Made by a program: the position numbers and the translations under genes. DNA of 64,000 nt. It comes from an uncultured Clostridia bacterium (GTDB lineage Bacteria > Bacillota > Clostridia > Oscillospirales > Ruminococcaceae). The DNA is taken from assembly GCA_947629335.1 (NCBI GenBank), contig CANRDI010000001.1, positions 124,001 through 188,000 on the forward strand, written 5' to 3'. The notes beneath the pieces were generated by a model that did no database searches, was not told the DNA's origin, and saw only the letters and a list, made by a program, of their open reading frames with translations. Each line of letters begins with the position of its first letter. Position 1 is the first letter of the stretch. Below, piece by piece: positions 1 through 64,000 of this stretch.

Positions 1-1
1 A

Positions 2-430
2 AATCCCGATACATTTAGATTTTATCTGCCCAAAAACAATTTCTCTGTGTCTATCTATACTCCTCAGTATAAGTATGAAGGCGAGATGACCTTTAATTTT
101 AATGATAAATTGACTTATATGATCTACGGCTCGGATATTCGTATAAACTATGTAAAGACAGATGCAAATAACGGCAGAAAGCTTGTAATTGTCGGCGACA
201 GCTATGACAATGCGCTTTTCCTTAACCTTACAAACTCATTTGAAGAGATCTGGGTCTGCGATATGAGAGAAACGATAGGCAATACAGTCTACTGTGATGT
301 AAATATTGTTGACTTCATAAACAAAATGCAAGCAACCGATGTTCTTTTCTGCATGGATACATTCAGCGCCGTAGGCACAAACAGAAACGGGCTTAAAAGG
401 CTTCTTGAAAACAAAAATACTGTCGAATAA
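2..430 (+). CDS. C-terminal part of an AlgX/DltD-like SGNH-family protein (5' end outside window)
   Basis: The reading frame is open from base 2 and ends at 430, so the N-terminus lies upstream of the window. About 142 residues are visible. The segment VIVGDSYDNALF looks like the C-terminal half of SGNH-hydrolase-like proteins of the DHHW/AlgX/AlgJ type, where a Gly-Asp-Ser block is followed by a phrase about a protein's fold rather than an enzyme motif; these proteins act outside the membrane in O-acyl transfer to exported polysaccharides. It sits 20 bp before an FkbH-type gene and an acyl carrier protein gene on the same strand, which supports a role in glycan decoration. Family assignment is from the partial sequence only. 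An MBOAT acyltransferase would be expected just upstream (inference). Confidence 0.6.
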   Translation, partial: NPDTFRFYLPKNNFSVSIYTPQYKYEGEMTFNFNDKLTYMIYGSDIRINYVKTDANNGRKLVIVGDSYDNALFLNLTNSFEEIWVCDMRETIGNTVYCDVNIVDFINKMQATDVLFCMDTFSAVGTNRNGLKRLLENKNTVE

Positions 431-450
431 CTTAGCGTTCGGGGGAAATT

Positions 451-2232
451 ATGCTTAAAGAACTTACGCCGCCGTTTGACGGCACTATGATACTTCGGGA
501 CAAGAAAAAGCTGCTGAGAATTTTGAAAGAGCATGAGAGCGAAGCTGTAAAGCTGAGAATTGCTGTACTCGGCGGCTCGACGACTTCGGATATAGTAAAG
601 GTACTTGAATTGTTTTTAAGACAGCGCGGGATTGTTCCCGAATTTTACGAGAGCGAATATGCACAGTATTATAACGACGCTGTTTTCGGAAATGACGAGC
701 TGAACGAGTTCAAGCCGGAGCTTATCTTCATTCACACAACTATCCGCAACATCGAAAATTTCCCCGAAATATACGATAGCAGGGAAGACGCTGATATAAA
801 ACTTAACAAAGAATATTCGCGCTTTGAGCAGATTTGGACAAGTCTTTCGGAAAAGTATTCATGCCCGATAATTCAGAACAACTTTGAGCTTCCGTTTTAT
901 CGCCTTTTGGGAAACCGCGAGGCGGGAGTTCCTTATGGAAAAATCGACTTTATCACTCGCCTTAACTGTAAGTTTTATGATTATTCGGCTGCACATAAGA
1001 ATTTTTATATAAATGACATAAATTACGTTTCGGCGGCTTACGGACTTGAAAAGTGGTCTCAGCCGCGCTGTTGGCATTTATACAAATATGCTATGGATAT
1101 TGACGCGATACCTGACTTTGCTTTCAATTTGTCGAAGATAATCTGCTCGCTGATGGGCAGAAACAAAAAGGTGCTTGCGCTCGATCTTGACAACACCCTT
1201 TGGGGCGGAGTTATCGGCGACGACGGTCAGTCGGGGATCGAGATAGGAAGTGAAACGAGCGAGGGTCAGACATTTTCCGCCGTTCAAAAGTATCTTAAAG
1301 AACATAAAAAGCTCGGAATATTGCTTACTGTTTGTTCAAAAAATGACCATGAAAACGCTCTGCTCGGCTTAAATCATCCGGACAGCATTTTAAAGCCGGA
1401 GGATTTTGCTTGTATAAAGGCAAATTGGAATGAAAAGTGGATAAATCTTGAAGAAACGGCAAAAGAACTTAATTTGCTGTCGGAGAGCATTGTTTTTGTA
1501 GACGACAATCCCGCCGAGCGTGAGATAGTTCGCGCTCAGCTCCCCGAAGCTGAAGTTGTGGATTTTGACAGCCCCGAAGAGTGCATAAAAGCGCTCGACA
1601 GGCTTGGTTTTTTCGAGGTGACTGCTCTTTCAAAAGATGACGCCGAGCGCAGCGAAATGTACCGCGCAAATGCCGAGAGAGCGTCGCTTGAAAAGAAGTT
1701 TTCAGACTATAACGAGTTCTTGCAAAGTCTTGAAATGAAAGCGCAGATACAAGATTTCGACGAGGTTCATATCCAGCGCATAACTCAGCTCACAAACAAA
1801 AGCAATCAGTTTAATCTCACAACAAAGCGCTATACTCAGACTGAAATGGAAGAGTGTGCAAAAGACCCCGACCGCATAAGGCTTTGCGGTCGGCTTTGTG
1901 ATAAGTTCGGCGACAACGGAATTGTTTCGGTAGTTATCGGGCGAAAGGAAAGGGAAAAACTGCATATCGAGCTGTGGCTTATGAGCTGCCGTGTGCTGAA
2001 GCGCGATATGGAGCTTGCAATGCTCGACGAGCTTGTAAAACAGGCGATAGAGCAGGGAATAACCGAGATTTTCGGTTATTATTATCCGACAAAAAAGAAT
2101 TCTATGGTAAAAGATCTGTATGGAAATTTCGGGTTTGAGAAAATTTCTGACGAAAACGGAAATACCGTTTGGCGTCTTGAAACGGCGGGTTATGAAAACA
2201 AAAATAAAGTAATTTCAGTAAATAAGGAGTGA
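451..2232 (+). CDS. FkbH-like HAD-IIIC family protein (glyceryl-ACP forming type)
   Basis: 593 residues, the full length of FkbH-type proteins. The N-terminal ~220 residues contain an SGNH-like fold start (IAVLGGSTTSD near residue 38). The HAD domain follows, with motif I ALDLDNTLWGG (Asp245 and Asp247) and the later VFVDDNP block near residue 350. The C-terminal ~170 residues resemble a GNAT-like domain. Characterised FkbH homologues take 1,3-bisphosphoglycerate, dephosphorylate it and load a glyceryl unit on an acyl carrier protein; an ACP gene starts 7 bp downstream. The start is ATG after GGGGG at 441-445. The gene very likely works with the upstream SGNH protein. The exact acyl group is inference. 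Confidence 0.85.
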   Translation: MLKELTPPFDGTMILRDKKKLLRILKEHESEAVKLRIAVLGGSTTSDIVKVLELFLRQRGIVPEFYESEYAQYYNDAVFGNDELNEFKPELIFIHTTIRNIENFPEIYDSREDADIKLNKEYSRFEQIWTSLSEKYSCPIIQNNFELPFYRLLGNREAGVPYGKIDFITRLNCKFYDYSAAHKNFYINDINYVSAAYGLEKWSQPRCWHLYKYAMDIDAIPDFAFNLSKIICSLMGRNKKVLALDLDNTLWGGVIGDDGQSGIEIGSETSEGQTFSAVQKYLKEHKKLGILLTVCSKNDHENALLGLNHPDSILKPEDFACIKANWNEKWINLEETAKELNLLSESIVFVDDNPAEREIVRAQLPEAEVVDFDSPEECIKALDRLGFFEVTALSKDDAERSEMYRANAERASLEKKFSDYNEFLQSLEMKAQIQDFDEVHIQRITQLTNKSNQFNLTTKRYTQTEMEECAKDPDRIRLCGRLCDKFGDNGIVSVVIGRKEREKLHIELWLMSCRVLKRDMELAMLDELVKQAIEQGITEIFGYYYPTKKNSMVKDLYGNFGFEKISDENGNTVWRLETAGYENKNKVISVNKE

Positions 2233-2239
2233 AATTATT

Positions 2240-2482
2240 ATGAACAGAGAAGAGATAACAGCGAAGCTCACAGAGGTCTTCCGCGATGTTTTTGACGACG
2301 AGGAAATTCAGCTTTCCGACACGACTACCGCAGACGATATCGACGGGTGGGACAGTCTGGAGCATATAAGTCTTATAGCGGCAGTTGAAAAGGCGTTTAA
2401 AATGCGCTTTACAATGCGCGAAGTAAGCGGAATGAAAAATGTAGGCGAAATGATAGACATTCTTATGCAGAGAGCAAAATAG
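2240..2482 (+). CDS. Acyl carrier protein (phosphopantetheine carrier)
   Basis: 80 residues, the usual ACP length. The carrier motif DGWDSLEHI puts the phosphopantetheine-accepting serine at residue 39, with the four-helix pattern around it. Its ribosome-binding site AAGGAGTG overlaps the stop codon of the FkbH gene, so the two are translationally coupled. This context suggests a dedicated carrier for the FkbH-derived acyl group, as DltC is for D-alanine, rather than the fatty-acid AcpP, which would normally sit beside fab genes. The function of the carried group is inferred from neighbours only. Confidence 0.88.
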   Translation: MNREEITAKLTEVFRDVFDDEEIQLSDTTTADDIDGWDSLEHISLIAAVEKAFKMRFTMREVSGMKNVGEMIDILMQRAK

Positions 2483-2529
2483 ATACGCCTTTTCCCAAAT
2501 GAGAAAGGGCAGTATAAAGCGGTGGAATT

Positions 2530-2892
2530 ATGACAATAAATTATATCCATGAACCTACCGACCTTCAATGCGGACAAGCGGTTCTTGCGATGCTTTTGAA
2601 TACAACTCCCGAAAATATCTGCAAGTATCTTGACAACGAGCGCGAAACAACTCTTAAAGAAATGAAACAGGTGCTTAATGAATACGGAATTGAGATACTG
2701 CCCGAACGAAAGCAAGCCCTGACTAAAGCAGATCTGCCCGAATGTGCGCTTTTAAGTCTTGAAACTCCGCGCTGTTGGCATTGGTCGCTTTATGCAGACG
2801 GAGTTTTTTATGACCCCGAACATGGCGTGCTTTCGGACTTTCCCTTATGCAACAGAAAATACTTTTGGGAGATAATTTTTGACAGCCGCTGA
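2530..2892 (+). CDS. Small C39-like cysteine peptidase domain protein
   Basis: 120 residues. The pattern DLQCGQAVLAML (Cys14), then HWSLYADG (His84) and DPEHG (Asp95), fits the Cys-His-Asp triad of peptidase C39-like domains, which process double-glycine leaders or cleave related substrates. No signal peptide, membrane segment or ABC transporter domain is present, so this is a stand-alone cytosolic domain. It starts 47 bp after the ACP gene, preceded by GGTGG, so it could belong to the same transcript. No double-glycine precursor was seen nearby. A thioester hydrolase or other transfer role on the ACP system is possible but unproven. Confidence 0.65.
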   Translation: MTINYIHEPTDLQCGQAVLAMLLNTTPENICKYLDNERETTLKEMKQVLNEYGIEILPERKQALTKADLPECALLSLETPRCWHWSLYADGVFYDPEHGVLSDFPLCNRKYFWEIIFDSR

Positions 2893-2934
2893 ATATTACG
2901 GTACAATATAAAGAATTTGGAAAGGAACAAACAG

Positions 2935-3432
2935 ATGAATTATTGTTATGAATGTGGAACAAAACTTGTGCCGAAAGAGCTTGAGGGCGAGGGAATAATT
3001 GATTATTGCGAAACCTGTAAAACTTTTCGTTTTCCTATTTTCAATACTGCCGTAAGCATGGAAGTTTTAAGTCCCGACAGAAATAAAATTGTCCTTATAA
3101 AGCAGTATAACAGGGACAAATACATTCTTACAGCGGGTTATGTGAACAGAGGTGAATGTGCTGAGGAAACCGTTGCGCGGGAAGTAAAAGAAGAACTCGG
3201 AATTGAAGTCGGCGATATAAAATTCAACAAGAGCGAGTTTTATGAGCCGAGCAATACGCTTATGCTGAATTTTTCCTGCGTCGCCAAGACAGAAGAACTT
3301 AATATTGCTCAAAAAGAGGTTGATCATGCGGAATGGTTCACAATTGAAGAAATTGAACAAAAGATATTTCAGGGAAGTCTTGCACACAGATTTCTCCATG
3401 AATTTTTAGAAAAGAACAAAGGTGAGAAATGA
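2935..3432 (+). CDS. Nudix hydrolase with N-terminal zinc ribbon
   Basis: 165 residues from the ATG at 2935, chosen because AAAGGA at 2921-2926 is 8 bp before it; an upstream in-frame TTG at 2917 has no such site. Cys4, Cys7, Cys25 and Cys28 form a zinc ribbon like that of NudC-type NADH pyrophosphatases. A complete Nudix box follows (Gly68 to Ile90, fitting GX5EX7REUXEEXGU exactly). The enzyme should hydrolyse a nucleoside diphosphate linked to another moiety; the substrate cannot be told from sequence. The next gene overlaps its stop by four bases, so the two are co-translated. Confidence 0.87.
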   Translation: MNYCYECGTKLVPKELEGEGIIDYCETCKTFRFPIFNTAVSMEVLSPDRNKIVLIKQYNRDKYILTAGYVNRGECAEETVAREVKEELGIEVGDIKFNKSEFYEPSNTLMLNFSCVAKTEELNIAQKEVDHAEWFTIEEIEQKIFQGSLAHRFLHEFLEKNKGEK

Positions 3433-3662
3433 GAGAAATAAAGATAGGCGGAATTTATCGGCATTTCAAAGGAAGATATTATCTTGTTGAAGCGCTGGCT
3501 GAAAATACCGAGACAAATGAGGAAATGGTGATTTACCGCAGCCTTTACGGCGGCGGAAAACTCTGGGCGCGTCCCGTTAAAATGTTTTTGGAGGAGATTG
3601 ACCGCGAAAAATATCCCGACTCAGAACAGCGCCGCAGATTTGAACTTCAGGAGATAGACTGA
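3429..3662 (+). CDS. DUF1653 domain protein
   Basis: 77 residues. The sequence GGIYRHFKGRYYLVEALA followed by TNEEMVIYRSLYGGGKLWARP matches the short DUF1653 family, whose function is unknown. Its ATG overlaps the Nudix stop codon (ATGA), and its TGA overlaps the ATG of the deformylase gene by one base, giving a tightly coupled three-gene unit. No signal peptide or membrane segment is visible. Confidence 0.82.
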   Translation: MREIKIGGIYRHFKGRYYLVEALAENTETNEEMVIYRSLYGGGKLWARPVKMFLEEIDREKYPDSEQRRRFELQEID

Positions 3663-4072
3663 TGGTAAAAGAAATCGTACATGATATGTTTTTCCTGCAA
3701 ATAAAATCGCAGGACGCAGATGAAACTGACTTTCAAACCGCGACCGACCTGCTCGACACATTAAAAGCAAATTCGGAACATTGCGTCGGAATGGCGGCGA
3801 ATATGATAGGTGTATCAAAGAGGATAATTGCCTTTAACGACAATGGCATTTATACAGTTATGTTTAATCCCGAAATAATAAAGTGTTCGGGGATTTATGA
3901 AGCCGAAGAAGGCTGTTTGTCGCTTAGCGGAACTCGTAAAACAAAGCGCTTTAAAATAATAAAGGTAAAGTATCAGAATGCACAGCTTCAGCCGAGATTA
4001 AAAACATATACCGATTTTACGGCGCAGATAATCCAGCACGAGATCGACCATTGCAGCGGGATAATTATATAA
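3662..4072 (+). CDS. Short divergent peptide deformylase
   Basis: 136 residues, shorter than the usual 150-190 of Def proteins. Metal ligands are present: Cys85 in EGCLSL, and His126 and His130 with Glu127 in HEIDH. The first motif reads GMAANMIG (43-50), where the family normally has a Gln at the position now held by Met48; that Gln helps hold the reaction intermediate. The enzyme family removes the formyl group from nascent proteins. Whether this variant is fully active is open; it may be a second, specialised deformylase. It is the last gene of the Nudix-DUF1653 unit. Confidence 0.82.
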   Translation: MVKEIVHDMFFLQIKSQDADETDFQTATDLLDTLKANSEHCVGMAANMIGVSKRIIAFNDNGIYTVMFNPEIIKCSGIYEAEEGCLSLSGTRKTKRFKIIKVKYQNAQLQPRLKTYTDFTAQIIQHEIDHCSGIII

Positions 4073-4133
4073 ACCGAGGCGCTTCGGAATGTAAAAAAAA
4101 ACAGCTCTAACGGATTTGACATTTTATATAAGC

Positions 4134-4163
4134 AAAAACGGCTCTCATTTTTGAGAGCCGTTT
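4134..4163. terminator. Bidirectional intrinsic terminator
   Basis: A perfect 12-bp stem (4136-4147 with 4152-4163) with a TTTT loop has A-rich sequence on one side and T-rich on the other. It separates the convergent deformylase and kinase-like genes and contains the stop codon of the latter. Confidence 0.82.
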
Positions 4164-4747
4164 ATTCTTGCCTTAATATAGTCCTCAAGAAGATCTATCG
4201 TTCCGTCAATACCAAGGCGCGTGCTGTTGATAGAAATATCATAAAGTCTTGAATCGCCCCAGTGAAGTCCCGTGTGATAGTTGTGATAACTTTTTCTTTT
4301 GCGGTCTTTTTTCTCAATAAAAGCCTTTGCTTCATTTTCGTTCATATTATAAAGCTCTTTGATACGCTTTATTTTTGCGCTCATATCTCCGAGAACAAAG
4401 ATCGAAATAAGCCCAGGATATTTTTTTAGCTTTGTTTCGGAACAGCGCCCCACAACGACAAAGGAATCTCCGCTTGCCGCTTTATTTTCAATAAATTCAA
4501 ACTGCATTTCCGCGATATTGTCCTCTATCGAGTTGCTGAAACCCCTTACTCTTCTTGAAATAAGCCTTGATTTGGGAACTTCGTTGTATTTTTCGACCTG
4601 ATCGTGTGAAAGACCTGTCTTTTCGGCAATTTCGGTTATAAGGTGTCTGTCGTAAACAGGAATATCAAACCTCTTCGCAAGTGCCTCTGCAATAACTCTC
4701 CCACCGCTTCCGAACTCGCGCCCGATTGAAATAATGATTTGTGACAT
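4145..4747 (-). CDS. Cytidylate kinase-like P-loop protein
   Basis: 200 residues beginning MSQIIISIGREFGSGG; the GREFGSGGR loop at residues 9-17 and the following YDRHLI are typical of the cytidylate-kinase-like family (PF13189), a group distinct from Cmk of nucleotide metabolism. The expected role is phosphate transfer to a nucleotide or small molecule, but the substrate is unknown. AGGAGGT stands 8 bp before the ATG. It lies 18 bp downstream of the SLC13 permease gene on the same strand and is probably co-transcribed with it. Confidence 0.82.
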   Translation of the reverse strand: MSQIIISIGREFGSGGRVIAEALAKRFDIPVYDRHLITEIAEKTGLSHDQVEKYNEVPKSRLISRRVRGFSNSIEDNIAEMQFEFIENKAASGDSFVVVGRCSETKLKKYPGLISIFVLGDMSAKIKRIKELYNMNENEAKAFIEKKDRKRKSYHNYHTGLHWGDSRLYDISINSTRLGIDGTIDLLEDYIKARINGSQK

Positions 4748-4765
4748 TTTCTGACCTCCTGTATA

Positions 4766-6121
4766 TTAAAGGTATCTTACAAACACATATACTGTTGATA
4801 TTGCAAGAACTATCACTGTCGCAGGCGCAAGTTTTGCGCAGTATTTGCCCCAGGTTATCGGATGACCGTTCTTTGCTGAAACGGATGTTCCCACGACATT
4901 TGCCGACGCTCCTATAGGAGTTGCGCTTCCTCCTATATCCGTGCCAAGTGAAAGCGACCAAGCGAGGGTGCTTATGTTGACGCCTGCTGCTGAGGAAAGG
5001 CTTTGTATAACAGGTACCATTGTTGCGGCAAAAGGAATGTTGTCTACAAAAGCGCTCGCTGCTGCCGATACCCAGATAATTATAGCAACCATAATCATGG
5101 CGTTTCCGTTGCTTATGTTCTTGATAAAATCAGCTATCAGCACGAGAATACCCGTTTCTTCAAGACCGCTTACCACAATAAACAATCCGATAAAGAACAA
5201 AACTGTTTTATAATCGACCTTTTTAATTAGCTCTAAAGATGTTCTTCCCGATGATATAAGCGTTATTATTGCAATAAAAAGACCTATCGTTGCTACAGTC
5301 AGATGCGTGACCGAATGAGTTACAAGGAGTATTACCGCTATACCGAAAATTACGCTGCTGATTATGAAATCCTTTTTGCTTTTGATTGCGTCCTTCGGCT
5401 TCGGAAGTTTTGACATATCAACCGCAGCGCCTTTATTGTTTGAAACAAGTTCTTTTTTGAAAACAATATAAAAATATAAAACGCATACGACAAGACATAT
5501 TCCCGCGGCAACTCCCGTATTTGAGAGAAAATCAAAGAAAGAAAATCCGAGAGAAGTACCGACGATAATATTCGGCGGGTCGCCGCACATTGTCGCAGAG
5601 CCGCCGAGGTTTGCGCAGAATATTTCGGACAGTATCATCGGGACGGGATTGAAATTTAAAAGATGTGCAAGTTCGATCGTAACAGCCGAAAGGAACATTA
5701 TGACCGTAATGCTGTCGATAAACATTGAAAGCACAGCCGACATTATCATAAATGTAATGAAAATCGGGACAGTTCTGCATTTAACAAGATAAGCTATCTT
5801 CAGACACAGCCAGCGGAAAAATCCCGCTCGCGCCATTCCTTCGACCATGACCATCATTCCTGCAATAAAAATAATAGTCGCCCAGTTTATGCCTTTGCTT
5901 TCGCTTTCAGTCACCTGATACCAAAAATCAGTCGTAGCGAAACTTTTTACCGCAAGAGTTTCCCAGATTGCCTCGCCGCTTCTCATGCATATTCCGAATA
6001 CGACAATAATTGTGAGCAGTCCGCAGCCGAGCGTTACATACTGACGTTCTATCTTGTCAAGAACTATCATAATGAACATAACCACAAAAATGATTACTGC
6101 GAAAATAGCCGCCGCAGTCAT
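4766..6121 (-). CDS. SLC13/ArsB-NhaD-type membrane permease
   Basis: 451 residues with about eleven hydrophobic segments. Repeated features of the ion-transporter superfamily are visible: SAVLSMFIDSITVIMF and FVDNIPFAATMVPVI in the two halves, and the GGSATMCGDPPN and GGSATPIGASANV re-entrant loops. Such proteins carry dicarboxylates, citrate, arsenite or sodium; the substrate here cannot be fixed. Start ATG follows GGAGGT. A sigma-A-like promoter is placed at 6176-6204, and the kinase-like gene follows in the same unit. Confidence 0.85.
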   Translation of the reverse strand: MTAAAIFAVIIFVVMFIMIVLDKIERQYVTLGCGLLTIIVVFGICMRSGEAIWETLAVKSFATTDFWYQVTESESKGINWATIIFIAGMMVMVEGMARAGFFRWLCLKIAYLVKCRTVPIFITFMIMSAVLSMFIDSITVIMFLSAVTIELAHLLNFNPVPMILSEIFCANLGGSATMCGDPPNIIVGTSLGFSFFDFLSNTGVAAGICLVVCVLYFYIVFKKELVSNNKGAAVDMSKLPKPKDAIKSKKDFIISSVIFGIAVILLVTHSVTHLTVATIGLFIAIITLISSGRTSLELIKKVDYKTVLFFIGLFIVVSGLEETGILVLIADFIKNISNGNAMIMVAIIIWVSAAASAFVDNIPFAATMVPVIQSLSSAAGVNISTLAWSLSLGTDIGGSATPIGASANVVGTSVSAKNGHPITWGKYCAKLAPATVIVLAISTVYVFVRYL

Positions 6122-6175
6122 AAAAAAGACCTCCGTTGAATTAAACTGAAATATAATATGCTTAATTATGCAAAT

Positions 6176-6204
6176 ATTATATCACATAAATATTCTTAAT
6201 TCAA
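6176..6204 (-). promoter_or_regulatory. Sigma-A-type promoter for the SLC13 permease unit
   Basis: On the minus strand TTGAAT (6204-6199), a 17-bp spacer and a perfect TATAAT (6181-6176) lie about 55 bp before the permease start codon. Confidence 0.7.
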
Positions 6205-6316
6205 CATAATTTTCACGTAAAACTTGAATTTTCGGCTATCTTGATTTATCTTTTCAACTTTATTAAATATTTTTATGCAATTTTTATATATCGGACTTGC
6301 ATAATATTTGAAATTT

Positions 6317-7018
6317 TTATTCTATAACTTCTATCCCTCTTTTGTACACATTTAAAGCTATTATAAGTGAAACCGCATAACAGGGAACACAGGCTATACA
6401 TATCACAGCCACAACAGTCCTTATGCCGTTGTTGTTCGCAAAGTCAAGTATGCTTCCCCAAAGGTCGTTAAAGTTTATAAACGATATATCCCCGAACAAA
6501 ACGTAAATCAGCGCCGCAAACGCTATAACTCCCAAAGATATAAGCCCGCACTTTGAACCTATGCCGTATCCGAAACGGTATATAAACGGAAGTTTTACCG
6601 CGTCAAGTATAACGCATATCCCGAAAAACAGACACATACAAAGAACGGGAAAAGAGCTTGCTTTAAGTTTAAGGATAAACATTGACATAATAATCCCCGA
6701 AATGAGAATGATTAAATTTATTGAAAACAGGTAAACATATTTTGCCGATATCTGCCCTTTGAATGTCTGCGGAGAAGAACAGGCAAAATCCGTCCACGAA
6801 TGTTTTTCGTCGTTTTTAAACATTGAGCCGAAAAAATGCGCGAAAGCAAAATTCATAAGCTGTAAAGCAACGCAAACTGTTTCACTGAACTCAATATCCG
6901 AATTTCCGTAATAAACCGAACACATAACTACCGCCGCAATACTCAGGGCTTGTAACGAAGCCAGAACAAAAAGCGTGCTTTTGTTCAGAAATAATTCTTT
7001 AAAAAGATAGCTTTTCAT
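6317..7018 (-). CDS. ABC-2 type membrane subunit, second permease
   Basis: 233 residues with about six hydrophobic helices and no soluble domain. Its ATG overlaps the stop codon of the preceding permease gene (TAATG). It is the last gene of a four-gene minus-strand unit: GntR regulator, ATPase, two permeases. This arrangement is like the YtrA-type exporters of Firmicutes, which respond to cell-envelope stress. The exported substrate cannot be read from sequence. Nothing clear in the sequence separates its role from that of its sister permease. Confidence 0.72.
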   Translation of the reverse strand: MKSYLFKELFLNKSTLFVLASLQALSIAAVVMCSVYYGNSDIEFSETVCVALQLMNFAFAHFFGSMFKNDEKHSWTDFACSSPQTFKGQISAKYVYLFSINLIILISGIIMSMFILKLKASSFPVLCMCLFFGICVILDAVKLPFIYRFGYGIGSKCGLISLGVIAFAALIYVLFGDISFINFNDLWGSILDFANNNGIRTVVAVICIACVPCYAVSLIIALNVYKRGIEVIE

Positions 7019-7797
7019 TATTTCTCCCTCCTTTTGTAAAGCATTTCGGTTATAAAAAATCCGACCAGTAGAAACGCCGCCGTTATCAAAACGGAGTACG
7101 GAGCGAATGTTTCAAAAGCATTTTTCAGCGCTTCAAACGGTCCTGTATCTGAAACATCTTTTTGGGGTTGAAAAGCAAAATAGGTTTCTATGCCTACTAT
7201 CACCGCCGCAAGCACTGCTGTAAGCATAAGTCCGGCTTTTTCCAAAGAATGAAACATAAGTATAAAAATGTACAAAAGCACCGCTACGGCTGTTCCCAAA
7301 GCAATTCCCGCCAGTATCATTCCCATATCCGAGCGGCTCATTTTTATCCCCGAAACCGCCGAGAAAACAAGCGAATACCCGTAACTTACTACAAAACCCA
7401 GTACATCAAGAACAAAAAATTCAAAGAATTTCACCAGCGCTTTTTTCCGACAGCTTATCGGAGCAGAGCGGTAAAAATATTTCCACGCGGTCTTTTCGTC
7501 GTTTATTGAAACCTGTGCGACCTCTACAGACATAAAAACGGCGCAAAGTATCGGATATATTTTCAGGACAAATCCGAAGTTTTCTTTATATATTCTGAGC
7601 ATTTCGTCTGCGTCGGGCAAATCTTTAAGCCCGGTTTCAAGAAGTATAGTCCTTATGTTTCCATAGTCAAAACTTATGACGACAAGTATTGACAACACAA
7701 AAAACGCAATAAACGAAATAGCCGAAAAAAGTAGGGCTTTCTTTGACATATAAATATCACGGTAAACAAGCCGTAAAAATGAACTCATTATGTCCAC
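7018..7797 (-). CDS. ABC-2 type membrane subunit, first permease
   Basis: 259 residues, about six hydrophobic segments, with a long extracytoplasmic loop after the first (near residues 40-90). ESVEV-like polar stretches and a charged end fit ABC-2 permeases. It overlaps the ATPase gene by ten bases at its start and the second permease by one base at its end, so all three are made together. It is expected to pair with the other permease and the ATPase as one exporter. Confidence 0.74.
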   Translation of the reverse strand: MDIMSSFLRLVYRDIYMSKKALLFSAISFIAFFVLSILVVISFDYGNIRTILLETGLKDLPDADEMLRIYKENFGFVLKIYPILCAVFMSVEVAQVSINDEKTAWKYFYRSAPISCRKKALVKFFEFFVLDVLGFVVSYGYSLVFSAVSGIKMSRSDMGMILAGIALGTAVAVLLYIFILMFHSLEKAGLMLTAVLAAVIVGIETYFAFQPQKDVSDTGPFEALKNAFETFAPYSVLITAAFLLVGFFITEMLYKRREK

Positions 7798-8666
7798 TCC
7801 TTTTTATCCCTGTTCACATAGAACAGCATTATATCTTCGAGCGCGGCTTTTTCAATGACAACTCCGCTGTACTTCCGCTTTGCAGCCGCTCTGTCCGATA
7901 CCAGAACCTCCGCGCCGAAATCGTTTGTCCTTGCGCTTATATAATCTTCTTTGGCAATTTCTTGAAAATCGGCTTTAGAGCATTTTATCATACCGTGATT
8001 TTCAATAATATCGTCCTTGTATCCCGAAAGCAGCATTTTACCTCTGTCGATAAACGCAACACAGTCCGCAATTTTTTCAATATCGCTCGTGATATGCGAG
8101 GACATAAGAATACTTCTCTCGCCGTCCTTCAGATACTCGCGGAATATGTCGAGTATCTCGTTTCTTACTATCGGGTCAAGCCCCGTCGTTGCCTCGTCCA
8201 TAATAAGCAGCTTTGCGTTGTGCGAAAGAGCATAAGCGATTTGAAGCTTCATTTTCATTCCCTTTGATAATTTTCCTATCTTCTTTTTCTTCGGAAGTCC
8301 GAATTTTTCAAGATACGAGAAGTACAGTTTTTCGTCCCATTCGCTGTACATACCTTTCATTACCGTGTTTATCGCGTTTGCGGTAAAGCTGTCGTGAAAC
8401 GGTATCTCGTCAAATACCGCCGAAATATGCTTTTTGATTTCATTTTCGTGCTTGATATGGTCAAGCCCGAAAATTTTTATTTCACCGCTGTCAGGCGCGA
8501 TTATATTCAGAATTGATTTTATCGTCGTTGTCTTGCCCGCGCCGTTTTGACCGATAAAACCGAGTATGCCGCCTTTCGGCAGGTCAAATGATATGCCGTC
8601 AAGTCTAAACCCGTCATATTGCTTTATAATACCATTTATCTCAATTGCATTTTCATAGTCATTCAT
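7788..8666 (-). CDS. ABC transporter ATP-binding protein
   Basis: 292 residues from the ATG at 8666. GGAGGT is 7 bp upstream of it, whereas a longer reading to 8693 lacks a site. Walker A is GQNGAGKTT, the signature is LSKGMKMKL and Walker B LLIMDEATTGLDP; a His switch (SSHI) follows. The protein powers the two downstream permeases. The start lies inside the last codons of the GntR gene (overlap of 8 bases), so the regulator and ATPase are translationally coupled. The C-terminal 80 residues are less conserved, as is usual for drug/bacitracin-type exporters. Confidence 0.92.
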   Translation of the reverse strand: MNDYENAIEINGIIKQYDGFRLDGISFDLPKGGILGFIGQNGAGKTTTIKSILNIIAPDSGEIKIFGLDHIKHENEIKKHISAVFDEIPFHDSFTANAINTVMKGMYSEWDEKLYFSYLEKFGLPKKKKIGKLSKGMKMKLQIAYALSHNAKLLIMDEATTGLDPIVRNEILDIFREYLKDGERSILMSSHITSDIEKIADCVAFIDRGKMLLSGYKDDIIENHGMIKCSKADFQEIAKEDYISARTNDFGAEVLVSDRAAAKRKYSGVVIEKAALEDIMLFYVNRDKKEWT

Positions 8667-9042
8667 CAGTATTACCTCCGTAATAAATCTCAAGAATTTC
8701 TTTCATTTCCTCAAGTGTAAGCCCGCATATCCTCGCTTTTTCGCAGGCTTCCGACAGCAGCTTTTCCGTCTGGCGTACCATTTCCTCATGCAGAAAGTCG
8801 CTGTTTTGTTTTTTCACAAAGCACCCCTTTCCCGTGAAATTTTCTATAAATCCCTTTCTTTCAAGTTCTTCATAGGCGCGTTTTGTTGTGATAACGCTTA
8901 TCCTCAGCTGTCCTGCAAGCGTCCGCATAGACGGCAGCGCTTCCCCCTCAGAAAGTTCTCCGCTCATAATATGCGCCTCTATTTGTTCTATTATCTGCTG
9001 ATAGATAGGCTTGTCTGTTGTATTGCTTAAAATAATGTCCAT
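8659..9042 (-). CDS. GntR-family regulator, YtrA subgroup
   Basis: 127 residues: a winged helix-turn-helix (PIYQQIIEQIEAHIMSGEL to about residue 75) with a short C-terminal tail, the size of YtrA-type GntR regulators, which have no large effector domain. It is first in the exporter operon and should repress it. AAGGAG lies 8 bp before the ATG. A palindrome overlapping the promoter at 9063-9081 is the likely operator, so it is probably autoregulated. Confidence 0.88.
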   Translation of the reverse strand: MDIILSNTTDKPIYQQIIEQIEAHIMSGELSEGEALPSMRTLAGQLRISVITTKRAYEELERKGFIENFTGKGCFVKKQNSDFLHEEMVRQTEKLLSEACEKARICGLTLEEMKEILEIYYGGNTDE

Positions 9043-9062
9043 AATTTCTCCTTGATAAAAAC

Positions 9063-9110
9063 GTATATATACGATATATACATTATAGCATTTACATTTT
9101 TGTTTGTCAA
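9063..9110 (-). promoter_or_regulatory. Promoter and GntR-type operator of the exporter operon
   Basis: On the minus strand TTGACA (9110-9105), a 17-bp spacer and TATAAT (9087-9082) are followed at once by GTATATAT-CGT-ATATATAC (9063-9081), an exact 8-bp inverted repeat with a 3-bp spacer. Binding there would block the polymerase, as expected for a YtrA-type repressor. Confidence 0.78.
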
Positions 9111-9150
9111 GTACTTTTTTGGCAATTAAAAAAATATGAAAATGAAAACG

Positions 9151-9179
9151 TTGACAATTTGACCTGTTTATGATATAAT
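9151..9179 (+). promoter_or_regulatory. Consensus sigma-A promoter for the hybrid histidine kinase
   Basis: Perfect TTGACA (9151-9156), 17-bp spacer, perfect TATAAT (9174-9179), about 75 bp before the kinase start. It runs back to back with the GntR operon promoter. Confidence 0.8.
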
Positions 9180-9254
9180 ACTTTATAATAGGCGGGTTGT
9201 ACGTTTTTTTCGATTTTTACAGCACAAATGCTGTTTGTGATAGGAGGGGTTTTT

Positions 9255-11453
9255 ATGTCTACAAGTATGGATAACGAATATTATAAAAAATGGCGGTTGA
9301 GTTTGTTCAGAATAAATTTCATCATAGCTGTTGCGGTTTTTCTGCTTGAACTGGGGATATTTATTGTTTTATATGTTCAGGATAATATCGACCAGCCGCT
9401 TCCCGAATATCTTACGCGGTTTCTGATAGTTCCGTCCGCGCTTAATTTTTTGGCGGTAGGCGTTGAATTTTTCATTATGAAAAAATGTCCGCATAAAGTC
9501 ACTCTTCAAAATGAAATGGTTTTATATATCCAAATAGTTATATGCATTGTTTCTTCTGCGACGCATTATGTTTTTTCAAGTACCCTTACGGTCTTCTGTA
9601 TTCCGATTTTGTCGTCGGTCGTTTTTTGCAGCAGAAAGCTGACTCAAAACGCATTTTTTCTGAGCGTCGCGGGTATCGTCATAGCTATGGCAAACAGATT
9701 TGCGGGACGTTATAATAAATCGCAGGATAGTTATTTTATTCCGGATTTCTGCTTGGCTTTGGCGATAATATTTTTGGCTCTTCTTATTGCAAGAATAATT
9801 ATGAACCTTATATCCGAACAGAATAAACAGCTTATAGACCTTGCCATAGAGTCAAACGAAGCAAAGCGCCAAGCTCTCGAAGCAAACACGGCGAAAAGCA
9901 AGTTTCTTGCTAATATGTCTCATGAAATAAGGACGCCCATAAACGGCATACTCGGAATGGATTCTATCATTCTCCGCGAAAGCACCGACGCAGAGATAAG
10001 AGAATATGCCATGAATATCCAGAGCGCAGGGAAAAGCCTTATGTCGCTCATAAATGATATTCTTGATTTTTCAAAGATCGAGTCGGGGAAAATGGAGATC
10101 GTGCCGGTTGAATACGAATTGTTTTCGCTTATAAACGACTGCTATAATATGCTCAAAATGCGCGCGCAGGAGAGCAATCTCGAATTGCGCGTAGAAAACG
10201 ACCCGAATTTGCCCGCGCATTTTGTCGGAGATGAAATAAGGATAAGGCAGATAATTACAAATCTCCTTACAAATGCTGTAAAATACACTCAAAAAGGTTA
10301 TGTTATATTGAAATTAAACGGAAGACAAGCTGAGGATGGAAAATATATCCTTATAATTTCCGTAAAGGACACGGGTGTCGGCATTTCAAAGGAAAATCAG
10401 CAGAAGCTCTTCAAGTCATACGAGCGCGTAGATGAAAAGCATAACAGAGGCATTGAGGGAACGGGTCTCGGACTTATAATTACAAAACAACTTGTCGATC
10501 TGATGAACGGAAAGATCATAGTTGAGAGCGAAGAAGGAGTCGGGTCTGAATTTACGGTCGAGATACCCCAGACTGTAAGACACGTCGGCAAAGTAGGAAG
10601 TTTCCATGAAAGGTATCACCATAACGACAACGGATATTCTTATCGTGAAAAATTCCATGCTCCGAACGCTTGTATACTTGTGGTAGATGATGTACAGATG
10701 AACTTGAAGGTGTTTCAAGGTCTTTTAAGGCGTACGCAAATCAATGTAGATACCGCCGACAGCGGGGCAAAATGTCTCGAACTTGTAAAGAAAAAGCGCT
10801 ATGACATAATATTTCTCGATCATATGATGCCGGAAATGGACGGAATAGAAACATTCAGACAAATGAAGCAGATGCCGGATTCGCCAAACTCGAATACACC
10901 CGTAATTATGCTCACGGCAAACGCTATGTCCTCCGCAAAAAGGGAGTATTTCAATATCGGTTTTACCGACTATCTTTCAAAACCGATACACGAAACTGCT
11001 CTTGAAAACCTTATTGAAAGATATTTGTCGCCCGATCTTGTAATAACTGAGTTTAACAGCGAGCCTTCTTTTAAGACAGAAGAAGATCTTTCAGATAATA
11101 AAGCCCTTTTAGAAAAGCTCGGAGCGCATCTTGATATTGTTTCCGGACTGAAATACTGTATGAATGATGAAAAGTTCTATATTGAAATAGTAAGGGATTA
11201 CATAAATTCAGACCGTATTGAAAAGGTCATAAGTTCTTTTAAAGCAAAAGATTACGAAAATTATCGCATAAACGTTCATGCTCTGAAAAGCACGTCGCTT
11301 TCTATCGGCGCAGATCAGCTTTCGGAAAATGCGAAACAGCTTGAAATGGCTGCAAGAAATAACGACTTTGATTTTATCGAGGAGAACACCGAAAATCTGG
11401 TTTCCGAATATAAAGAGCTTATTGAAAATTTAAAAAATGCACTCGGAATGTAG
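9255..11453 (+). CDS. Membrane hybrid sensor histidine kinase with receiver and Hpt domains
   Basis: 732 residues; the ATG at 9255 follows GGAGGGG, so an upstream in-frame ATG at 9228 is not used. Order: about six membrane helices (1-190), a dimerisation/phosphoacceptor domain with SHEIRTP (His223), an ATPase domain with NLLTNAVKYT, DTGVGIS and GTGLGL, a receiver with phosphorylatable Asp522 (FLDHMMPEMD), and a C-terminal Hpt domain with His675 (HALKSTSLSIG). This gives a full internal phosphorelay. No separate response regulator is adjacent, so its output partner is unknown. It ends 17 bp before the sigma-K fragment's homology begins. Confidence 0.92.
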   Translation: MSTSMDNEYYKKWRLSLFRINFIIAVAVFLLELGIFIVLYVQDNIDQPLPEYLTRFLIVPSALNFLAVGVEFFIMKKCPHKVTLQNEMVLYIQIVICIVSSATHYVFSSTLTVFCIPILSSVVFCSRKLTQNAFFLSVAGIVIAMANRFAGRYNKSQDSYFIPDFCLALAIIFLALLIARIIMNLISEQNKQLIDLAIESNEAKRQALEANTAKSKFLANMSHEIRTPINGILGMDSIILRESTDAEIREYAMNIQSAGKSLMSLINDILDFSKIESGKMEIVPVEYELFSLINDCYNMLKMRAQESNLELRVENDPNLPAHFVGDEIRIRQIITNLLTNAVKYTQKGYVILKLNGRQAEDGKYILIISVKDTGVGISKENQQKLFKSYERVDEKHNRGIEGTGLGLIITKQLVDLMNGKIIVESEEGVGSEFTVEIPQTVRHVGKVGSFHERYHHNDNGYSYREKFHAPNACILVVDDVQMNLKVFQGLLRRTQINVDTADSGAKCLELVKKKRYDIIFLDHMMPEMDGIETFRQMKQMPDSPNSNTPVIMLTANAMSSAKREYFNIGFTDYLSKPIHETALENLIERYLSPDLVITEFNSEPSFKTEEDLSDNKALLEKLGAHLDIVSGLKYCMNDEKFYIEIVRDYINSDRIEKVISSFKAKDYENYRINVHALKSTSLSIGADQLSENAKQLEMAARNNDFDFIEENTENLVSEYKELIENLKNALGM

Positions 11454-11494
11454 AAAAAAGTTTCCGAAAGCGTGTAATTGCTAACCAGATAAAA

Positions 11495-11857
11495 ATGCAC
11501 TTCCGTAAGATGAAACACCGCCGCGACGAGGTATTTATAAGCGAACCGATCGACTGTGACGCTGAAGGAAATTCTCTTACGATCGAAGATATTTACAGCA
11601 GCGACGTAAATGTCGAGCAGACCGCCGAACTTAAAATAAACAGTGAAAAACTTTACAGGTTTATTTACGAAGAGCTTGACGACAGGGAACGAGAAATAAT
11701 ATGCAAACGCTATGGCGTAGCGGATAAGAACGGACGTGTCGGAACTCCCATGACGCAGAGGGAGATAGCAAAACAAATGGGAATTTCCCGCTCGTATATT
11801 TCAAGAATCGAGAAGAAAGCTCTCGAAAAGCTGCGCGCGAGATTTGACGAGAAATAG
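11495..11857 (+). CDS. C-terminal half of sporulation sigma factor sigma-K (SpoIIIC-like); N-terminal half absent
   Basis: 120 residues with the end of region 2 (MHFRKMKHRRDEV), then DDREREIICKRYGV and a region 4 helix-turn-helix TQREIAKQMGISRSYISR, which resembles sigma-K more than sigma-E, -F or -G. Homology begins upstream of the ATG, at about 11471 (RVIANQIKMHF matches the sigma-K stretch RCIENEILMHL), but nothing homologous precedes that; the upstream gene is a histidine kinase. There is no ribosome-binding site before the ATG. This is the shape of a sigK gene split by a skin-like element (spoIIIC is the C-terminal half in Bacillus) or of a decayed copy. It may be expressed only after a DNA rearrangement. 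Confidence 0.8.
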   Translation: MHFRKMKHRRDEVFISEPIDCDAEGNSLTIEDIYSSDVNVEQTAELKINSEKLYRFIYEELDDREREIICKRYGVADKNGRVGTPMTQREIAKQMGISRSYISRIEKKALEKLRARFDEK

Positions 11858-11880
11858 TTTATAAAAGAAAAGGGAGTAAA

Positions 11881-13266
11881 ATGGACGCTGAAGAAAGAGA
11901 AAGACTGCAATACAAAAAGATGACGGAAACGCCTATACCGAAACTTATAATAAAGCTCGGTATACCTACGACGCTCAGTATGCTTGTAACGAGCATATAT
12001 AATATGGCAGACACGTTTTTCCTCGGACAACAAGAAAACGGAAACAGCGCGTCCGGAGCGGTAGGAGTAGTTTTCGGACTTATGTCTGTTTTACAGGCGT
12101 TCGGATTTATGTTCGGACAGGGCGCGGGAAGCCTTAGTTCCCGCGCGCTCGGCGCAAAGGATATAGACAGAGCGTCAAAATACAGTTCCACGGGATTTTT
12201 CGCGGCAATGATGTCGGGCGCTTTGATAGCCGTTTTCGGGATTATTTTTATTGAACCGTTTATGAGGCTTCTTGGAAGCACCGACACGATAATGCCGTAT
12301 GCAAAAAGCTATTCTGTATTTATTTTGTTATCCGCGCCGTTTTTGTGCTCAAGCTGCGTTCTAAATAACGTTCTGCGGTTTGAGGGACAGGCGGCTCTTG
12401 CGACAGTCGGGCTTGCTTCGGGCGGATTGCTGAATATTTTCGGAGACTGGCTTTTAATGGAGGTATTTGACCTCGGAGTGACCGGAGCAGGCATTTCTAC
12501 CGCCGTTTCACAGTGCATCAGTTTCGGGATACTTTTAGCGATGTTCTTTTGCGGAAAAACTTCTGCAAGGCTCTCTGTCAGAATGGTTTCAAAGAATATC
12601 GGCGATTGGTTCGACATCTGCAAGACAGGATTTCCGAGCCTTGTCCGTCAGGGACTTACAAGCGTCTCAACAATGATCTTAAATAACAGCGCCGCGGTAT
12701 ATGGCGACGCAGCAATCGCGGCAATGTCCATAGTAAATCGTATCTGCTTTTTTACTTTTGCAACTTCCCTCGGTATCGGACAAGGATTTCAGCCTGTCTG
12801 CGCATTCAATTACGGAGCGAAAAAATACGGCAGAGTTAAAAGTGCGTTTATTTTTACATTTATGATCGGCGAGGTCGTTCTCGGAACGGTCGCTATATTC
12901 GGACTTATATTCTCCGATGGACTTATCGGTATATTCAGAGATGACGCGACTGTCATCAGTATAGGAAAGGTCGCGCTTTCGGCACAGTTTATCGGACAGT
13001 TTTTCCAGCCCTTGGCTGTCTGTACAAATATGATGTTTCAAAGTACGGGAAGATCCGCTGCTGCGACGCTGCTTTCAATGATGAGAAGCGGACTGTTCTT
13101 CATTCCGATATTGCTCATTTTTACGGCAGTCAGCGGACTGACAGGTATCCAGCTTTCACAGGCAATATCAGATGTTCTGACTACAGTCGCGTCGCTTCCG
13201 TTTGCAGTTTCATTTCTCAAAAAGCTCGGAAGACTTCAGGCTGAGGAAAACGCCAAAAAGGCTTAA
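11881..13266 (+). CDS. MATE family multidrug/sodium antiporter
   Basis: 461 residues with about twelve membrane helices in two similar halves. PTTLSMLVTSIYNMADTFFLG in the first half and the second-half QGFQPVCAFNYGA segment are typical of the MATE family, which exports cationic compounds in exchange for protons or sodium. AAAGGGAG is 5 bp before the ATG. The gene overlaps the convergent FAD/Rieske gene by four bases (13263-13266). No regulator is attached. The substrate is not predictable. Confidence 0.88.
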   Translation: MDAEERERLQYKKMTETPIPKLIIKLGIPTTLSMLVTSIYNMADTFFLGQQENGNSASGAVGVVFGLMSVLQAFGFMFGQGAGSLSSRALGAKDIDRASKYSSTGFFAAMMSGALIAVFGIIFIEPFMRLLGSTDTIMPYAKSYSVFILLSAPFLCSSCVLNNVLRFEGQAALATVGLASGGLLNIFGDWLLMEVFDLGVTGAGISTAVSQCISFGILLAMFFCGKTSARLSVRMVSKNIGDWFDICKTGFPSLVRQGLTSVSTMILNNSAAVYGDAAIAAMSIVNRICFFTFATSLGIGQGFQPVCAFNYGAKKYGRVKSAFIFTFMIGEVVLGTVAIFGLIFSDGLIGIFRDDATVISIGKVALSAQFIGQFFQPLAVCTNMMFQSTGRSAAATLLSMMRSGLFFIPILLIFTAVSGLTGIQLSQAISDVLTTVASLPFAVSFLKKLGRLQAEENAKKA

Positions 13267-14558
13267 AGCAGGTCGTTGTTTGAAGGATTGTCAAGAAGTT
13301 TTCCGCTTTCCGAAAAACGCGAACCGTGACAAGGACAGTCCCACGAATGTTCTTCTTTGTTCCATACAAGCCTGCACCCCATATGCGGGCAGCGTCTTAC
13401 TGACGGAGTAAGAAGACTTGTTATAGCCTCGGCGCTGTTTACGGCAAGCTGCGGGGTGAGTATACTGCGCGAAGGGCTGAAAAGTTTTTCATACGGAGAG
13501 CTTTTTCCTGTTGCTAAGTCGCTTAAAAGCCTTGCCGCAGCCATAGCCGAGGTCATTCCCCATTTGTTGAAGCCTGTCGCGGTATAGAGCGACGGAGTTC
13601 TTGCAGAATATTGACCGATATACGGTATCCCGTCAAGGCTCATACAGTCCTGCGTCGCCCAATGTGCAATTTCCTTTGCTTCGGGATAAGCCTTTTTGTA
13701 AAATCTGCGCAGTTCGGTAAAGTTTCCGCCTTTTTTCCCTGTGCGGTGACCGCCGCCTCCTATAAGGAGCAGATCTTTGAAATTCCTGAATGAAAGTCCG
13801 TTTTCTGTGTCTTCGATATACATTCCGTTCAGTTCCGGCGCGTTTTGAAGCGCAATAACGTACGAGCGCGACTGATAGAGCTTTATGAAATAGCTTCCGT
13901 GTTTGTTGAGAATAGGAAAATGGGTCGTGATAATGATCTTTTTGGCTTTTATTTTACCGCCGCTCGTTATGACTATATCGTCTAAAAATTCAGTGACCTT
14001 TGTGTTTTCATAGATGTTTAGTCCTTTTGAAACTGACGAAAGAAATTTAAGAGGATTAAACTGCGCCTGACCGGGGATCTTTACTGCTCCCTCAACGCAG
14101 AACGGAAGGGGAATATCATTTACAAGTTCGGCTTTACAGCCGATTTTTTTCAGCGCATGAACTTCTTGTTCAAGCGCGTCGCGGTTTTCGCGGGAAAACA
14201 CATAACTGTCGCGGTATTCAAAATCACAGTCTGTTTCCGAGCATAATTCGGCATATTTCCGTAATGCTTCGGTATTTGCTCTATAATAATCTCTTGCCGC
14301 GTCAATCCCTTTTTCTTTCAGTATTTTCGAGTATATCAGCTTATGCTGGACAGTTATTTTGGCAGTTGTGTTTTCCGTGACCCCGCCGCAAATATTGTCC
14401 TTTTCGACGAGAACATAATCCGCTCCTTTTTTGTCAAGAAAAAATGCTGTAAGAATTCCCGCGATGCCTCCGCCGATTATAAGAATATCAGTTCTTATGT
14501 TTTTTTCAAGTTTCGGGAACCGCGGCATTTCCGCGCTGTTTTTCCATATTGAGTTCAT
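13263..14558 (-). CDS. FAD-dependent oxidoreductase with C-terminal Rieske [2Fe-2S] domain
   Basis: 431 residues. The N-terminal FAD-binding Rossmann motif is IGGGIAGI, with the DAO-family pattern (TAKITVQHKLIY). The C-terminal ~45 residues hold CPH (Cys390, His392) and CPCH (Cys408, His411), the four ligands of a Rieske cluster, so this is a two-domain redox enzyme. Such fusions are found as FAD-dependent oxidoreductases of unknown substrate in Firmicutes. AAGGAG stands before the ATG. A 45-codon gene is 12 bp upstream on the same strand. The substrate is not known. Confidence 0.87.
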   Translation of the reverse strand: MNSIWKNSAEMPRFPKLEKNIRTDILIIGGGIAGILTAFFLDKKGADYVLVEKDNICGGVTENTTAKITVQHKLIYSKILKEKGIDAARDYYRANTEALRKYAELCSETDCDFEYRDSYVFSRENRDALEQEVHALKKIGCKAELVNDIPLPFCVEGAVKIPGQAQFNPLKFLSSVSKGLNIYENTKVTEFLDDIVITSGGKIKAKKIIITTHFPILNKHGSYFIKLYQSRSYVIALQNAPELNGMYIEDTENGLSFRNFKDLLLIGGGGHRTGKKGGNFTELRRFYKKAYPEAKEIAHWATQDCMSLDGIPYIGQYSARTPSLYTATGFNKWGMTSAMAAARLLSDLATGKSSPYEKLFSPSRSILTPQLAVNSAEAITSLLTPSVRRCPHMGCRLVWNKEEHSWDCPCHGSRFSESGKLLDNPSNNDLL

Positions 14559-14570
14559 AATTTCTCCTTT

Positions 14571-14708
14571 TCATTTCAGGTCTTGAAGATCCGCTTCGGG
14601 AATATCGTTTTCTATATTATCTCTTGCGAGGTCGTTATCAATAACAGGATAAACCTTCGAGATCGGTTTTTCCTCGTCAATGATAGGTTTTGTCGGTTTG
14701 CTTTTCAT
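14571..14708 (-). CDS. 45-residue acidic protein upstream of the FAD/Rieske oxidoreductase
   Basis: A short gene (45 residues) with AGGAG 7 bp before its ATG and a stop 12 bp before the oxidoreductase gene, on the same strand. It has many Asp/Glu residues and a Lys-rich N-terminus (MKSKPTKPIIDEEKP), no cysteine and no membrane segment. Nothing is recognised in it. The ribosome site and tight spacing argue that it is translated and co-transcribed; it might be a small partner or regulator of the oxidoreductase (inference). Confidence 0.55.
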   Translation of the reverse strand: MKSKPTKPIIDEEKPISKVYPVIDNDLARDNIENDIPEADLQDLK

Positions 14709-14809
14709 TTTTCCACTCCTTGCTGATTAAAAATATAGTGATAGTTTTTACAAATTTTTCGATAATATTATCGTCGGTGAAGTTGAATATGTTTGGTCAG
14801 AATTACCAT

Positions 14810-14838
14810 TTGAAATTTCAGGAAAATAATGATATAAT
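14810..14838 (+). promoter_or_regulatory. Sigma-A-type promoter for the DUF2798 gene
   Basis: TTGAAA (14810-14815), 17-bp spacer, TATAAT (14833-14838). The start codon is about 125 bp further on, so a leader is transcribed; no clear hairpin was identified in it. Confidence 0.62.
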
Positions 14839-14964
14839 ATTATTGAAATATGCAACGACACATGTTATACCTTTGGTATGTAAATCTGATTACGGAACAA
14901 AGTTTACATTTCTGAAGGCATAGCATTTTTTTGTTGCGAAAATAATTTTAAGAGGAGATATTTT

Positions 14965-15531
14965 ATGCCGAAAAACCAATTTGAAAGAATGATGTTCGCT
15001 CTTATGACGGTAATTGTCACCGTCCACGCCTATGTCTTTTACAGCTTGTATGTTGTAAACGGGTCTGTACTTATGGAGCTGAACAGCGCGCAAAGCGTTC
15101 TTGAAGCCGTTTCTAAACAGGGCGGAGTTTATATGCTTGGAAATTATATGCCGATATGGGCGGTAGTTATTGTTGAGTTTATTTTTGCTTATTCACTTGA
15201 ATGTTTTGTAGGAAGTCCCGTTTCATTTAAGCTTGCATGTAAGGTGTTTGACCCGAAAAACACTCACCCTGTTTTGTTTGAAACCGCGATAATTTGCTCA
15301 ACTGTCGGGATAATGTGTCCCGCAATGAGTTTAATCGCCGCAGTATTGTACTATCCGTTCTATGCCGGATTTAATATTTTAACATTTTTGGCAGATTGGC
15401 TGAAACTTGTCTGCTATAATTTCCCGTTTGCATTTTTTTCTCAGCTTTTCTTTATCCAGCCGCTTGTAAGAACGCTGTTTAAAGTAATATTCCGCAGAAG
15501 AAGATCCGTGGAGACGAAAAGTGAAGTATAA
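14965..15531 (+). CDS. DUF2798 membrane protein
   Basis: 188 residues with four membrane helices, as two repeats of about 75 residues (first MMFALMTVIVTVHAYVFY; second TAIICSTVGIMCPAMSL), the arrangement of two-copy DUF2798 proteins. The function of this family is unknown. AGAGGAG precedes the ATG. Hydrophobic segments and a basic C-terminal tail (FRRRRS) suggest the usual cytoplasmic end. Confidence 0.72.
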   Translation: MPKNQFERMMFALMTVIVTVHAYVFYSLYVVNGSVLMELNSAQSVLEAVSKQGGVYMLGNYMPIWAVVIVEFIFAYSLECFVGSPVSFKLACKVFDPKNTHPVLFETAIICSTVGIMCPAMSLIAAVLYYPFYAGFNILTFLADWLKLVCYNFPFAFFSQLFFIQPLVRTLFKVIFRRRRSVETKSEV

Positions 15532-15667
15532 TACATAAAATGCCGTTTAATATATATTAGATTTCCTTTATTAAGAGAATGATGTCGAAAAAATGAATAA
15601 AATTTTGTAAACCGCAGACAATATTCCCGACATCAAAATTTCTTAAAATATTGGAGGAATAAAATAT

Positions 15668-16213
15668 ATGAAAGCAACAGGCATTGTCCGCAGAATAGAC
15701 GATCTCGGACGAGTTGTAATTCCGAAGGAGATTCGCAGAACTATGCGGATACGCGAGGGCGATCCTCTGGAAATTTATACAAGCCCCGACGGAGAGGTAA
15801 TTTTCAAGAAATATTCGCCGGTCGGTGAGATAAGCTCAACCGCTTCACAATATGCAGACGTTTTGTCAAAGGTCGGCGGATGTCCCGCAGTTATATGCGA
15901 CCGCGACCATGTTATAGCCGTTTCGGGAATGAGCAAGAAAGAGATAATTGAGCGCAGAGTTTCCGGCTCTCTCGAAGATCTTATAGAACAGCGCAAGTCA
16001 TATGTTCTTAAAGGAGATAATGACAAAAAGCTGAATCCTATTGAGGGTGTTGACAGATATGCGCTCGCCTGTTCGCCGATATTGGCTTCGGGTGATGTAA
16101 ACGGCGCGGTTATAATGTTAAGTTCTGACAACAGCACAAATACAGCGACCGCAGAACAGTCCGCTTTGGTACAGGCGGCAGCAATGTACTTCGGAAAACA
16201 AATGGAAGAATAA
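15668..16213 (+). CDS. spoVT: Stage V sporulation regulator SpoVT (AbrB N-terminus plus GAF-like domain)
   Basis: 181 residues. The first 50 carry the AbrB-type swapped-hairpin DNA-binding domain (MKATGIVRRIDDLGRVVIPK, then EIRRTMRIREGDPLEI); the rest (about 55-178) is a GAF-like domain, as in SpoVT, which adjusts sigma-G-dependent genes in the forespore. TTGGAGGAAT precedes the ATG. In Bacillus the gene is sigma-G controlled; I did not see a convincing sigma-G promoter at the right spacing here. A terminator follows at once. SpoVT-like proteins also occur in non-sporulating relatives. Confidence 0.92.
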   Translation: MKATGIVRRIDDLGRVVIPKEIRRTMRIREGDPLEIYTSPDGEVIFKKYSPVGEISSTASQYADVLSKVGGCPAVICDRDHVIAVSGMSKKEIIERRVSGSLEDLIEQRKSYVLKGDNDKKLNPIEGVDRYALACSPILASGDVNGAVIMLSSDNSTNTATAEQSALVQAAAMYFGKQMEE

Positions 16214-16218
16214 GGCAA

Positions 16219-16247
16219 AGAGTGCAGGAGATCTGCACTCTTTTTTT
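16219..16247 (+). terminator. Intrinsic terminator after spoVT
   Basis: A 9-bp perfect stem (16219-16227 with 16233-16241) with a five-base loop is followed by six more T's. Confidence 0.88.
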
Positions 16248-16257
16248 GCTTAAATAC

Positions 16258-16286
16258 TTGACATCTAATTATAAATGTGATAAAAT
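16258..16286 (+). promoter_or_regulatory. Sigma-A-type promoter of the GHL10-amidase unit
   Basis: TTGACA (16258-16263), 17-bp spacer, TAAAAT (16281-16286), about 48 bp before the ATG. Confidence 0.75.
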
Positions 16287-16334
16287 TACATATATACATA
16301 GAAATAACGTTTGTACATAGTTGGGTGAAAATAA

Positions 16335-18053
16335 ATGAAAAAGAAAATATTGGCTGTTCTTTTGACCGCTGCTTTTGGACTGAGCGGCTGTGCAAAAACA
16401 GAAGACTACAGCGATAAGACAGTAAATGTTGTCGATATGGGAGGCTCATCAGGTTCGGCTTCTTCGTCAATTCCCGATGTATTGTATTCAAGTTCTTCGG
16501 ATATGATTTCATCAAGTCAAAGTTCTTCAAGCGCAAGCTCCAAGGTACAGAGTTCATCAAGCTCAAGTTCCAAGGAGCAGAGTTCATCAAGTTCAAGCTC
16601 CAAGGAGCAAAGTTCATCAAGCTCAAGTTCCAAAGTGCAGAGTTCATCAAGCTCAAGTTCCAAAGTGCAGAGTTCATCAAGCTCAAGTTCCAAAGTGCAG
16701 AGTTCATCAAGCTCAAGTTCCAAGGTACAGAGTTCATCAAGTTCAAGCTCCAAGGTACAGAGTTCATCAAGTTCAAGTTCCAAGGTACAGAGTTCATCAA
16801 GTTCAAGCTCCAAAGTACAGAGTTCTTCAAGCACAAGTTCCAAAGTACAGAGTTCTTCAAGCACAAGTTCCAAGGCTCCGGTTTCTTCGGATACTGCAAG
16901 TTCTCCTGTTCCAAATACACCGCCCGATGTTCCGAAAAATGACTATGAACCGTTGAATTATGACGAGATAAGAGGCGTTTGGATCTCATATCTGGAACTT
17001 AATTCAATGTCAAATTCTACAGAAAGCGCATTCAGAAAATCTATAAGCGCCGTATTTGACAACTGTGCAGACCTCGGAATAAATACGGTCTATGTACATG
17101 CCCGTTCTCACGGCGACGCTTTCTACAGTTCTTCTCTTTTTCCGAGAACAAAATTTATAGGCGGAAGCTATGACGCGCTGAAGATCGCAGTTGAAGAAGC
17201 GCATAAACGTAACTTGTCGATCCATGCGTGGATAAATCCATTGAGAGCCTGTGCTAAATCCGATGTTTCGAGAGAAAAAGGCTATAAAATAGGCGAATGG
17301 ATAGACGGCGGCACAAGAGCGGTCCTTGTAAACGGATATTATTATCTGAATCCCGCATATGACGAGGTAGTACAGCTTATAGCCGACGGTGTAACGGAGA
17401 TCGTTTCAAACTATGATGTGGACGGAGTACATATAGACGATTATTTCTATCCTACAACAGCAGCGTCCTTTGACGCTGAGGCATTCAAGAACAGCGGATA
17501 TTCTTCTCTTTCGGATTTTCGCTTTGCAAACTGTGATAAATTTGTTTCGTCAATATACAAAGCTATGAAAAATGTAAATCAGAACTTGCTTTTCAGCGTG
17601 AGCTGTCAGGGAAATATAAACAATAACTATGTGTATATGTACGCTGATGTAAAGAAATGGTGTTCGCAAAAGGGTTATCTCGATATTATAATGCCGCAGG
17701 TCTATTTCGGATTTAAACATAAGACCCAGCCTTTTGAAAAATGCTGTAAAGAATGGGACGCGATTGCCCGAAAGGGAAATGTTCCGCTTGTTATAGGCGT
17801 AGCCGCGTCTAATATCGGTCTTGACGCGGGCGGTTATGCCGGCGCAGAAGGCTCGGAGGGAAGAAACGAGTGGATAAACGATAAGGAAATACTTGCAAGA
17901 CAGTATATTTCCGCCCGCGAGCTTGAATGTTATTCGGGAATTTGCCTTTATTCGTATAACAGCCTTTTTAAGCCGCAGAACGCAGTAAAAGCACAGGTCG
18001 AAGAAGAAAAAGAAGCTCTTAAAAACGCATTTGCAAAAAACGGTGATCAATAA
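16335..18053 (+). CDS. Lipoprotein with serine-rich repeat stalk and GHL10 (family 10-like) hydrolase domain
   Basis: 572 residues. A lipoprotein signal peptide ends in LSGC (Cys19). Residues 60-185 are a stalk of about twelve copies of a ten-residue Ser/Lys-Val-Gln unit. From about 210 a TIM-barrel GHL10 domain follows, with EIRGVWISYLELNSM, VYVHARSHGD, EEAHKRNLSIHAWINP and YDVDGVHIDDYFYP. GHL10 proteins act on unknown glycans, probably cell-wall or exopolysaccharides. The ATG of the amidase gene overlaps its stop, so they form an operon. The stalk would hold the domain away from the membrane. The substrate is not known. Confidence 0.87.
   Translation: MKKKILAVLLTAAFGLSGCAKTEDYSDKTVNVVDMGGSSGSASSSIPDVLYSSSSDMISSSQSSSSASSKVQSSSSSSSKEQSSSSSSSKEQSSSSSSSKVQSSSSSSSKVQSSSSSSSKVQSSSSSSSKVQSSSSSSSKVQSSSSSSSKVQSSSSSSSKVQSSSSTSSKVQSSSSTSSKAPVSSDTASSPVPNTPPDVPKNDYEPLNYDEIRGVWISYLELNSMSNSTESAFRKSISAVFDNCADLGINTVYVHARSHGDAFYSSSLFPRTKFIGGSYDALKIAVEEAHKRNLSIHAWINPLRACAKSDVSREKGYKIGEWIDGGTRAVLVNGYYYLNPAYDEVVQLIADGVTEIVSNYDVDGVHIDDYFYPTTAASFDAEAFKNSGYSSLSDFRFANCDKFVSSIYKAMKNVNQNLLFSVSCQGNINNNYVYMYADVKKWCSQKGYLDIIMPQVYFGFKHKTQPFEKCCKEWDAIARKGNVPLVIGVAASNIGLDAGGYAGAEGSEGRNEWINDKEILARQYISARELECYSGICLYSYNSLFKPQNAVKAQVEEEKEALKNAFAKNGDQ
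16517..16876 (+). repeat. 30-bp in-frame tandem repeat coding for a Ser-rich stalk
   Basis: About twelve head-to-tail copies of a 30-bp unit encode Ser-Ser-Ser-Ser-Ser-Ser-Ser-Lys-Val-Gln with minor changes (Lys-Glu-Gln in copies 2-3, a Thr in the last two). Many copies are identical, so recombination or slippage could change copy number without breaking the frame. Confidence 0.92.
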
Positions 18054-20989
18054 TGAAAAAAGTTATTACAGGAATTTTATCAGCACTTTTGGCTGTAAGC
18101 ATATTTGCTGGAACAGCATTCGGAGAAACAAGCTCCGTCGAAACAAATCCCGCCGAAACAAGTACTTCGGAGGGTACTTCTGAAAACAATGCGTCCGAAC
18201 TTCCCGAAAGTTCGGAAAGCAAGGTCTATCTTCAAAACGATATGAGAGCGGTTTTCCTTACTCCTGAGGAGAATTTCACGAGCGATAATATCGCCGAAGT
18301 TTTTGCAGAGATAATGGATTACGGAATGAATTCCGTAATAATTTCCTCGGCGACAAAGGAGAAAGATTTCTATGACCTTCGCCTTGAAACAAGAGGGCTT
18401 ATTGAAACCGCCGTCGAAGAAGCGCATAATGCGGGACTTTCGGCTTATGTGACTATCGACGTAAATTCTCTTTTAAGACAGGTCATCGAAGAGGGCGGCG
18501 GGCTTAAAGAGGGATTTTCCGCCGCTGCGCACAAATTTGTGATGAAATATGCCTGCGAAGGTATAATTCTGACAGATTATTATACAGAAAGCTCTGCCGC
18601 CGCTCTTTCAGAGTATCTTGACTCAGGGTCGGGCATTGGCTATGAAAAATGGCTTTATGAAATAAACGAATATATGTTCAGAACGGTTTGCGAAGCCATA
18701 CATAAGACAAATAACGCCGTAGGCGCGGGCGTTATGATTGAGGATATGTGGGCAAACTCAAGCCAGAATGAAGAAGGCTCAAAAACGACGGATATCGCCA
18801 CTTCGCTTTATGACGGAAACAGCGACACGAAAAAGTATATAGAAAAAGGATTTGCCGATTTTGTAATCGTAAAGGCATACGGCACGACGGAAAGTACCAC
18901 GCTAAATTTCGAGAATGTCGTTTCGTGGTGGTATAATGTTGCTCAAAGCGCGGGCGCAAAGATGTATGTATATCATTTGAACGACCGCATAGGTACAACA
19001 AGCGGCTGGAACGAAGATCAGCTTTTGCGTCAGCTTACGATAATGGACAATAAATTTAAAGATCTCGGAGGCAGCGCGTTCAACTCGCTTTCGGCATTGC
19101 GAAAAAACAGGCTCAATTGTACCGAAACGCTGAAAATGTATTTCAACGATCAGATAAACACCGAATCGCTTTTCGAGGATCTCGAAATGGTCTCTCCCAA
19201 ACAGCTCAATTACGTTACCTATAACACTACCGAAAAGTTTATGGGAACATTTGACGAAAATTTCGACGTTTATTTTGACGGAAATAAAATAACGCTTAAC
19301 GAAGCGGGAAATTTCTATATTTTGAAGGATCTTGCTGTAGGAAAGAATAAATTTACGATCGAACATAAGGGAAAGAAGATCGTGTATAATATCGAGCGCA
19401 GAGTTGACGTGCTCAAATCAATTGAAAACACAGGAAACGTCGTGGTCGAGGGAGGATCGAAAATAGCTCTCGTAGCTGTCGCGTACAGCGGTTCGAGCGT
19501 TTCTGCGTCAATAAACGGCGAAATAATCCCACTTTCGGAGAAGTCAACCTCCGAACAGATCGACGCAAACGGAACATATTCGGAGTTTGTCGGATATTAT
19601 ACCGTTAAAGACGGAATTGTCGGCAAAGAGCAGAATTTGGGAAAAATCAGCTTTTATGCAGTCTATAAGGGATATGACGAGTATATGACGGGCGGAAGCG
19701 TTACTATACAGGCAAAGCCCGAACCTCCCAAAGAGGATATAAAGTCCGAGCTTGTCCCTGACCAGTCCGCATTTGGAACAGGCGAAGTCGTCGGAACGAT
19801 AGATCCGATAATAAAGAGCGATACGCTTGTTCAGCTTGTAAAAATAATAAATAACGACTGTGAGATATTTGACGCAAAGACAACAGGCAGAATACCTACG
19901 CCGCTTCTTTTCAGACAGCCTGCGGGAACTCTTGATTACTATAAAATAACGAGCGACGGCTATGTTATCACCGATTCGGGAAGGCGCTATGCCGAGGGAG
20001 ACGTCCAAGTTATCGAGGGTACGGGAATAGGCTATAATGCGCTCGTAGTAAACGAGGTAGGAAATCACGGCGGAAAGAGCTATATAAAATTCACTCTCGA
20101 CAGCAGGACAGGTTTTAATATCGTAACATCGCAGAAACTTGTAAACGCATATGCAGGACCGTATGGCGTAAATAAATTCAATGCGGAGTATATCTATATT
20201 ACATTTGATAATATAACATCTGTAACGGCTCTGCCCGATTTCAGCGAATGCTCGGTTTTCAGCAGCGGTATCTGGGAAGTCATAGAAGAAAACGGAATAC
20301 CTAAATTCAGACTTAAACTTACGCTCAGACAGTCGGGAATTTACAGCGGCGCTGTCGCAAAATATGACGAAAACGGTTCTTTGAGGATAGAATTTCCTAT
20401 CCCGACGGCTTCTCTTTCGGGAAAGACCATTGTTATAGACCCGGGTCACGGATATACGGGCGTAAATATTTTTGATCCGGGAGCTATCGGCGGTGTTACG
20501 GAACAGTCGATAAACCTTGCTGTTGCAAAAAAACTTGAGGCAAAACTTACCGCGCTCGGAGCAAATGTAGTGCGTCTGCATACGGAAGACACGGTTTATG
20601 TAACGAAATATCGGCCGAACGAGGCGAAAAAGATCGACGCGGATATGTTTATTGCACTTCACTGTAATGCAAACACCAGCACAGCTCCCCACGGAACGGA
20701 AGCCTATTACTTTACGCCTTGGTCACAGCCGCTCGCGGAGTATATAACCGACGAACTCAGCGGTTTCTTTGATAATTATTATTCGGACGGAACAAAGAGC
20801 AACCGCGGCGAGAAATACGACTATTTCCTTGTTACACTTTATCAGGGATTTCCGTCGGTGCTTGTTGAAATGGGATTTGTGTCAAATGAGCGCGAGTGCC
20901 TTGTAATGGCTGATAGTAACAATCAGGAAAAAATGGCTGACGCTATCGCACAGGGAATTGTCGACTATTACTCGCGGTGCAGTTATTAA
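18053..20989 (+). CDS. Large secreted N-acetylmuramoyl-L-alanine amidase with N-terminal GHL-like domain
   Basis: 978 residues with a signal peptide (1-23) and a low-complexity Glu/Ser/Thr linker. Residues ~60-370 resemble the GHL barrel of the preceding gene (ETAVEEAHNAGLSAYVTIDV against its EEAHKRNLSIHAW). A long beta-rich middle follows. The C-terminal ~190 residues are an Amidase_3 domain: TIVIDPGHGYTG with His799, GGVTEQSINLAVA with the second zinc ligand, IALHCNANTS, and VLVEMGFVSN with the catalytic Glu. It cleaves the amide between muramic acid and the stem peptide. The gene overlaps the preceding stop by one base. Confidence 0.92.
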   Translation: MKKVITGILSALLAVSIFAGTAFGETSSVETNPAETSTSEGTSENNASELPESSESKVYLQNDMRAVFLTPEENFTSDNIAEVFAEIMDYGMNSVIISSATKEKDFYDLRLETRGLIETAVEEAHNAGLSAYVTIDVNSLLRQVIEEGGGLKEGFSAAAHKFVMKYACEGIILTDYYTESSAAALSEYLDSGSGIGYEKWLYEINEYMFRTVCEAIHKTNNAVGAGVMIEDMWANSSQNEEGSKTTDIATSLYDGNSDTKKYIEKGFADFVIVKAYGTTESTTLNFENVVSWWYNVAQSAGAKMYVYHLNDRIGTTSGWNEDQLLRQLTIMDNKFKDLGGSAFNSLSALRKNRLNCTETLKMYFNDQINTESLFEDLEMVSPKQLNYVTYNTTEKFMGTFDENFDVYFDGNKITLNEAGNFYILKDLAVGKNKFTIEHKGKKIVYNIERRVDVLKSIENTGNVVVEGGSKIALVAVAYSGSSVSASINGEIIPLSEKSTSEQIDANGTYSEFVGYYTVKDGIVGKEQNLGKISFYAVYKGYDEYMTGGSVTIQAKPEPPKEDIKSELVPDQSAFGTGEVVGTIDPIIKSDTLVQLVKIINNDCEIFDAKTTGRIPTPLLFRQPAGTLDYYKITSDGYVITDSGRRYAEGDVQVIEGTGIGYNALVVNEVGNHGGKSYIKFTLDSRTGFNIVTSQKLVNAYAGPYGVNKFNAEYIYITFDNITSVTALPDFSECSVFSSGIWEVIEENGIPKFRLKLTLRQSGIYSGAVAKYDENGSLRIEFPIPTASLSGKTIVIDPGHGYTGVNIFDPGAIGGVTEQSINLAVAKKLEAKLTALGANVVRLHTEDTVYVTKYRPNEAKKIDADMFIALHCNANTSTAPHGTEAYYFTPWSQPLAEYITDELSGFFDNYYSDGTKSNRGEKYDYFLVTLYQGFPSVLVEMGFVSNERECLVMADSNNQEKMADAIAQGIVDYYSRCSY

Positions 20990-21058
20990 ACAAAGGTCTG
21001 CCGAAATCGGTGCTTTATACAGATAAAATGATGTAAAAATGTTATGAGGTGAAACGGC

Positions 21059-21465
21059 ATGGAATTGGCTAATATTATTGTTGCGATTGTCGCGGCAATA
21101 TTATCTTTGGTGTCAATTATCTTTTCAGCTTATACATACTTTAAAGCATTGGTACACGACCGCAGGCAACATTAGAAGCATATAATCAGCTTCAGGACAG
21201 CGTTTTCGACCCGCTTAATCAGATAAGTATAAACGAGATAACAGAGATATTAAAAGACCCCAAATCCCAACGATATAAAGAACTAAGCGGATATGTCGCG
21301 CGGATAGAAAATTTCTGCGTAGGCGTAAATACCGAGATCTACAACAAGCAAATCGTTTATGCCCTTGCGCACGGCTATCTTGATTACGGTATTATGAAAA
21401 CACGGCTTGATCTTATTCTGGATACTAAAAAGGAATTGGCTAAAAAGAGTATTATGAAAATATAA
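21059..21465 (+). pseudogene. Frameshifted DUF4760-like membrane-anchored protein gene
   Basis: A first frame (21059-21175) encodes 38 residues with one N-terminal membrane helix, after GAGGTG. It stops at 21175 just where a second frame (from 21166 to 21465) starts with ATLEAYNQLQDSVFDPLNQ and runs for 99 residues to TAA at 21463-21465. Joined, the product would be a DUF4760-like protein of about 136 residues (ARIENFCVGVNTEIYN region typical). Loss of one base near 21164 explains the shift. It is a small inactive gene unless a ribosomal slip or sequencing error restores it. Confidence 0.7.
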
Positions 21466-21498
21466 GATCCGTAATAAAATGGATGATTGAGAAAAATA

Positions 21499-22524
21499 AT
21501 GACTGAACAATTCGATCTTAACAAGGATTTAAAGGAAAATGTCATTGCTATAGAAAAAGTCGAAAAATTGCTGACAAACGCTCGTATCAAGAAACTTAAC
21601 AATATTGTGGAAAAAGACAAGGAGACTTGGTGTAAAGAGCTTTCATATCACAAGCCGGAAGATGAAAAAGTAGGAAATATAAGAAACTTTTTAAGATACA
21701 AGATACTTGTACATTTGAAAACAGGTATTGATTGTGATAAAGATCCCGAAATTTTTAAGATGTATAAAAAATTGTTTGGTAGCGGAGAATTTGAAAAAGA
21801 CAGATATTTTAAAGTATGGGGCATGACGCTGGAAAGCGACACTATGACGTCGTTTATAACGATTTTCAATATATACCTCAGAATGAAATTTAACGGTGAT
21901 CTTTTAAAGCAATATCAGCAATATTTCGGGAAAAAAGTGAAAAGTGAGCTTGCAAGAGAGCTCTGGTCTTATTTCAATATAAGTAAATGGTATGAGGAAT
22001 GGGATGATAACGACAAAGCTGTTATAGAAGCATTTAACGAATTTGCCAAAAGTACCCACACTCTCGCAAACATGGCTCTTATTTCAAAAGGACTGAATAA
22101 GGAAAGGTCAGCACACGGAAAATATGATTTCTGGGATCTGACGCTTATGAAGATCAGGGAGTTTTATTTGGAGCAGGAAACCCACTCAGACAAAGCCGGA
22201 GAAAAATTACTTGAATTGTCTCATAATGAAGATAAAATTATAGACGATTGTAAAAAGTGGTTGAAACATTTCGGCAGCAATGAAAAGCAGGACTGGGAAG
22301 ATTTTGTTGAACAAAACTGCTTCAAATGTTATCTTGAAAATAATGAAGTAAAGCCGTTCTTTGAAGGGCATTATTGGGAAAATCCTATCGGAAAATATAC
22401 AGGCAAAACTGACGAAGAGCGTGAAATAATTAAAAAAGAGCTTACTCCGGAAGCCATAAATAAAATTGTTCAGTCAATAGAAGATCGCGGAAAAGATCTT
22501 GAAACTGAATTAAAAAATAAATAA
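21499..22524 (+). CDS. Unknown 341-residue protein
   Basis: Starts at ATG 21499, MTEQFDLNKDLKENVIAIEKVE; there is no strong ribosome-binding site. The protein is soluble, rich in Lys, Glu, Asp and Trp, without signal peptide or membrane segment. Features such as LESDTMTSFITIFNIYLRM in the middle and FFEGHYWENPIG near residue 290 are not from a family I can name with confidence. It sits between a broken DUF4760 gene and a recombinase remnant, inside the accessory island, so a phage-defence or mobile-element cargo role is possible but not shown. Confidence 0.65.
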   Translation: MTEQFDLNKDLKENVIAIEKVEKLLTNARIKKLNNIVEKDKETWCKELSYHKPEDEKVGNIRNFLRYKILVHLKTGIDCDKDPEIFKMYKKLFGSGEFEKDRYFKVWGMTLESDTMTSFITIFNIYLRMKFNGDLLKQYQQYFGKKVKSELARELWSYFNISKWYEEWDDNDKAVIEAFNEFAKSTHTLANMALISKGLNKERSAHGKYDFWDLTLMKIREFYLEQETHSDKAGEKLLELSHNEDKIIDDCKKWLKHFGSNEKQDWEDFVEQNCFKCYLENNEVKPFFEGHYWENPIGKYTGKTDEEREIIKKELTPEAINKIVQSIEDRGKDLETELKNK

Positions 22525-22575
22525 ACAAACTCCCGAAGCCTGTGTGAGGGTATCATAGGGATATAATCCCCGCGA

Positions 22576-22619
22576 AGTCCGAAATGACCGTTTAATCGGT
22601 TGTTTCGGACTTTTTTTGC
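22576..22619 (+). terminator. Intrinsic terminator after the 341-residue unknown gene
   Basis: A stem AGTCCGAAA/TTTCGGACT (22576-22584 with 22603-22611), extended by further pairs, is followed by seven T's. It overlaps the end of the recombinase remnant on the other strand. Confidence 0.85.
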
Positions 22620-23095
22620 GCGTCAGGCTCAATCTGCCCGACGCCGTTAAAATAAACGTCAATCTTCTGTTGGCGTTTGCCGTCCACCTTTTCGGCTTGA
22701 TGAATGGTAACTTTGTCGATAAACTCGTTGAGGATTTGCGGGGTCAGCTCGCTGATGTGCGAATACTTCCTCACGAGCGCGACAAACTTCGTTATATCGG
22801 TTTTCTTTGCCTCGATTGCCGAGAGTTCCTTTCGCGCCTTGTCAAGCGCGACGGTCTGCTCCTCTTGCTCCGATATGTACTTCGCCGAAAGTTTGGCGAA
22901 CATCTCGAAGGTTATCTCGCCCGTCACCTTGTCCTCGTAGAGTTTTGCGATAACGCTGTCGATTTGCTCAAGGCGGCGTTTTGCCGTGTCAGCAGTCTTT
23001 TTCAGAGAGTTTGTCAGCTTTTGCTGTTCGGCGTTCCCGCGTTCATTTGCCTGCCTGTGAATTCTTCCTCAAACTCCGAAACATAATTCATTACG
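22592..23095 (-). pseudogene. C-terminal remnant of a large serine recombinase (DUF4368 region)
   Basis: Translation of the minus strand gives RRLEQIDSVIAKLYEDKVTG, then ITFEMFAKLSAKYISEQEEQ and NEFIDKVTIHQAEKVDGK, the coiled-coil and C-terminal DUF4368 part of Tn4451/TnpX-type recombinases. No catalytic N-terminal domain exists upstream; before about 23060 the frame must shift, with a second piece (MNYVSEFEEEFTGRQ) running to ~23095. This is debris of an excised or decayed integrative element. Confidence 0.78.
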
Positions 23096-23118
23096 CGGCT
23101 TGTCAGCAGTTGACAGGG

Positions 23119-23180
23119 GACAATGTACAGTTAATAGTGAACAGTAATATGTATCCGCCTTCGGCGGATTTTATCAATTG
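23119..23180. repeat. Dispersed noncoding repeat, copy 1
   Basis: ACAGTTAATAGTGAACAGT is followed by an ATCCGCC-TTCGG-CGGAT hairpin and TTATC. The layout of an AT-rich CAGTTAATAG-type tract plus a GC hairpin recurs three more times up to 24.4 kb. No coding role is visible. Confidence 0.65.
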
Positions 23181-23189
23181 TTTTTAAAA

Positions 23190-23224
23190 GGAAAGAGCGT
23201 AAGCCTCCGAATGGTTTACGCTCT
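23190..23224 (-). terminator. Terminator of the 193-residue unknown gene
   Basis: Stem AGAGCGTAA/TTACGCTCT (23194-23202 with 23216-23224) sits just after the gene's stop codon in its own direction and leads into a T-rich stretch. Confidence 0.72.
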
Positions 23225-23234
23225 GATTATAAAA

Positions 23235-23816
23235 TTACCTCTCTAAAAAAGTATAACTTCCGTCATTTCTAAAATAATCCAGCACATCATTCCATTCATC
23301 GGAAGTTAAGTTCATGCTGTCAATAAAGCCGATTTTGTCGTTGGACAAAAATATATTGATATATTTTTCAAAACCGTATTCTCTGTCGCCCTTATATTCA
23401 AAATGAAAACTTGTTTTCCCGTAATCAAAATCACTTTTGCCGAATTTGTCTTCCTTTATCTGAACATCCTTTTCCCAGCCTGCGAAACGTTTTGTAAACC
23501 ATTCTTCCGTTTCATTTACGGGCAGCGGTTCAAACTGCTCACGATAGCTGTCGTCGGGTTTTGCGGTGCATAATTTATGAAGAACATCACGCGCAGGCAA
23601 AACAGACTTGTCGTGCGGTCTTATAAAATTCAATTCCTTTTCGATAATATTCGGATATTCTCCCTCGTGAAACAGCGCATACACGACAGCCTCCAAGCTG
23701 TACAATGATTCCCAGTATTCCGAGCAGTAATCGATGTAGTCATCTCCGCTCCAGTCATTGCCCGTGAGGCGGTTAAGCTCATCACAAATATCATTGGGAA
23801 AATCATAATGTTCCAT
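23235..23816 (-). CDS. Unknown acidic protein (193 residues or more)
   Basis: The ATG at 23816 gives 193 soluble residues with many Asp, Glu, Tyr and Trp. No family is recognised. The frame continues 25 codons upstream as DWNKVKKDKALLKKVEKIVDD, which reads like real protein. A strong AAAGGAGG lies 8 bp before ATC (23891-23889), not before the ATG at 23816, which has no such site. The true start may therefore be the ATC, or an ATG lost by one base change. A terminator follows the gene. No neighbour indicates its job. Confidence 0.62.
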   Translation of the reverse strand: MEHYDFPNDICDELNRLTGNDWSGDDYIDYCSEYWESLYSLEAVVYALFHEGEYPNIIEKELNFIRPHDKSVLPARDVLHKLCTAKPDDSYREQFEPLPVNETEEWFTKRFAGWEKDVQIKEDKFGKSDFDYGKTSFHFEYKGDREYGFEKYINIFLSNDKIGFIDSMNLTSDEWNDVLDYFRNDGSYTFLER

Positions 23817-23962
23817 CGAAACATCATCAACTATCTTCTCAACCTTTTTAAGCAGCGCCTTGTCCTTTTTTACCTTATTCCAGTCAAGGATTGTACAGAC
23901 CTCCTTTTTAATGTGATATTATTATATCATATTTTCCGGTAAAAGTCAAGAGTGGAGAGGGA

Positions 23963-24036
23963 GTGTACAGTTTATAGTTGATAGTTAACAGTTAATAGTT
24001 AAGGTGTCCGCGCTGTGCGCGGATTTTATCAGATTG
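23963..24036. repeat. Dispersed noncoding repeat, copy 2
   Basis: TGTACAGTTTATAGTTGATAG and GTTAACAGTTAATAG run into a GTCCGCG-CTG-TGCGCGGAT hairpin and TTTTATC, as in copy 1. The 23.9-24.44 kb stretch (about 550 bp without a gene) consists mainly of such elements and inverted repeats. Confidence 0.65.
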
Positions 24037-24130
24037 TTTTGGGATTATCAGAGCGTAAACCTATCGGGCGGTTTACGCTCGTTTACTCCAAGACCCGCGC
24101 CGATGCGGCGAAACCACTACTAACGCAGTG

Positions 24131-24204
24131 AGTCTGCTTATTCCAAAAGCTGAGATTTCAAGCGGAAAGAACTACTTAATATAAGCCTTTGGAATAAGCA
24201 GACT
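24131..24204. repeat. 74-bp element with near-perfect 21-bp terminal inverted repeats
   Basis: Bases 24131-24151 (AGTCTGCTTATTCCAAAAGC and one more) pair with 24184-24204 with a single mismatch. The centre is AT-rich. It could be a small MITE or a stable hairpin; no target duplication was found. Confidence 0.65.
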
Positions 24205-24238
24205 AAAGGCTTTAGCCTTTATTTCACCGCCTCGGCGG

Positions 24239-24318
24239 CAGTTTACAGTAAACAGTAGTCGGTATCCGCTCATTATGCCCTTCGGGCAAACGCTCGGCGG
24301 ATGTTATCGGATCGTAAC
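24239..24318. repeat. Dispersed noncoding repeat, copy 3
   Basis: CAGTTTACAGTAAACAGTAG is followed by ATCCGC, a long interrupted hairpin around CCCTTCGGG, and GCGGATGTTATCGG. It has the same plan as copies 1 and 2 with a longer loop. Confidence 0.55.
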
Positions 24319-24385
24319 AAAAAGGAAAAGTTTCCGATAATCTTGTAAACAATCAAAAAAGCGTTTGCACAAGCGAACGCACCGC

Positions 24386-24434
24386 TTACTGTAAACTGTA
24401 AATTGTAAACTGCCTACGCGGCGTTTTGCCGATA
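24386..24434. repeat. Dispersed noncoding repeat, copy 4
   Basis: CTTACTGTAAACTGTAAATT leads into TGTAAACTGCCTACGCGGCGTTTTGCCGAT. It is a divergent or partial member of the same noncoding family. Confidence 0.5.
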
Positions 24435-24443
24435 AATCAGAAT

Positions 24444-24809
24444 TTAATTTCCTTTATTATATGCATACCCAAAATGTATAGGAGGTGAAGTTACCGAAAT
24501 ATAGATAAATTCAATTTCACCATTATTCAATAGGCCATGTACATCATTGTCTGCAAAACGTACAACATCGCCTGCACTCAAAGGAATGACTGTATCATTT
24601 TCAAGAAGTAATTTGCCATGTCCTTGAACAGCATACCAAATTTGCTCGGAAGTTTCATGAGTATGTCTTGGCTGACTTGCTCCGACTTCCAAATGTACCT
24701 CTGTTATCGTAACTCTGGTACTTTTGGAATTATCAGGGTTCAATAATTGTCTTGATATAACGCCGGGATTTGATAATTCTTTGATTTCTTTTGACATTAT
24801 AAATTCCAT
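24444..24809 (-). CDS. Cupin-domain protein
   Basis: 121 residues from the ATG at 24809, which follows GGAGGT by six bases; a longer reading upstream has no such site. The cupin motifs are HTHETSEQIWYAVQGHGKLL and DVVRFADNDVHGLLN (conserved His and Glu for a metal). It is a single-domain cupin; such proteins can be isomerases, sugar- or ligand-binding proteins, or regulators. It has its own promoter and lies between noncoding repeats and the TetR gene. The substrate is unknown. Confidence 0.83.
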   Translation of the reverse strand: MEFIMSKEIKELSNPGVISRQLLNPDNSKSTRVTITEVHLEVGASQPRHTHETSEQIWYAVQGHGKLLLENDTVIPLSAGDVVRFADNDVHGLLNNGEIEFIYISVTSPPIHFGYAYNKGN

Positions 24810-24870
24810 AGTAAACCTCCTGAATGTTCTTAGATAACTTCCGATTTGCAGTATAAATCTCTGCTTTATA

Positions 24871-24899
24871 ATTATACCATACAAGACGGATAATGTCAA
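24871..24899 (-). promoter_or_regulatory. Sigma-A-type promoter for the cupin gene
   Basis: TTGACA (24899-24894), 17-bp spacer and TATAAT (24876-24871), read on the minus strand. Confidence 0.77.
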
Positions 24900-24908
24900 T
24901 CATCTGAA

Positions 24909-24940
24909 AAAAGAGCATTGCACATCTGTAATGCTCTTTT
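24909..24940. terminator. Bidirectional terminator between TetR and cupin genes
   Basis: Stem AAAAGAGCATT/AATGCTCTTTT (24909-24919 with 24930-24940) ends in T's when read on either strand. It closes the TetR transcript. Confidence 0.8.
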
Positions 24941-25005
24941 GCTTAAATTCGCTGTACATATGTTTATCGAAATTTCATCATAACAGCCAAGGGGGAGTGT
25001 AAGGT

Positions 25006-25512
25006 TTATTTCCTGTTATCACTGAAAATCCTGTCAACCACGATTTTAGTCATCTCCTGCACCGACTCTGCATAACCGCCTTTCGCCCATTTCATCAAAA
25101 TACCAAAAAGCCCATAAGCAATGTAATAGTTTTCATAGGTATCCGAAGATTGCTCTGTATCGCTGTCGGTCATAATCATCTCATACGCGGACAGGATTGC
25201 TCCGTAATGCCCTTGTTCTATGATAAGGTCATTTTTTGTCCTCATAGAGTAGCAGAAATCGAAATACCGCTTTACACGGTAGCTGTCATTGAGCTGATGC
25301 TCTTTGAGCTTGTATCTCTTTTCATACCTGCGCCACTTCATTATGATGTAAGCGGTGATGATTTCGTCCTTAGATTTGAAATTACGAAAATAAGTCGCTC
25401 TGCCGATACCGCCTGTTTCGCACAGCTCGTCCACGGTAATCTTTTCGATATTCTTCTTTTCCATCAGCTTGAACAGTGCTTCACCGTAAGCCGATATAAC
25501 ATATTCCGACAT
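25006..25512 (-). CDS. TetR/AcrR-family regulator
   Basis: 168 residues. The N-terminal helix-turn-helix covers about residues 10-55 (KITVDELCETGGIGRATYFRNF). The C-terminal domain is helical and not like a named subgroup. It is transcribed away from an esterase pair, and a perfect 12-bp inverted repeat (25534-25545 with 25605-25616) spans the shared promoter region, so it very likely represses that pair and itself. The inducer is unknown. AAAGGA precedes the ATG. Confidence 0.88.
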   Translation of the reverse strand: MSEYVISAYGEALFKLMEKKNIEKITVDELCETGGIGRATYFRNFKSKDEIITAYIIMKWRRYEKRYKLKEHQLNDSYRVKRYFDFCYSMRTKNDLIIEQGHYGAILSAYEMIMTDSDTEQSSDTYENYYIAYGLFGILMKWAKGGYAESVQEMTKIVVDRIFSDNRK

Positions 25513-25533
25513 TTTCCTTTCTCCTTTTCTGCC

Positions 25534-25616
25534 TTATGATACTATTTCGGCAAATAATATCATTTTTGCCTATTCTATTGACTTTACATTTGTTTTGTGA
25601 TATTATAGTATCATAA
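25534..25616. promoter_or_regulatory. Divergent promoter region with TetR-type inverted repeats
   Basis: TTGACT (25578-25583), 17-bp spacer and TATTAT (25601-25606) drive the esterase genes on the plus strand. TTATGATACTAT (25534-25545) is an exact inverted copy of ATAGTATCATAA (25605-25616), one arm near the tetR start and one over the -10 and start point of the esterase promoter. Confidence 0.75.
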
Positions 25617-25626
25617 AATTTCACAT

Positions 25627-26694
25627 TTGTCAAGCATTAAAGCAGAAAGGACGATTATTACGAACATAGAAAAAGCAAAGAAATTTAAGCCGTTGAAGGT
25701 TGTATTGATTATTTTATCGGTTATAGTCGTATTGGGAGTAACAGGCTTTTTCATAGCCGCCACACATACACAGATTGTGATAGGACTTATTCAGAAATTA
25801 GCAGACAACGGCAAACCGCTGAACTCCTATGAACCCCTGAACGAACCGCAAAACGGCTTAAAAGAAAACGGACAGTATCTCATCAGCGAAATCGAATACG
25901 CAAAAGACTACCCGAACAGCTTTCTTGACATTATCTATCCCGATGAAAACAGAGAAGCTGACAGACCGACATTGTTTTATTTTCACGGCGGCGGTTTCTT
26001 TGCAGGCAGTAAGAATATGGGTGACCCGCTTGCTGCAAACGAAGCAACAGCTTTGATAGACGATCTTTGCGCTGCGGGATACAATATTGTCAATGTAGAC
26101 TATGCACTTGTTCCCGAAGAACACTTCCCCGTTCCTTTGATACAGGCTAATCAGGCGTTCGCTTATATTCTTGAGCATAGCAAAGAATATCACCTGAACA
26201 CCGATAAGATAGTTATTATGGGTTCATCGGCGGGCGCAATCATTACCTGCCAGATGGGTACGGTCATATCAAATCCCGAATATGCCGAGCTGCTCGGTAT
26301 TTCTCCTGCACTTGCTCCCGAGCAGGTATGCGCGATAGTAGCTGACGATGCTCCGCTTGATTATGAGAGTTTTACGCTTGCCTGTAAATTTCTTGTCGGG
26401 AACTATGTGAAAGGTTCGATTTTTCTGAACAAGGACGAGCTGAACCGCTATAATTGTATTCCACATATGACAAATGATTATCCGCCCTCAATTATGCTCG
26501 GCAGCGAATACCGCTTTGATATGAACGAAATGCACGATAAGCTGAATGAGCTTGGCGTGCAGAATGAGCTTGTTGACCCCTTTGTCGAAAGGGGCGAAGA
26601 AAAGCCGCATTGCTTTATTGCAAACGAAAGGATTGACGCAACAGCAAAAGACGCATTTGACAGATTGATTGCATTTCTTGAATTAAATACATAA
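25627..26694 (+). CDS. Membrane-anchored alpha/beta hydrolase (HSL-like esterase)
   Basis: Up to 355 residues. One N-terminal membrane helix (VVLIILSVIVVLGVTGFFIA) anchors an outside hydrolase with FHGGGFFAGS (oxyanion hole), GSSAGA (nucleophile Ser) and a late His (EKPHCF), as in the hormone-sensitive-lipase group. The frame opens at a TTG (25627) with no ribosome site; AAAGGA at 25646-25651 lies 8 bp before an ACG at 25660. The start is thus uncertain, and an ATG-to-ACG change is possible. Likely exported ester substrate unknown. The next hydrolase gene was directly joined before the MITE inserted. Confidence 0.8.
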   Translation: MSSIKAERTIITNIEKAKKFKPLKVVLIILSVIVVLGVTGFFIAATHTQIVIGLIQKLADNGKPLNSYEPLNEPQNGLKENGQYLISEIEYAKDYPNSFLDIIYPDENREADRPTLFYFHGGGFFAGSKNMGDPLAANEATALIDDLCAAGYNIVNVDYALVPEEHFPVPLIQANQAFAYILEHSKEYHLNTDKIVIMGSSAGAIITCQMGTVISNPEYAELLGISPALAPEQVCAIVADDAPLDYESFTLACKFLVGNYVKGSIFLNKDELNRYNCIPHMTNDYPPSIMLGSEYRFDMNEMHDKLNELGVQNELVDPFVERGEEKPHCFIANERIDATAKDAFDRLIAFLELNT

Positions 26695-26799
26695 CAGACT
26701 GTAGATAAAGCCCCATCTGCGGCGTCAGCGTCACTGCAACAGCCACAAAGGCTAGTTGCAGTAACGCTTCCTTGCATCTGGGACTTTCTCTACAGTCTG
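26694..26799. mobile_element. 106-bp MITE-like hairpin element with 5-bp target duplication
   Basis: The element is a near-complete inverted repeat: CAGACTGTAGATAAAG (26695-26710) pairs with CTTTCTCTACAGTCTG (26784-26799) with two changes, and an inner pair (GCGTCACTGCAAC with GTTGCAGTAACGC) has one mismatch. ACATA is found directly on both sides (26689-26693 and 26800-26804). It carries no gene and needs a transposase from elsewhere. The insertion supplies the last base of the esterase stop codon. Confidence 0.82.
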
Positions 26800-26817
26800 A
26801 CATAGGAGGTAGATGTT

Positions 26818-27945
26818 ATGGAAAAAACAAAATCGAAAAATAAATTGATAATTGTACTGCTTATCATCATAGCCGTTATCATTTTGGGGATTGCATTAGG
26901 CATATTTGCTCTTCTAAAGCTGACATTTTTTAAGACATTCCCGAAACTTGAGGGTGAGCCCGAGGTTGGCAAGTGGTATGATATTCCTGTGGAAAGCGCG
27001 AAGTCATCGGACGGCAGCGAATGGCACGGCATTTTCCGAAAAGGTACGGAAAACAAGGTGGTCGTTTATTTTTTCGGTGGCGGCGTGAGCATTACACCCG
27101 AAACCTCCGAGGGAGGCACTGAGTTTTTTGCGACTAATATGACGGCACAGGATTTTGTCGCACAGGGCGGTATCGGAAGTAATGCGGAGGATAATCCTTT
27201 CAAGGACTGGAGTTTCATTGTGATACCCTATGCGACAGGCGATTTTCACGCAGGTACGGGAACTTATGAGGGCAAAAAGACCGTGTATCACACAGGATAC
27301 AGCAATTATTCGGCTTATGTTGAACAGATAAAGCCTTATCTTGGAGAGCCTGACACGCTGCTTGTGACAGGTTTTTCGGCAGGCGGATTTGCGGCTTCAT
27401 TGCTGGCTGACGATGTGATTAACCGCTTTCCGAGCGCTGAAAATGTGACCGTCTGTGTTGACAGCTCACTCCTGCTTTACGACGGCTGGCACGATACGGC
27501 TGTGAACTTGTGGAAATCTCCAATTGAGATTTCGGACAGACTGACAACAAACAATCTTGTCCTTGACAGTCTGACCGCACTTCATAAAAAGCGCGGCGGC
27601 AGCGTGAAAATACTCTTTGACTGCTCCTACCGTGATGATACGTTAATGCAGTATCAGTCTTATATCAACAGCGGAAAAATGGACAAGACCAAAGAGCTTG
27701 GCGATAACTTTCAGCGTGATCTGAAAGAAATGGTAAACGGCTTGCAGACGAATATCCCTGATGTGGGTATTTATATCTGGTGCTATGGAGAAGACGCAAA
27801 CACCCACAATACCCAGCATACTATCATTTCTGCGAATGTTTTTGACAGGCTTGGAAACGACAGGAGCGTCGGCGAGTGGATATATGACGCTGTGAACGGC
27901 GATGTAAAGACCTACGGATTGGAACTGCTTGATAAAACATTCTGA
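26818..27945 (+). CDS. Pectin-acetylesterase/Notum-like membrane-anchored hydrolase
   Basis: 375 residues with an N-terminal membrane helix (LIIVLLIIIAVIILGIALG). The hydrolase shows VVYFFGGGVS, VIPYATGDFHAG, VTGFSAGGFAA (Ser nucleophile) and THNTQHTII (His), the pattern of the pectin-acetylesterase/Notum group, which remove ester-linked groups. GGAGGTAG stands 8 bp before the ATG. It pairs with the upstream esterase under TetR control, so both may strip esters from glycans or toxins outside the membrane (inference). Confidence 0.82.
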   Translation: MEKTKSKNKLIIVLLIIIAVIILGIALGIFALLKLTFFKTFPKLEGEPEVGKWYDIPVESAKSSDGSEWHGIFRKGTENKVVVYFFGGGVSITPETSEGGTEFFATNMTAQDFVAQGGIGSNAEDNPFKDWSFIVIPYATGDFHAGTGTYEGKKTVYHTGYSNYSAYVEQIKPYLGEPDTLLVTGFSAGGFAASLLADDVINRFPSAENVTVCVDSSLLLYDGWHDTAVNLWKSPIEISDRLTTNNLVLDSLTALHKKRGGSVKILFDCSYRDDTLMQYQSYINSGKMDKTKELGDNFQRDLKEMVNGLQTNIPDVGIYIWCYGEDANTHNTQHTIISANVFDRLGNDRSVGEWIYDAVNGDVKTYGLELLDKTF

Positions 27946-28007
27946 GGTAAAGGCTATAAAGAACGCAGCACATTTTGTCGGACTTTTCGCCAAAGCGGGC
28001 AACCCTG

Positions 28008-28490
28008 TTATCTCCGTTTTTTCGCATAATGGTGCGGTTCGCGCTCTTTTTGTGCCCTAACAAGGTCGTCAATGTAATTCCCCTCAACGATTTTCTCATA
28101 TGCCCGAATAAGCTCTTTCACCCGAAGGAGCTTTTTCTGTTCGCTGTCGGAGTTTTCGCCTTGCGCCTGATTTTCACGAATGGCAGTTTGAAGTTCGTCG
28201 GCTTTTGCGTAAATTTGCTCTCGCGATGTGAAGTGAAAGTGGCGTATTGTTTGGAGTTGCTCGGCAAGATAGTTGATATTCGCGTCGTTCTGAAACGTGT
28301 AGATTTTCTGCGAGTTATCCTTTTTCGGCGGCAGCTTAAACCGCACGATTTCCACGGTCATATTCAAAATCGTGATATGGAAATTCTTTTCCAGAATGTT
28401 CGCCAAGTTCAACTTTCCACTCTTGATTTCATAATCACGCCCTTGGGCAGGCATTTCTCTTTTGGGGAGTGCTTGTCTTTTTCCTTTACA
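28008..28490 (-). pseudogene. C-terminal remnant of a mobilization/relaxase-type protein
   Basis: The minus strand encodes about 160 residues ending in KELIRAYEKIVEGNYIDD, with many Gln, Lys and Glu, like the helical tails of Firmicute mobilization proteins. It has no start codon with a ribosome site and no N-terminal catalytic domain. The broken N-terminus of a mobilization gene lies at 28994-29344 on the same strand. The link between the two pieces is inference, and family assignment is weak. Confidence 0.45.
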
Positions 28491-28498
28491 GAAGTCGG

Positions 28499-28527
28499 TT
28501 GACATTTTCAATAGGGTGGTGTATAAT
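28499..28527 (+). promoter_or_regulatory. Consensus promoter for the HEAT-like gene
   Basis: Perfect TTGACA (28499-28504), 17-bp spacer, perfect TATAAT (28522-28527). Confidence 0.78.
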
Positions 28528-28581
28528 ATTGGTATAGAGAAAATGCAAATATCTTTATATAGATCGTGAGGTAAATCCATA

Positions 28582-28989
28582 ATGTTTTTCTTAAAATCAG
28601 CATTTGATAATATAAGACATGAAAATGATAATTACAACAGAGAGGAATTGATTGCTTGTACTGCAAAAATCTTCGGAGAAACTGTCTCCCGAGGGGAATT
28701 AAAGAAAAGAGCAAGACTTTGGTATGCTGCGGATCACCTTATAAACGCTGATTTATTGGATAAACTATCACATTCTCCATATATTGAAGTTCGAGAAAGC
28801 GTTGCGAAAAATATACACACATCGTCGAAAACTCTTGAGAGATTACTTCAAGATACGGATTTTGAAGTTAGAGAAACAGCTATCTTAAATCCAAATTCGC
28901 CATTATCAAAGATACATGAATTGCTTAATGATGATCATGAAGTTGTTCGTAATGCAGCAAAGCTAAGACTCAGATCAACTAAATCCTAA
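28582..28989 (+). CDS. Small HEAT-repeat-like protein
   Basis: 135 residues. After a ~35-residue head, helical repeats appear: LDKLSHSPYIEVRESVAKN, LERLLQDTDFEVRETAILN and IHELLNDDHEVVRNAAKLR, about 23 residues apart, the HEAT/LRV pattern used for protein or nucleic-acid binding. No enzyme residue or signal is visible. It has its own promoter and GAGGT before the ATG, and lies opposite in direction between two pieces of mobilization genes, so it looks like cargo. Confidence 0.75.
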   Translation: MFFLKSAFDNIRHENDNYNREELIACTAKIFGETVSRGELKKRARLWYAADHLINADLLDKLSHSPYIEVRESVAKNIHTSSKTLERLLQDTDFEVRETAILNPNSPLSKIHELLNDDHEVVRNAAKLRLRSTKS

Positions 28990-28993
28990 TCTA

Positions 28994-29344
28994 TCATAAC
29001 AGGCAATCCGCATATACACTATTGGAATGGAACCGCAAGCTCTCCATATCTCCAAACTGCACAACTATCACATAGAACGGTTTTTCCTGCTTTGAATTTC
29101 TTATGTGTTCATAGTAGTCCGCTATCTTTCGGTCGTTTCTTTTCTGCCTTGAATTGTATTCGTCGAGAGCCTTTGAGAAAATCTCATTGTACTTCTCTCT
29201 AATGTCCTGTTGGCGATAAGTGATGTTGTTTCCTATTCGCTCTTTGTCAACGTTTTTAGCGATGACGTCACGATTGTTATGCCCAACAACTCCCTCGTTC
29301 ACCCAAAATGAAACCGAAATGGCTTTTGAGTTTTTCCCACTCAT
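28994..29344 (-). pseudogene. Truncated plasmid-recombination/mobilization protein N-terminus
   Basis: 116 residues; the first ~95 (SVSFWVNEGVVGHNNRDV, RQKRNDRKIADYYEHIRNSK, QEKPFYVIVVQFGD) match the N-terminus of Firmicute plasmid-recombination proteins, which nick DNA at an origin of transfer. The frame then leaves the family and stops after a short unrelated tail, so the catalytic remainder is lost. AAGGAGG precedes the ATG, which shows that the start is still normal. Confidence 0.72.
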
Positions 29345-29424
29345 CTCAAAAAACCTCCTTAAAAAGTTTTTGAGATTTTTCGCCGAAAGACTGATTTTGA
29401 AAATTTTCGCTCCCGCTGAAATTC

Positions 29425-29520
29425 AAGGTGCAGTCATAAGTGCTATACTCAATAGCCAAATTGACAAGCTACGCTCATCATTTTTACATTTCGGCAGGGG
29501 AACACCCCTACAACCCCTCG
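29425..29520. other. Candidate origin of transfer upstream of the mobilization gene
   Basis: The 338-bp gap (29345-29682) between the mobilization and replication-initiator genes has no gene. It holds CATAAGTGCTATACTC near 29435 and a GGGG-AACA-CCCC hairpin at 29497-29508, placed just before a relaxase-type gene where oriT sites are usual. Support is from position and a TAAGTGC-like string only. Confidence 0.35.
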
Positions 29521-29682
29521 CGCGATTTTTTCGGAAACCGTAAAATTCACTCCAAAACCCGAAACGGATTTTTTGTGTTTACCCGAAAATCTGAAAAATT
29601 TTCCGAACGAGGTTTTTCAGCAACAGCGAAATTTTTCCTTGCCAAACTGAAAAGAAAAATCTGCGCAGTCGCCAAAAATCCA

Positions 29683-30633
29683 CTACCCGCTACTCGCACG
29701 TTTATCGTACCTCGCCCAAATCCTCTTCATCACCTCGTCAACGTCAAATGATGAGGTTTGCGTTTCAAACGTTCCGCTTGCCGCACTGCTTTTCGGCTTA
29801 AAATCGCAAACCGTTGTCGGAGAGTTGTATAGCAAAGTTATCAGATAGGCGCGAAGATTACGGACTTCTACGGAGTTGCTTTCAAGCGTTTTCAAGACGT
29901 TTTCGATATGCTCTCTGCGAAGTTCCAAGAACCGTTTGCGTACCTGTTCAATCGGCAGCTCACCGCCATTTACACGCACTCTGTCCCTGTTAGAGCAAAT
30001 CACATCAACCATAACTTCCACCAACTCGCTGACTTTTTCTTTTTCAGCGAGGTCGTCAAATTCAATGTTTTCCCTAATCAGAGAAAAATATTTTTCGCGC
30101 TCCGTCCCTCCGTCCGAGCCGCGCGGAGCGCGGGATTGAGTGATTGATGAATAAGTATTTGATTTATTAGTATTTAATATATAATAAGTATCCGTTGTTG
30201 GGTTCACCGTTGACGGATTTTCCGCTGACGGTGAAACCGTTGACGGTTCGCACAAAAAATTTTTGTCAGTTTGCTCAGACTCGGAATATTTTGGGGAATT
30301 ATCCTCGGAGTTTTCGCAGGAATAATCGGGGTTCTGTTTCGGGTCTTCGTAGACGTGATACTCGTTTTGGGACATACGTCCGCGCTCGTCGCGAAGCTGC
30401 TTGCGGGTTATGTAACCGAAGTTCTCCAATTCGCGCACAGCAGCTCTCACGCTGTCAACCCCGTCAGAAGTGATTTTCGCCAGACCCGACAAGGTAAAAT
30501 TCCATTCGGGCGGCAAGCTGAGGATTTTGGACAACAACCCCGCAGCTCTTAACGATAAGCGACTGTCTTTAAGGTGAACGTTGGACATAATCGTGAAATT
30601 TCCGCTTTTCTCGACCCTGAAAATTGTAGACAT
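29683..30633 (-). CDS. Replication initiator-like protein (DUF6017 / helix-turn-helix) of a mobile element
   Basis: 316 residues from the ATG at 30633, which follows AGAGGT; a longer reading has no site. The N-terminal ~90 residues form a winged-helix domain (SRLSLRAAGLLSKILSLPPE, SDGVDSVRAAVRELENFGY), typical of initiators of Clostridium ICEs and plasmids. A Ser/Asn/Thr-rich linker and a ~110-residue C-terminal helical domain follow (VMVDVICSNRDRVRVNGGE). It is expected to start replication of the excised element. No excisionase or intact integrase is nearby. Confidence 0.8.
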   Translation of the reverse strand: MSTIFRVEKSGNFTIMSNVHLKDSRLSLRAAGLLSKILSLPPEWNFTLSGLAKITSDGVDSVRAAVRELENFGYITRKQLRDERGRMSQNEYHVYEDPKQNPDYSCENSEDNSPKYSESEQTDKNFLCEPSTVSPSAENPSTVNPTTDTYYILNTNKSNTYSSITQSRAPRGSDGGTEREKYFSLIRENIEFDDLAEKEKVSELVEVMVDVICSNRDRVRVNGGELPIEQVRKRFLELRREHIENVLKTLESNSVEVRNLRAYLITLLYNSPTTVCDFKPKSSAASGTFETQTSSFDVDEVMKRIWARYDKRASSG

Positions 30634-30670
30634 AAGTACCTCTTTCCCAGGCAAAGCCTGTTTTTGAAAT

Positions 30671-30697
30671 AAAAAAACGGAGAGCTGCAACTCTCCG
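30671..30697 (-). terminator. Intrinsic terminator before the replication-initiator gene
   Basis: On the minus strand a CGGAGAG/CTCTCCG stem (30678-30684 with 30691-30697) runs into seven T's. It lies about 40 bp before the initiator ATG, so it could act as an attenuator for that gene. Confidence 0.72.
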
Positions 30698-30761
30698 CTT
30701 TAGCGATTTAATCAGGAAATGAAAGGCACACTATTCCCAAAAACTGTAAATTATTTAGTTG

Positions 30762-30797
30762 TCAAAGAAAAGGACGCTTTCTGTCAAAAAGCGTCCT
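30762..30797 (-). terminator. Intrinsic terminator between alr and the replication-initiator gene
   Basis: On the minus strand AGGACGCTTT pairs with AAAGCGTCCT (30771-30780 with 30788-30797) and is followed by TTTCTTT. Confidence 0.7.
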
Positions 30798-30810
30798 AAT
30801 TTGTTGTTTA

Positions 30811-30897
30811 GGTATGGTCACGTTGCCCTTGCGGGTAACTCTGCGTTTTTAAGCGGCATTACATTTCCTTTAGCAATGCGGGTTCGCGACCATATCC
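30811..30897 (-). ncRNA. Candidate structured RNA between alr and the replication-initiator gene
   Basis: On the minus strand TATGGTC (30894-30888) pairs with GACCATA (30819-30813). Inside are a GCATT/AATGC hairpin and a CCC-GCAA-GGG tetraloop hairpin. Together they make a three-way-junction shape of about 87 nt, ending in a terminator 14 bp on. It does not match a tRNA or a riboswitch class that I know. Transcription is not shown. Confidence 0.35.
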
Positions 30898-30946
30898 CTT
30901 AGATGTCCCCATATGCTTCGGGAGATATTTTTATATAAGACAATTT

Positions 30947-32080
30947 TTAAAGATACCGCTGTATTTCAGTCTTGATACCGTTCTTTATGTAAATTCTCGG
31001 AACGCGCGTTCCTATCGCGCATAAAAGCTCATAGTTTATCGTTCCGATCTGCTCGGCAGCTTGCGTTACCGAGTTTCCTCCGTCAAGCTCGTTTGAGTAA
31101 ATAATTACCTCGTCGCCTAAATTTGCGGGAATGTCCGTAATGTCCACAAGCGTCTGGTCCATACATATCCTTCCGCATACGGGCGCGGGCTGACCGTTTA
31201 TCGTCACATTCCAATTTCCCGAAAGCCGTCTGTTGAAACCGTCCGCATAGCCGCAGGGGATAAGCGCAAGCCTTGTGCTGCGTCCTGCTTTAAATGTCCT
31301 GCCGTAGCTTACGGTTTTACCCGAAGGAATTGTCTTTATCTGACAAATGACGCTTTTCAGAGAAAAAATAGGTTTAATCCCTTTTGGAACGGGAAATCTT
31401 GCATCGGGCTTTTGCCCGTACATTATAATACCCGCTCGCACATAATCGCCCGAAAAATCCTTGTGGTAAATTATTCCTCCGCTGTTCTGCGAGTGAAATT
31501 TCAAACCGCGTTTTTGACACATATTTACAATTTTTTCCTGCTGCTCGTTTGTAAATGCAACATCATTTTCATCGAGACTGTCCGAAACGGCAAAATGGGT
31601 ATAACACGCGCGGCAGTCAAGCCCGCTGAGAGACAGTATTTCGTCGAGCTGTTCTTCGGTGTCGATACCGACGCGGCTCATGCCCGTATCAAGCTTTATA
31701 TTTATGGGTACTTTTTTACGGCAGCTTTCCGCAGCTTCGGAGAGCTTTTTTGCATATTCGACGTTGCCTACAGTAAAGACGAAATTTTTGCCGATATTTT
31801 CCAGCACCAACGGAATATCACAATAACCGAAAATAAGAATTTCTCCGTCGATTTCAGCATCGGAAAGTCTTTGAGCTTCCCAGAGGTTAGAAACGCAGAA
31901 ATTCTTTATACCGCAGTCGTTCAGAGCCTCTGCACATTGGATGTCGCCGTGTCCGTAGGCGTTAGCTTTTACTACCGCAATAATTTTTTTATTCGGCGAC
32001 AGTTCCCGTAAAACCGCAATATTATCGCGTAAATTGTCAAGATCTATCTCCGCCCATGTTCTTTGATAAAAATTATTCAT
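30947..32080 (-). CDS. alr: Alanine racemase
   Basis: 377 residues from the ATG at 32080, after GAGGT. The PLP lysine is Lys38 in AVVKANAYGHG, and the later conserved RICMDQ and GDEV blocks are present, as is RAGIIMYG. The enzyme makes D-alanine for peptidoglycan and, if present, for D-alanyl transfer to wall polymers. It is the first ordinary chromosomal gene right of the accessory island and runs toward it. It shares its upstream region with the LCP-like gene. Confidence 0.94.
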   Translation of the reverse strand: MNNFYQRTWAEIDLDNLRDNIAVLRELSPNKKIIAVVKANAYGHGDIQCAEALNDCGIKNFCVSNLWEAQRLSDAEIDGEILIFGYCDIPLVLENIGKNFVFTVGNVEYAKKLSEAAESCRKKVPINIKLDTGMSRVGIDTEEQLDEILSLSGLDCRACYTHFAVSDSLDENDVAFTNEQQEKIVNMCQKRGLKFHSQNSGGIIYHKDFSGDYVRAGIIMYGQKPDARFPVPKGIKPIFSLKSVICQIKTIPSGKTVSYGRTFKAGRSTRLALIPCGYADGFNRRLSGNWNVTINGQPAPVCGRICMDQTLVDITDIPANLGDEVIIYSNELDGGNSVTQAAEQIGTINYELLCAIGTRVPRIYIKNGIKTEIQRYL

Positions 32081-32098
32081 CAATATTTACCTCACCGC

Positions 32099-32127
32099 TT
32101 GAAATTTTCAAAAAAATGTGTTATACT
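32099..32127 (+). promoter_or_regulatory. Sigma-A-type promoter for the LCP-like gene
   Basis: TTGAAA (32099-32104), 17-bp spacer, TATACT (32122-32127), just past the divergent alr start. Confidence 0.68.
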
Positions 32128-32213
32128 ATATAAGGTATTGTATTCATCATTTATTATATTACATCTTTCAAAAAATGTCAATACTGTTATTGAATGTAAA
32201 AGAAAGGATAATT

Positions 32214-33101
32214 ATGTCGGCAAGAAGAAAAAGTAATTGGTATATATATTTTACGGCGTTCGGAATTACACTGGTGTTTGTGGCTGTTGCAATAATTGCG
32301 TTCAGATGGTTTTTGTTTCCAGATAAGCCCGCTTCGACGGGAGTTGACAGCAACGGCAATCTTTCCGAGGATTTTGTTCCGTCTGCAAATGATAACTTTA
32401 ACACAGTGCTTATGCTGTCTCAAGGCTCGTCTCGTTCTCCCGAACTTTTTTTGCTTGTAGGATATAATGCTGCGGAGGGCAGGGTAGTTTTTGTGCCTCT
32501 TGCAAACGGAATAAGCGTTAATTCCTACGGAAAAACTCTTCCGAGTATTTACTCTTCCGACGGCGGTCAGGGGGTAGTTGAAGCGGTAAACGGCATTATG
32601 GGAATAAAATGCGCTACTTATGCGCTTTTTGATAAGAATGCTTTTATAAATATCGTAGAGTCGTTCGGAAACGTAAAATATAACGTTCCGAAAACGATAA
32701 TCATTTCCGACAATATAACTGCCGAGTCCATAAATGCGGGTGAAAAGCTGTTTTCGGCAGATACACTGTACACTTATATCATGCAGGCGGATTTCGGAGA
32801 AGGAGAGCTTTACCGTTTTAATATCATCGGCGATATTCTTTCGGAGCTTATAAATCAGAATTTCCGCGATCTTGATGCGAGCAGACTTGAGCTTTTCTAT
32901 TCTTCTATCACATCTCAGTGTGATACAAATTTGAACCGCGAGGAGTTTAATAATCATTTAGCCGCGCTTTTGTATCTGATACAGTATGGCGTTTCTCCTG
33001 CGGAATATTATATCCCATACGGCGAATATACGAGCGACGGAGGTTTTAATATTTCCGAAAACTCAATAACCACTATACAGCAAAAATCAGGGCTTTTATA
33101 A
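32214..33101 (+). CDS. Divergent LytR-CpsA-Psr (LCP)-like membrane protein
   Basis: 295 residues from the ATG at 32214, after GAAAGGA; an upstream reading has no site. One membrane helix (residues 11-33) precedes an outside domain. The LCP core appears as FNTVLMLSQGSSRSPELFLL, then VVFVPLANGISVN, VVEAVNGIMGIKC and ALFDKNAFINIV, in the usual order. The family's usual Pro-Arg-Asp block is replaced (PLANG), so the phosphotransferase activity that attaches wall polymers may be lost or altered. It is 17 bp upstream of the LUD gene. Confidence 0.68.
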   Translation: MSARRKSNWYIYFTAFGITLVFVAVAIIAFRWFLFPDKPASTGVDSNGNLSEDFVPSANDNFNTVLMLSQGSSRSPELFLLVGYNAAEGRVVFVPLANGISVNSYGKTLPSIYSSDGGQGVVEAVNGIMGIKCATYALFDKNAFINIVESFGNVKYNVPKTIIISDNITAESINAGEKLFSADTLYTYIMQADFGEGELYRFNIIGDILSELINQNFRDLDASRLELFYSSITSQCDTNLNREEFNNHLAALLYLIQYGVSPAEYYIPYGEYTSDGGFNISENSITTIQQKSGLL

Positions 33102-33118
33102 AATACAAGGAGGGCAAT

Positions 33119-33754
33119 ATGGACGAAAAAATCAGACGGACAATGGACGCGCTCAGCAAAAACAAAATGAAGCCGTATTTTGTACAGAGCAAAGACGAGC
33201 TTTATGAACTGATACGCGGGCTTATCAAGAACGACAAGCTCATAACGGCGGGAGGCTCCGTTACTCTCAAAGAAAGCGGAGTGACCGAGCTTCTTGTAAA
33301 CGAATACAAGGGAATATATCTCGACCGTTCGGAAGGGAAAAATCCTGACGAGGTAGGCGAGATATTCAGAAAAGCGTTTATTTCGGATACGTTCTTTTCA
33401 AGTTCAAACGCTGTGACGGAAGAAGGCGAGCTTTATAACGTTGACGGAAACGGAAACCGTGTTTCCGCAATGATCTTCGGTCCAAAACAAGTAATCGTCA
33501 TTGTCGGTAAAAACAAGATAGTAAAAGACCGTGAAGAAGCTAAACGCAGGGTAGAAGAGGTTGTCGCTCCGAAAAATGCCCAAAGGCTTAACTGTCAGAC
33601 GCCGTGCGCGAGTACGGGAATGTGCGAAAGGCTGCGTTCGGGAAAGCCGTGTGAAAGCCCCGCGAGGATATGCTGTTCATATGTCTTTTTGGGACAACAG
33701 CGCGTTCCCGACAGAATAAAGGTCATAATTGTCAATAAAGAGCTTGGATATTGA
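33119..33754 (+). CDS. LUD-domain lactate-utilization-like protein
   Basis: 211 residues. KLITAGGSVTLKESGVTELL, FFSSSNAVTEEGELYNVDG and the FGPKQVIVIVGKNKIVKD run mark the LUD (LutC/YkgG-like) domain of lactate oxidation systems. A Cys-rich end (CQTPCASTGMC, CESPARICC) is not part of standard LutC and may bind a metal cluster. No lutA or lutB is adjacent, so the pathway is uncertain. AGGAGGG precedes the ATG. Confidence 0.83.
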   Translation: MDEKIRRTMDALSKNKMKPYFVQSKDELYELIRGLIKNDKLITAGGSVTLKESGVTELLVNEYKGIYLDRSEGKNPDEVGEIFRKAFISDTFFSSSNAVTEEGELYNVDGNGNRVSAMIFGPKQVIVIVGKNKIVKDREEAKRRVEEVVAPKNAQRLNCQTPCASTGMCERLRSGKPCESPARICCSYVFLGQQRVPDRIKVIIVNKELGY

Positions 33755-33768
33755 TTTGCGAGGTATCT

Positions 33769-34728
33769 ATGGCATATTATATAGGAGTTGACATAGGCGG
33801 GACAAATACTGCCTGCGGAGTGGTGAACGAAAACTGTGAAATAGTTGCGCGCTCTAAAATCAAGACAAATTCTTCGGGAAATTCTCTCGAATACATAGAT
33901 GTTTTGAAAGTAATAAAATCAGCAATTACAGCCGCTTGTGAACAGGCGAAGATTGACGTTTCCGACGCGGAGTCGATAGGCGTCGGTTCTCCGGGAGTTT
34001 GCAACAGCGAGAGCGGAATTATCGAGAATTGCAGCAATATCGCTTTTGACAACTCTCCGATAAGAGACGATCTCGAAAAAGAATTCGGTATTCCCGTTTA
34101 CCTTGATAACGACGCAAACGCGGCGGCTTTCGGCGAGTTTATGTCGGGGGCGGCAAATGGAACAAAAAATGCCGTAATTATTACTCTCGGAACAGGAGTA
34201 GGCGCAGGAATAATAATAGACGGAAAGATATTCCGCGGTTCTAACTATGCGGGCGGAGAAATAGGGCATACGGTCATTGTCGTTGACGGCCTGCCGTGCG
34301 GTTGCGGAAGGCGCGGCTGTTTTGAGGCTTATTCTTCAGCGACAGGACTTATAAAAATGACGCTTATTGCCGCGGAAAAACATCCCGAAAGCATTATAAA
34401 CAGGCTTATTGAACAAGACGGAAGATGTTCTGCGAGAACGCCCTATAATGCTATGAAAGCGGGAGATCCCGTCGGAAAAGCTGTAACGGACAATTATGTT
34501 AAATATCTCGCCTGCGGTATAACAAACGTTATAAATACGTTCCAGCCCGAAGTGCTTTGTATAGGCGGAGGCGTATGCAACGAGGGGGATATTCTTCTTA
34601 AACCTCTTAAAGAAGCGGTCGCAAAGCAGATATATTCTAAAAACAGCAGACATAATACCGAGATCGTCGTATGCAAGCTCGGAAATGATGCGGGAATTAT
34701 CGGCGCTGCAATGCTGCATAAGTCGTAA
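33769..34728 (+). CDS. ROK-family sugar kinase (glucokinase-like)
   Basis: 319 residues from the ATG at 33769, after GAGG; an upstream TTG has no site and overlaps the previous stop. Phosphate loop DIGGTNTACGVV and the zinc site CGCGRRGCFE mark the ROK family; ALGTGVGAG-like and GGEIGHTV blocks follow. ROK kinases phosphorylate glucose or aminosugars at C-6. No transporter or regulator is nearby to set the sugar. The gene follows the LUD gene by 14 bp. Confidence 0.9.
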   Translation: MAYYIGVDIGGTNTACGVVNENCEIVARSKIKTNSSGNSLEYIDVLKVIKSAITAACEQAKIDVSDAESIGVGSPGVCNSESGIIENCSNIAFDNSPIRDDLEKEFGIPVYLDNDANAAAFGEFMSGAANGTKNAVIITLGTGVGAGIIIDGKIFRGSNYAGGEIGHTVIVVDGLPCGCGRRGCFEAYSSATGLIKMTLIAAEKHPESIINRLIEQDGRCSARTPYNAMKAGDPVGKAVTDNYVKYLACGITNVINTFQPEVLCIGGGVCNEGDILLKPLKEAVAKQIYSKNSRHNTEIVVCKLGNDAGIIGAAMLHKS

Positions 34729-34769
34729 ATTGCAAAATAACGGTTCTTACCGTATAATATGAAAGGATA

Positions 34770-36431
34770 ATGAAAATGAGAAGTGATCTTATCAAAAAAG
34801 GAGTAGAAAAAACTCCCCACAGAGCGGTTTTAAAATCGCTCGGAGTTATCGACAGCGAAATGGACAAGCCGTTTATAGCCGTGGTTTGCGCGGCGAGCGA
34901 CTATGTTCCGGGTCATCAGCATCTTCAGGAAATTTCGCGCTATGTCAAGGACGGCATAAGAAACGCAGGCGGAGTTCCGTTTGAGTTCTTTACTATCGGC
35001 GTTTGCGACGGACTTGCGATGAACCATAAGGGTATGAGATATTCTCTTGCTTCAAGAGAGCTTATCGCGGACAGCATTGAGGTAATGCTGACGGCTCACC
35101 CGCTCGACGGAGTTGTTTTTATTCCGAACTGCGATAAAATTGTTCCGGGAATGGTTATGGCTGCGGCAAGAATGAACCTTCCGTCAATTTTCATAAGCGG
35201 AGGTCCTATGCTTCCGGGCTGCGTTCAGAACAAGAGGGTCGGCTATTCCGAGATATACGAAGCTATCGGACAGTATTCAAACGGCGAGATAGACGACAGC
35301 GTTATAAAGGATTATGAGGACAATGCCTGCCCGACCTGCGGCTCATGTTCGGGAATGTACACAGCAAACTCGATGAACTGCTTGAATGAAAGCATCGGAA
35401 TGTCGCTTCCCTTTGGCGGAACAGAACCCGCTGTTACATCTGCGCGCCGCCGTCTTGCAAAGGAAAGCGGAGAGCGCATTGTTGAGCTTGTAAAGCAGGA
35501 CATTCGCCCTTCCGATATACTTACAAAGAAGAATATGGAAAACGCGCTTGCGGTCGAAATGGCTATCGGCGCATCTTCAAACACCGTTTTACATCTGCTT
35601 GCTATTGCTCATGAGGCTAAAGTCGATATAAAACTTGATGATATAGACAGGGTGAGCAGAAATGTTCCTCAGTTAGCAAAGTTAAATCCTGCTTCAAGCG
35701 TATTTATTACCGACCTTAACGCAGTAGGCGGAATACAGACAGTAATTAAGGAGCTTTCAAAGAAAGGACTTATCCACGAGGACGTACTTACTGTAAGCGG
35801 GACGCAGGCTGACAGGATAAAAGCCGCAAGAGAAGCGGACGGCGTTATCGTTCATAAAATTGACGACCCGATCAGGCAGGACGGCGGAATTGCAATTTTA
35901 AGCGGAAATCTCGCTGAAAAAGGCTCTGTCGTAAAACAGGGCGCGGTAAAGCCAGAAATGATGGACTTTACGGGAACTGCAAGGGTATTTGACGGCGAAC
36001 AGCCCGCGTGTGACGCAATTCTCGGCGGAAAAATCAAAGCAGGAGATGTTGTCGTTATACGCTATGAAGGACCGAAGGGCGGTCCGGGAATGCCCGAAAT
36101 GCTTGCTCCTACTGCGGCGATTGTCGGAAAGGGTCTTGACGGAAACGTTGCGCTTATTACTGACGGACGTTTCAGCGGCGCTTCGAGAGGCGCTGCGATC
36201 GGACACGTTTCTCCCGAAGCAGCCGAGGGCGGTCTTATAGCGTTTGTTGAGGACGGGGATAAAATTCACATTGATATTCCAAACCGTTCGCTTACACTTC
36301 TTGTTGATGACGCGATAATTGAAGAGCGCAAGAAGAAAGGCGTTCTTCCTCCGAAGGAGCTTGACGGTTATCTTAAACGTTATGCACAGCTTGTTACTTC
36401 GTCAAATACGGGAGCAGTATTTAAGGATTAA
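34770..36431 (+). CDS. ilvD: Dihydroxy-acid dehydratase
   Basis: 553 residues. The second ATG at 34776 fits the ribosome site AAAGG slightly better than the first. Iron-sulfur cysteines lie in FIPNCDK and [33 protein letters not shown] and the DGVVFIPN block are characteristic. The enzyme dehydrates 2,3-dihydroxy-isovalerate and -methylvalerate in valine/isoleucine synthesis. No other ilv or leu gene lies next to it. A repeat-rich noncoding stretch follows. Confidence 0.95.
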
Positions 36432-36495
36432 CAACTAACGTTATCACTTTACGACCGCGCCGCAAGGCGCGGCACGAAAGTTTTTTACGGATTAT

Positions 36496-36568
36496 TTGGG
36501 GGAAAACTTTTGAAAAAGTTTTCCCCCAAGCCCCTTTTCAAAACTTTTATGTAACTTGCTGTAAAGGG
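36496..36568. repeat. Palindromic repeat of the AAAGTTTTCCCC family, copy A
   Basis: GGGGGAAAACTTTT-GAAAAAGTTTTCCCCC (36499-36527 area) forms a long hairpin, followed by CCCCTTTTCAAAACTTTTAT and GTAACTTGCTGTAAAGGG. The same blocks, in reversed order and orientation, occur in the tandem repeat at 62.0-62.3 kb. Confidence 0.75.
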
Positions 36569-36740
36569 AAAGCGCTTTCGCTCTCCGACCGCTGCGCAAG
36601 CGGCGGAACCGGCAGGTGCCACCGCCGCTTGGTTTCCCTACAGTGAGGGGAAAGCGGAAAACAAAATAGGTGCGTGCGTTTGGAGCAAAGCAACAAATAA
36701 TAAAGCAAAAACAGCAAGGTTGTCAAGGCAAAAAATGCAA

Positions 36741-36802
36741 GGGAGAAAACCTTTTGAAAAAGGTTTTCTCCCTTGCGCCCTTTTTCCAAAACTTTTATGT
36801 AC
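36741..36802. repeat. Palindromic repeat of the AAAGTTTTCCCC family, copy B
   Basis: GGGAGAAAACCTTTT-GAAAAAGGTTTTCTCCC followed by CCAAAACTTTTATGTAC. It is the second copy in the 464-bp gene-free stretch 36432-36895, which holds only these elements and GC-rich hairpins. Confidence 0.72.
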
Positions 36803-36895
36803 TGCCGCTTGCGCGGCGGTTGGAGATTGGAAACGCTGTCCGACTTTTCTTACCTCTAATAGCATTTTACGGTCTGTCTCGGCATAATATAAAAT

Positions 36896-37465
36896 ATGGT
36901 TGAATTGAAATTAAAGCAAACTGTCATAAGATTTGATTTTTCATTTTTTGCAGTAATATCGATCTTCCTGCTTACAAACAGCGGCTTTGGATTTGCGGCG
37001 CTCTGCGCCTGCGGGCTGCATGAGCTTTCTCATCTGATAATGATGATAATTCTCGGCATAAGGGCAGACAAGATAGTTTTTTACGGCGCGGGCATATGTA
37101 TTTCCTCAAAGGAAACAGATCGCGCAGGAGTTTTTAAACGCATGCTTATACTGTCTGCGGGATGCATTGGAAATATTATATTCGCAGGAGTGCTGTTTGC
37201 CGTGGGAAATAAAGTCGCCGCAGCAATAAACCTGTTTACAGCCCTGTTCAATATTCTCGCAATAGGTTCTCTCGACGGCGCTCAGATCCTGAAATATTTT
37301 GTAATAAGCCGCTGCAAGCCCGAAAATGTAGACAGAATAATGCGGTTTGCTCAGATATTTTCGGTCATTCTGCTGATGTGTACGGTCGTTGTTTTCGGAG
37401 AATTTTCTTTTTCTCTTTCGGCAGTTGCACTGTATATCGTTTTAATTAGTTTTTTAAGATCATAG
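36896..37465 (+). CDS. M50-family membrane metalloprotease (SpoIVFB-like)
   Basis: 189 residues with about five membrane helices. HELSH (His42, Glu43, His46) is the zinc site and NILAIGSLDG (Asp127) the third ligand, as in the short site-2 protease group of SpoIVFB, without PDZ or CBS domains. SpoIVFB cleaves pro-sigma-K in Bacillus; whether this protein has that target is not shown. No strong ribosome-binding site is seen before the ATG. It stands alone with repeats upstream. Confidence 0.75.
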   Translation: MVELKLKQTVIRFDFSFFAVISIFLLTNSGFGFAALCACGLHELSHLIMMIILGIRADKIVFYGAGICISSKETDRAGVFKRMLILSAGCIGNIIFAGVLFAVGNKVAAAINLFTALFNILAIGSLDGAQILKYFVISRCKPENVDRIMRFAQIFSVILLMCTVVVFGEFSFSLSAVALYIVLISFLRS

Positions 37466-37528
37466 CTGTTAAATCAAACAAAAAACATGAGACTAATTGT
37501 CGAATTAAACAAAAATTTGAATTTCTCC

Positions 37529-37557
37529 TTGACAAAGTATGAGCGTTAATTTATAAT
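37529..37557 (+). promoter_or_regulatory. Consensus sigma-A promoter for the AIM24 gene
   Basis: Perfect TTGACA (37529-37534), 17-bp spacer, perfect TATAAT (37552-37557), with the ATG 44 bp further. Confidence 0.82.
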
Positions 37558-37600
37558 GTATAGTGGGTCCGGTAGTTTATAATTAAAAAGGAGAGTTTTT

Positions 37601-38266
37601 ATGAAATACGAAATCAAGGGTGAACCGCTGCCTGTGCTTCTTTGCTATCTTGACGCAAATGAAACGGTAATGTGTCAAAAAGGCGCTATGAGTTGGATGA
37701 CGCCTAATATGAAGATGCAGACAGGCACGGGAGGTATAGGCAAGGCCTTCAGTAAGATGTTTTCGGGCGAGTCTATGTTTCAGAATACATATACCGCTCA
37801 GGGCGGACCGGGAATGATCGGCTTTGCGTCGACGCTTCCGGGTTCTATAATCCCGTTTGATATAAGCAAGGGCGATCTTATCGTACAAAAGGGCGGATAT
37901 TTTGTATCCGAGCCTTCGGTTAATTTTTCGGTAGCATTCCAGAAGAACATCGGCGCGGGCTTCTTCGGCGGCGAAGGATTTATTATGCAGCGTATGTCGG
38001 GTTCTGGCATGGCGTTTATCGAGATAGACGGTTATGTAGTCGAATATGATCTCCAGCCCGGACAGCAGATGATCATTGACACGGGCTATCTTGCGGCAAT
38101 GTCCGGCACTTGCTCGATGGAGATAAAGGCTGTCGGAGGCATCGGAAACACGCTCTTCGGCGGAGAGGGATTATTTAATACAGTTGTAACAGGTCCCGGA
38201 AAGATATATCTCCAGACCATGCCGAAAAATAAATTTATTGAGGGCTTGAGAATAGGCGGAAGATAA
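37601..38266 (+). CDS. AIM24/TIGR00266-family protein
   Basis: 221 residues, rich in Gly and beta structure: MCQKGAMSWMTPNMKMQTGT, GSIIPFDISKGDLIVQKG and GPGKIYLQTMP are family blocks. The fold is a double-stranded beta barrel and the role is unknown in bacteria. AAAAGGAGAG precedes the ATG. It has a consensus promoter of its own, so it may be well expressed. No membrane segment or signal. Confidence 0.88.
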   Translation: MKYEIKGEPLPVLLCYLDANETVMCQKGAMSWMTPNMKMQTGTGGIGKAFSKMFSGESMFQNTYTAQGGPGMIGFASTLPGSIIPFDISKGDLIVQKGGYFVSEPSVNFSVAFQKNIGAGFFGGEGFIMQRMSGSGMAFIEIDGYVVEYDLQPGQQMIIDTGYLAAMSGTCSMEIKAVGGIGNTLFGGEGLFNTVVTGPGKIYLQTMPKNKFIEGLRIGGR

Positions 38267-38297
38267 AAATATCCCCACATTGTTTGAAGTGAAGTGC

Positions 38298-38344
38298 GCA
38301 CCCCTTTGTTAGACATTATTCAATATTGTCTATTTTTGGGGTGC
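38298..38344. other. Long inverted repeat between AIM24 and glgA
   Basis: GCACCCC (38298-38304) pairs with GGGGTGC (38338-38344), and an inner TAGACA...TGTCTA pairs as well. No T run follows, so it may be a weak terminator or an RNA-stability element. Confidence 0.45.
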
Positions 38345-38397
38345 ATTTCAGTTTTGTGGGGTCAATTGTTATTTTTACCAAAAATTTAAAATAGCTA

Positions 38398-38426
38398 TTG
38401 AAATTTTCGGACATTTATGCTATATT
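38398..38426 (+). promoter_or_regulatory. Sigma-A-type promoter for glgA
   Basis: TTGAAA (38398-38403), 17-bp spacer, TATATT (38421-38426). Confidence 0.62.
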
Positions 38427-38469
38427 ATAAATGGATACTAATGCTGAATAAAAACGGAGGTTCTGTATT

Positions 38470-39894
38470 ATGAACATTTTGTATGCAGCGAGCGAGGCAT
38501 TGCCTTTTGCGGCAAGCGGCGGTCTTGCGGATGTAGCTGGGTCGCTTCCGAAAGCTCTTGTGGCAGCGGGACATGACGCGCGCGTAGTAATGCCGTATTA
38601 TGTGAATACGGTAAAGCCTGAGCAAAAGGAAAAAATGCAGTTTATCACAAACTTTACTGTCCCTGTTGGTTGGAGAAACCAGTATTGCGGCGTTTTCTCG
38701 CAGGAGGTAAACGGCGTTATTTATTATTTTATTGATAACGAGTATTACTTTAAGCGTGATAACGGTCTGTACGGGTATTATGACGACGCGGAAAGATATG
38801 TTTTCTTCAGCAGAGCTGTGCTTGAAATGCTGAGGCATATTGATTTCCACCCGCAGATCATAAACTCAAATGACTGGCAGTGCGCGCTTATCCCCGTTTA
38901 TCACTTCTTGTTCTATAAAAATCAGTGGGGTTATGGCGACATAAAGAATGTCTTTACTATTCATAATATCGGTTATCAGGGTCAGTACGGACTTGATCTC
39001 GTAAAGGATATAGTCGGTATTCCTCCGCAGAACGTGAATATTATCGAGTATGACCGCGACATAAACTTCATGAAGGGCGCAATTGAGGTCGCGGATAAGG
39101 TCACGACTGTTTCGCCTACTTATGCAAAGGAAATTCTCGACCCGTGGTTCTCTCACGGACTCGACAGGATACTCCGCAATAAACAGTACAAGACTTGCGG
39201 TTTCTTAAACGGAATTGACACCGATTTGTACAATCCCGAAACCGATAACACCATTGCCGCTAAGTTTACAGCAAAGAACCAGAAGGGCAAAGCAGCTTGT
39301 AAAACGGCTATTTTCGAGGAATTCGGGATGCCTCAGTATGATATTCCGCTTATCGCAATGATTTCGAGATTTGCCGACCATAAGGGCTTTGATCTTGTGA
39401 GATATGTATTTGACGAGATAGTAGCGCAGGATATGCAGGTAGTTATACTCGGTTCGGGCGAAAAGCAGTATGAAGATTTCTTCCAGGAAATGCACTGGCG
39501 TTATCCCGATAAGGTAGGATTTTACCGCGGATATAATCCCCAGCTCGCAAAGAGGATCTATGCGGGCGCGGATATGTTCCTTATGCCGTCAAAGAGCGAG
39601 CCTTGCGGACTTGCGCAGATGATTGCGGCGAGATATGGTACTATTCCGATAGTTCGCGCAACGGGAGGTCTCAGAGACAGCATTATCGACGCGGGCGACA
39701 ACGGTATCGGATTTACATTCCAGAGCTATAATGCGGGCGATATGCTCAATTCAATAAAGCGTGCAAGAGAGCTTTACAGAAACAAGCCAGAATGGAAGAA
39801 GATAGTTTCGCGCGCAATGAATGCAGATTTTAGTTGGGGCGCGTCGGCAAAACTTTACATCGGACTTTACAAAGAGCTTACAGGCGAACAATAA
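38470..39894 (+). CDS. glgA: Glycogen synthase (ADP-glucose type, GT5)
   Basis: 474 residues, the normal GlgA length. ASEALPFAASGGLADVAGSL replaces the classical Lys-Thr-Gly-Gly-Leu site by Ala-Ser-Gly-Gly-Leu, a variation seen in other Firmicutes. HNIGYQGQYG, GFYRGYNPQLAKRIYAG and MPSKSEPCGLAQMIA with GGLRDSI complete the GT5 signature. It polymerises alpha-1,4 glucan from ADP-glucose. No glgB, glgC or glgP is next to it; a terminator follows. Confidence 0.93.
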   Translation: MNILYAASEALPFAASGGLADVAGSLPKALVAAGHDARVVMPYYVNTVKPEQKEKMQFITNFTVPVGWRNQYCGVFSQEVNGVIYYFIDNEYYFKRDNGLYGYYDDAERYVFFSRAVLEMLRHIDFHPQIINSNDWQCALIPVYHFLFYKNQWGYGDIKNVFTIHNIGYQGQYGLDLVKDIVGIPPQNVNIIEYDRDINFMKGAIEVADKVTTVSPTYAKEILDPWFSHGLDRILRNKQYKTCGFLNGIDTDLYNPETDNTIAAKFTAKNQKGKAACKTAIFEEFGMPQYDIPLIAMISRFADHKGFDLVRYVFDEIVAQDMQVVILGSGEKQYEDFFQEMHWRYPDKVGFYRGYNPQLAKRIYAGADMFLMPSKSEPCGLAQMIAARYGTIPIVRATGGLRDSIIDAGDNGIGFTFQSYNAGDMLNSIKRARELYRNKPEWKKIVSRAMNADFSWGASAKLYIGLYKELTGEQ

Positions 39895-39900
39895 TCCTTT

Positions 39901-39930
39901 TACGGCGGAGAAATTCTCCGCCGTATTTTT
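39901..39930 (+). terminator. Intrinsic terminator of glgA
   Basis: A 10-bp stem, TACGGCGGAG with CTCCGCCGTA, is followed by TTTTTGG. Downstream, 39931-40178 shows no gene that I can support. Confidence 0.85.
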
Positions 39931-40178
39931 GGGGAAGAGAATATAAAGCGGGCTTTGGAATTTTATGTAAACAGGCTTTGAACAACTAATGTTTATATGC
40001 TGCGGCATTTGTAAGGGATACAAGGAGTATGTTTGCTGACCGCAAATATGCCGCTGAGAAAAAGGCTGTGTTTTTTTCGGATAAAACAGGAGAATGCAGT
40101 AGGAGAAAATGCGCAGAAGTTCATATCCTGTTTTGCAACACAATGGTAAACATGTAATTTTTGAAAAGAGGAACGGTT

Positions 40179-40607
40179 ATGAAGAAAAGTCTTAATTACG
40201 CGCTGTGTTATGCTGTTATGGCAATGGTTGGCGGCGTGTTCTATCGGGAATTTACAAGAGCTAACGGATTTGAGGGAACAACGGCTCTGGGAAAGGTCCA
40301 CACTCATTTCTTTATGCTCGGAATGGTCATGTACTTGATAATCGCGCTGTTTGCGCGGTATTATGACCTTTACGCTGAAAAGACGTTTAAGGTTTTCAGA
40401 GCGATATACAATATAGGTGTTCCGCTGACGGGCATAATGCTCGGGGTTCGCGGAGTTTTCGAGGTAACGGGAGCGGAGCTTTCAAAAGGCTTGAACGCGG
40501 CTGTTTCGGGAATAGCGGGAACAGGACATATACTGACGGGTGCGGGAATAATCCTTTTGCTCGTCACTCTTAAAAAGTGCGCGGCTAAATCGGAAACTGC
40601 CGCCTAA
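40179..40607 (+). CDS. DUF2871 membrane protein
   Basis: 142 residues from the ATG at 40179, after GAGGAAC; an upstream in-frame start has no site. Four membrane helices with GGVFYREFTRANGFEGTTA, GKVHTHFFMLGM and GTGHILTGAGI in the usual DUF2871 order. The function is unknown. It stands alone between glgA and hom. Confidence 0.82.
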   Translation: MKKSLNYALCYAVMAMVGGVFYREFTRANGFEGTTALGKVHTHFFMLGMVMYLIIALFARYYDLYAEKTFKVFRAIYNIGVPLTGIMLGVRGVFEVTGAELSKGLNAAVSGIAGTGHILTGAGIILLLVTLKKCAAKSETAA

Positions 40608-40628
40608 AAAGTTTTTTTAAAATTGCTA

Positions 40629-40657
40629 TTGCAATAAACTTCCAAATGTGGTATAAT
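40629..40657 (+). promoter_or_regulatory. Sigma-A-type promoter for hom and the downstream genes
   Basis: TTGCAA (40629-40634), 17-bp spacer, TATAAT (40652-40657). The leader of about 150 nt has an inverted repeat TACCGTAAAT/ATTTATGGTA near 40746-40773 and another around GCGCTTGTGCAAAA/TTTTGCTTTGCGC (40695-40730), which could control hom. Confidence 0.6.
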
Positions 40658-40810
40658 ATTTTCATGGTGATTATTATAGAAATCAAAATCTTGCGCTTGT
40701 GCAAAAGTTTTTCAAATTTTTGCTTTGCGCATAGCGTGCAATTATACCGTAAATATTTGTGAATTTATGGTAAAATAAATAATATAGATACAGGGAAAGG
40801 ATTGTTCACT

Positions 40811-42052
40811 ATGCAAAAAATTGCCGTTCTTGGCTACGGCGTTGTCGGTTCGGGAACAGTCGAGGTCTTTTATAAAAATAAAGAAAACCTCGAAAAAAAA
40901 GCGGGAGAAGAACTTGATATAAAATACATTCTTGATTTGCGCGATTTTCCGGACAGCCCTTATGCAGATAAATTCGTAAAGGATTTTGATGTTATTTTAA
41001 ATGATCCCGAAGTCAGAGTTGTTACCGAGGTCATAGGCGGAATAAAACCGTCGTATGATTTCGTGAAATCTTCGCTGATGGCGGGAAAAAGTGTTGTAAC
41101 ATCAAATAAAGAACTTGTGGCTAAAAAGGGAGCAGAGCTTTTAAAACTTGCACAGGATAATCATGCAAACTTTTTCTTCGAGGCGAGCGTAGGAGGCGGA
41201 ATACCGATAATAAAGCCTATCCATGCTTGTCTTGAGGCTAACGAGATCGACGCTATCGCAGGAATATTAAACGGCACGACAAACTTTATCCTTACAAAAA
41301 TGTTCCGCGACGGAATGGCGTTTGACGAGGCTCTGAAAATTGCGCAGGAGCTGGGTTATGCCGAGAGAAATCCTGCGGCGGATGTCGAGGGAATTGACGC
41401 TTGCAGAAAGATTTGTATTCTTGCTTCGCTTGCGTTTGGCAGGCACGTTTATCCCGAAAATGTCCATACCGAGGGAATTACAAACGTTACTCTTGCAGAC
41501 GTAGAATACATGGACAGCTTTGACGCTAAGATAAAGCTCATCGGCTGCGCACGGCGCGAGGAAAACAACGAAATTTCAATAGGAGTTTTCCCCGCGGTCA
41601 TCAAGGACGAAAGCCAACTCAGCGGAGTAAGCGACGTATTTAACGCTATTCTTGTTCGCGGCGACGCAACGGGCGACGTTGTGTTCTACGGAAAAGGCGC
41701 GGGAAAGCTCCCTACGGCGAGCGCTGTCGTAAGCGATATCGTTTCGGCGGTGAAGCATACGGAAACGAGCCGTTCGCTCGGCTGGTCCGACAGCGAACAG
41801 TCGTTTATACGTCCGTTTGATAAATTCACCTGCGCGAATTATGTACGTCTAAAGGCAAAGAATATCGATGTAACAAAAGCGGTCATTAAGGCTCTGTTCG
41901 GCGAGGTAAAATATCTTTCTTCAAATAAGAAAGAGGAAAATGAGCTTGCGTTCGTGACTGATGTTATGAGCGAAAAAGACGCTGTGTCGGCGCTTGAAAA
42001 GGTGTCCGACGGAGCGGAAGTTTTAGGAAGAATAAGAGTTTTAGACTACTGA
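40811..42052 (+). CDS. hom: Homoserine dehydrogenase
   Basis: 413 residues from the ATG at 40811, after GGAAAGGA; an upstream TTG is less likely. NAD(P)-binding GYGVVGSGT near the start, the central GILNGTTNFILT and the ERNPAADVEGIDACRK block are diagnostic. The C-terminal ~75 residues form an ACT-like regulatory domain, common for feedback by threonine. The enzyme reduces aspartate semialdehyde to homoserine for threonine and methionine. It is 24 bp upstream of pyrH. Confidence 0.94.
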   Translation: MQKIAVLGYGVVGSGTVEVFYKNKENLEKKAGEELDIKYILDLRDFPDSPYADKFVKDFDVILNDPEVRVVTEVIGGIKPSYDFVKSSLMAGKSVVTSNKELVAKKGAELLKLAQDNHANFFFEASVGGGIPIIKPIHACLEANEIDAIAGILNGTTNFILTKMFRDGMAFDEALKIAQELGYAERNPAADVEGIDACRKICILASLAFGRHVYPENVHTEGITNVTLADVEYMDSFDAKIKLIGCARREENNEISIGVFPAVIKDESQLSGVSDVFNAILVRGDATGDVVFYGKGAGKLPTASAVVSDIVSAVKHTETSRSLGWSDSEQSFIRPFDKFTCANYVRLKAKNIDVTKAVIKALFGEVKYLSSNKKEENELAFVTDVMSEKDAVSALEKVSDGAEVLGRIRVLDY

Positions 42053-42076
42053 TAAAAATTTAATGGGGGATCTGTA

Positions 42077-42799
42077 ATGAGTGAAAATTCTGTGCCGAAG
42101 TATAAGAGGATACTTTTAAAGCTGAGCGGCGAGGCTCTCGCAGGAGGGAAAGAAACGGGACTTGATGTGCCGACGGTTGAAAATATCTGCAAAAGCATAA
42201 AGAAAACGGCTGACGCAGGCGCGCAGATAGGAATTGTCGTGGGCGGCGGAAATTTCTGGCGCGGGAGAAACGCAATAGGCGGCGACCGCGCGCGGGCTGA
42301 CCATATAGGTATGCTTGCGACAACAATGAACGCGCTTTTTGTTGCGGACGTTTTGGAAAGTCTCGGATGCGTCGTAAGAGTTCAGACAGCTATCACTATG
42401 CAGCAGGTAGCAGAGCCGTTTATTATGGGAAAGGCTTTAAGACATCTCGATAAGGGAAGGATCGTCATTTTTGGCTGCGGCACGGGAAACCCCTTCTTTT
42501 CGACCGACAGTGCGGCTTCTTTGAGAGCGGCGGAGCTTAAAGCAGACGTGCTTTTAAAAGCTACAATGGTTGACGGAATTTATGATAAAGACCCGAAAAA
42601 ATATCCCGACGCCAAAAAATTTGATACAATAACTTATCACGATATACTGGTAAATAAGCTTCAGGTCATGGACAGCGCGGCTGCCGCGATATGTACCGAA
42701 AATGATGTTCCGATCATTGTTTTTAATCTTGACAGACCCGACAATATTTATGATGCGGTCATGGGCAAACAGGTAGGAACACTTGTTATAAATCAATAA
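42077..42799 (+). CDS. pyrH: UMP kinase
   Basis: 240 residues. LLKLSGEALAG at the start, GGGNFWRGR and the ADHIGMLATTMNALF run are diagnostic of PyrH, which makes UDP from UMP and is a hexamer regulated by GTP/UTP. Next comes frr, the usual PyrH neighbour in bacteria (usually tsf-pyrH-frr; tsf is not here). The ATG follows GGGG at a spacing of 8. Confidence 0.95.
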   Translation: MSENSVPKYKRILLKLSGEALAGGKETGLDVPTVENICKSIKKTADAGAQIGIVVGGGNFWRGRNAIGGDRARADHIGMLATTMNALFVADVLESLGCVVRVQTAITMQQVAEPFIMGKALRHLDKGRIVIFGCGTGNPFFSTDSAASLRAAELKADVLLKATMVDGIYDKDPKKYPDAKKFDTITYHDILVNKLQVMDSAAAAICTENDVPIIVFNLDRPDNIYDAVMGKQVGTLVINQ

Positions 42800-42815
42800 T
42801 AACAGGAGGATGACT

Positions 42816-43370
42816 ATGAAAGAAGTTATAGCAAACACAAAGGACAGAATGGAAAAATGTATTACTGCTCTATCGAATGAGCTTGCGTCGATAAGGGCAG
42901 GGAGAGCTAATCCTGCTGTTCTTGACAGGATAACGGTAGAGTATTACGGAACGCCTACGCCGATAAATCAAATGGCTTCTATTTCGGTTGCAGAAGCAAG
43001 GATCTTAGTTGTTACTCCATATGATAAATCACAGCTCAAGCCTATTGAAAAGGCAATTCAGGCAAGTGAACTCGGTATAAATCCCACAAATGACGGGTCT
43101 GTTTTGAGAATTGTTTTCCCGCAGCTTACGGAAGAGCGCCGCAAGGAGCTTTGTAAGACAGTAAGCAAGACCTGCGAGGAAAGCAAGGTCGCTGTAAGAA
43201 ACGTTCGCCGCGACGGAATGGATAAGATAAAGGCGAAGAAAAAAGCAAACGAAATAACCGAGGACGACGTAAAAGAAGCGGAGAAGGATATTCAGAAACT
43301 TACCGATAAATATATTGAGAAGATCGACAAGATCGGTGAAGAAAAAGATAAGGAAATTATGTCTATCTGA
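42816..43370 (+). CDS. frr: Ribosome recycling factor
   Basis: 184 residues from the ATG at 42816, which AGGAGG precedes by six bases; the ATG at 42810 overlaps that site. LASIRAGRANPAVLDRITVEYYGT and NDGSVLRIVFPQLTEERR are Frr signatures. It splits post-termination ribosomes with EF-G. Its stop overlaps the uppS start (TGATG). Confidence 0.96.
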   Translation: MKEVIANTKDRMEKCITALSNELASIRAGRANPAVLDRITVEYYGTPTPINQMASISVAEARILVVTPYDKSQLKPIEKAIQASELGINPTNDGSVLRIVFPQLTEERRKELCKTVSKTCEESKVAVRNVRRDGMDKIKAKKKANEITEDDVKEAEKDIQKLTDKYIEKIDKIGEEKDKEIMSI

Positions 43371-44074
43371 TGGAAGAAAATCAAATCCCCGCTCATATCG
43401 GTTTTATTATGGACGGAAACGGCAGGTGGGCGAAAAAACGCGGAATGCCGCGTAATTTCGGTCACAGCAAAGGCGCGGAGGTCTTTAAGAAAACGGTAAA
43501 CTGGTGTAAAGAGCTTGGCGTTAAGTGTGCGACATTCTATGCCTTTTCCACAGAAAACTGGAGGCGTCCCGCAGACGAGATCGAAGGAATAATGAATTTG
43601 CTCAGACGGTATATAAAAGATCTCCGAGCGATGACGAAGGAAAATACTCGAATAATCATTCTCGGAGATATTTCTCAGCTTTCCGAGGATATAAGACTTG
43701 AACTGAGCGATATAATGGAGCGCACAAAAGAAAACGACGGATTTATTGTAGGGATCGCGCTGAATTACGGCGGGCGCGGCGAAATAACGCGTGCGGCAAG
43801 GATACTTGCCGATAAGGCGGCAAGATCTGAGATTGCTCCCGAAGATATTTCCGAAAATTCTATAGAAAAATTATTATATACTGCCGAGATGCCGCCGCTT
43901 GATCTTGTCATTCGTCCGAGCGGTGAACAGCGGCTTTCAAATTTTCTTATCTGGCAGGCGGCTTATGCGGAATTTGTCTTTATGGACGTTCTGTGGCCCG
44001 ACTTTAGCAAAAACGATCTTATATCCGCTATTTCAGAGTTCTCTCAGAGAAGCCGAAGATTTGGCGGAATTTAG
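43370..44074 (+). CDS. uppS: Isoprenyl (undecaprenyl) diphosphate synthase
   Basis: 234 residues. HIGFIMDGNGRWAKKRG (catalytic Asp15), FYAFSTENWRRP and LVIRPSGEQRLSNFLIWQ are cis-prenyltransferase motifs. The family uses SGxxR near the end. The product, undecaprenyl diphosphate, is the lipid carrier for wall polymers. The gene overlaps frr and is 24 bp upstream of cdsA, the classic order. Confidence 0.95.
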   Translation: MEENQIPAHIGFIMDGNGRWAKKRGMPRNFGHSKGAEVFKKTVNWCKELGVKCATFYAFSTENWRRPADEIEGIMNLLRRYIKDLRAMTKENTRIIILGDISQLSEDIRLELSDIMERTKENDGFIVGIALNYGGRGEITRAARILADKAARSEIAPEDISENSIEKLLYTAEMPPLDLVIRPSGEQRLSNFLIWQAAYAEFVFMDVLWPDFSKNDLISAISEFSQRSRRFGGI

Positions 44075-44098
44075 TAAATTTATCCGAAAGGCTTTCTA

Positions 44099-44932
44099 AT
44101 GGTTACGAGAATTGTTTCCGCTGTTGTAGGAATAATCGTCGGCGTTAGTATCCTGATTATTGACAACATCTATCTTTATATCGCGGTAATATCTTTTTTT
44201 TCCGCCGTGGGGACTTATGAGCTTATAAGCGCGGTAAAATGCAGCAGGCATAAGTTATTGTCATGGTATTGCATTATTTGCTCGGCTTTAATTCCGGCTG
44301 CGGTCTGTATAGACTTTTTTGCTCCGTACAGAATGCCGGCGCTTTTTGCATATGTGATAGTGCTTCTCATAATGATGATGGCAAATCACAAGTCTGTAAA
44401 ACTTCTTGAAGCGGCGGCGTGCGGCGGAGCGGGAATATTTATTCCTATGTCGCTGAGCGGTATTATTCTGATACGCTATTCTTTTGAGAGCCGGTCCGTC
44501 GGCGTCTTTATGATAGTTTTTATGCTTTTCAGCGCATGGTTCGGCGACGGAGGAGCATATTTTGTCGGAACATTTCTCGGAAAACATAAGCTCTGCCCCG
44601 AAATAAGTCCGAAGAAAACTGTCGAAGGTCTTATAGGAGGACTTGTGACGGTGGGTATTGTTGTAACAGTCCAGTGTTTAGTATATAATCTGCTGATACA
44701 GCATGATGTCACAATGAATTATGCGGTACTTATACCTGTAGCTATAGTCGGTTCGGGTATCGGTGTTTTGGGAGATCTGACTGCTTCTGTTATTAAACGT
44801 CAATATGAAATAAAAGATTTCGGAAACCTTATGCCGGGGCATGGCGGCGTTCTCGACCGTTTCGACAGCGTTTTGTTTACAGTTCCGTTTATGTATATCG
44901 TTTTCAGCTTCTTTTCACCGATAATGCAGTAA
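44099..44932 (+). CDS. cdsA: Phosphatidate cytidylyltransferase
   Basis: 277 residues with about eight membrane helices. The signature SPKKTVEGLIGG then KDFGNLMPGHGGVLDRFDS marks CdsA, which makes CDP-diacylglycerol for phospholipids. It follows uppS by 24 bp. A hairpin follows its stop. Confidence 0.94.
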   Translation: MVTRIVSAVVGIIVGVSILIIDNIYLYIAVISFFSAVGTYELISAVKCSRHKLLSWYCIICSALIPAAVCIDFFAPYRMPALFAYVIVLLIMMMANHKSVKLLEAAACGGAGIFIPMSLSGIILIRYSFESRSVGVFMIVFMLFSAWFGDGGAYFVGTFLGKHKLCPEISPKKTVEGLIGGLVTVGIVVTVQCLVYNLLIQHDVTMNYAVLIPVAIVGSGIGVLGDLTASVIKRQYEIKDFGNLMPGHGGVLDRFDSVLFTVPFMYIVFSFFSPIMQ

Positions 44933-44945
44933 AAATTTCTTCTGA

Positions 44946-44968
44946 GGGAGAAAACAAGGTTTTCTCCC
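44946..44968 (+). terminator. Weak terminator hairpin between cdsA and dxr
   Basis: A perfect 10-bp stem GGGAGAAAAC/GTTTTCTCCC with an AAG loop is followed by a T-rich rather than solid T stretch, so read-through into dxr is likely. Confidence 0.5.
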
Positions 44969-45023
44969 TATTGATTATTTATTATTGAAAAAACAAATAT
45001 TTTCGCGGAAAATGGAGTATGAT

Positions 45024-46172
45024 ATGGAAATTGTTTTGCTTGGCTCGACAGGCTCGATAGGAACGCAGACATTAGACGTGTGCCGCAAACATAATATAAA
45101 GGTGAAAGCATTATCCGCAAATTGCAGCGTCGAGCTGCTTGAAAATCAGGCGCGAGAATTTTTGCCTGAATATATTACCGTTTCTGATGAAAAATATTAC
45201 AGTGATATAAAGACGCGTTTAGCAGATACAAGCATAAAAATTCTTTGCAAAGAAGAGTCTGTTTGCGAGCTTGCCGCGCTTAAATGCGACAGAGTAGTAA
45301 ATTCTGTTGTAGGATTTGCGGGACTTTTGCCTACATTAACAGCATTTAAGGCAGGAAACAGCGTTGCTCTTGCAAACAAAGAAACGCTTGTGGCGGGCGG
45401 AGAGATCGTGATGAGATCTCTGAAAGAAAACAAAACGAGCCTTCTGCTTATAGACAGCGAACACTCGGCAATTTTCCAGTGCCTTATGGGAGCAGGAGAA
45501 AATAAGTTCTCGAAAATCATTCTCACCGCGTCGGGCGGACCGTTTTTCGGAAAAACCGCAGATGAACTGAAAAATGTCACAAAGGCACAGGCTCTTAACC
45601 ACCCAAACTGGAAAATGGGCGCAAAAATAACTGTTGACAGCGCGACGATGATGAATAAAGGTCTGGAGTTTATTGAGGCTGTACAATATTTCGGCGCGTC
45701 TCCCGAACAGGTCGAGATAGTTATTCACCGTCAGAGCATAGTTCATTCGGCAGTAGAGTTTGAGGACGGAGCAATAATAGCACAGCTCGGAACAGCGGAT
45801 ATGCGTATTCCGATACAGCTTGCGCTTACTTATCCAAAAAGGCTCGTATGTCCTGCGAAAAAACTTTCGCTCACCGAAGTAGGAACGCTTACATTTGAAA
45901 AGCCCGACGAGGATACGTTTACTTGTCTTAAAGCCGCGAAAAAGGCGATAAAAATGGGCGGAAACGCTCCGTGTATTATAAACTGCGCGAATGAGGCGGC
46001 GGTTTCGCTGTTTCTGAATGACAGGATAAGATTTTCCGACATAGGAGAAGCTGTAAATAAAGCGCTTTCCGATGTTGAATATAAGAAAGATCCGTCGCTT
46101 GAGGATATTTTAAATACCAAAATTGCTGCGGAAAATTATGTGTATGAAATGTTTAAACAGGGGGAAATATGA
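45024..46172 (+). CDS. dxr: 1-deoxy-D-xylulose 5-phosphate reductoisomerase
   Basis: 382 residues from the ATG at 45024, after TGGAG; the longer reading at 44985 has no site. NADPH-binding LLGSTGSIGTQTL, the SVVGFAGL and ANKETLVAGG blocks, LLIDSEHSAIFQCL and KMGAKITVDSATMMNKGLE are diagnostic. It is the second step of the MEP isoprenoid path; ispG from the same path is two genes on. It overlaps rseP by four bases. Confidence 0.95.
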   Translation: MEIVLLGSTGSIGTQTLDVCRKHNIKVKALSANCSVELLENQAREFLPEYITVSDEKYYSDIKTRLADTSIKILCKEESVCELAALKCDRVVNSVVGFAGLLPTLTAFKAGNSVALANKETLVAGGEIVMRSLKENKTSLLLIDSEHSAIFQCLMGAGENKFSKIILTASGGPFFGKTADELKNVTKAQALNHPNWKMGAKITVDSATMMNKGLEFIEAVQYFGASPEQVEIVIHRQSIVHSAVEFEDGAIIAQLGTADMRIPIQLALTYPKRLVCPAKKLSLTEVGTLTFEKPDEDTFTCLKAAKKAIKMGGNAPCIINCANEAAVSLFLNDRIRFSDIGEAVNKALSDVEYKKDPSLEDILNTKIAAENYVYEMFKQGEI

Positions 46173-47242
46173 CCGTAGTTTCAATTGTTGTCACTATTAT
46201 AGTTTTTTGCGTTATTATATTGCTTCATGAATTCGGGCATTTTATTGCGGCAAAGGCGTGCGGGATATATGTAAAAGAGTTTGCCTTGGGAATGGGTCCC
46301 GCGATATTCAGAAAAAAGGGCAAAGAAACAGAATATGTTATTCGCGCGTTTCCCGTGGGAGGTTTTTGCTCGTTTGAAGACGACTTTGACGACAGCTTGT
46401 CTGCTCCTTCAAATCCACGCGCATTCAACAGAAGACCCGTCTGGCAGAGAATGATAGTCGTTATTGCAGGACCGCTTATGAACCTTATTTTGGGGTTTAT
46501 TGTCGTGGTTTCAGCGCTTTGCATTTCCGAGGCAATGGCGTCAACGACTATAGCGGAGTTCCGCGAGCAGAGCGTAAGCAGCGATACTCTTATGGTAAAT
46601 GATGAGATTTTGAGCATTGACGGACTTCCTATCTATTCTGCCACCGATATTTCATATAAACTCCAGAACAGCGACCGAAAAAATGCTGAGGGAAATCTTA
46701 TATACGATATTGTCGTAAAAAGAAACGGCGAGAAAATTACTCTCAAAGATGTTGAGTTTATGACTTTAACAAACAGCGACGGCTCGACAGGAGTATATTT
46801 TGATTTTTATGTATATCGCCTTGAAAAGAATTTCGTAAATATTATCACACAGGGCTTTAAGGAAAGCCTGTCGACCGCGAGGATCATAATTCTGTCGTTT
46901 TTAGATATGATAACGGGAAAATACGGGCTTAACGACCTTTCAGGACCGATAGGCGTTGGCTCTGTCATAACCGAAACCGTTTCAAATCCGCAATTCAGCA
47001 TAACCGACCTTTTAAGCATTATTTCGCTTATTTCGATAAATGTCGGCATTTTCAATCTTATTCCGATACCCGCGCTTGACGGATGCCGTTTGATCTTTCT
47101 TTTGATAGAACTTATCATACGAAAACCATTGAAGCCGCAGGTCGAGGGCGCTGTAAATTTAGTGGGAATGGCGGTCTTAATGCTGCTGATGGTTGTTGTC
47201 ACATTTAATGACATAACGAAGTTGTTTACGGGAGGATTTTAG
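46169..47242 (+). CDS. rseP: RseP/RasP-type site-2 membrane metalloprotease
   Basis: 357 residues. HEFGH (His20, Glu21, His24) is the zinc site; a PDZ domain is at about residues 130-200 (VNDEILSIDGLPIYS), and NLIPIPALDGCRL is the third-ligand motif. RseP cleaves membrane-bound anti-sigma factors and leader peptides. It is in its usual place between dxr and ispG and overlaps both neighbours. Confidence 0.94.
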   Translation: MTVVSIVVTIIVFCVIILLHEFGHFIAAKACGIYVKEFALGMGPAIFRKKGKETEYVIRAFPVGGFCSFEDDFDDSLSAPSNPRAFNRRPVWQRMIVVIAGPLMNLILGFIVVVSALCISEAMASTTIAEFREQSVSSDTLMVNDEILSIDGLPIYSATDISYKLQNSDRKNAEGNLIYDIVVKRNGEKITLKDVEFMTLTNSDGSTGVYFDFYVYRLEKNFVNIITQGFKESLSTARIIILSFLDMITGKYGLNDLSGPIGVGSVITETVSNPQFSITDLLSIISLISINVGIFNLIPIPALDGCRLIFLLIELIIRKPLKPQVEGAVNLVGMAVLMLLMVVVTFNDITKLFTGGF

Positions 47243-48271
47243 TTGAAAAAAGTCAAGGTCGGAAATATTACGCTCGGCGACGGAAATATTTATGTCCAGT
47301 CTATGCTGAACGTTCCCGCCGACGATATTGAAAACAGCATAAAACAAGCGGCGGAGCTTGAAAAGGCAGGCTGTGAGATAATCCGTGCGGCTGTGCCGAA
47401 AATTGAAAATGCAAAACTTATTGCCGCGTTAAAAAACGCAGTAAGTGCGCCGATAGTAGCGGATATTCATTTCGATTATAAGATAGCGCTCGCGTGTGTT
47501 GACGCGGGAGTTGACAAGATACGCATAAATCCGGGAAATATAGGCTCTCTTGACAGGGTGAAGGCTGTCGCGGACGCTTGCAGAGCTAAGAATATTCCCA
47601 TAAGAATAGGCGTAAATTCGGGTTCTCTCGAAAAGGGCTTGCTCGAAAAATACGGAAGTCCGACGCCGGAAGCGCTTGTGGAAAGTGCATTAAATCATGC
47701 GAAACTGCTTAATAAATTCGATTTTGACGATATTGTTATCAGCATAAAATCTTCTGACGTAAGGCTTATGATAAGCGCCTACAGGCTTCTTGCTGAGAAA
47801 ACCGACTACCCTCTTCATCTGGGAGTGACCGAAGCGGGAACAGAAAGAATGGGACTGATAAAATCAGCCGTAGGGATAGGCTCGCTTTTATGCGACGGCA
47901 TAGGAGCTACTATCCGCGTATCTCTTACGGCAGATCCCGTAAAAGAAGTTTATGCGGCAAAGGATATACTTAAAGCCTGCGGTATGGGAAAGGGAGCGGA
48001 GATAGTTTCCTGTCCGACCTGCGGGAGAACAAAAATCGACCTCATTTCTCTGGCAAATCGGGTCGAAGAAATGCTTAAAACCGTGGACAAGCCGATAAAG
48101 GTCGCAGTAATGGGCTGCGCGGTGAACGGTCCGGGAGAAGCGCGCGAGGCAGACGTAGGAATTGCGGGAGGAAACGGCGAGGGTCTTATTTTCAGAAAAG
48201 GCGAAGTCGTGCGAAAAGTCTCGGAGGACAGATTGTTGGAAGAGCTGAAAAAAGAAATTGATAAACTGTAA
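47243..48271 (+). CDS. ispG: Flavodoxin-dependent HMBPP synthase
   Basis: 342 residues beginning at a TTG codon that GGAGG precedes by six bases; the TTG is the best start. VGNITLGDGNIYVQSML, ADIHFDYKIAL and the C-terminal iron-sulfur cysteines (CPTCGRTKIDL, then GCAVNGPGEA) are diagnostic of IspG, which makes HMBPP with a [4Fe-4S] cluster. It follows rseP directly and is 12 bp before polC. Confidence 0.94.
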   Translation: MKKVKVGNITLGDGNIYVQSMLNVPADDIENSIKQAAELEKAGCEIIRAAVPKIENAKLIAALKNAVSAPIVADIHFDYKIALACVDAGVDKIRINPGNIGSLDRVKAVADACRAKNIPIRIGVNSGSLEKGLLEKYGSPTPEALVESALNHAKLLNKFDFDDIVISIKSSDVRLMISAYRLLAEKTDYPLHLGVTEAGTERMGLIKSAVGIGSLLCDGIGATIRVSLTADPVKEVYAAKDILKACGMGKGAEIVSCPTCGRTKIDLISLANRVEEMLKTVDKPIKVAVMGCAVNGPGEAREADVGIAGGNGEGLIFRKGEVVRKVSEDRLLEELKKEIDKL

Positions 48272-48283
48272 AGGAAGATAAAA

Positions 48284-51200
48284 ATGGCAAAGCTTTTGGA
48301 ACTTGTCGATAATGTAAAACTGCCCGAAAATATAAGCAGTGGAACTGTGCTTAAAATTGCCTGCAACAAGGAGAAAACAGATTTAAAGATAAACCTTGCT
48401 CTTGACGCGCTTGTTCCGATGTCAGAGCTTATTTCCGCGTCTGAAATTATTTCCTCGGCAATAAATGCGGAGGTTATGATCTATCCGAAATATCATGAAA
48501 GTATGTTTACAGTTGATTATATATATGAAATAATTGAGCTTTTAAAGCGGAAAATGATCTCCGTAAACGGATATTTCGACAATGCGGAGATAAATGACGA
48601 CGGTTCTACCTATGAGATAACGCTTAAAAACGGCGGAAAAAAAGTGCTTATGGGGCTTGGGATAGAAAATAAGATACAGAATTATATCCGCGGTTTTTTT
48701 GATAAGCAGATAAAGGTCGTTTTGTCGTCGGAAAACGAACTTGACGTAGACGAGTATATAAAACAAGAAAACAGCGCCCCTACAGAACAAATACCTATAG
48801 TAGCCGTAAAGGAAAAGCAGAAAGAAAAAAAAGGTTTTAGAAGCGGTTATTCAAGAAAACCTCAGTTTTTAGAAGAACCGCTCGAAATAGAGCTTCCGTT
48901 TAAACACGAAAAATTTGAAAGTAAAGCAAAACTTTTATACGGAAAAGAAAATTTCAGTTTTCCCGATAAAATGTCCGAAAATTTTTCCGAGGCGGACGAA
49001 ACTACTTTGTGGGGAACGATTTTCAAAATATCCGATGAAAAAACCTCTCGTGACGGACAAACCTTTATTTTTTCCGTCTGCTTTTCGGATAAAACTTCTT
49101 CGGCAATTTTAAAAATTGTCACGGGTATCGAAAATAAGGATATTATCACATCAAATCTTTCTGTCGGGAAAACTATCATTTCCACGGGAAAATTCGAGCA
49201 GGATAATTTTACGCATAAAATAAATTTTCGCCCAAATTCAATAGCGCTTATTAAGCCTCTCGGCAGAAAAGACAGCGCCGAGCAAAAGCGCGTTGAGCTT
49301 CATATGCACACAAAAATGTCCGATATGGACGCGGTTTCTTCCGCAGAAGAGCTGATAAAACAGGCAAACGAGTGGGGACATCCCGCTGTGGCAATAACTG
49401 ACCACGGAAATCTCCAGAGCTATCCTGAGGCAATGAATACCGTTGAGGCATTAAATTCAAAAGGCTCTGACATTAAAATGATCTACGGTATAGAAGCATA
49501 TTTCGTAAATGACGGAGAAGAGCTTGTAAAAGGCGTAGATAACTATTCGGCGGATGACGAGATAGTTGTATTTGATATTGAAACAACGGGTCTTTCCTCA
49601 AAAAACGACAGAATGACCGAGATAGGAGCTGTAAAACTTAAAAACCGCGAAATAGTTGAAGAATTTCAGACGTTTGTCGACCCTGAAATGTCAATTTCCG
49701 CGCCCATAACCGAGCTTACGGGAATAACCGACGCAATGGTCGAAAACGCTCCAAAAGAAAAAGACGCGCTCGAAGCATTTATGAAATTTGCAGGAAAGAG
49801 CGTACTTGTCGCGCATAACGCGCTTTTTGATACCTCGTTCATAAAAGAAGCGGCGGAGAGAAACGGCGTTGACTACAAATTTGACTTTATTGATACAATT
49901 CCGCTTTGTAAAGCAGCATTGCCTAACTTAAAAAAATATAAGCTCGATATTGTAGCAAAAGAATATAAGCTCGGCGATTTTAATCATCATCGTGCCATAG
50001 ACGACGCGAAAATGCTATGTCAGATATTTTTGAATTTGATAAAAGATGCCGAGAAGAACGGAAAACTTGAGAAGCTCGGCGATTTCAACAGGCTTTTCTC
50101 GACCGTAGATGTAAAAAAGCTCCCGACATATCATATGGTTATTCTTGTTAAAAACAAGATAGGTCTGAAAAATCTCTATAAGCTCGTTTCATATTCAAAC
50201 CTTAAATATTTCCATAAAAAGCCGAGAATACCGCTTTCAGAGCTTCAAAAACACCGCGAGGGACTTATTATAGGTTCTGCCTGCGAAGCAGGCGAGCTTT
50301 TCCGTGCAATTCTTGAAAACAAGCCGGAAGAAGAGATAGAAAAAATAGCTGCTGTATATGATTATTATGAGATACAGCCTATCTGCAACAACAGGTTCCT
50401 TGTCCGTGAGGGCAAAGTAAATGATGACGAGGAGCTTAAAAACCTGAACCGCAGAATTGTCGAGCTTGCACAAAAGCACGGAAAGCTTTGTGTGGCAACT
50501 TGCGACGTGCATTTCAAGGATAAAGAGGACGGAATATTCCGAAAAATACTTCAGGCAGGTCAAGGGTATAAGGACGCGGAAAATCAGGCTGACCTTTATT
50601 TCAGAACGACTGATGAAATGCTTAGAGAATTTGATTATCTCGGAGAGGAAAAGGCGTTTGAAGTCGTTGTTACAAATACAAATAAGATCGCCGATATGAT
50701 TGAAAGCGACATCAGACCTATCCCGAAGGGAACTTATACCCCGTCTATCGAAGGCGCAGAACAGGAGCTTCAAGATCTGTGCTGGAGCAGGGCAAACGCT
50801 TGGTTTAAAGAAGACGGAAAGGAACTTCCGGAGATAGTTGAAAATCGACTTAAACGAGAGCTTGAATCCATTATTAAATACGGATTTTCGGTTCTTTATA
50901 TGATAGCACAGAAGCTCGTAAAATACTCGGAGGACAACGGCTATCTTGTAGGTTCGAGAGGATCGGTCGGCTCATCGTTTGTTGCGATAATGGCGGGAAT
51001 TTCGGAGGTAAATCCGCTTGCGCCGCATTATCGCTGTCCGAAATGCCGTCATTCCGAGTTTATTACAGACGGCTCGGTCGGGTCGGGATTTGATTTGCCG
51101 CCTAAAAACTGTCCGAATTGCGGAATAGATATGATACGCGACGGACATGACATTCCTTTTGAAACATTTCTCGGTTTTAAGGGCGATAAAGCTCCCGATA

Positions 51201-52624
51201 TAGACCTTAATTTCTCAGGAGAAGTTCAGGGAAAGGTACATAGATATACCGAAGAACTTTTCGGTAAAGACCACGTTTTCAAAGCGGGAACTATCTCCGC
51301 CGTACAGGATAAAACCGCATACGGTTTTGTAAAGAAATACGCCGAAGAACGGGGATTAGATATAAACGACGCCGAGGTAGAAAGACTTGCGGTCGGCTGT
51401 ACCGGCGTAAAGAGAACGACTTCGCAGCACCCCGGAGGAATGGTCGTTGTACCCAATGATTACGAGGTTTACGACTTTACTCCCGTACAACACCCTGCTG
51501 ACAAGACCGAAAGCGATATGATAACGACGCATTTCGACTTCCACGCGCTTCACGATACGATTTTAAAGCTTGACGAGCTTGGACATGATGTGCCGACGCT
51601 TTATAAACATCTTGAAGATATGACGGGATTGAAGATAGCCGACGTTCCGACAACCGACCCCGATGTATACAAACTTTTTGTGTCTACCGAACCGCTTAAA
51701 CTTGTTGATGAAATAGGCGTGAGCTGCGGAACATTGGGCATTCCCGAATTTGGAACGGGTTTTGCTATGCAGATGCTTCAAGACGCCCAGCCGAAAAACT
51801 TTTCGGATTTATTGCAGATTTCGGGTCTTTCACATGGAACGGACGTATGGCTCGGAAACGCGCAAGATCTTATCAAAAACGGTACTTGTACTATTTCAAA
51901 CGTAATCGGAACGCGCGACAGCATTATGACTTATCTTATGCATAAAGGGCTTGAACCGTCAATGGCGTTTAATATTATGGAGATAACCCGAAAGGGAAAA
52001 GCTCAAAGCAAGTTTGACGATAAGATTTACAAAGCGTTTGCGGATAATAATGTCCCCGAATGGTATGTGGAGAGCTGTAAAAAGATAAAATATATGTTCC
52101 CGAAAGCTCATGCGGCGGCTTATGTGACCGCGGCGGTTAAACTCGGCTGGTTCAAGATACATAAACCCGCAGAGTTCTATGCTGCTACGCTTACGAAGCA
52201 CACAAACAATCTTGAACTCGAAACAATTCTCAAAGGAAAGAGTTCGGTAAAACAGAGAATACAGGAAATAAAATCTCTCCCAAAACCCTCGGCAAAAGAA
52301 GAAGATACTCTCGACGCGCTTATGCTCGTTTTAGAGATGCTTTCGAGGGGAATAGAGGTACTTCCTGTTGACGCAAGGAAATCAAATGCATTGACATACT
52401 CTATCGAGGACGGAAAGCTGAGAATGCCGTTTCTGGCAGTGGCAGGCTGCGGAGAAAACGCGGCAATAAAGCTTCGTGAAACAATTGATAAAGACGAGAA
52501 TGCCTGCATAGATGATATTCAGGCAACGAGCGGCGTAAACTCGACAGTTATTGAGAAGCTCAAAGATATGGGCGCATTCAACGGTTTTCAACAGTCTGCT
52601 CAGTTTACACTTTTTGATATGTAA
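48284..52624 (+). CDS. polC: DNA polymerase III alpha subunit, PolC type
   Basis: 1446 residues, the normal PolC length. An N-terminal region and an OB domain (LWGTIFKISDEKTSRDGQTF) are followed by a PHP domain (ELHMHTKMSDMDAV, AITDHGN), with an inserted proofreading exonuclease (VVFDIETTGLSS, HNALFDTSF, HHRAIDDAKML). The polymerase core includes GSRGSVGSSF and PDIDLNFSG (catalytic aspartates), and the zinc-finger cysteines CPKCRHSEF and CPNCGI lie before it. PolC is the main replicative polymerase of Firmicutes. The gene has no promoter of its own that I can see. Confidence 0.97.
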   Translation: MAKLLELVDNVKLPENISSGTVLKIACNKEKTDLKINLALDALVPMSELISASEIISSAINAEVMIYPKYHESMFTVDYIYEIIELLKRKMISVNGYFDNAEINDDGSTYEITLKNGGKKVLMGLGIENKIQNYIRGFFDKQIKVVLSSENELDVDEYIKQENSAPTEQIPIVAVKEKQKEKKGFRSGYSRKPQFLEEPLEIELPFKHEKFESKAKLLYGKENFSFPDKMSENFSEADETTLWGTIFKISDEKTSRDGQTFIFSVCFSDKTSSAILKIVTGIENKDIITSNLSVGKTIISTGKFEQDNFTHKINFRPNSIALIKPLGRKDSAEQKRVELHMHTKMSDMDAVSSAEELIKQANEWGHPAVAITDHGNLQSYPEAMNTVEALNSKGSDIKMIYGIEAYFVNDGEELVKGVDNYSADDEIVVFDIETTGLSSKNDRMTEIGAVKLKNREIVEEFQTFVDPEMSISAPITELTGITDAMVENAPKEKDALEAFMKFAGKSVLVAHNALFDTSFIKEAAERNGVDYKFDFIDTIPLCKAALPNLKKYKLDIVAKEYKLGDFNHHRAIDDAKMLCQIFLNLIKDAEKNGKLEKLGDFNRLFSTVDVKKLPTYHMVILVKNKIGLKNLYKLVSYSNLKYFHKKPRIPLSELQKHREGLIIGSACEAGELFRAILENKPEEEIEKIAAVYDYYEIQPICNNRFLVREGKVNDDEELKNLNRRIVELAQKHGKLCVATCDVHFKDKEDGIFRKILQAGQGYKDAENQADLYFRTTDEMLREFDYLGEEKAFEVVVTNTNKIADMIESDIRPIPKGTYTPSIEGAEQELQDLCWSRANAWFKEDGKELPEIVENRLKRELESIIKYGFSVLYMIAQKLVKYSEDNGYLVGSRGSVGSSFVAIMAGISEVNPLAPHYRCPKCRHSEFITDGSVGSGFDLPPKNCPNCGIDMIRDGHDIPFETFLGFKGDKAPDIDLNFSGEVQGKVHRYTEELFGKDHVFKAGTISAVQDKTAYGFVKKYAEERGLDINDAEVERLAVGCTGVKRTTSQHPGGMVVVPNDYEVYDFTPVQHPADKTESDMITTHFDFHALHDTILKLDELGHDVPTLYKHLEDMTGLKIADVPTTDPDVYKLFVSTEPLKLVDEIGVSCGTLGIPEFGTGFAMQMLQDAQPKNFSDLLQISGLSHGTDVWLGNAQDLIKNGTCTISNVIGTRDSIMTYLMHKGLEPSMAFNIMEITRKGKAQSKFDDKIYKAFADNNVPEWYVESCKKIKYMFPKAHAAAYVTAAVKLGWFKIHKPAEFYAATLTKHTNNLELETILKGKSSVKQRIQEIKSLPKPSAKEEDTLDALMLVLEMLSRGIEVLPVDARKSNALTYSIEDGKLRMPFLAVAGCGENAAIKLRETIDKDENACIDDIQATSGVNSTVIEKLKDMGAFNGFQQSAQFTLFDM

Positions 52625-52677
52625 TTTTCAACATTGTTGAAAAAATAAGTTGTTATTGCTGAAATTTTTCCGCGTTA

Positions 52678-52743
52678 TTGACAAATAAATGATGTTGTGT
52701 TATTATATTAGTGTGATATTATGCTGCCGTGTTAGCGCGCTAA
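52678..52743 (+). promoter_or_regulatory. Promoter and palindrome (candidate operator) of the histidine operon
   Basis: TTGACA (52678-52683), 17-bp spacer, TATTAT (52701-52706) fit sigma-A. The perfect 12-bp palindrome TTAGCGCGCTAA (52732-52743) sits about 20 bp past the expected start point, a good place for a repressor. CTGCCG near 52725 also pairs with CGGCAG near 52810 across the leader. A T-box was looked for and not found. Confidence 0.62.
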
Positions 52744-52848
52744 AGCATATTGGGCAATTGAGCAAAACAGAATAAAAATTTTTAAATGTTTTAGATTAAA
52801 TAATTGTCGGCAGCTCATTAGCTGATGAAATGAAAAGGAGCAGGAAAT

Positions 52849-54054
52849 TTGAAAAGAAATGATTTGCTTACCCCCGAAGGAACGCGGGATCTGCTTTTTG
52901 AAGAATGTGCGGCAAAACGCGAGATCTCCGAGCGATTGACGGGATTGTTTGAGGGTTCGGGTTATTCGGAAGTGATAACGCCGGGATTAGAATTTTTTGA
53001 CGTGTTCAACGGCTATGTGCGCGATTTTCCGCAGGAAATGATGTACAAACTTGTAGACGGCAAAAACAGGCTTATGGTTTTAAGACCCGACAGCACAATA
53101 CCCATATCAAGACTTGCGGCAACAAGGCTTAGAGATGAAAAACTGCCGCTAAAGCTGTTTTATAATCAGAACATCTATATGGTAAATCCCAAAGACAGCG
53201 GGCGAGATGATGAAATATCGCAGTGCGGGATAGAAATACTCGGCGGCGAAAGCAAAAAGGCGGATTTCGAGGCGCTTGTTCTTGCGGCGAAAGCGTTGGA
53301 GCTGTGCGACGAGGATTACCGCATTGAAATAGGCGATATGGGAATATTTGCGGAGCTTATGGCTGAGTATGAATGCAGCGTAGAGCTTGCCGTGAATACG
53401 CGCGGCTGGATAGAAACCAAAAACCTTCCGAAACTTGACGAGGTTTATTCTTCGGAGAATATAACCGAATCCGATAAATGCTTTGCGGAGGCATTTAGAG
53501 CTTTGCCGAGGCTTTTCGGCGGCATTGAAGTGCTGAAAAAGGCAAAGGAATATTTACGCGGAGAGTTTTTCGATAAAAAACTGGCAAGTCTCGAACAGCT
53601 TTGCGGCGATCTGAGCAAAGTCGTTCCAAAAGATAAGATACGCGTAGATCTGGGACTTTTAAGCAGAAAGAATTATTATACGGGAATAATATTCCGCGGT
53701 TATGTGGAGGGCTACGGACAGCCCGCGCTTTCGGGAGGAAGATACGACAGACTGCTCGGCGATTTCGGAAGAGACGCGGGCGCGGTAGGATTTGCGGTCA
53801 ATGTAGAGGCAGTTGCGCGCGTACTTTTGCAAAAGGGCGGCGAGAAGTTTAAGAGGTCGCCCGATGTTATTGTGTGGAGCGAAACTCCCGTTTTTGCATT
53901 AAAGCATTGCAGTAAACTTATTGCGGCAGGATATTGTGCGGTAAATTCCGTTTTAGGCAGTATTGAGCAAACGAGAGAATACGCTGAAATGCATGGCATA
54001 AAGCGGATTGACATAGTAAATGATGACGAAAAAATAACAAGCGAGGAAGTGTGA
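52849..54054 (+). CDS. hisZ: ATP phosphoribosyltransferase regulatory subunit
   Basis: 401 residues beginning at a TTG, preceded by AAGGAGCAGG. The sequence resembles class II histidyl-tRNA synthetase (RNDLLTPEGTRDLLFEE, VLRPDSTIPISRLAA, YYTGIIFRGYVEGYG and SGGRYDRLL) but has no anticodon-binding domain of normal length. HisZ is the partner of the short HisG that follows, and together they form the regulated first enzyme of histidine synthesis. It is the first gene of the operon. Confidence 0.93.
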   Translation: MKRNDLLTPEGTRDLLFEECAAKREISERLTGLFEGSGYSEVITPGLEFFDVFNGYVRDFPQEMMYKLVDGKNRLMVLRPDSTIPISRLAATRLRDEKLPLKLFYNQNIYMVNPKDSGRDDEISQCGIEILGGESKKADFEALVLAAKALELCDEDYRIEIGDMGIFAELMAEYECSVELAVNTRGWIETKNLPKLDEVYSSENITESDKCFAEAFRALPRLFGGIEVLKKAKEYLRGEFFDKKLASLEQLCGDLSKVVPKDKIRVDLGLLSRKNYYTGIIFRGYVEGYGQPALSGGRYDRLLGDFGRDAGAVGFAVNVEAVARVLLQKGGEKFKRSPDVIVWSETPVFALKHCSKLIAAGYCAVNSVLGSIEQTREYAEMHGIKRIDIVNDDEKITSEEV

Positions 54055-54057
54055 GCT

Positions 54058-54690
54058 ATGGAAAACAGGAAACTGCGGATTGCTCTCACAAAAGGGCGAA
54101 TAGAAGAAAAGGCAGTAGGGCTTCTTGAAAAAATAGGCTATGATGTAACGGATCTTAGGGAAAAGGGAAGACGGCTTATTCTTTCAATTCCGAACGAGGA
54201 TATTGAAGTAGTTTTGGCGAAAGCTGCGGACGTAATTACTTATGTAGAACACGGCGTGTGCGATCTCGGAGTTGTCGGTAAGGATACAGTTATGGAACAC
54301 GGCGGAAAGTTTTATGAGATAGCCGACCTCGGTTTCGGAAAGTGCAGATTTGCGCTTGCTGTAAAAAAAGGAACGGACTTTTTCGCAGGATACGGCGTAA
54401 AGACAGTTGCCACAAAATATCCGAATGTAACAAGAAATTATTTCGAGAAAAAGGGAATTGACGTTGATATTGTAAAAATCGAGGGTTCTGTTGAGCTTGC
54501 GCCGCTTGTGGGGCTTGCGGACGGGATAGTCGATATTGTCGAAACGGGTACTACCTTGAAAGAAAACGGGCTTGAGGTCTGCGAGGACGTTGCGCCGATT
54601 TCCGCAAGACTTATTGCAAATACCGTAAGCATAAAATTAAAACAAGAACGTATTCAGGAAATTGTAAAACTTATCGAGGAGAATTTGTGA
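54058..54690 (+). CDS. hisG: ATP phosphoribosyltransferase, short form
   Basis: 210 residues, the HisZ-dependent short type without the C-terminal regulatory domain. RIALTKGRIEEKAV, HGVCDLGVVGKDT and ADGIVDIVETGTTLKENGL are HisG motifs. It condenses ATP and PRPP. It begins three bases after hisZ and overlaps hisD by one base. Confidence 0.95.
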   Translation: MENRKLRIALTKGRIEEKAVGLLEKIGYDVTDLREKGRRLILSIPNEDIEVVLAKAADVITYVEHGVCDLGVVGKDTVMEHGGKFYEIADLGFGKCRFALAVKKGTDFFAGYGVKTVATKYPNVTRNYFEKKGIDVDIVKIEGSVELAPLVGLADGIVDIVETGTTLKENGLEVCEDVAPISARLIANTVSIKLKQERIQEIVKLIEENL

Positions 54691-55988
54691 TGATAAGAAT
54701 AATAAAAGCAAACGGCGATGAAAAGCGCTTTCTTGACGAAGTGGAAAAGCGCGCGGGAGAAGTAAACGCAGAGGTCGAAAAGACAGTAAAGGAGATCTTA
54801 GCTGATGTAAGGGAAAACGGCGATAAAGCCGTAAAGGCTTATACGGCGAAATTCGACAGTCCAAACGCGCAGTATTACCGCGTTCCCGACGAGGCAATTC
54901 AAGACGCGCTTACTGAAGCAAACGAAAAATCGCCCGATTTTGTAAACGCAATGCTGAACGCTGTTGAAAACATAACTGCTTTCCACAGCAGACAAAAGCG
55001 CGAGGGTTTTTGCGTGACAGAAGAAAACGGCGTTATTATGGGACAGCGCGTGAGAGGTCTTGATAAGGTAGGACTTTATGTTCCCGGAGGAACGGCGGCT
55101 TATCCCTCGTCGGTATTGATGAACGCAATTCCCGCAAAAATTGCAGGCGTAAAGGAAATTATAATGGTAACGCCACCGCTTAAAGATGGAACAGCAAACA
55201 AGGACATACTTGTGGCGGCGGCGCTTTGCGGAGTTGATAAGATTTATCTTGCAGGAGGAGCGCAGGCAATCGCGGCGCTTGCTTATGGAACGGAAGAAAT
55301 TCCGAGAGTGTCAAAAATAGTCGGACCGGGAAACATTTTTGTTGCAACAGCTAAAAAACTTGTTTACGGAACGGTCGATATTGATATGGTGGCAGGTCCG
55401 AGCGAAATTTTAGTGCTTGCCGACGACAGTGCAGACCCCGTTTATTTAGCGGCGGATCTTATGTCGCAGGCAGAACATGATAAACTTGCAAGCGCGATAA
55501 TGATAACGACAAGTATGGAAATTGCCGAGAAAACAAAAGCCGAAATAGAGCGGCAGAGCGCGTATCTCTCGCGCAGGGAGATAATTGAGGAGTCGCTTAA
55601 AAACTACGGCGGGATAATTGTCTGCGACGATATGGATTATGCAGTGGAAATTGCAAACAAAATAGCTCCCGAACATCTTGAATGTGTTGTGAAAAATCCT
55701 ATGGAGTACATAGGCAGGCTCGACAACGTTGGTTCGCTGTTTTTGGGGCAGTATTCTCCCGAGCCGCTCGGTGATTATTACGCGGGTCCAAACCACGTCC
55801 TTCCGACAAGCGGGACGGCGAGATTTTATTCGCCATTGGGGGTTGAGAGCTTTATAAAGCGTTCGAGCTATATTTGCTATACCAAAGACGCGCTTCTTGA
55901 CGCAGCGGACGATATAATACTTATTGCAAAGCGCGAGCAACTTACCGCGCACGCAAACTCGATAGAGGTACGGAAGAATAACGCCTGA
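54690..55988 (+). CDS. hisD: Histidinol dehydrogenase
   Basis: 432 residues from the ATG at 54690, which overlaps the hisG stop (TGATG) and follows GAGGAG. YVPGGTAAYPSSVLMNAIPA, IVGPGNIFVATAKKLVYG, DMVAGPSEI and SQAEHD mark the zinc enzyme, which oxidises histidinol to histidine in two NAD steps. The end NHVLPTSGTARFYSPL is also typical. Confidence 0.96.
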   Translation: MIRIIKANGDEKRFLDEVEKRAGEVNAEVEKTVKEILADVRENGDKAVKAYTAKFDSPNAQYYRVPDEAIQDALTEANEKSPDFVNAMLNAVENITAFHSRQKREGFCVTEENGVIMGQRVRGLDKVGLYVPGGTAAYPSSVLMNAIPAKIAGVKEIIMVTPPLKDGTANKDILVAAALCGVDKIYLAGGAQAIAALAYGTEEIPRVSKIVGPGNIFVATAKKLVYGTVDIDMVAGPSEILVLADDSADPVYLAADLMSQAEHDKLASAIMITTSMEIAEKTKAEIERQSAYLSRREIIEESLKNYGGIIVCDDMDYAVEIANKIAPEHLECVVKNPMEYIGRLDNVGSLFLGQYSPEPLGDYYAGPNHVLPTSGTARFYSPLGVESFIKRSSYICYTKDALLDAADDIILIAKREQLTAHANSIEVRKNNA

Positions 55989-56003
55989 AAAACGGAGGAA
56001 ATT

Positions 56004-56582
56004 ATGAACAGAAAGTCGAAAATAAGCAGAGTAACCAAGGAAACAGATATAAAAATCAGCCTTGACCTTGACGGCGGAGATGTAGAAATAAATACGGGAA
56101 TTGGTTTTCTTGACCATATGCTGATAGCTCTCGGTGTTCACGGCGGGTTTGGTCTGGATCTTGACGCAGAAGGCGACTTAAATGTTGACGCCCACCACAC
56201 CGCCGAAGATGTCGGAATTGTGCTCGGAAAAGCGTTTTGCGAGGCTCTCGGCGATAAGTCGGGGATAGTGCGTTATGGAAGCGCGTATATCCCAATGGAC
56301 GAAGCTCTCGGTTTCTGCGCGGTTGATATAAGCGGCAGACCTTTTCTTGTGTTCAATGCTGAGTTTTCAAATGAAATGGTAGGCGGACTTGACACCTGTC
56401 TTGTTGAGGAATTTATGAGAGCGTTTGCATTTAATGCGGGAATTACACTGCATTTGCGCTGTGAATACGGCAAAAACGACCACCACAAGATAGAAGCCCT
56501 GTTTAAGGCGCTTGCTTATGCATTGAAAACCGCGACAAGGCAAAATTCGGGTGAAGTCGTTTCGACAAAGGGCGTTTTATAA
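56004..56582 (+). CDS. hisB: Imidazoleglycerol-phosphate dehydratase
   Basis: 192 residues, a HisB dehydratase without the phosphatase domain of the enterobacterial fusion. GIGFLDHMLIALGVHGGF, HHTAEDVGIVLGKAF, AYIPMDEAL and KNDHHKIEALFKALA hold the metal histidines. GGAGGAAAT precedes the ATG. Confidence 0.95.
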   Translation: MNRKSKISRVTKETDIKISLDLDGGDVEINTGIGFLDHMLIALGVHGGFGLDLDAEGDLNVDAHHTAEDVGIVLGKAFCEALGDKSGIVRYGSAYIPMDEALGFCAVDISGRPFLVFNAEFSNEMVGGLDTCLVEEFMRAFAFNAGITLHLRCEYGKNDHHKIEALFKALAYALKTATRQNSGEVVSTKGVL

Positions 56583-56604
56583 AGTAAAAAAGGGGATAAC
56601 CTCA

Positions 56605-57195
56605 ATGACAGCAATAATTGATTACGGCGCAGGAAATTTGTTCAGCGTGAAAAACGCGCTCGATTATCTCGGAATAGTCAATATAATAACAAAGAACGCA
56701 GATGATCTGAGAAATGCCGACAGGCTTATACTTCCGGGAGTAGGTGCATTTCCCGACGCAATGAGAATGTTAAACGAAAGCGGGCTTGTCGGCGTTATTA
56801 AAGAAGAAGCCGAGAAAAAGCCGCTTCTCGGAATTTGCCTCGGAATGCAGATGCTTTTTGAAAAAGGCTATGAGTTTGAGGAAACGTCGGGCTTGGGGCT
56901 TATAAAGGGCAGCGTAAAGCTGATGACGCCCGAAAATCTCCCCGTGCCGCATATAGGCTGGAACAAGCTTGAATTAAACGTTCCGTGCGGACTTCTGCAA
57001 AAGGGCGGGGAATATGTGTATTTTGTACATTCTTACGCGGCGGATTGCCCGAGCGAAAACGTTTCGGCATACTGTGATTACGGAATGAAAGTGCCTGCGC
57101 TGGTGTTTTCGGGCAACGTCTACGGCGCGCAGTTTCACCCCGAAAAAAGCGGAGAAGCGGGGCTTGAAATTTTGAGAAAATTTGCGGCGCTGTGA
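56605..57195 (+). CDS. hisH: Imidazole glycerol phosphate synthase, glutaminase subunit
   Basis: 196 residues from the ATG at 56605, after AAGGGG; longer readings overlap hisB and have no site. IIDYGAGNLFSVKNAL at the start, GICLGMQ with Cys78 (nucleophile) and the QFHPEKSG histidine/glutamate pair make the triad. HisH passes ammonia to HisF. A 185-bp gap without a gene follows. Confidence 0.95.
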   Translation: MTAIIDYGAGNLFSVKNALDYLGIVNIITKNADDLRNADRLILPGVGAFPDAMRMLNESGLVGVIKEEAEKKPLLGICLGMQMLFEKGYEFEETSGLGLIKGSVKLMTPENLPVPHIGWNKLELNVPCGLLQKGGEYVYFVHSYAADCPSENVSAYCDYGMKVPALVFSGNVYGAQFHPEKSGEAGLEILRKFAAL

Positions 57196-57380
57196 TATTA
57201 AAAACAAATACGGCGTAAAAGTTTAATTTTACGCAATCGCGCTCTGCGGGATTTACGGATAACAAATGCGCTGTGATAAAAGCTTATTCACACTTTTTGT
57301 TTCAGTGAAGTGAAGCTGCTTTTTTGCGGTTGACGCGTGTGCGGAGCGTTTAAAATTCAAAATATAACGAGGATAATAAA

Positions 57381-58097
57381 ATGGTAATTTTGCCTGCAAT
57401 CGACATAAAGGACGGACAATGCGTAAGGCTTTTCAAGGGCGATTATAATACCGTTCAAAAGGTAGCAGACAGCTATATGGATACGGCAAAGGCGTTTGAA
57501 AACGCGGGCGCTGAATGGATACATATGGTTGACCTTGACGGAGCAAAGGACGCGACTCAGCAGAACAAGGAAATTTTCTTTGAAGTTGCGAATAATACAG
57601 GTTTAAAGGTTGAAGTCGGCGGGGGAATACGTTCGCTCGATACCGTCGAGATGTATCTTAAAAACGGAATTTCGCGCGTTATAATCGGCTCTGCCGCCGT
57701 TAAAAATCCACAGCTTGTTAAAGACGCCGTAAAGGAATTCGGTCAGAGAATTGCTGTAGGGATTGACGCGAAAAACGGTTATGTTGCAACAGAGGGGTGG
57801 CTTGAAACCTCGGACGTTTATTTTACGGTTCTTGCAAAAGAAATGAGCAGGATAGGCGTTGAGTACATTATATTCACCGACATTTCAAAGGACGGAACAC
57901 TTTCGGGAGTAAATGCCGAACAGCTCGAACAGATAAACACAAGCTGCTCTGCAAATATTATCGCAAGCGGCGGCGTGCGTTCAATTGAGGACATAAATAT
58001 ATGCAAAAATCTGAAATTATACGGCGCGATATGCGGAAAGTCAATTTATTCGGGAAGTCTTGACCTGAAAGAAGCAATAAATGCGGCGAAGGAGTAA
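57381..58097 (+). CDS. hisA: ProFAR isomerase
   Basis: 238 residues. [30 protein letters not shown] and [15 protein letters not shown] are the TIM-barrel signatures of HisA, with paired half-barrels like HisF. It isomerises ProFAR to PRFAR. The hisH-hisA gap of 185 bp is the longest in the operon before hisI and shows no clear promoter. Confidence 0.95.
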
Positions 58098-58100
58098 AAT

Positions 58101-58856
58101 ATGCTTGCAAAAAGAATTATCCCCTGCCTTGACGTAAGAAACGGAAAGGTAGTAAAGGGCGTGAATTTTGAGGGAGTAAAAGATGTCGGCGACCCTGTGG
58201 AGCTTGCTGTTGAATACAACAAGCAGGGCGCGGACGAGATAGTTTTTTACGACATAACCGCGTCTTACGAGGGGCGCGGAGTTATGCTCGACGTTGTGAG
58301 AAGGACAGCAAGACAGGTTTTTGTTCCGCTTTGCGTCGGCGGGGGAATAGGCTCGGTCGATGATTTCCGCGAGGTATTGAGAGCAGGCGCGGACAAGGTT
58401 TCCGTAAACTCTCAGGCTGTAAAAAATCCAAAGCTCATCAGCGACGCGGCGGAGATATTCGGAAGTCAGTGTGTTGTAGTGGGAATAGACGCCAAACGCA
58501 ACGGAAAGGGCGGTTATTCGGTTTATATAAACGGCGGCAGAGTTGATATGCACCTTGATTTGGGCGATTGGGTAAAAGAAATTTCCGAGCGCGGAGCGGG
58601 TGAAATTTGCCTTAACTCAATTGATACCGACGGCGTTCGCGGCGGCTTTGACACTGATATGCTGAATTTTGTGTGCGAGCGCGTGAATATTCCTGTTATA
58701 GCAAGCGGCGGCTGCGGTAAATTAGAGCATTTTTCCGAGGTTTTCGAGAAAACAAATTCCTCTGCGGCATTGGCGGCGTCGCTGTTTCACTTTAAAGAGC
58801 TGACAGTCGGCGAGGTAAAACGGCACCTGAAAGAACACAACATTCCCGCAAGGTAA
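58101..58856 (+). CDS. hisF: Imidazole glycerol phosphate synthase, cyclase subunit
   Basis: 251 residues. [52 protein letters not shown] and [11 protein letters not shown] are HisF blocks. It joins with HisH to form imidazole glycerol phosphate. It begins three bases after hisA. Confidence 0.96.
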
Positions 58857-58868
58857 AAGGAGAAAAAT

Positions 58869-59591
58869 ATGGTTAAAATAAGCGAACAGGCAAAAAAGTT
58901 AATGGATTACCTCGGCTGTCCGTGTGAAGTTATACCCGCAGGGACGGAGCTTTCAAAAATAATGAATATTTATGACAATCTGTACGCAAAGCGCGAAATG
59001 GGCGGATTTATTCCGATGATTTTCGGCTTTGACGGGTATTTCGGATATGATTACGACGAATGGAAACCGCGCGTGGAATACCAAAAAGAAGTAATGTCAG
59101 AAGAACCGACAATTCCCGCAAATTGGTTTCGTGAAAGGATATCGGAGCACAGAGAAAATCTTACCGAAGAGGAATTGGAGGAGAGTATCGGCGCGGTGTC
59201 GGGCGGCGAGGCAAACCGCATTTTCGGCGGGATTATGGACTTTGAAACGAGGAAATCAACGGAGTGCGTTATAGCTAAAATTCCTGTTAAAAACCCGTGG
59301 GAGGTTTTCGCATGGGTACCGTTCGGCGGCTGGAACGAATGTCCGACAAATGACGAAATTATGTACATAGCAAAGTACTGGTATGAGAAATACAATGCGA
59401 TACCTGCGGTTATGACGCACGATATTCTGGAATTTGCGGCACGCCCCGTAAAGGATAAAAAAGCCGCTATGGAGCTGGCGCTGGAACAATATGTGTTTTG
59501 CAGCGATATTGTCGATCAGGGCTTGAATACTATCGGCGCGCTTGCGGATACGCTTATGAAGTCGTCGGTTTGGTATTTCTGGTGGGATTGA
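58869..59591 (+). CDS. DUF4253 protein inside the histidine operon
   Basis: 240 residues, soluble. NPWEVFAWVPFGGWNECPTN, KYWYEKYNAIPAVMTHDILEF and ALEQYVFCSDIVDQGLNTIG with the WYFWWD end are typical DUF4253 C-terminal features, a family of unknown job. It starts 12 bp after hisF and ends 8 bp before hisI, both with their own ribosome sites, so it is made with histidine enzymes. No catalytic residues are known. Confidence 0.85.
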   Translation: MVKISEQAKKLMDYLGCPCEVIPAGTELSKIMNIYDNLYAKREMGGFIPMIFGFDGYFGYDYDEWKPRVEYQKEVMSEEPTIPANWFRERISEHRENLTEEELEESIGAVSGGEANRIFGGIMDFETRKSTECVIAKIPVKNPWEVFAWVPFGGWNECPTNDEIMYIAKYWYEKYNAIPAVMTHDILEFAARPVKDKKAAMELALEQYVFCSDIVDQGLNTIGALADTLMKSSVWYFWWD

Positions 59592-59599
59592 GGTAGTTT

Positions 59600-59914
59600 A
59601 TGGACTTAACAAAGTATTTTAAAAAATCGGAGCTTATCCCCGCGATAGTGCAGGATTATCAGACGGGAGAAGTGCTTATGCTGGCGTATATGAACGAGGA
59701 GAGTATGAGAAAAACGCTCGAAACAGGCTATACGTGGTTCTGGAGCAGGTCAAGGCAGGAATTGTGGAACAAGGGCGCGACTTCGGGTCACGTTCAGCGC
59801 GTTATCGAGATTTACGGCGACTGCGACGACGACACTTTACTTGTCAGGGTCGAGCAGACGGGCGCGGCTTGTCATACGGGAAACAGGACGTGCTTTTTCA
59901 ACAAGATAAAGTGA
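59600..59914 (+). CDS. hisI: Phosphoribosyl-AMP cyclohydrolase
   Basis: 104 residues, the cyclohydrolase alone and not fused to His[32 protein letters not shown] and the metal cysteines in [16 protein letters not shown] and GAACHTG are diagnostic. It opens the purine ring of PR-AMP. Confidence 0.95.
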
Positions 59915-59927
59915 GGATATATACGTG

Positions 59928-60566
59928 ATGAATTTATTATTTACCGTAAGTATGTGTATATTGTGCGCGGCGGTGCTTATTATGCTCTGCAAATATATAA
60001 GGGCTTTTGCGTCGTGTAATAAAAAGGGTATTCTTGCGGTAAAGCTGAAATTTACTATAGGCATAGTGATTGTTCTTGCTGCGTCCGCTGTAATATTTGT
60101 GACGGCAGGTTACAATTTTAGTCGTGCAAATGAAATTTCTAAAAACGCTAAAATTGTCGAGGGATATCTGGGGACTGATTATGTCGAATATTTGGCACAG
60201 CAGGACGAGCAAAAGTTTGGAATAGAAATTACAGACCCCGATGTATATTATCAGAATATGGCAAACGATCTCAACGCCAATGCCGACATCTACGCTAAAT
60301 TAGCTGTTTTGTTTTTTGTTTTGGGGACAGAAATGTTATTGCTGGCTTTTGGAAATCTGGTAATAATCACTAAAATCGGCTGTAGGACAATAAGAATGAA
60401 ATATTCTGTTCCTGTTGTTGCAAAACTTGACAATAATCAAATAGCAATAATGGCAAATGTGGGGGACAAGGAGCAAGAGCTGATAACTTTTATAGCCACA
60501 CCGAAAAATCTTTCCGCGCTGGGAGAGATTATAAAATACGAAGATTTACGGGAGGAAAAACAATGA
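59928..60566 (+). CDS. Unknown membrane protein between hisI and hisE
   Basis: 212 residues from the ATG at 59928, after GAGG; a GTG three bases before is possible. Three membrane helices (LFTVSMCILCAAVLIMLC, then IGIVIVLAASAVIFVTAG and KLAVLFFVLGTEMLLL) surround an external segment. The C-terminal ~65 residues are soluble and beta-rich. No family is recognised. It overlaps hisE by four bases (ATGA), so it is translated with the operon. Its function is unknown. Confidence 0.72.
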   Translation: MNLLFTVSMCILCAAVLIMLCKYIRAFASCNKKGILAVKLKFTIGIVIVLAASAVIFVTAGYNFSRANEISKNAKIVEGYLGTDYVEYLAQQDEQKFGIEITDPDVYYQNMANDLNANADIYAKLAVLFFVLGTEMLLLAFGNLVIITKIGCRTIRMKYSVPVVAKLDNNQIAIMANVGDKEQELITFIATPKNLSALGEIIKYEDLREEKQ

Positions 60567-60889
60567 GCGAAGCATTTAAGGAAATGTATGATGTAATTGT
60601 AGACCGCAGGGCAAACCCGCAGGAGGGTTCTTACACCTGCTATCTTTTTGACAAAGGACTTGACAAAATCCTCAAAAAGTGCGGCGAGGAATGTACGGAA
60701 ATGGTGATAGCCGCGAAAAATGCCGATAATGACGAGCTTGCAAACGAGATAAACGATTTGTTTTATCACGTCGCGGTGCTTATGGCTGAGCGCGGGCTTT
60801 CCGTTGAGGAAGTTGACGACATAATGCGCGAAAGAGCGAAAAAAATCGGGAATTTAAAACAGTTTCACACAAGCGACCATAACACTTGA
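60563..60889 (+). CDS. hisE: Phosphoribosyl-ATP pyrophosphatase
   Basis: 108 residues. YLFDKGLDKILKKCGEECTEM, AKNADNDELANEINDLFYH and VLMAERGLSVEEV are the MazG-like HisE pattern. It removes pyrophosphate from PR-ATP. GGGAGG precedes the ATG. Last gene of the operon; a T-rich hairpin was not seen after it. Confidence 0.95.
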   Translation: MSEAFKEMYDVIVDRRANPQEGSYTCYLFDKGLDKILKKCGEECTEMVIAAKNADNDELANEINDLFYHVAVLMAERGLSVEEVDDIMRERAKKIGNLKQFHTSDHNT

Positions 60890-60995
60890 TAATAAAAAAA
60901 CTCAAATGCAGAAAAAATCCAACTTGCTGATATGAATACAGAATGAGAATTTTTACAAAATTTGTGAAGTTTGAAGAAAAATTATTCAAAAGCCC

Positions 60996-61024
60996 TTGCA
61001 ATTTTGTGGAAATTGTGATATAAT
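60996..61024 (+). promoter_or_regulatory. Sigma-A-type promoter for fba
   Basis: TTGCAA (60996-61001), 17-bp spacer, perfect TATAAT (61019-61024), 50 bp before the fba start codon. Confidence 0.72.
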
Positions 61025-61074
61025 TACCTTATGGATTTATAATCCCAAATTTAATTATAAAGGAGATTTTTTCT

Positions 61075-61938
61075 ATGTTGGTTTCCGCAAAAGAAATGCT
61101 GAACAAGGCGCGCGACGGAAAATATGCTGTCGGTCAGTTCAACATCAATAACCTCGAATGGACAAAGTCTGTTCTGGATGTTGCCGAAGAGCTGAGGTCG
61201 CCCGTTATCTTGGGAGTATCCGAGGGCGCGGGCAAATATATGACGGGATTTAAGACCGTTGTCGGAATGGTAAACGGAATGCTCGAAGAAATGAACATAA
61301 CCGTTCCTGTTGCGCTTCATCTCGACCACGGAACGTTTGAGGGCGCGCAAAAGTGCATAAGGGCGGGATTTTCGTCGATAATGTTCGACGGCTCGCATTA
61401 TCCGATTGCGGAGAACATTGAAAAGACGAAAATTCTCGTTAATACCTGCGATGTTCTGGGAATTTCGATAGAGGCTGAGGTCGGCTCTATAGGGGGAGAA
61501 GAGGATGGCGTTGTCGGAATGGGCGAGTGTGCTGATCCCAAAGAGTGCAAGGCAATTGCAGATCTGGGAGTTACAATGCTCGCGGCGGGCATTGGAAACA
61601 TTCACGGAAAATATCCCGCAAACTGGCCCGGTCTTTCGTTTGAAACGCTTGAGGCAGTGAAGAAGGAAGTCGGCGATATGCCTCTTGTTCTCCACGGCGG
61701 CACGGGCATTCCCGCAGATATGATAAAGAAGGCGATTTCTCTGGGAGTTGCGAAGATAAATGTCAATACCGAGTGCCAACTTTCGTTTGCTGACGCAACA
61801 AGAAAGTACATCGAGGCAGGCAAGGATCAGCAGGGCAAGGGCTTTGATCCGAGAAAACTTTTAGCTCCCGGTGCAGAGGCTATCAAGGCTACAGTAAAGG
61901 AGAAAATGGAGCTTTTCGGTTCTGTCGGAAAGGCATAA
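61075..61938 (+). CDS. fba: Class II fructose-bisphosphate aldolase
   Basis: 287 residues. VGQFNINNLEWTKSVLDVAE, PVALHLDHGTFEGAQKCIRAG and SSIMFDGSHYPIAENI carry the zinc site; LVLHGGTGIP and GVAKINVNTEC complete the class II pattern. It splits fructose-1,6-bisphosphate in glycolysis. It has a good promoter, GGAG at 8 bp and a terminator, so it is a single-gene unit and likely well expressed. Confidence 0.95.
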   Translation: MLVSAKEMLNKARDGKYAVGQFNINNLEWTKSVLDVAEELRSPVILGVSEGAGKYMTGFKTVVGMVNGMLEEMNITVPVALHLDHGTFEGAQKCIRAGFSSIMFDGSHYPIAENIEKTKILVNTCDVLGISIEAEVGSIGGEEDGVVGMGECADPKECKAIADLGVTMLAAGIGNIHGKYPANWPGLSFETLEAVKKEVGDMPLVLHGGTGIPADMIKKAISLGVAKINVNTECQLSFADATRKYIEAGKDQQGKGFDPRKLLAPGAEAIKATVKEKMELFGSVGKA

Positions 61939-61947
61939 TAACACATA

Positions 61948-61972
61948 AAGGGCGCTTCGAGCGCCCTTTTTT
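61948..61972 (+). terminator. Intrinsic terminator of fba
   Basis: A GGGCGCT/AGCGCCC stem with a TCG loop (61950-61956 and 61960-61966) is followed by TTTTTT. Confidence 0.9.
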
Positions 61973-62026
61973 AGATGTAAGAGGTTAGATGTAAGAGGTA
62001 AGAAATTAGGCGGATAACATTTTCTT

Positions 62027-62345
62027 TTACAGCACGTTACATAAAAGTTTTGAAAAGGAGTTTGAGGGAAAACTTTTTCAAAAGTTTTCCCTCAATGGGG
62101 GCGCGTGGGCGAAGCCCCCGCAAAGAAAAAAATCAGCAAATATGCTTTTCCGTTACAGCACATTACATAAAAGTTTTAAAAAGGAGTTTGAGGGAAAACT
62201 TTTTCAAAAGTTTTCCCTCAATGGGGGCGTGGGGGCGAAGCCCCCGCAAAGAAAAAAATCAGCAAATATGCTTTTCCGTTACAGCATATTACATAAAAGT
62301 TTTGAAAAGGGGGTTGGGGAAAACTTTTGAAAAAGTTTTCCCCAA
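62027..62345. repeat. 126-bp tandem repeat, two full copies and a partial third
   Basis: TTACAGCACGTTAC at 62027 recurs at 62153 and 62279 with one or two changes. Each unit has TACATAAAAGTTTTGAAAAG, a long hairpin GGGAAAACTTTTTC/AAAAGTTTTCCC and a GGGGGC...GCCCCC hairpin. The same blocks, inverted, are found at 36.5-36.8 kb. The 62.0-62.5 kb stretch has no gene that I accept. Confidence 0.88.
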
Positions 62346-62465
62346 TAAAAAATCAAAAAACTTTCGTGCTGCGCGTTACAGTGCGGTCAAAAAGCGGAAA
62401 CACTATTCAGCTTTAAATTTTTACCTTAAAAAAAGTAAAATAATTCGTTTTTTTTGAAAAAACTA

Positions 62466-62494
62466 TTGCATTTTTATGAATTATGTGGTAAAAT
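62466..62494 (+). promoter_or_regulatory. Sigma-A-type promoter for tyrA
   Basis: TTGCAT (62466-62471), 17-bp spacer, TAAAAT (62489-62494). Confidence 0.62.
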
Positions 62495-62525
62495 TAAAGT
62501 ATGTTGTAAGTGGGAGTAATTTTGA

Positions 62526-63380
62526 ATGAATATTGCTGTTGTGGGCTTGGGTCTTATAGGCGGGTCTATTTGTAAAGCTCTTAAAGCCAACACGTTTCAC
62601 CATATTATGGGCATTGATTCCGACAAGGAAACTGTAAGAAAAGCGCTTGAGGCAGGTGCAATCGACGAGGAAATAAGCGTTGAGAAGCTTGGCGAGGCTA
62701 ACCTTACGGTGATTGCTCTCTATCCGTTTTCAATAGTAAAGTTCGTTAAGGAAAATGCGGACAAGTTTAAAAAAGGTTCTATTGTTATGGATATCTGCGG
62801 CGTGAAGGGTTATATTGTAAATAACTGCACGCCTGTTCTTGAAGAAAAGGGAGTTGTCTTCATCGGAACTCACCCTATGGCGGGAACGGAACATTCGGGT
62901 TTTGATTATTCAAGTGCTGATTTGTTCAGTAAAGCAAGTTTTATCATTACGCCTACCGAGAATACTCCGCAGATCGCAGTAGATCTGGTTTCGACGCTCG
63001 GAGCATGTATGAATTTCGGACAGGTGGTTATTGCCACTCCCGAACAGCATGACAGGAATATTGCATATACTTCACAGCTTGCGCACGTTGTTTCAAATGC
63101 TTATGTAAAAAGTCCTTCTCTGCTAAAAGCGGACGGTTTTTCAGCGGGCAGCTTTCTTGATTTGACAAGAGTAGCATACCTTAACGAGGAAATGTGGTCA
63201 GGGCTTTTTATGTGCAATAAAGAGGCGCTTTTGTTTGAGATGAATAATATTATTCGCTCTCTTACGGAATACCGTGACGCTATGGTAAATGATGATATTG
63301 ACACATTACGGGAGCTTCTCAAAGACGGAAGAATCCTGAAAGAAAAAAGTATGGATTTTTACGGACAGGGGCGCAAATAG
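62526..63380 (+). CDS. tyrA: Prephenate dehydrogenase
   Basis: 284 residues with an N-terminal NAD site VGLGLIGGSICKAL, then GTHPMAGTEHSG and the late LTRVAYLNEEMWSGLF segment typical of TyrA. It turns prephenate into 4-hydroxyphenylpyruvate for tyrosine. No aroA/aroF or ACT domain is attached. GGGAG lies about 9 bp before the ATG. Confidence 0.93.
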   Translation: MNIAVVGLGLIGGSICKALKANTFHHIMGIDSDKETVRKALEAGAIDEEISVEKLGEANLTVIALYPFSIVKFVKENADKFKKGSIVMDICGVKGYIVNNCTPVLEEKGVVFIGTHPMAGTEHSGFDYSSADLFSKASFIITPTENTPQIAVDLVSTLGACMNFGQVVIATPEQHDRNIAYTSQLAHVVSNAYVKSPSLLKADGFSAGSFLDLTRVAYLNEEMWSGLFMCNKEALLFEMNNIIRSLTEYRDAMVNDDIDTLRELLKDGRILKEKSMDFYGQGRK

Positions 63381-63583
63381 TGTGCATTGTTGACAGAATG
63401 AGTGCGGTTAAATCAGAGGCGATAAGTAGCGTTGATTGCTAATGCGGATGCATATAGTTTGATAGCGCAGTTGAAGTGAATTTGTAAATGGAGTTATGCA
63501 GTTAGTGTGGATATAATATAGATGCGCAGTTGTTATGGGTGCGTATAATATTGGTGCGCAGATAATATGGAGGCACAGATAAT
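63381..63583 (+). other. Intergenic stretch with repeated GCGCAG-TATAAT motifs
   Basis: GCGCAG or GCACAG occurs at 63465, 63524, 63556 and 63573, and TATAAT-like hexamers occur near 63513 and 63544. It reads as a decayed array of short units upstream of a membrane-protein gene. No gene is present. Confidence 0.4.
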
Positions 63584-64000
63584 ATGTCACAGAAGCCTCA
63601 AAGAATAGGCTATGTTGTAGCGCTTTGCGGAATAATGAGCGGGCTTGCGCTTGCGGTTATGTTTGTTTTAGGATTTGTGCCTACGTTTGAGTATGTAACT
63701 CCTGCTTTTGCAGGAGTTCTTGTGTATATAATCAGAGAAAATCTCGGTGTTAGATACGGACTTGTGTGTTATATATCGATAGGTCTTTTGTGCCTGCTTA
63801 TTACCTCAAACTATGAGGTGGCTTTGTTGTTTATATTTCTGCTCGGTTATTATCCGATACTTCGTGAATACCTTCAGAAAATAAAGTTTAAGATTTTAAG
63901 AGGATTTGTTAAATTAGTAGTTATGGCCGTTCCAATGACCGTATGTTATTGGATATTGATTTATGTTATGGGAATGACATATCTGCTTGATGAATCGGAC
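63584..64000 (+). CDS. Membrane protein start, cut by the window edge
   Basis: 139 residues are visible, with no stop. GGAGG precedes the ATG by nine bases. Hydrophobic segments are at about residues 8-30, 38-50, 57-75 and 78-90, with a fifth near the window end; MSQKPQRIGYVVALCGIMSG starts inside. No family is assigned. It is open to the right edge. Confidence 0.6.
   Translation, partial: MSQKPQRIGYVVALCGIMSGLALAVMFVLGFVPTFEYVTPAFAGVLVYIIRENLGVRYGLVCYISIGLLCLLITSNYEVALLFIFLLGYYPILREYLQKIKFKILRGFVKLVVMAVPMTVCYWILIYVMGMTYLLDESD

Follow-up and report, generated by a model that had tools for sequence, protein, structure and literature searches.

The sigma-K gene (sigK) of this genome is split into two halves that stand in reversed order, the C-terminal half first and the N-terminal half some 59 kb later. 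It is very likely, judging from the sequence, that the halves are joined in the mother cell by a large serine recombinase, by way of a 59-kb circle and a 2.4-Mb remainder. In the skin element of Bacillus subtilis, the order is spoIVCB - spoIVCA ... spoIIIC, and the smaller circle is the dispensable insert, so that sigK stays on the chromosome.

The C-terminal half, of the spoIIIC type and with region 4, lies in the window, the stretch of 64,000 nucleotides that was analysed (C1:124001-188000 of its own genome, which comprises 2.48 Mb in 50 contigs). It occupies 11485..11857 on the + strand, or 11483-11857 when counted from a shared AA, with its stop codon at 11855-11857. The identification of this frame as the C-terminal half of sigma-K, made in the original prediction, was confirmed by profile searches, in which the frame at 11456-11857 scored 118.5 bits with TIGR02846 (profile positions 106-226 of 227) and only 81.7 bits with the sigma-E model, and Pfam region 4 was intact at 64.7 bits. 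Homology had been placed as beginning abruptly at about 11471 and ending with an intact region 4; the latter holds, but the true start of the half is the shared AA at 11483-11484, and the RVIA stretch at 11471 is part of a recombinase half-site. The first ATG of the frame lies at 11495, and no Shine-Dalgarno sequence or other ribosome site was seen upstream of it on reading the sequence, as had been stated. Also as described, the half sits behind a histidine kinase, a hybrid enzyme (9228..11453, +) with HisKA, HATPase, receiver and Hpt domains by Pfam, which ends at 11453, upstream of the P half-site described below. The right neighbour is a MATE transporter (11881..13266, +), which also stands to the right of the intact sigK of the relative G023.

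The partner of this half lies beyond the window. A profile search of the genome matched an N-terminal half at C1:194209-194565 (+, profile positions 2-114); this spoIVCB-type gene (C1:194206-194555, +) encodes a hydrophobic leader and then the first half of sigma-K, its frame ending after RCIDNAIAH. The AA cores of the two halves are 59,071 bp apart on the same strand, with the C-half first. The genes bioB, bioY-like (named by eye) and birA follow the N-half, and a gene for a large serine recombinase of 539 aa (C1:197286-198905) comes after them on the opposite strand, 2.7 kb past the N-half. The search that had been proposed for an spoIVCB-like half with a large serine recombinase nearby was therefore successful on both counts. 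The same profile search of the 2.48-Mb genome found neither a second C-half nor an intact sigK, the possibility that the original prediction had wanted checked; the lone full-length match to the sigK profile, at C1:322205-322873, scores best as sigE (358 bits, against 262.9 bits for sigK), and a second sigma gene adjoins this sigE, at the position that sigG usually occupies. As in a skin element, sigK is broken into N- and C-halves that join in frame, a large serine recombinase is linked to the split gene, and attL/attR-type sites, recognized by sequence, lie at both junctions.

The broken end of the N-half continues as GATAA-TGCAATNRCACNNNTNCGGAAA, and TTTCCGNANGTGTGTAATTGC-TAA stands before the C-half, both being rough consensuses drawn by eye from the aligned broken ends of relatives. 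In the window, the P half of the predicted attachment site (attR-type; 11459..11482, +) abuts the C-half, and the shared AA of the TAA core (11483..11484, +), which forms the first two bases of the Asn codon in CIDNQIK, is the presumed crossover point. P agrees with the reverse complement of P', the half-site beside the N-half, at 16 of 24 bases here, a match reached by 0 of 20,000 shuffles; the agreement is 14-21 of 24 bases in each of 10 genomes, and among 20,000 shuffles for each genome it was reached by none in eight genomes, by 2 in G006 and by 22 in G034. Among genomes, half-site identity amounts to 75% (13 attL) and 79% (10 attR), as against 36-37% for the next bases outward. The half-site pattern, derived from these very sites, occurs exactly twice in the 2.48-Mb genome, at C1:135461 (+) and C1:194558 (-), which are the two broken ends (a reversed control gave 0 forward matches and 1 reverse match). 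The half-sites are predicted from this make-up to be the attL and attR of a serine integrase, imperfectly inverted and in direct orientation. A repeat shared by the two junctions had also been expected; there is no long direct repeat, and the junctions have in common only the TAA core within conserved inverted half-sites. Joining the halves at the AA gives attB, that is, the whole sigK (CIDNQIKMHFRK), and P together with P' would give attP. In all 10 genomes that have both halves the joined sigma-K frame stays open, and fused relatives encode CIDNQIKM at the junction.

The recombinase has the Resolvase, Recombinase and Zn-ribbon domains and the N-terminal serine of large serine recombinases. 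Its S10, presumably the catalytic serine to judge from relatives, is invariant in the 12 aligned of 13 orthologues, whose frames of 528-568 aa are all full length. The regions upstream of the recombinase gene and of the N-half were aligned too, but no conserved promoter class is claimed from them. On the far side of the recombinase and divergent from it lies an ORF of about 60 residues (61 aa; C1:198984-199166, or L057:10984-11166; +), whose family is present in 13 of 13 split genomes, with scores of at least 75 bits in 12 of them and 51 bits in G029, on other contigs. Weaker homologues occur in five genomes without this recombinase (G008, G015, G016, G019 and G027), and family members lie near sigK pieces in G015 and G016. 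Scans of three of the ten members gave no Pfam or PHROGs match at E 0.001, and a single-sequence structure model comprises two helices at a weak mean pLDDT of 67.9. Linkage and conservation are what make this small ORF beside the recombinase a candidate directionality factor.

A phage source of the attachment system was considered and set aside. One attP-like pattern had 0 matches in the viral collection, and the relatives of the recombinase there, among the best 80 of 137, show 35-44% identity over most of the protein, while two reach 49-51% over part of it.

Both halves are found on one contig in six genomes. G064 and G020 have the classic order, in which the N-half is followed by the recombinase and an insert (6.7 kb and 39 kb, respectively) and then by the C-half. 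The genome of the window (G000) and G005, G007 and G010 have the reverse order, C-half, 47-59 kb, N-half, all on one strand. The arc from C-half to N-half spans 59,071 bp here (+), from 11485 to 64000 in the window and on to C1:194554 (window-equivalent 70554). It carries the core genes pyrH (42077..42799, +), frr (42810..43370, +), uppS (43370..44074, +), dxr (44985..46172, +) and polC (48284..52624, +), along with a spoVT-like gene (15668..16213, +) that scores 209.8 bits, below the model cut-off of 235.9. Of 55 ORFs called mechanically in this arc, 43, 42 and 42 recur in the arcs of G005, G007 and G010, all of them collinear, and most of the non-recurring ones lie in one block at C1:146-154 kb. 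The 47-59 kb between C-half and N-half are ordinary chromosome. Another gene of the window, at 16335-18053, encodes a protein that has, near the N-terminus, a long tract of serine-rich repeats (SSSSSSKVQ units).

The outer flanks were compared in eight genomes. Here a sensor kinase gene precedes the N-half and an argF-like gene (named by eye) follows the recombinase; in G011, G028, G035 and G062 the distance between these two genes is 0.1-2.1 kb, with no sigK match between them. Among the others, G006 has the split too, G023 is arranged differently, and nothing matched in G008 and G033. Since kinase and argF-like gene adjoin in G011, G028, G035 and G062, both sides of the N-half insertion are native chromosome. 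The fused sigK of G023 has the left neighbours of the N-half and the right neighbours of the C-half.

It is against this gene order that an ordinary skin-type element has to be weighed, in which the P-side DNA would be a dispensable insert, excised so that sigK remains on the chromosome, and faulty assembly would account for the C..N order. The same recombinase family does make the classic N-insert-C loci of G064 and G020, yet four assemblies show C..N on single contigs, with gene order continuous on four sides and arcs that are collinear, and the four genomes just named supply native flanks for both sides of the insertion, which makes this explanation very unlikely. A skin element consists of N-half, dispensable insert and C-half, and what is found here is C-half, 59 kb with core genes, and N-half. 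The original reading of a split sigK stands as regards the spoIVCB-type half and the recombinase near it, but no skin-like element lies between the halves. A skin-like element holding the histidine kinase, as had been envisaged, is rejected on the half order and the native flanks; with the halves reversed, the kinase falls outside the 59-kb arc, on the 2.4-Mb side.

The split was traced across 43 genomes of the genus (37 + 6; matches in the first set were listed to about E = 1e-22, and N-halves scored 1e-37 to 1e-26). Among the matches listed, an N-half ending at this point occurs in 13 of the 43 (G000, G002, G003, G005, G006, G007, G010, G013, G020, G029, G031, G034 and G064), and the same 13 hold a full-length recombinase orthologue (54-100% identity); the next full-length recombinase match is at 38% (G065), and a 57% fragment occurs in G063. 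Ten of these 13 yielded a C-half, and none was present in G002, G003 or G031 among the matches listed (to about E = 1e-22). Fused sigK genes occur in 23 of the 30 other genomes (19 junctions, G023, and G018, G027 and G030, in which the gene is cut at a contig end). The remaining seven (G004, G008, G019, G022, G024, G032 and G036) showed no N-half and no fused gene among the matches listed. The fused sigma-K of G023 falls below the curated sigK cut-offs (221 versus 298.65 bits and 236.8 versus 252 bits) and far above its sigE score. In the tree, the joined proteins are scattered among several places of the fused sigma-K proteins, so splitting probably arose more than once. G023 takes a basal position in one tree (support 72) and a nested one in another (0.88), and its intact sigK may accordingly be either ancestral or re-fused. 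All of the 12 closest named relatives are metagenome assemblies, and six of them bear the label Lapin (rabbit).

Further sigK loci were noted beside recombinase genes. On G063 C122 (L151:5805-6233), a piece of the same recombinase family (57% over residues 143-285), probably the remnant of an old element, lies about 190 bp past an intact sigK. In an uncultured Roseburia sp. (L201:3238-5294), a 39%-identical recombinase directly adjoins a sigK C-half, which suggests that sigK was split independently there, the recombinase lying at the C side.

SigO-RsoA of B. subtilis is a two-subunit sigma factor, and the halves of sigK could in principle be translated separately to form another, each being an open frame and the C-half containing region 4. 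We find this hardly credible, as no ribosome site was seen before the C-half here, the conserved half-sites and the recombinase linkage would be left unexplained, and a fused gene exists in 23 genomes of the genus.

Both sigK halves, which we read as parts of one gene awaiting joining, are under purifying selection: in pairs with dS < 1, dN/dS is 0.025-0.108 for the N-half (pairs with pS below 0.72) and 0.022-0.040 for the C-half. Decay, named as the alternative in the original prediction, would make both halves relics of a lost sigK. It could account for an N-half that ends in a few non-sigK codons and a stop, for a C-half without a start, for C-halves in genomes that keep an intact sigK (G012, G015 and G016), and for those in G004 and G032, where neither an N-half nor a fused gene was found among the matches listed. 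With dN/dS at 0.02-0.11 (pairs with dS < 1), the joined frame open in all 10 genomes, the non-coding half-sites conserved and the recombinase frames full length in 13 of 13 split genomes, decay is extremely unlikely. SpoIVA (706 bits) and sigE are present in the genome, and together with the spoVT-like gene they agree with a working sporulation pathway.

Elsewhere in the genus, sigK C-halves form arrays, with five on G016 C13 (L068-L071, L155) and three on G032 C7 (L074-L075), each behind a P-type half-site and 5-33 kb apart, with varied cargo between them. The copies differ from one another, with dS mostly 0.4-1.3 and dN 0.004-0.04, and on these values they look selected rather than decayed. 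In four of the five G016 C13 copies, similarity to sigK extends about 45 bases beyond the stop. The arrays resemble accreted islands, each with a replacement 3' end of sigK.

Compared with the skin element of B. subtilis, sigK is cut here in the same protein stretch, the N-half has the promoter and the C-half lacks a start, and a large serine recombinase is encoded convergently past the N-half. The locus differs in having no dispensable element and reversed halves, and in that the predicted sigK product is a 59-kb circle with core genes, the recombinase staying on the rest. The relatives G064 and G020 share with it the attachment core, the half-sites, the recombinase clade and the small ORF family, but have the classic N-insert-C order, with inserts of 6.7 kb and 39 kb. 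The insert of G064 (C4, L150:413-7453) is a non-phage mini-skin; its sole large cargo protein, of 1332 residues, combines a cellulase (GH5) domain with carbohydrate-binding modules.

The skinCd element of Clostridioides difficile, with the recombinase CD1231 and the directionality factor CD1234, is a prophage-like insert whose excised circle carries attP (PMC5025042). It has attL/attR half-sites with inverted repeats and a large serine recombinase (PMC5025042), as found here; a directionality factor is known there, and here a small conserved ORF lies near the recombinase. In the present locus, attP would form on the main chromosome instead. An E. coli assay showed the skinCd recombinase to invert DNA between opposed sites as well (PMC5025042), so other topologies are open to enzymes of this kind. 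The gin element in gerE of Bacillus cereus ATCC10987, with GirC and GirX, is a non-prophage case of a sporulation gene made by a recombinase, but gin is still an insert between two gene parts that is excised (PMC5595907). The cases listed in the literature searched are skin, skinCd, gin in gerE, yin in yabG, SP-beta in spsM, and prophages or insertions in sigK, and the gene-restoring sporulation rearrangements described there remove an insert between gene parts (PMC5595907, PMC5025042, PMC8987985, PMC3533761). A reversed order of halves with core genes between them was not found described in the searchable literature, which excludes most subscription journals. The inside-out sigK works like skin but without the feature that makes skin an intervening element.

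In the proposed mechanism, the recombinase encoded 2.7 kb past the N-half would catalyse the joining of attL with attR, with crossover at the shared AA, the protein of about 60 residues may provide directionality, and the event would be restricted to the sporulating mother cell. With attL and attR in direct orientation, recombination would yield two circles, of which the 59-kb circle would carry the whole sigK, its upstream region and the core genes, and the 2.4-Mb circle, if there is a single circular chromosome, would end up with attP, the recombinase and the histidine kinase of the window. The mother cell could then express sigK from the 59-kb circle, and the chromosome of the forespore would have to stay uncut. 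A growing cell would probably not survive the recombination, because the 59 kb holds polC, frr, uppS and dxr, and the event would therefore need to be confined to a cell without descendants.

It is likely that skin has been turned inside out in this lineage: the intervening element is gone, sigK would be completed on a 59-kb circle that also bears polC and other core genes, and simple excision could never heal the split in the germ line. If this is true, the chromosome itself is split and the finished gene resides on the smaller circle, an arrangement tolerable only in a dying cell, and the inside-out sigK would put the confinement of such recombination to the mother cell to a strict test. The arrangement also suggests a reason for keeping the system, in that excision in a growing cell would part the core genes from the chromosome, and loss of the interruption should therefore be counter-selected. 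Since fused, classic and inside-out states all occur in the genus, the transitions between them are open to study.
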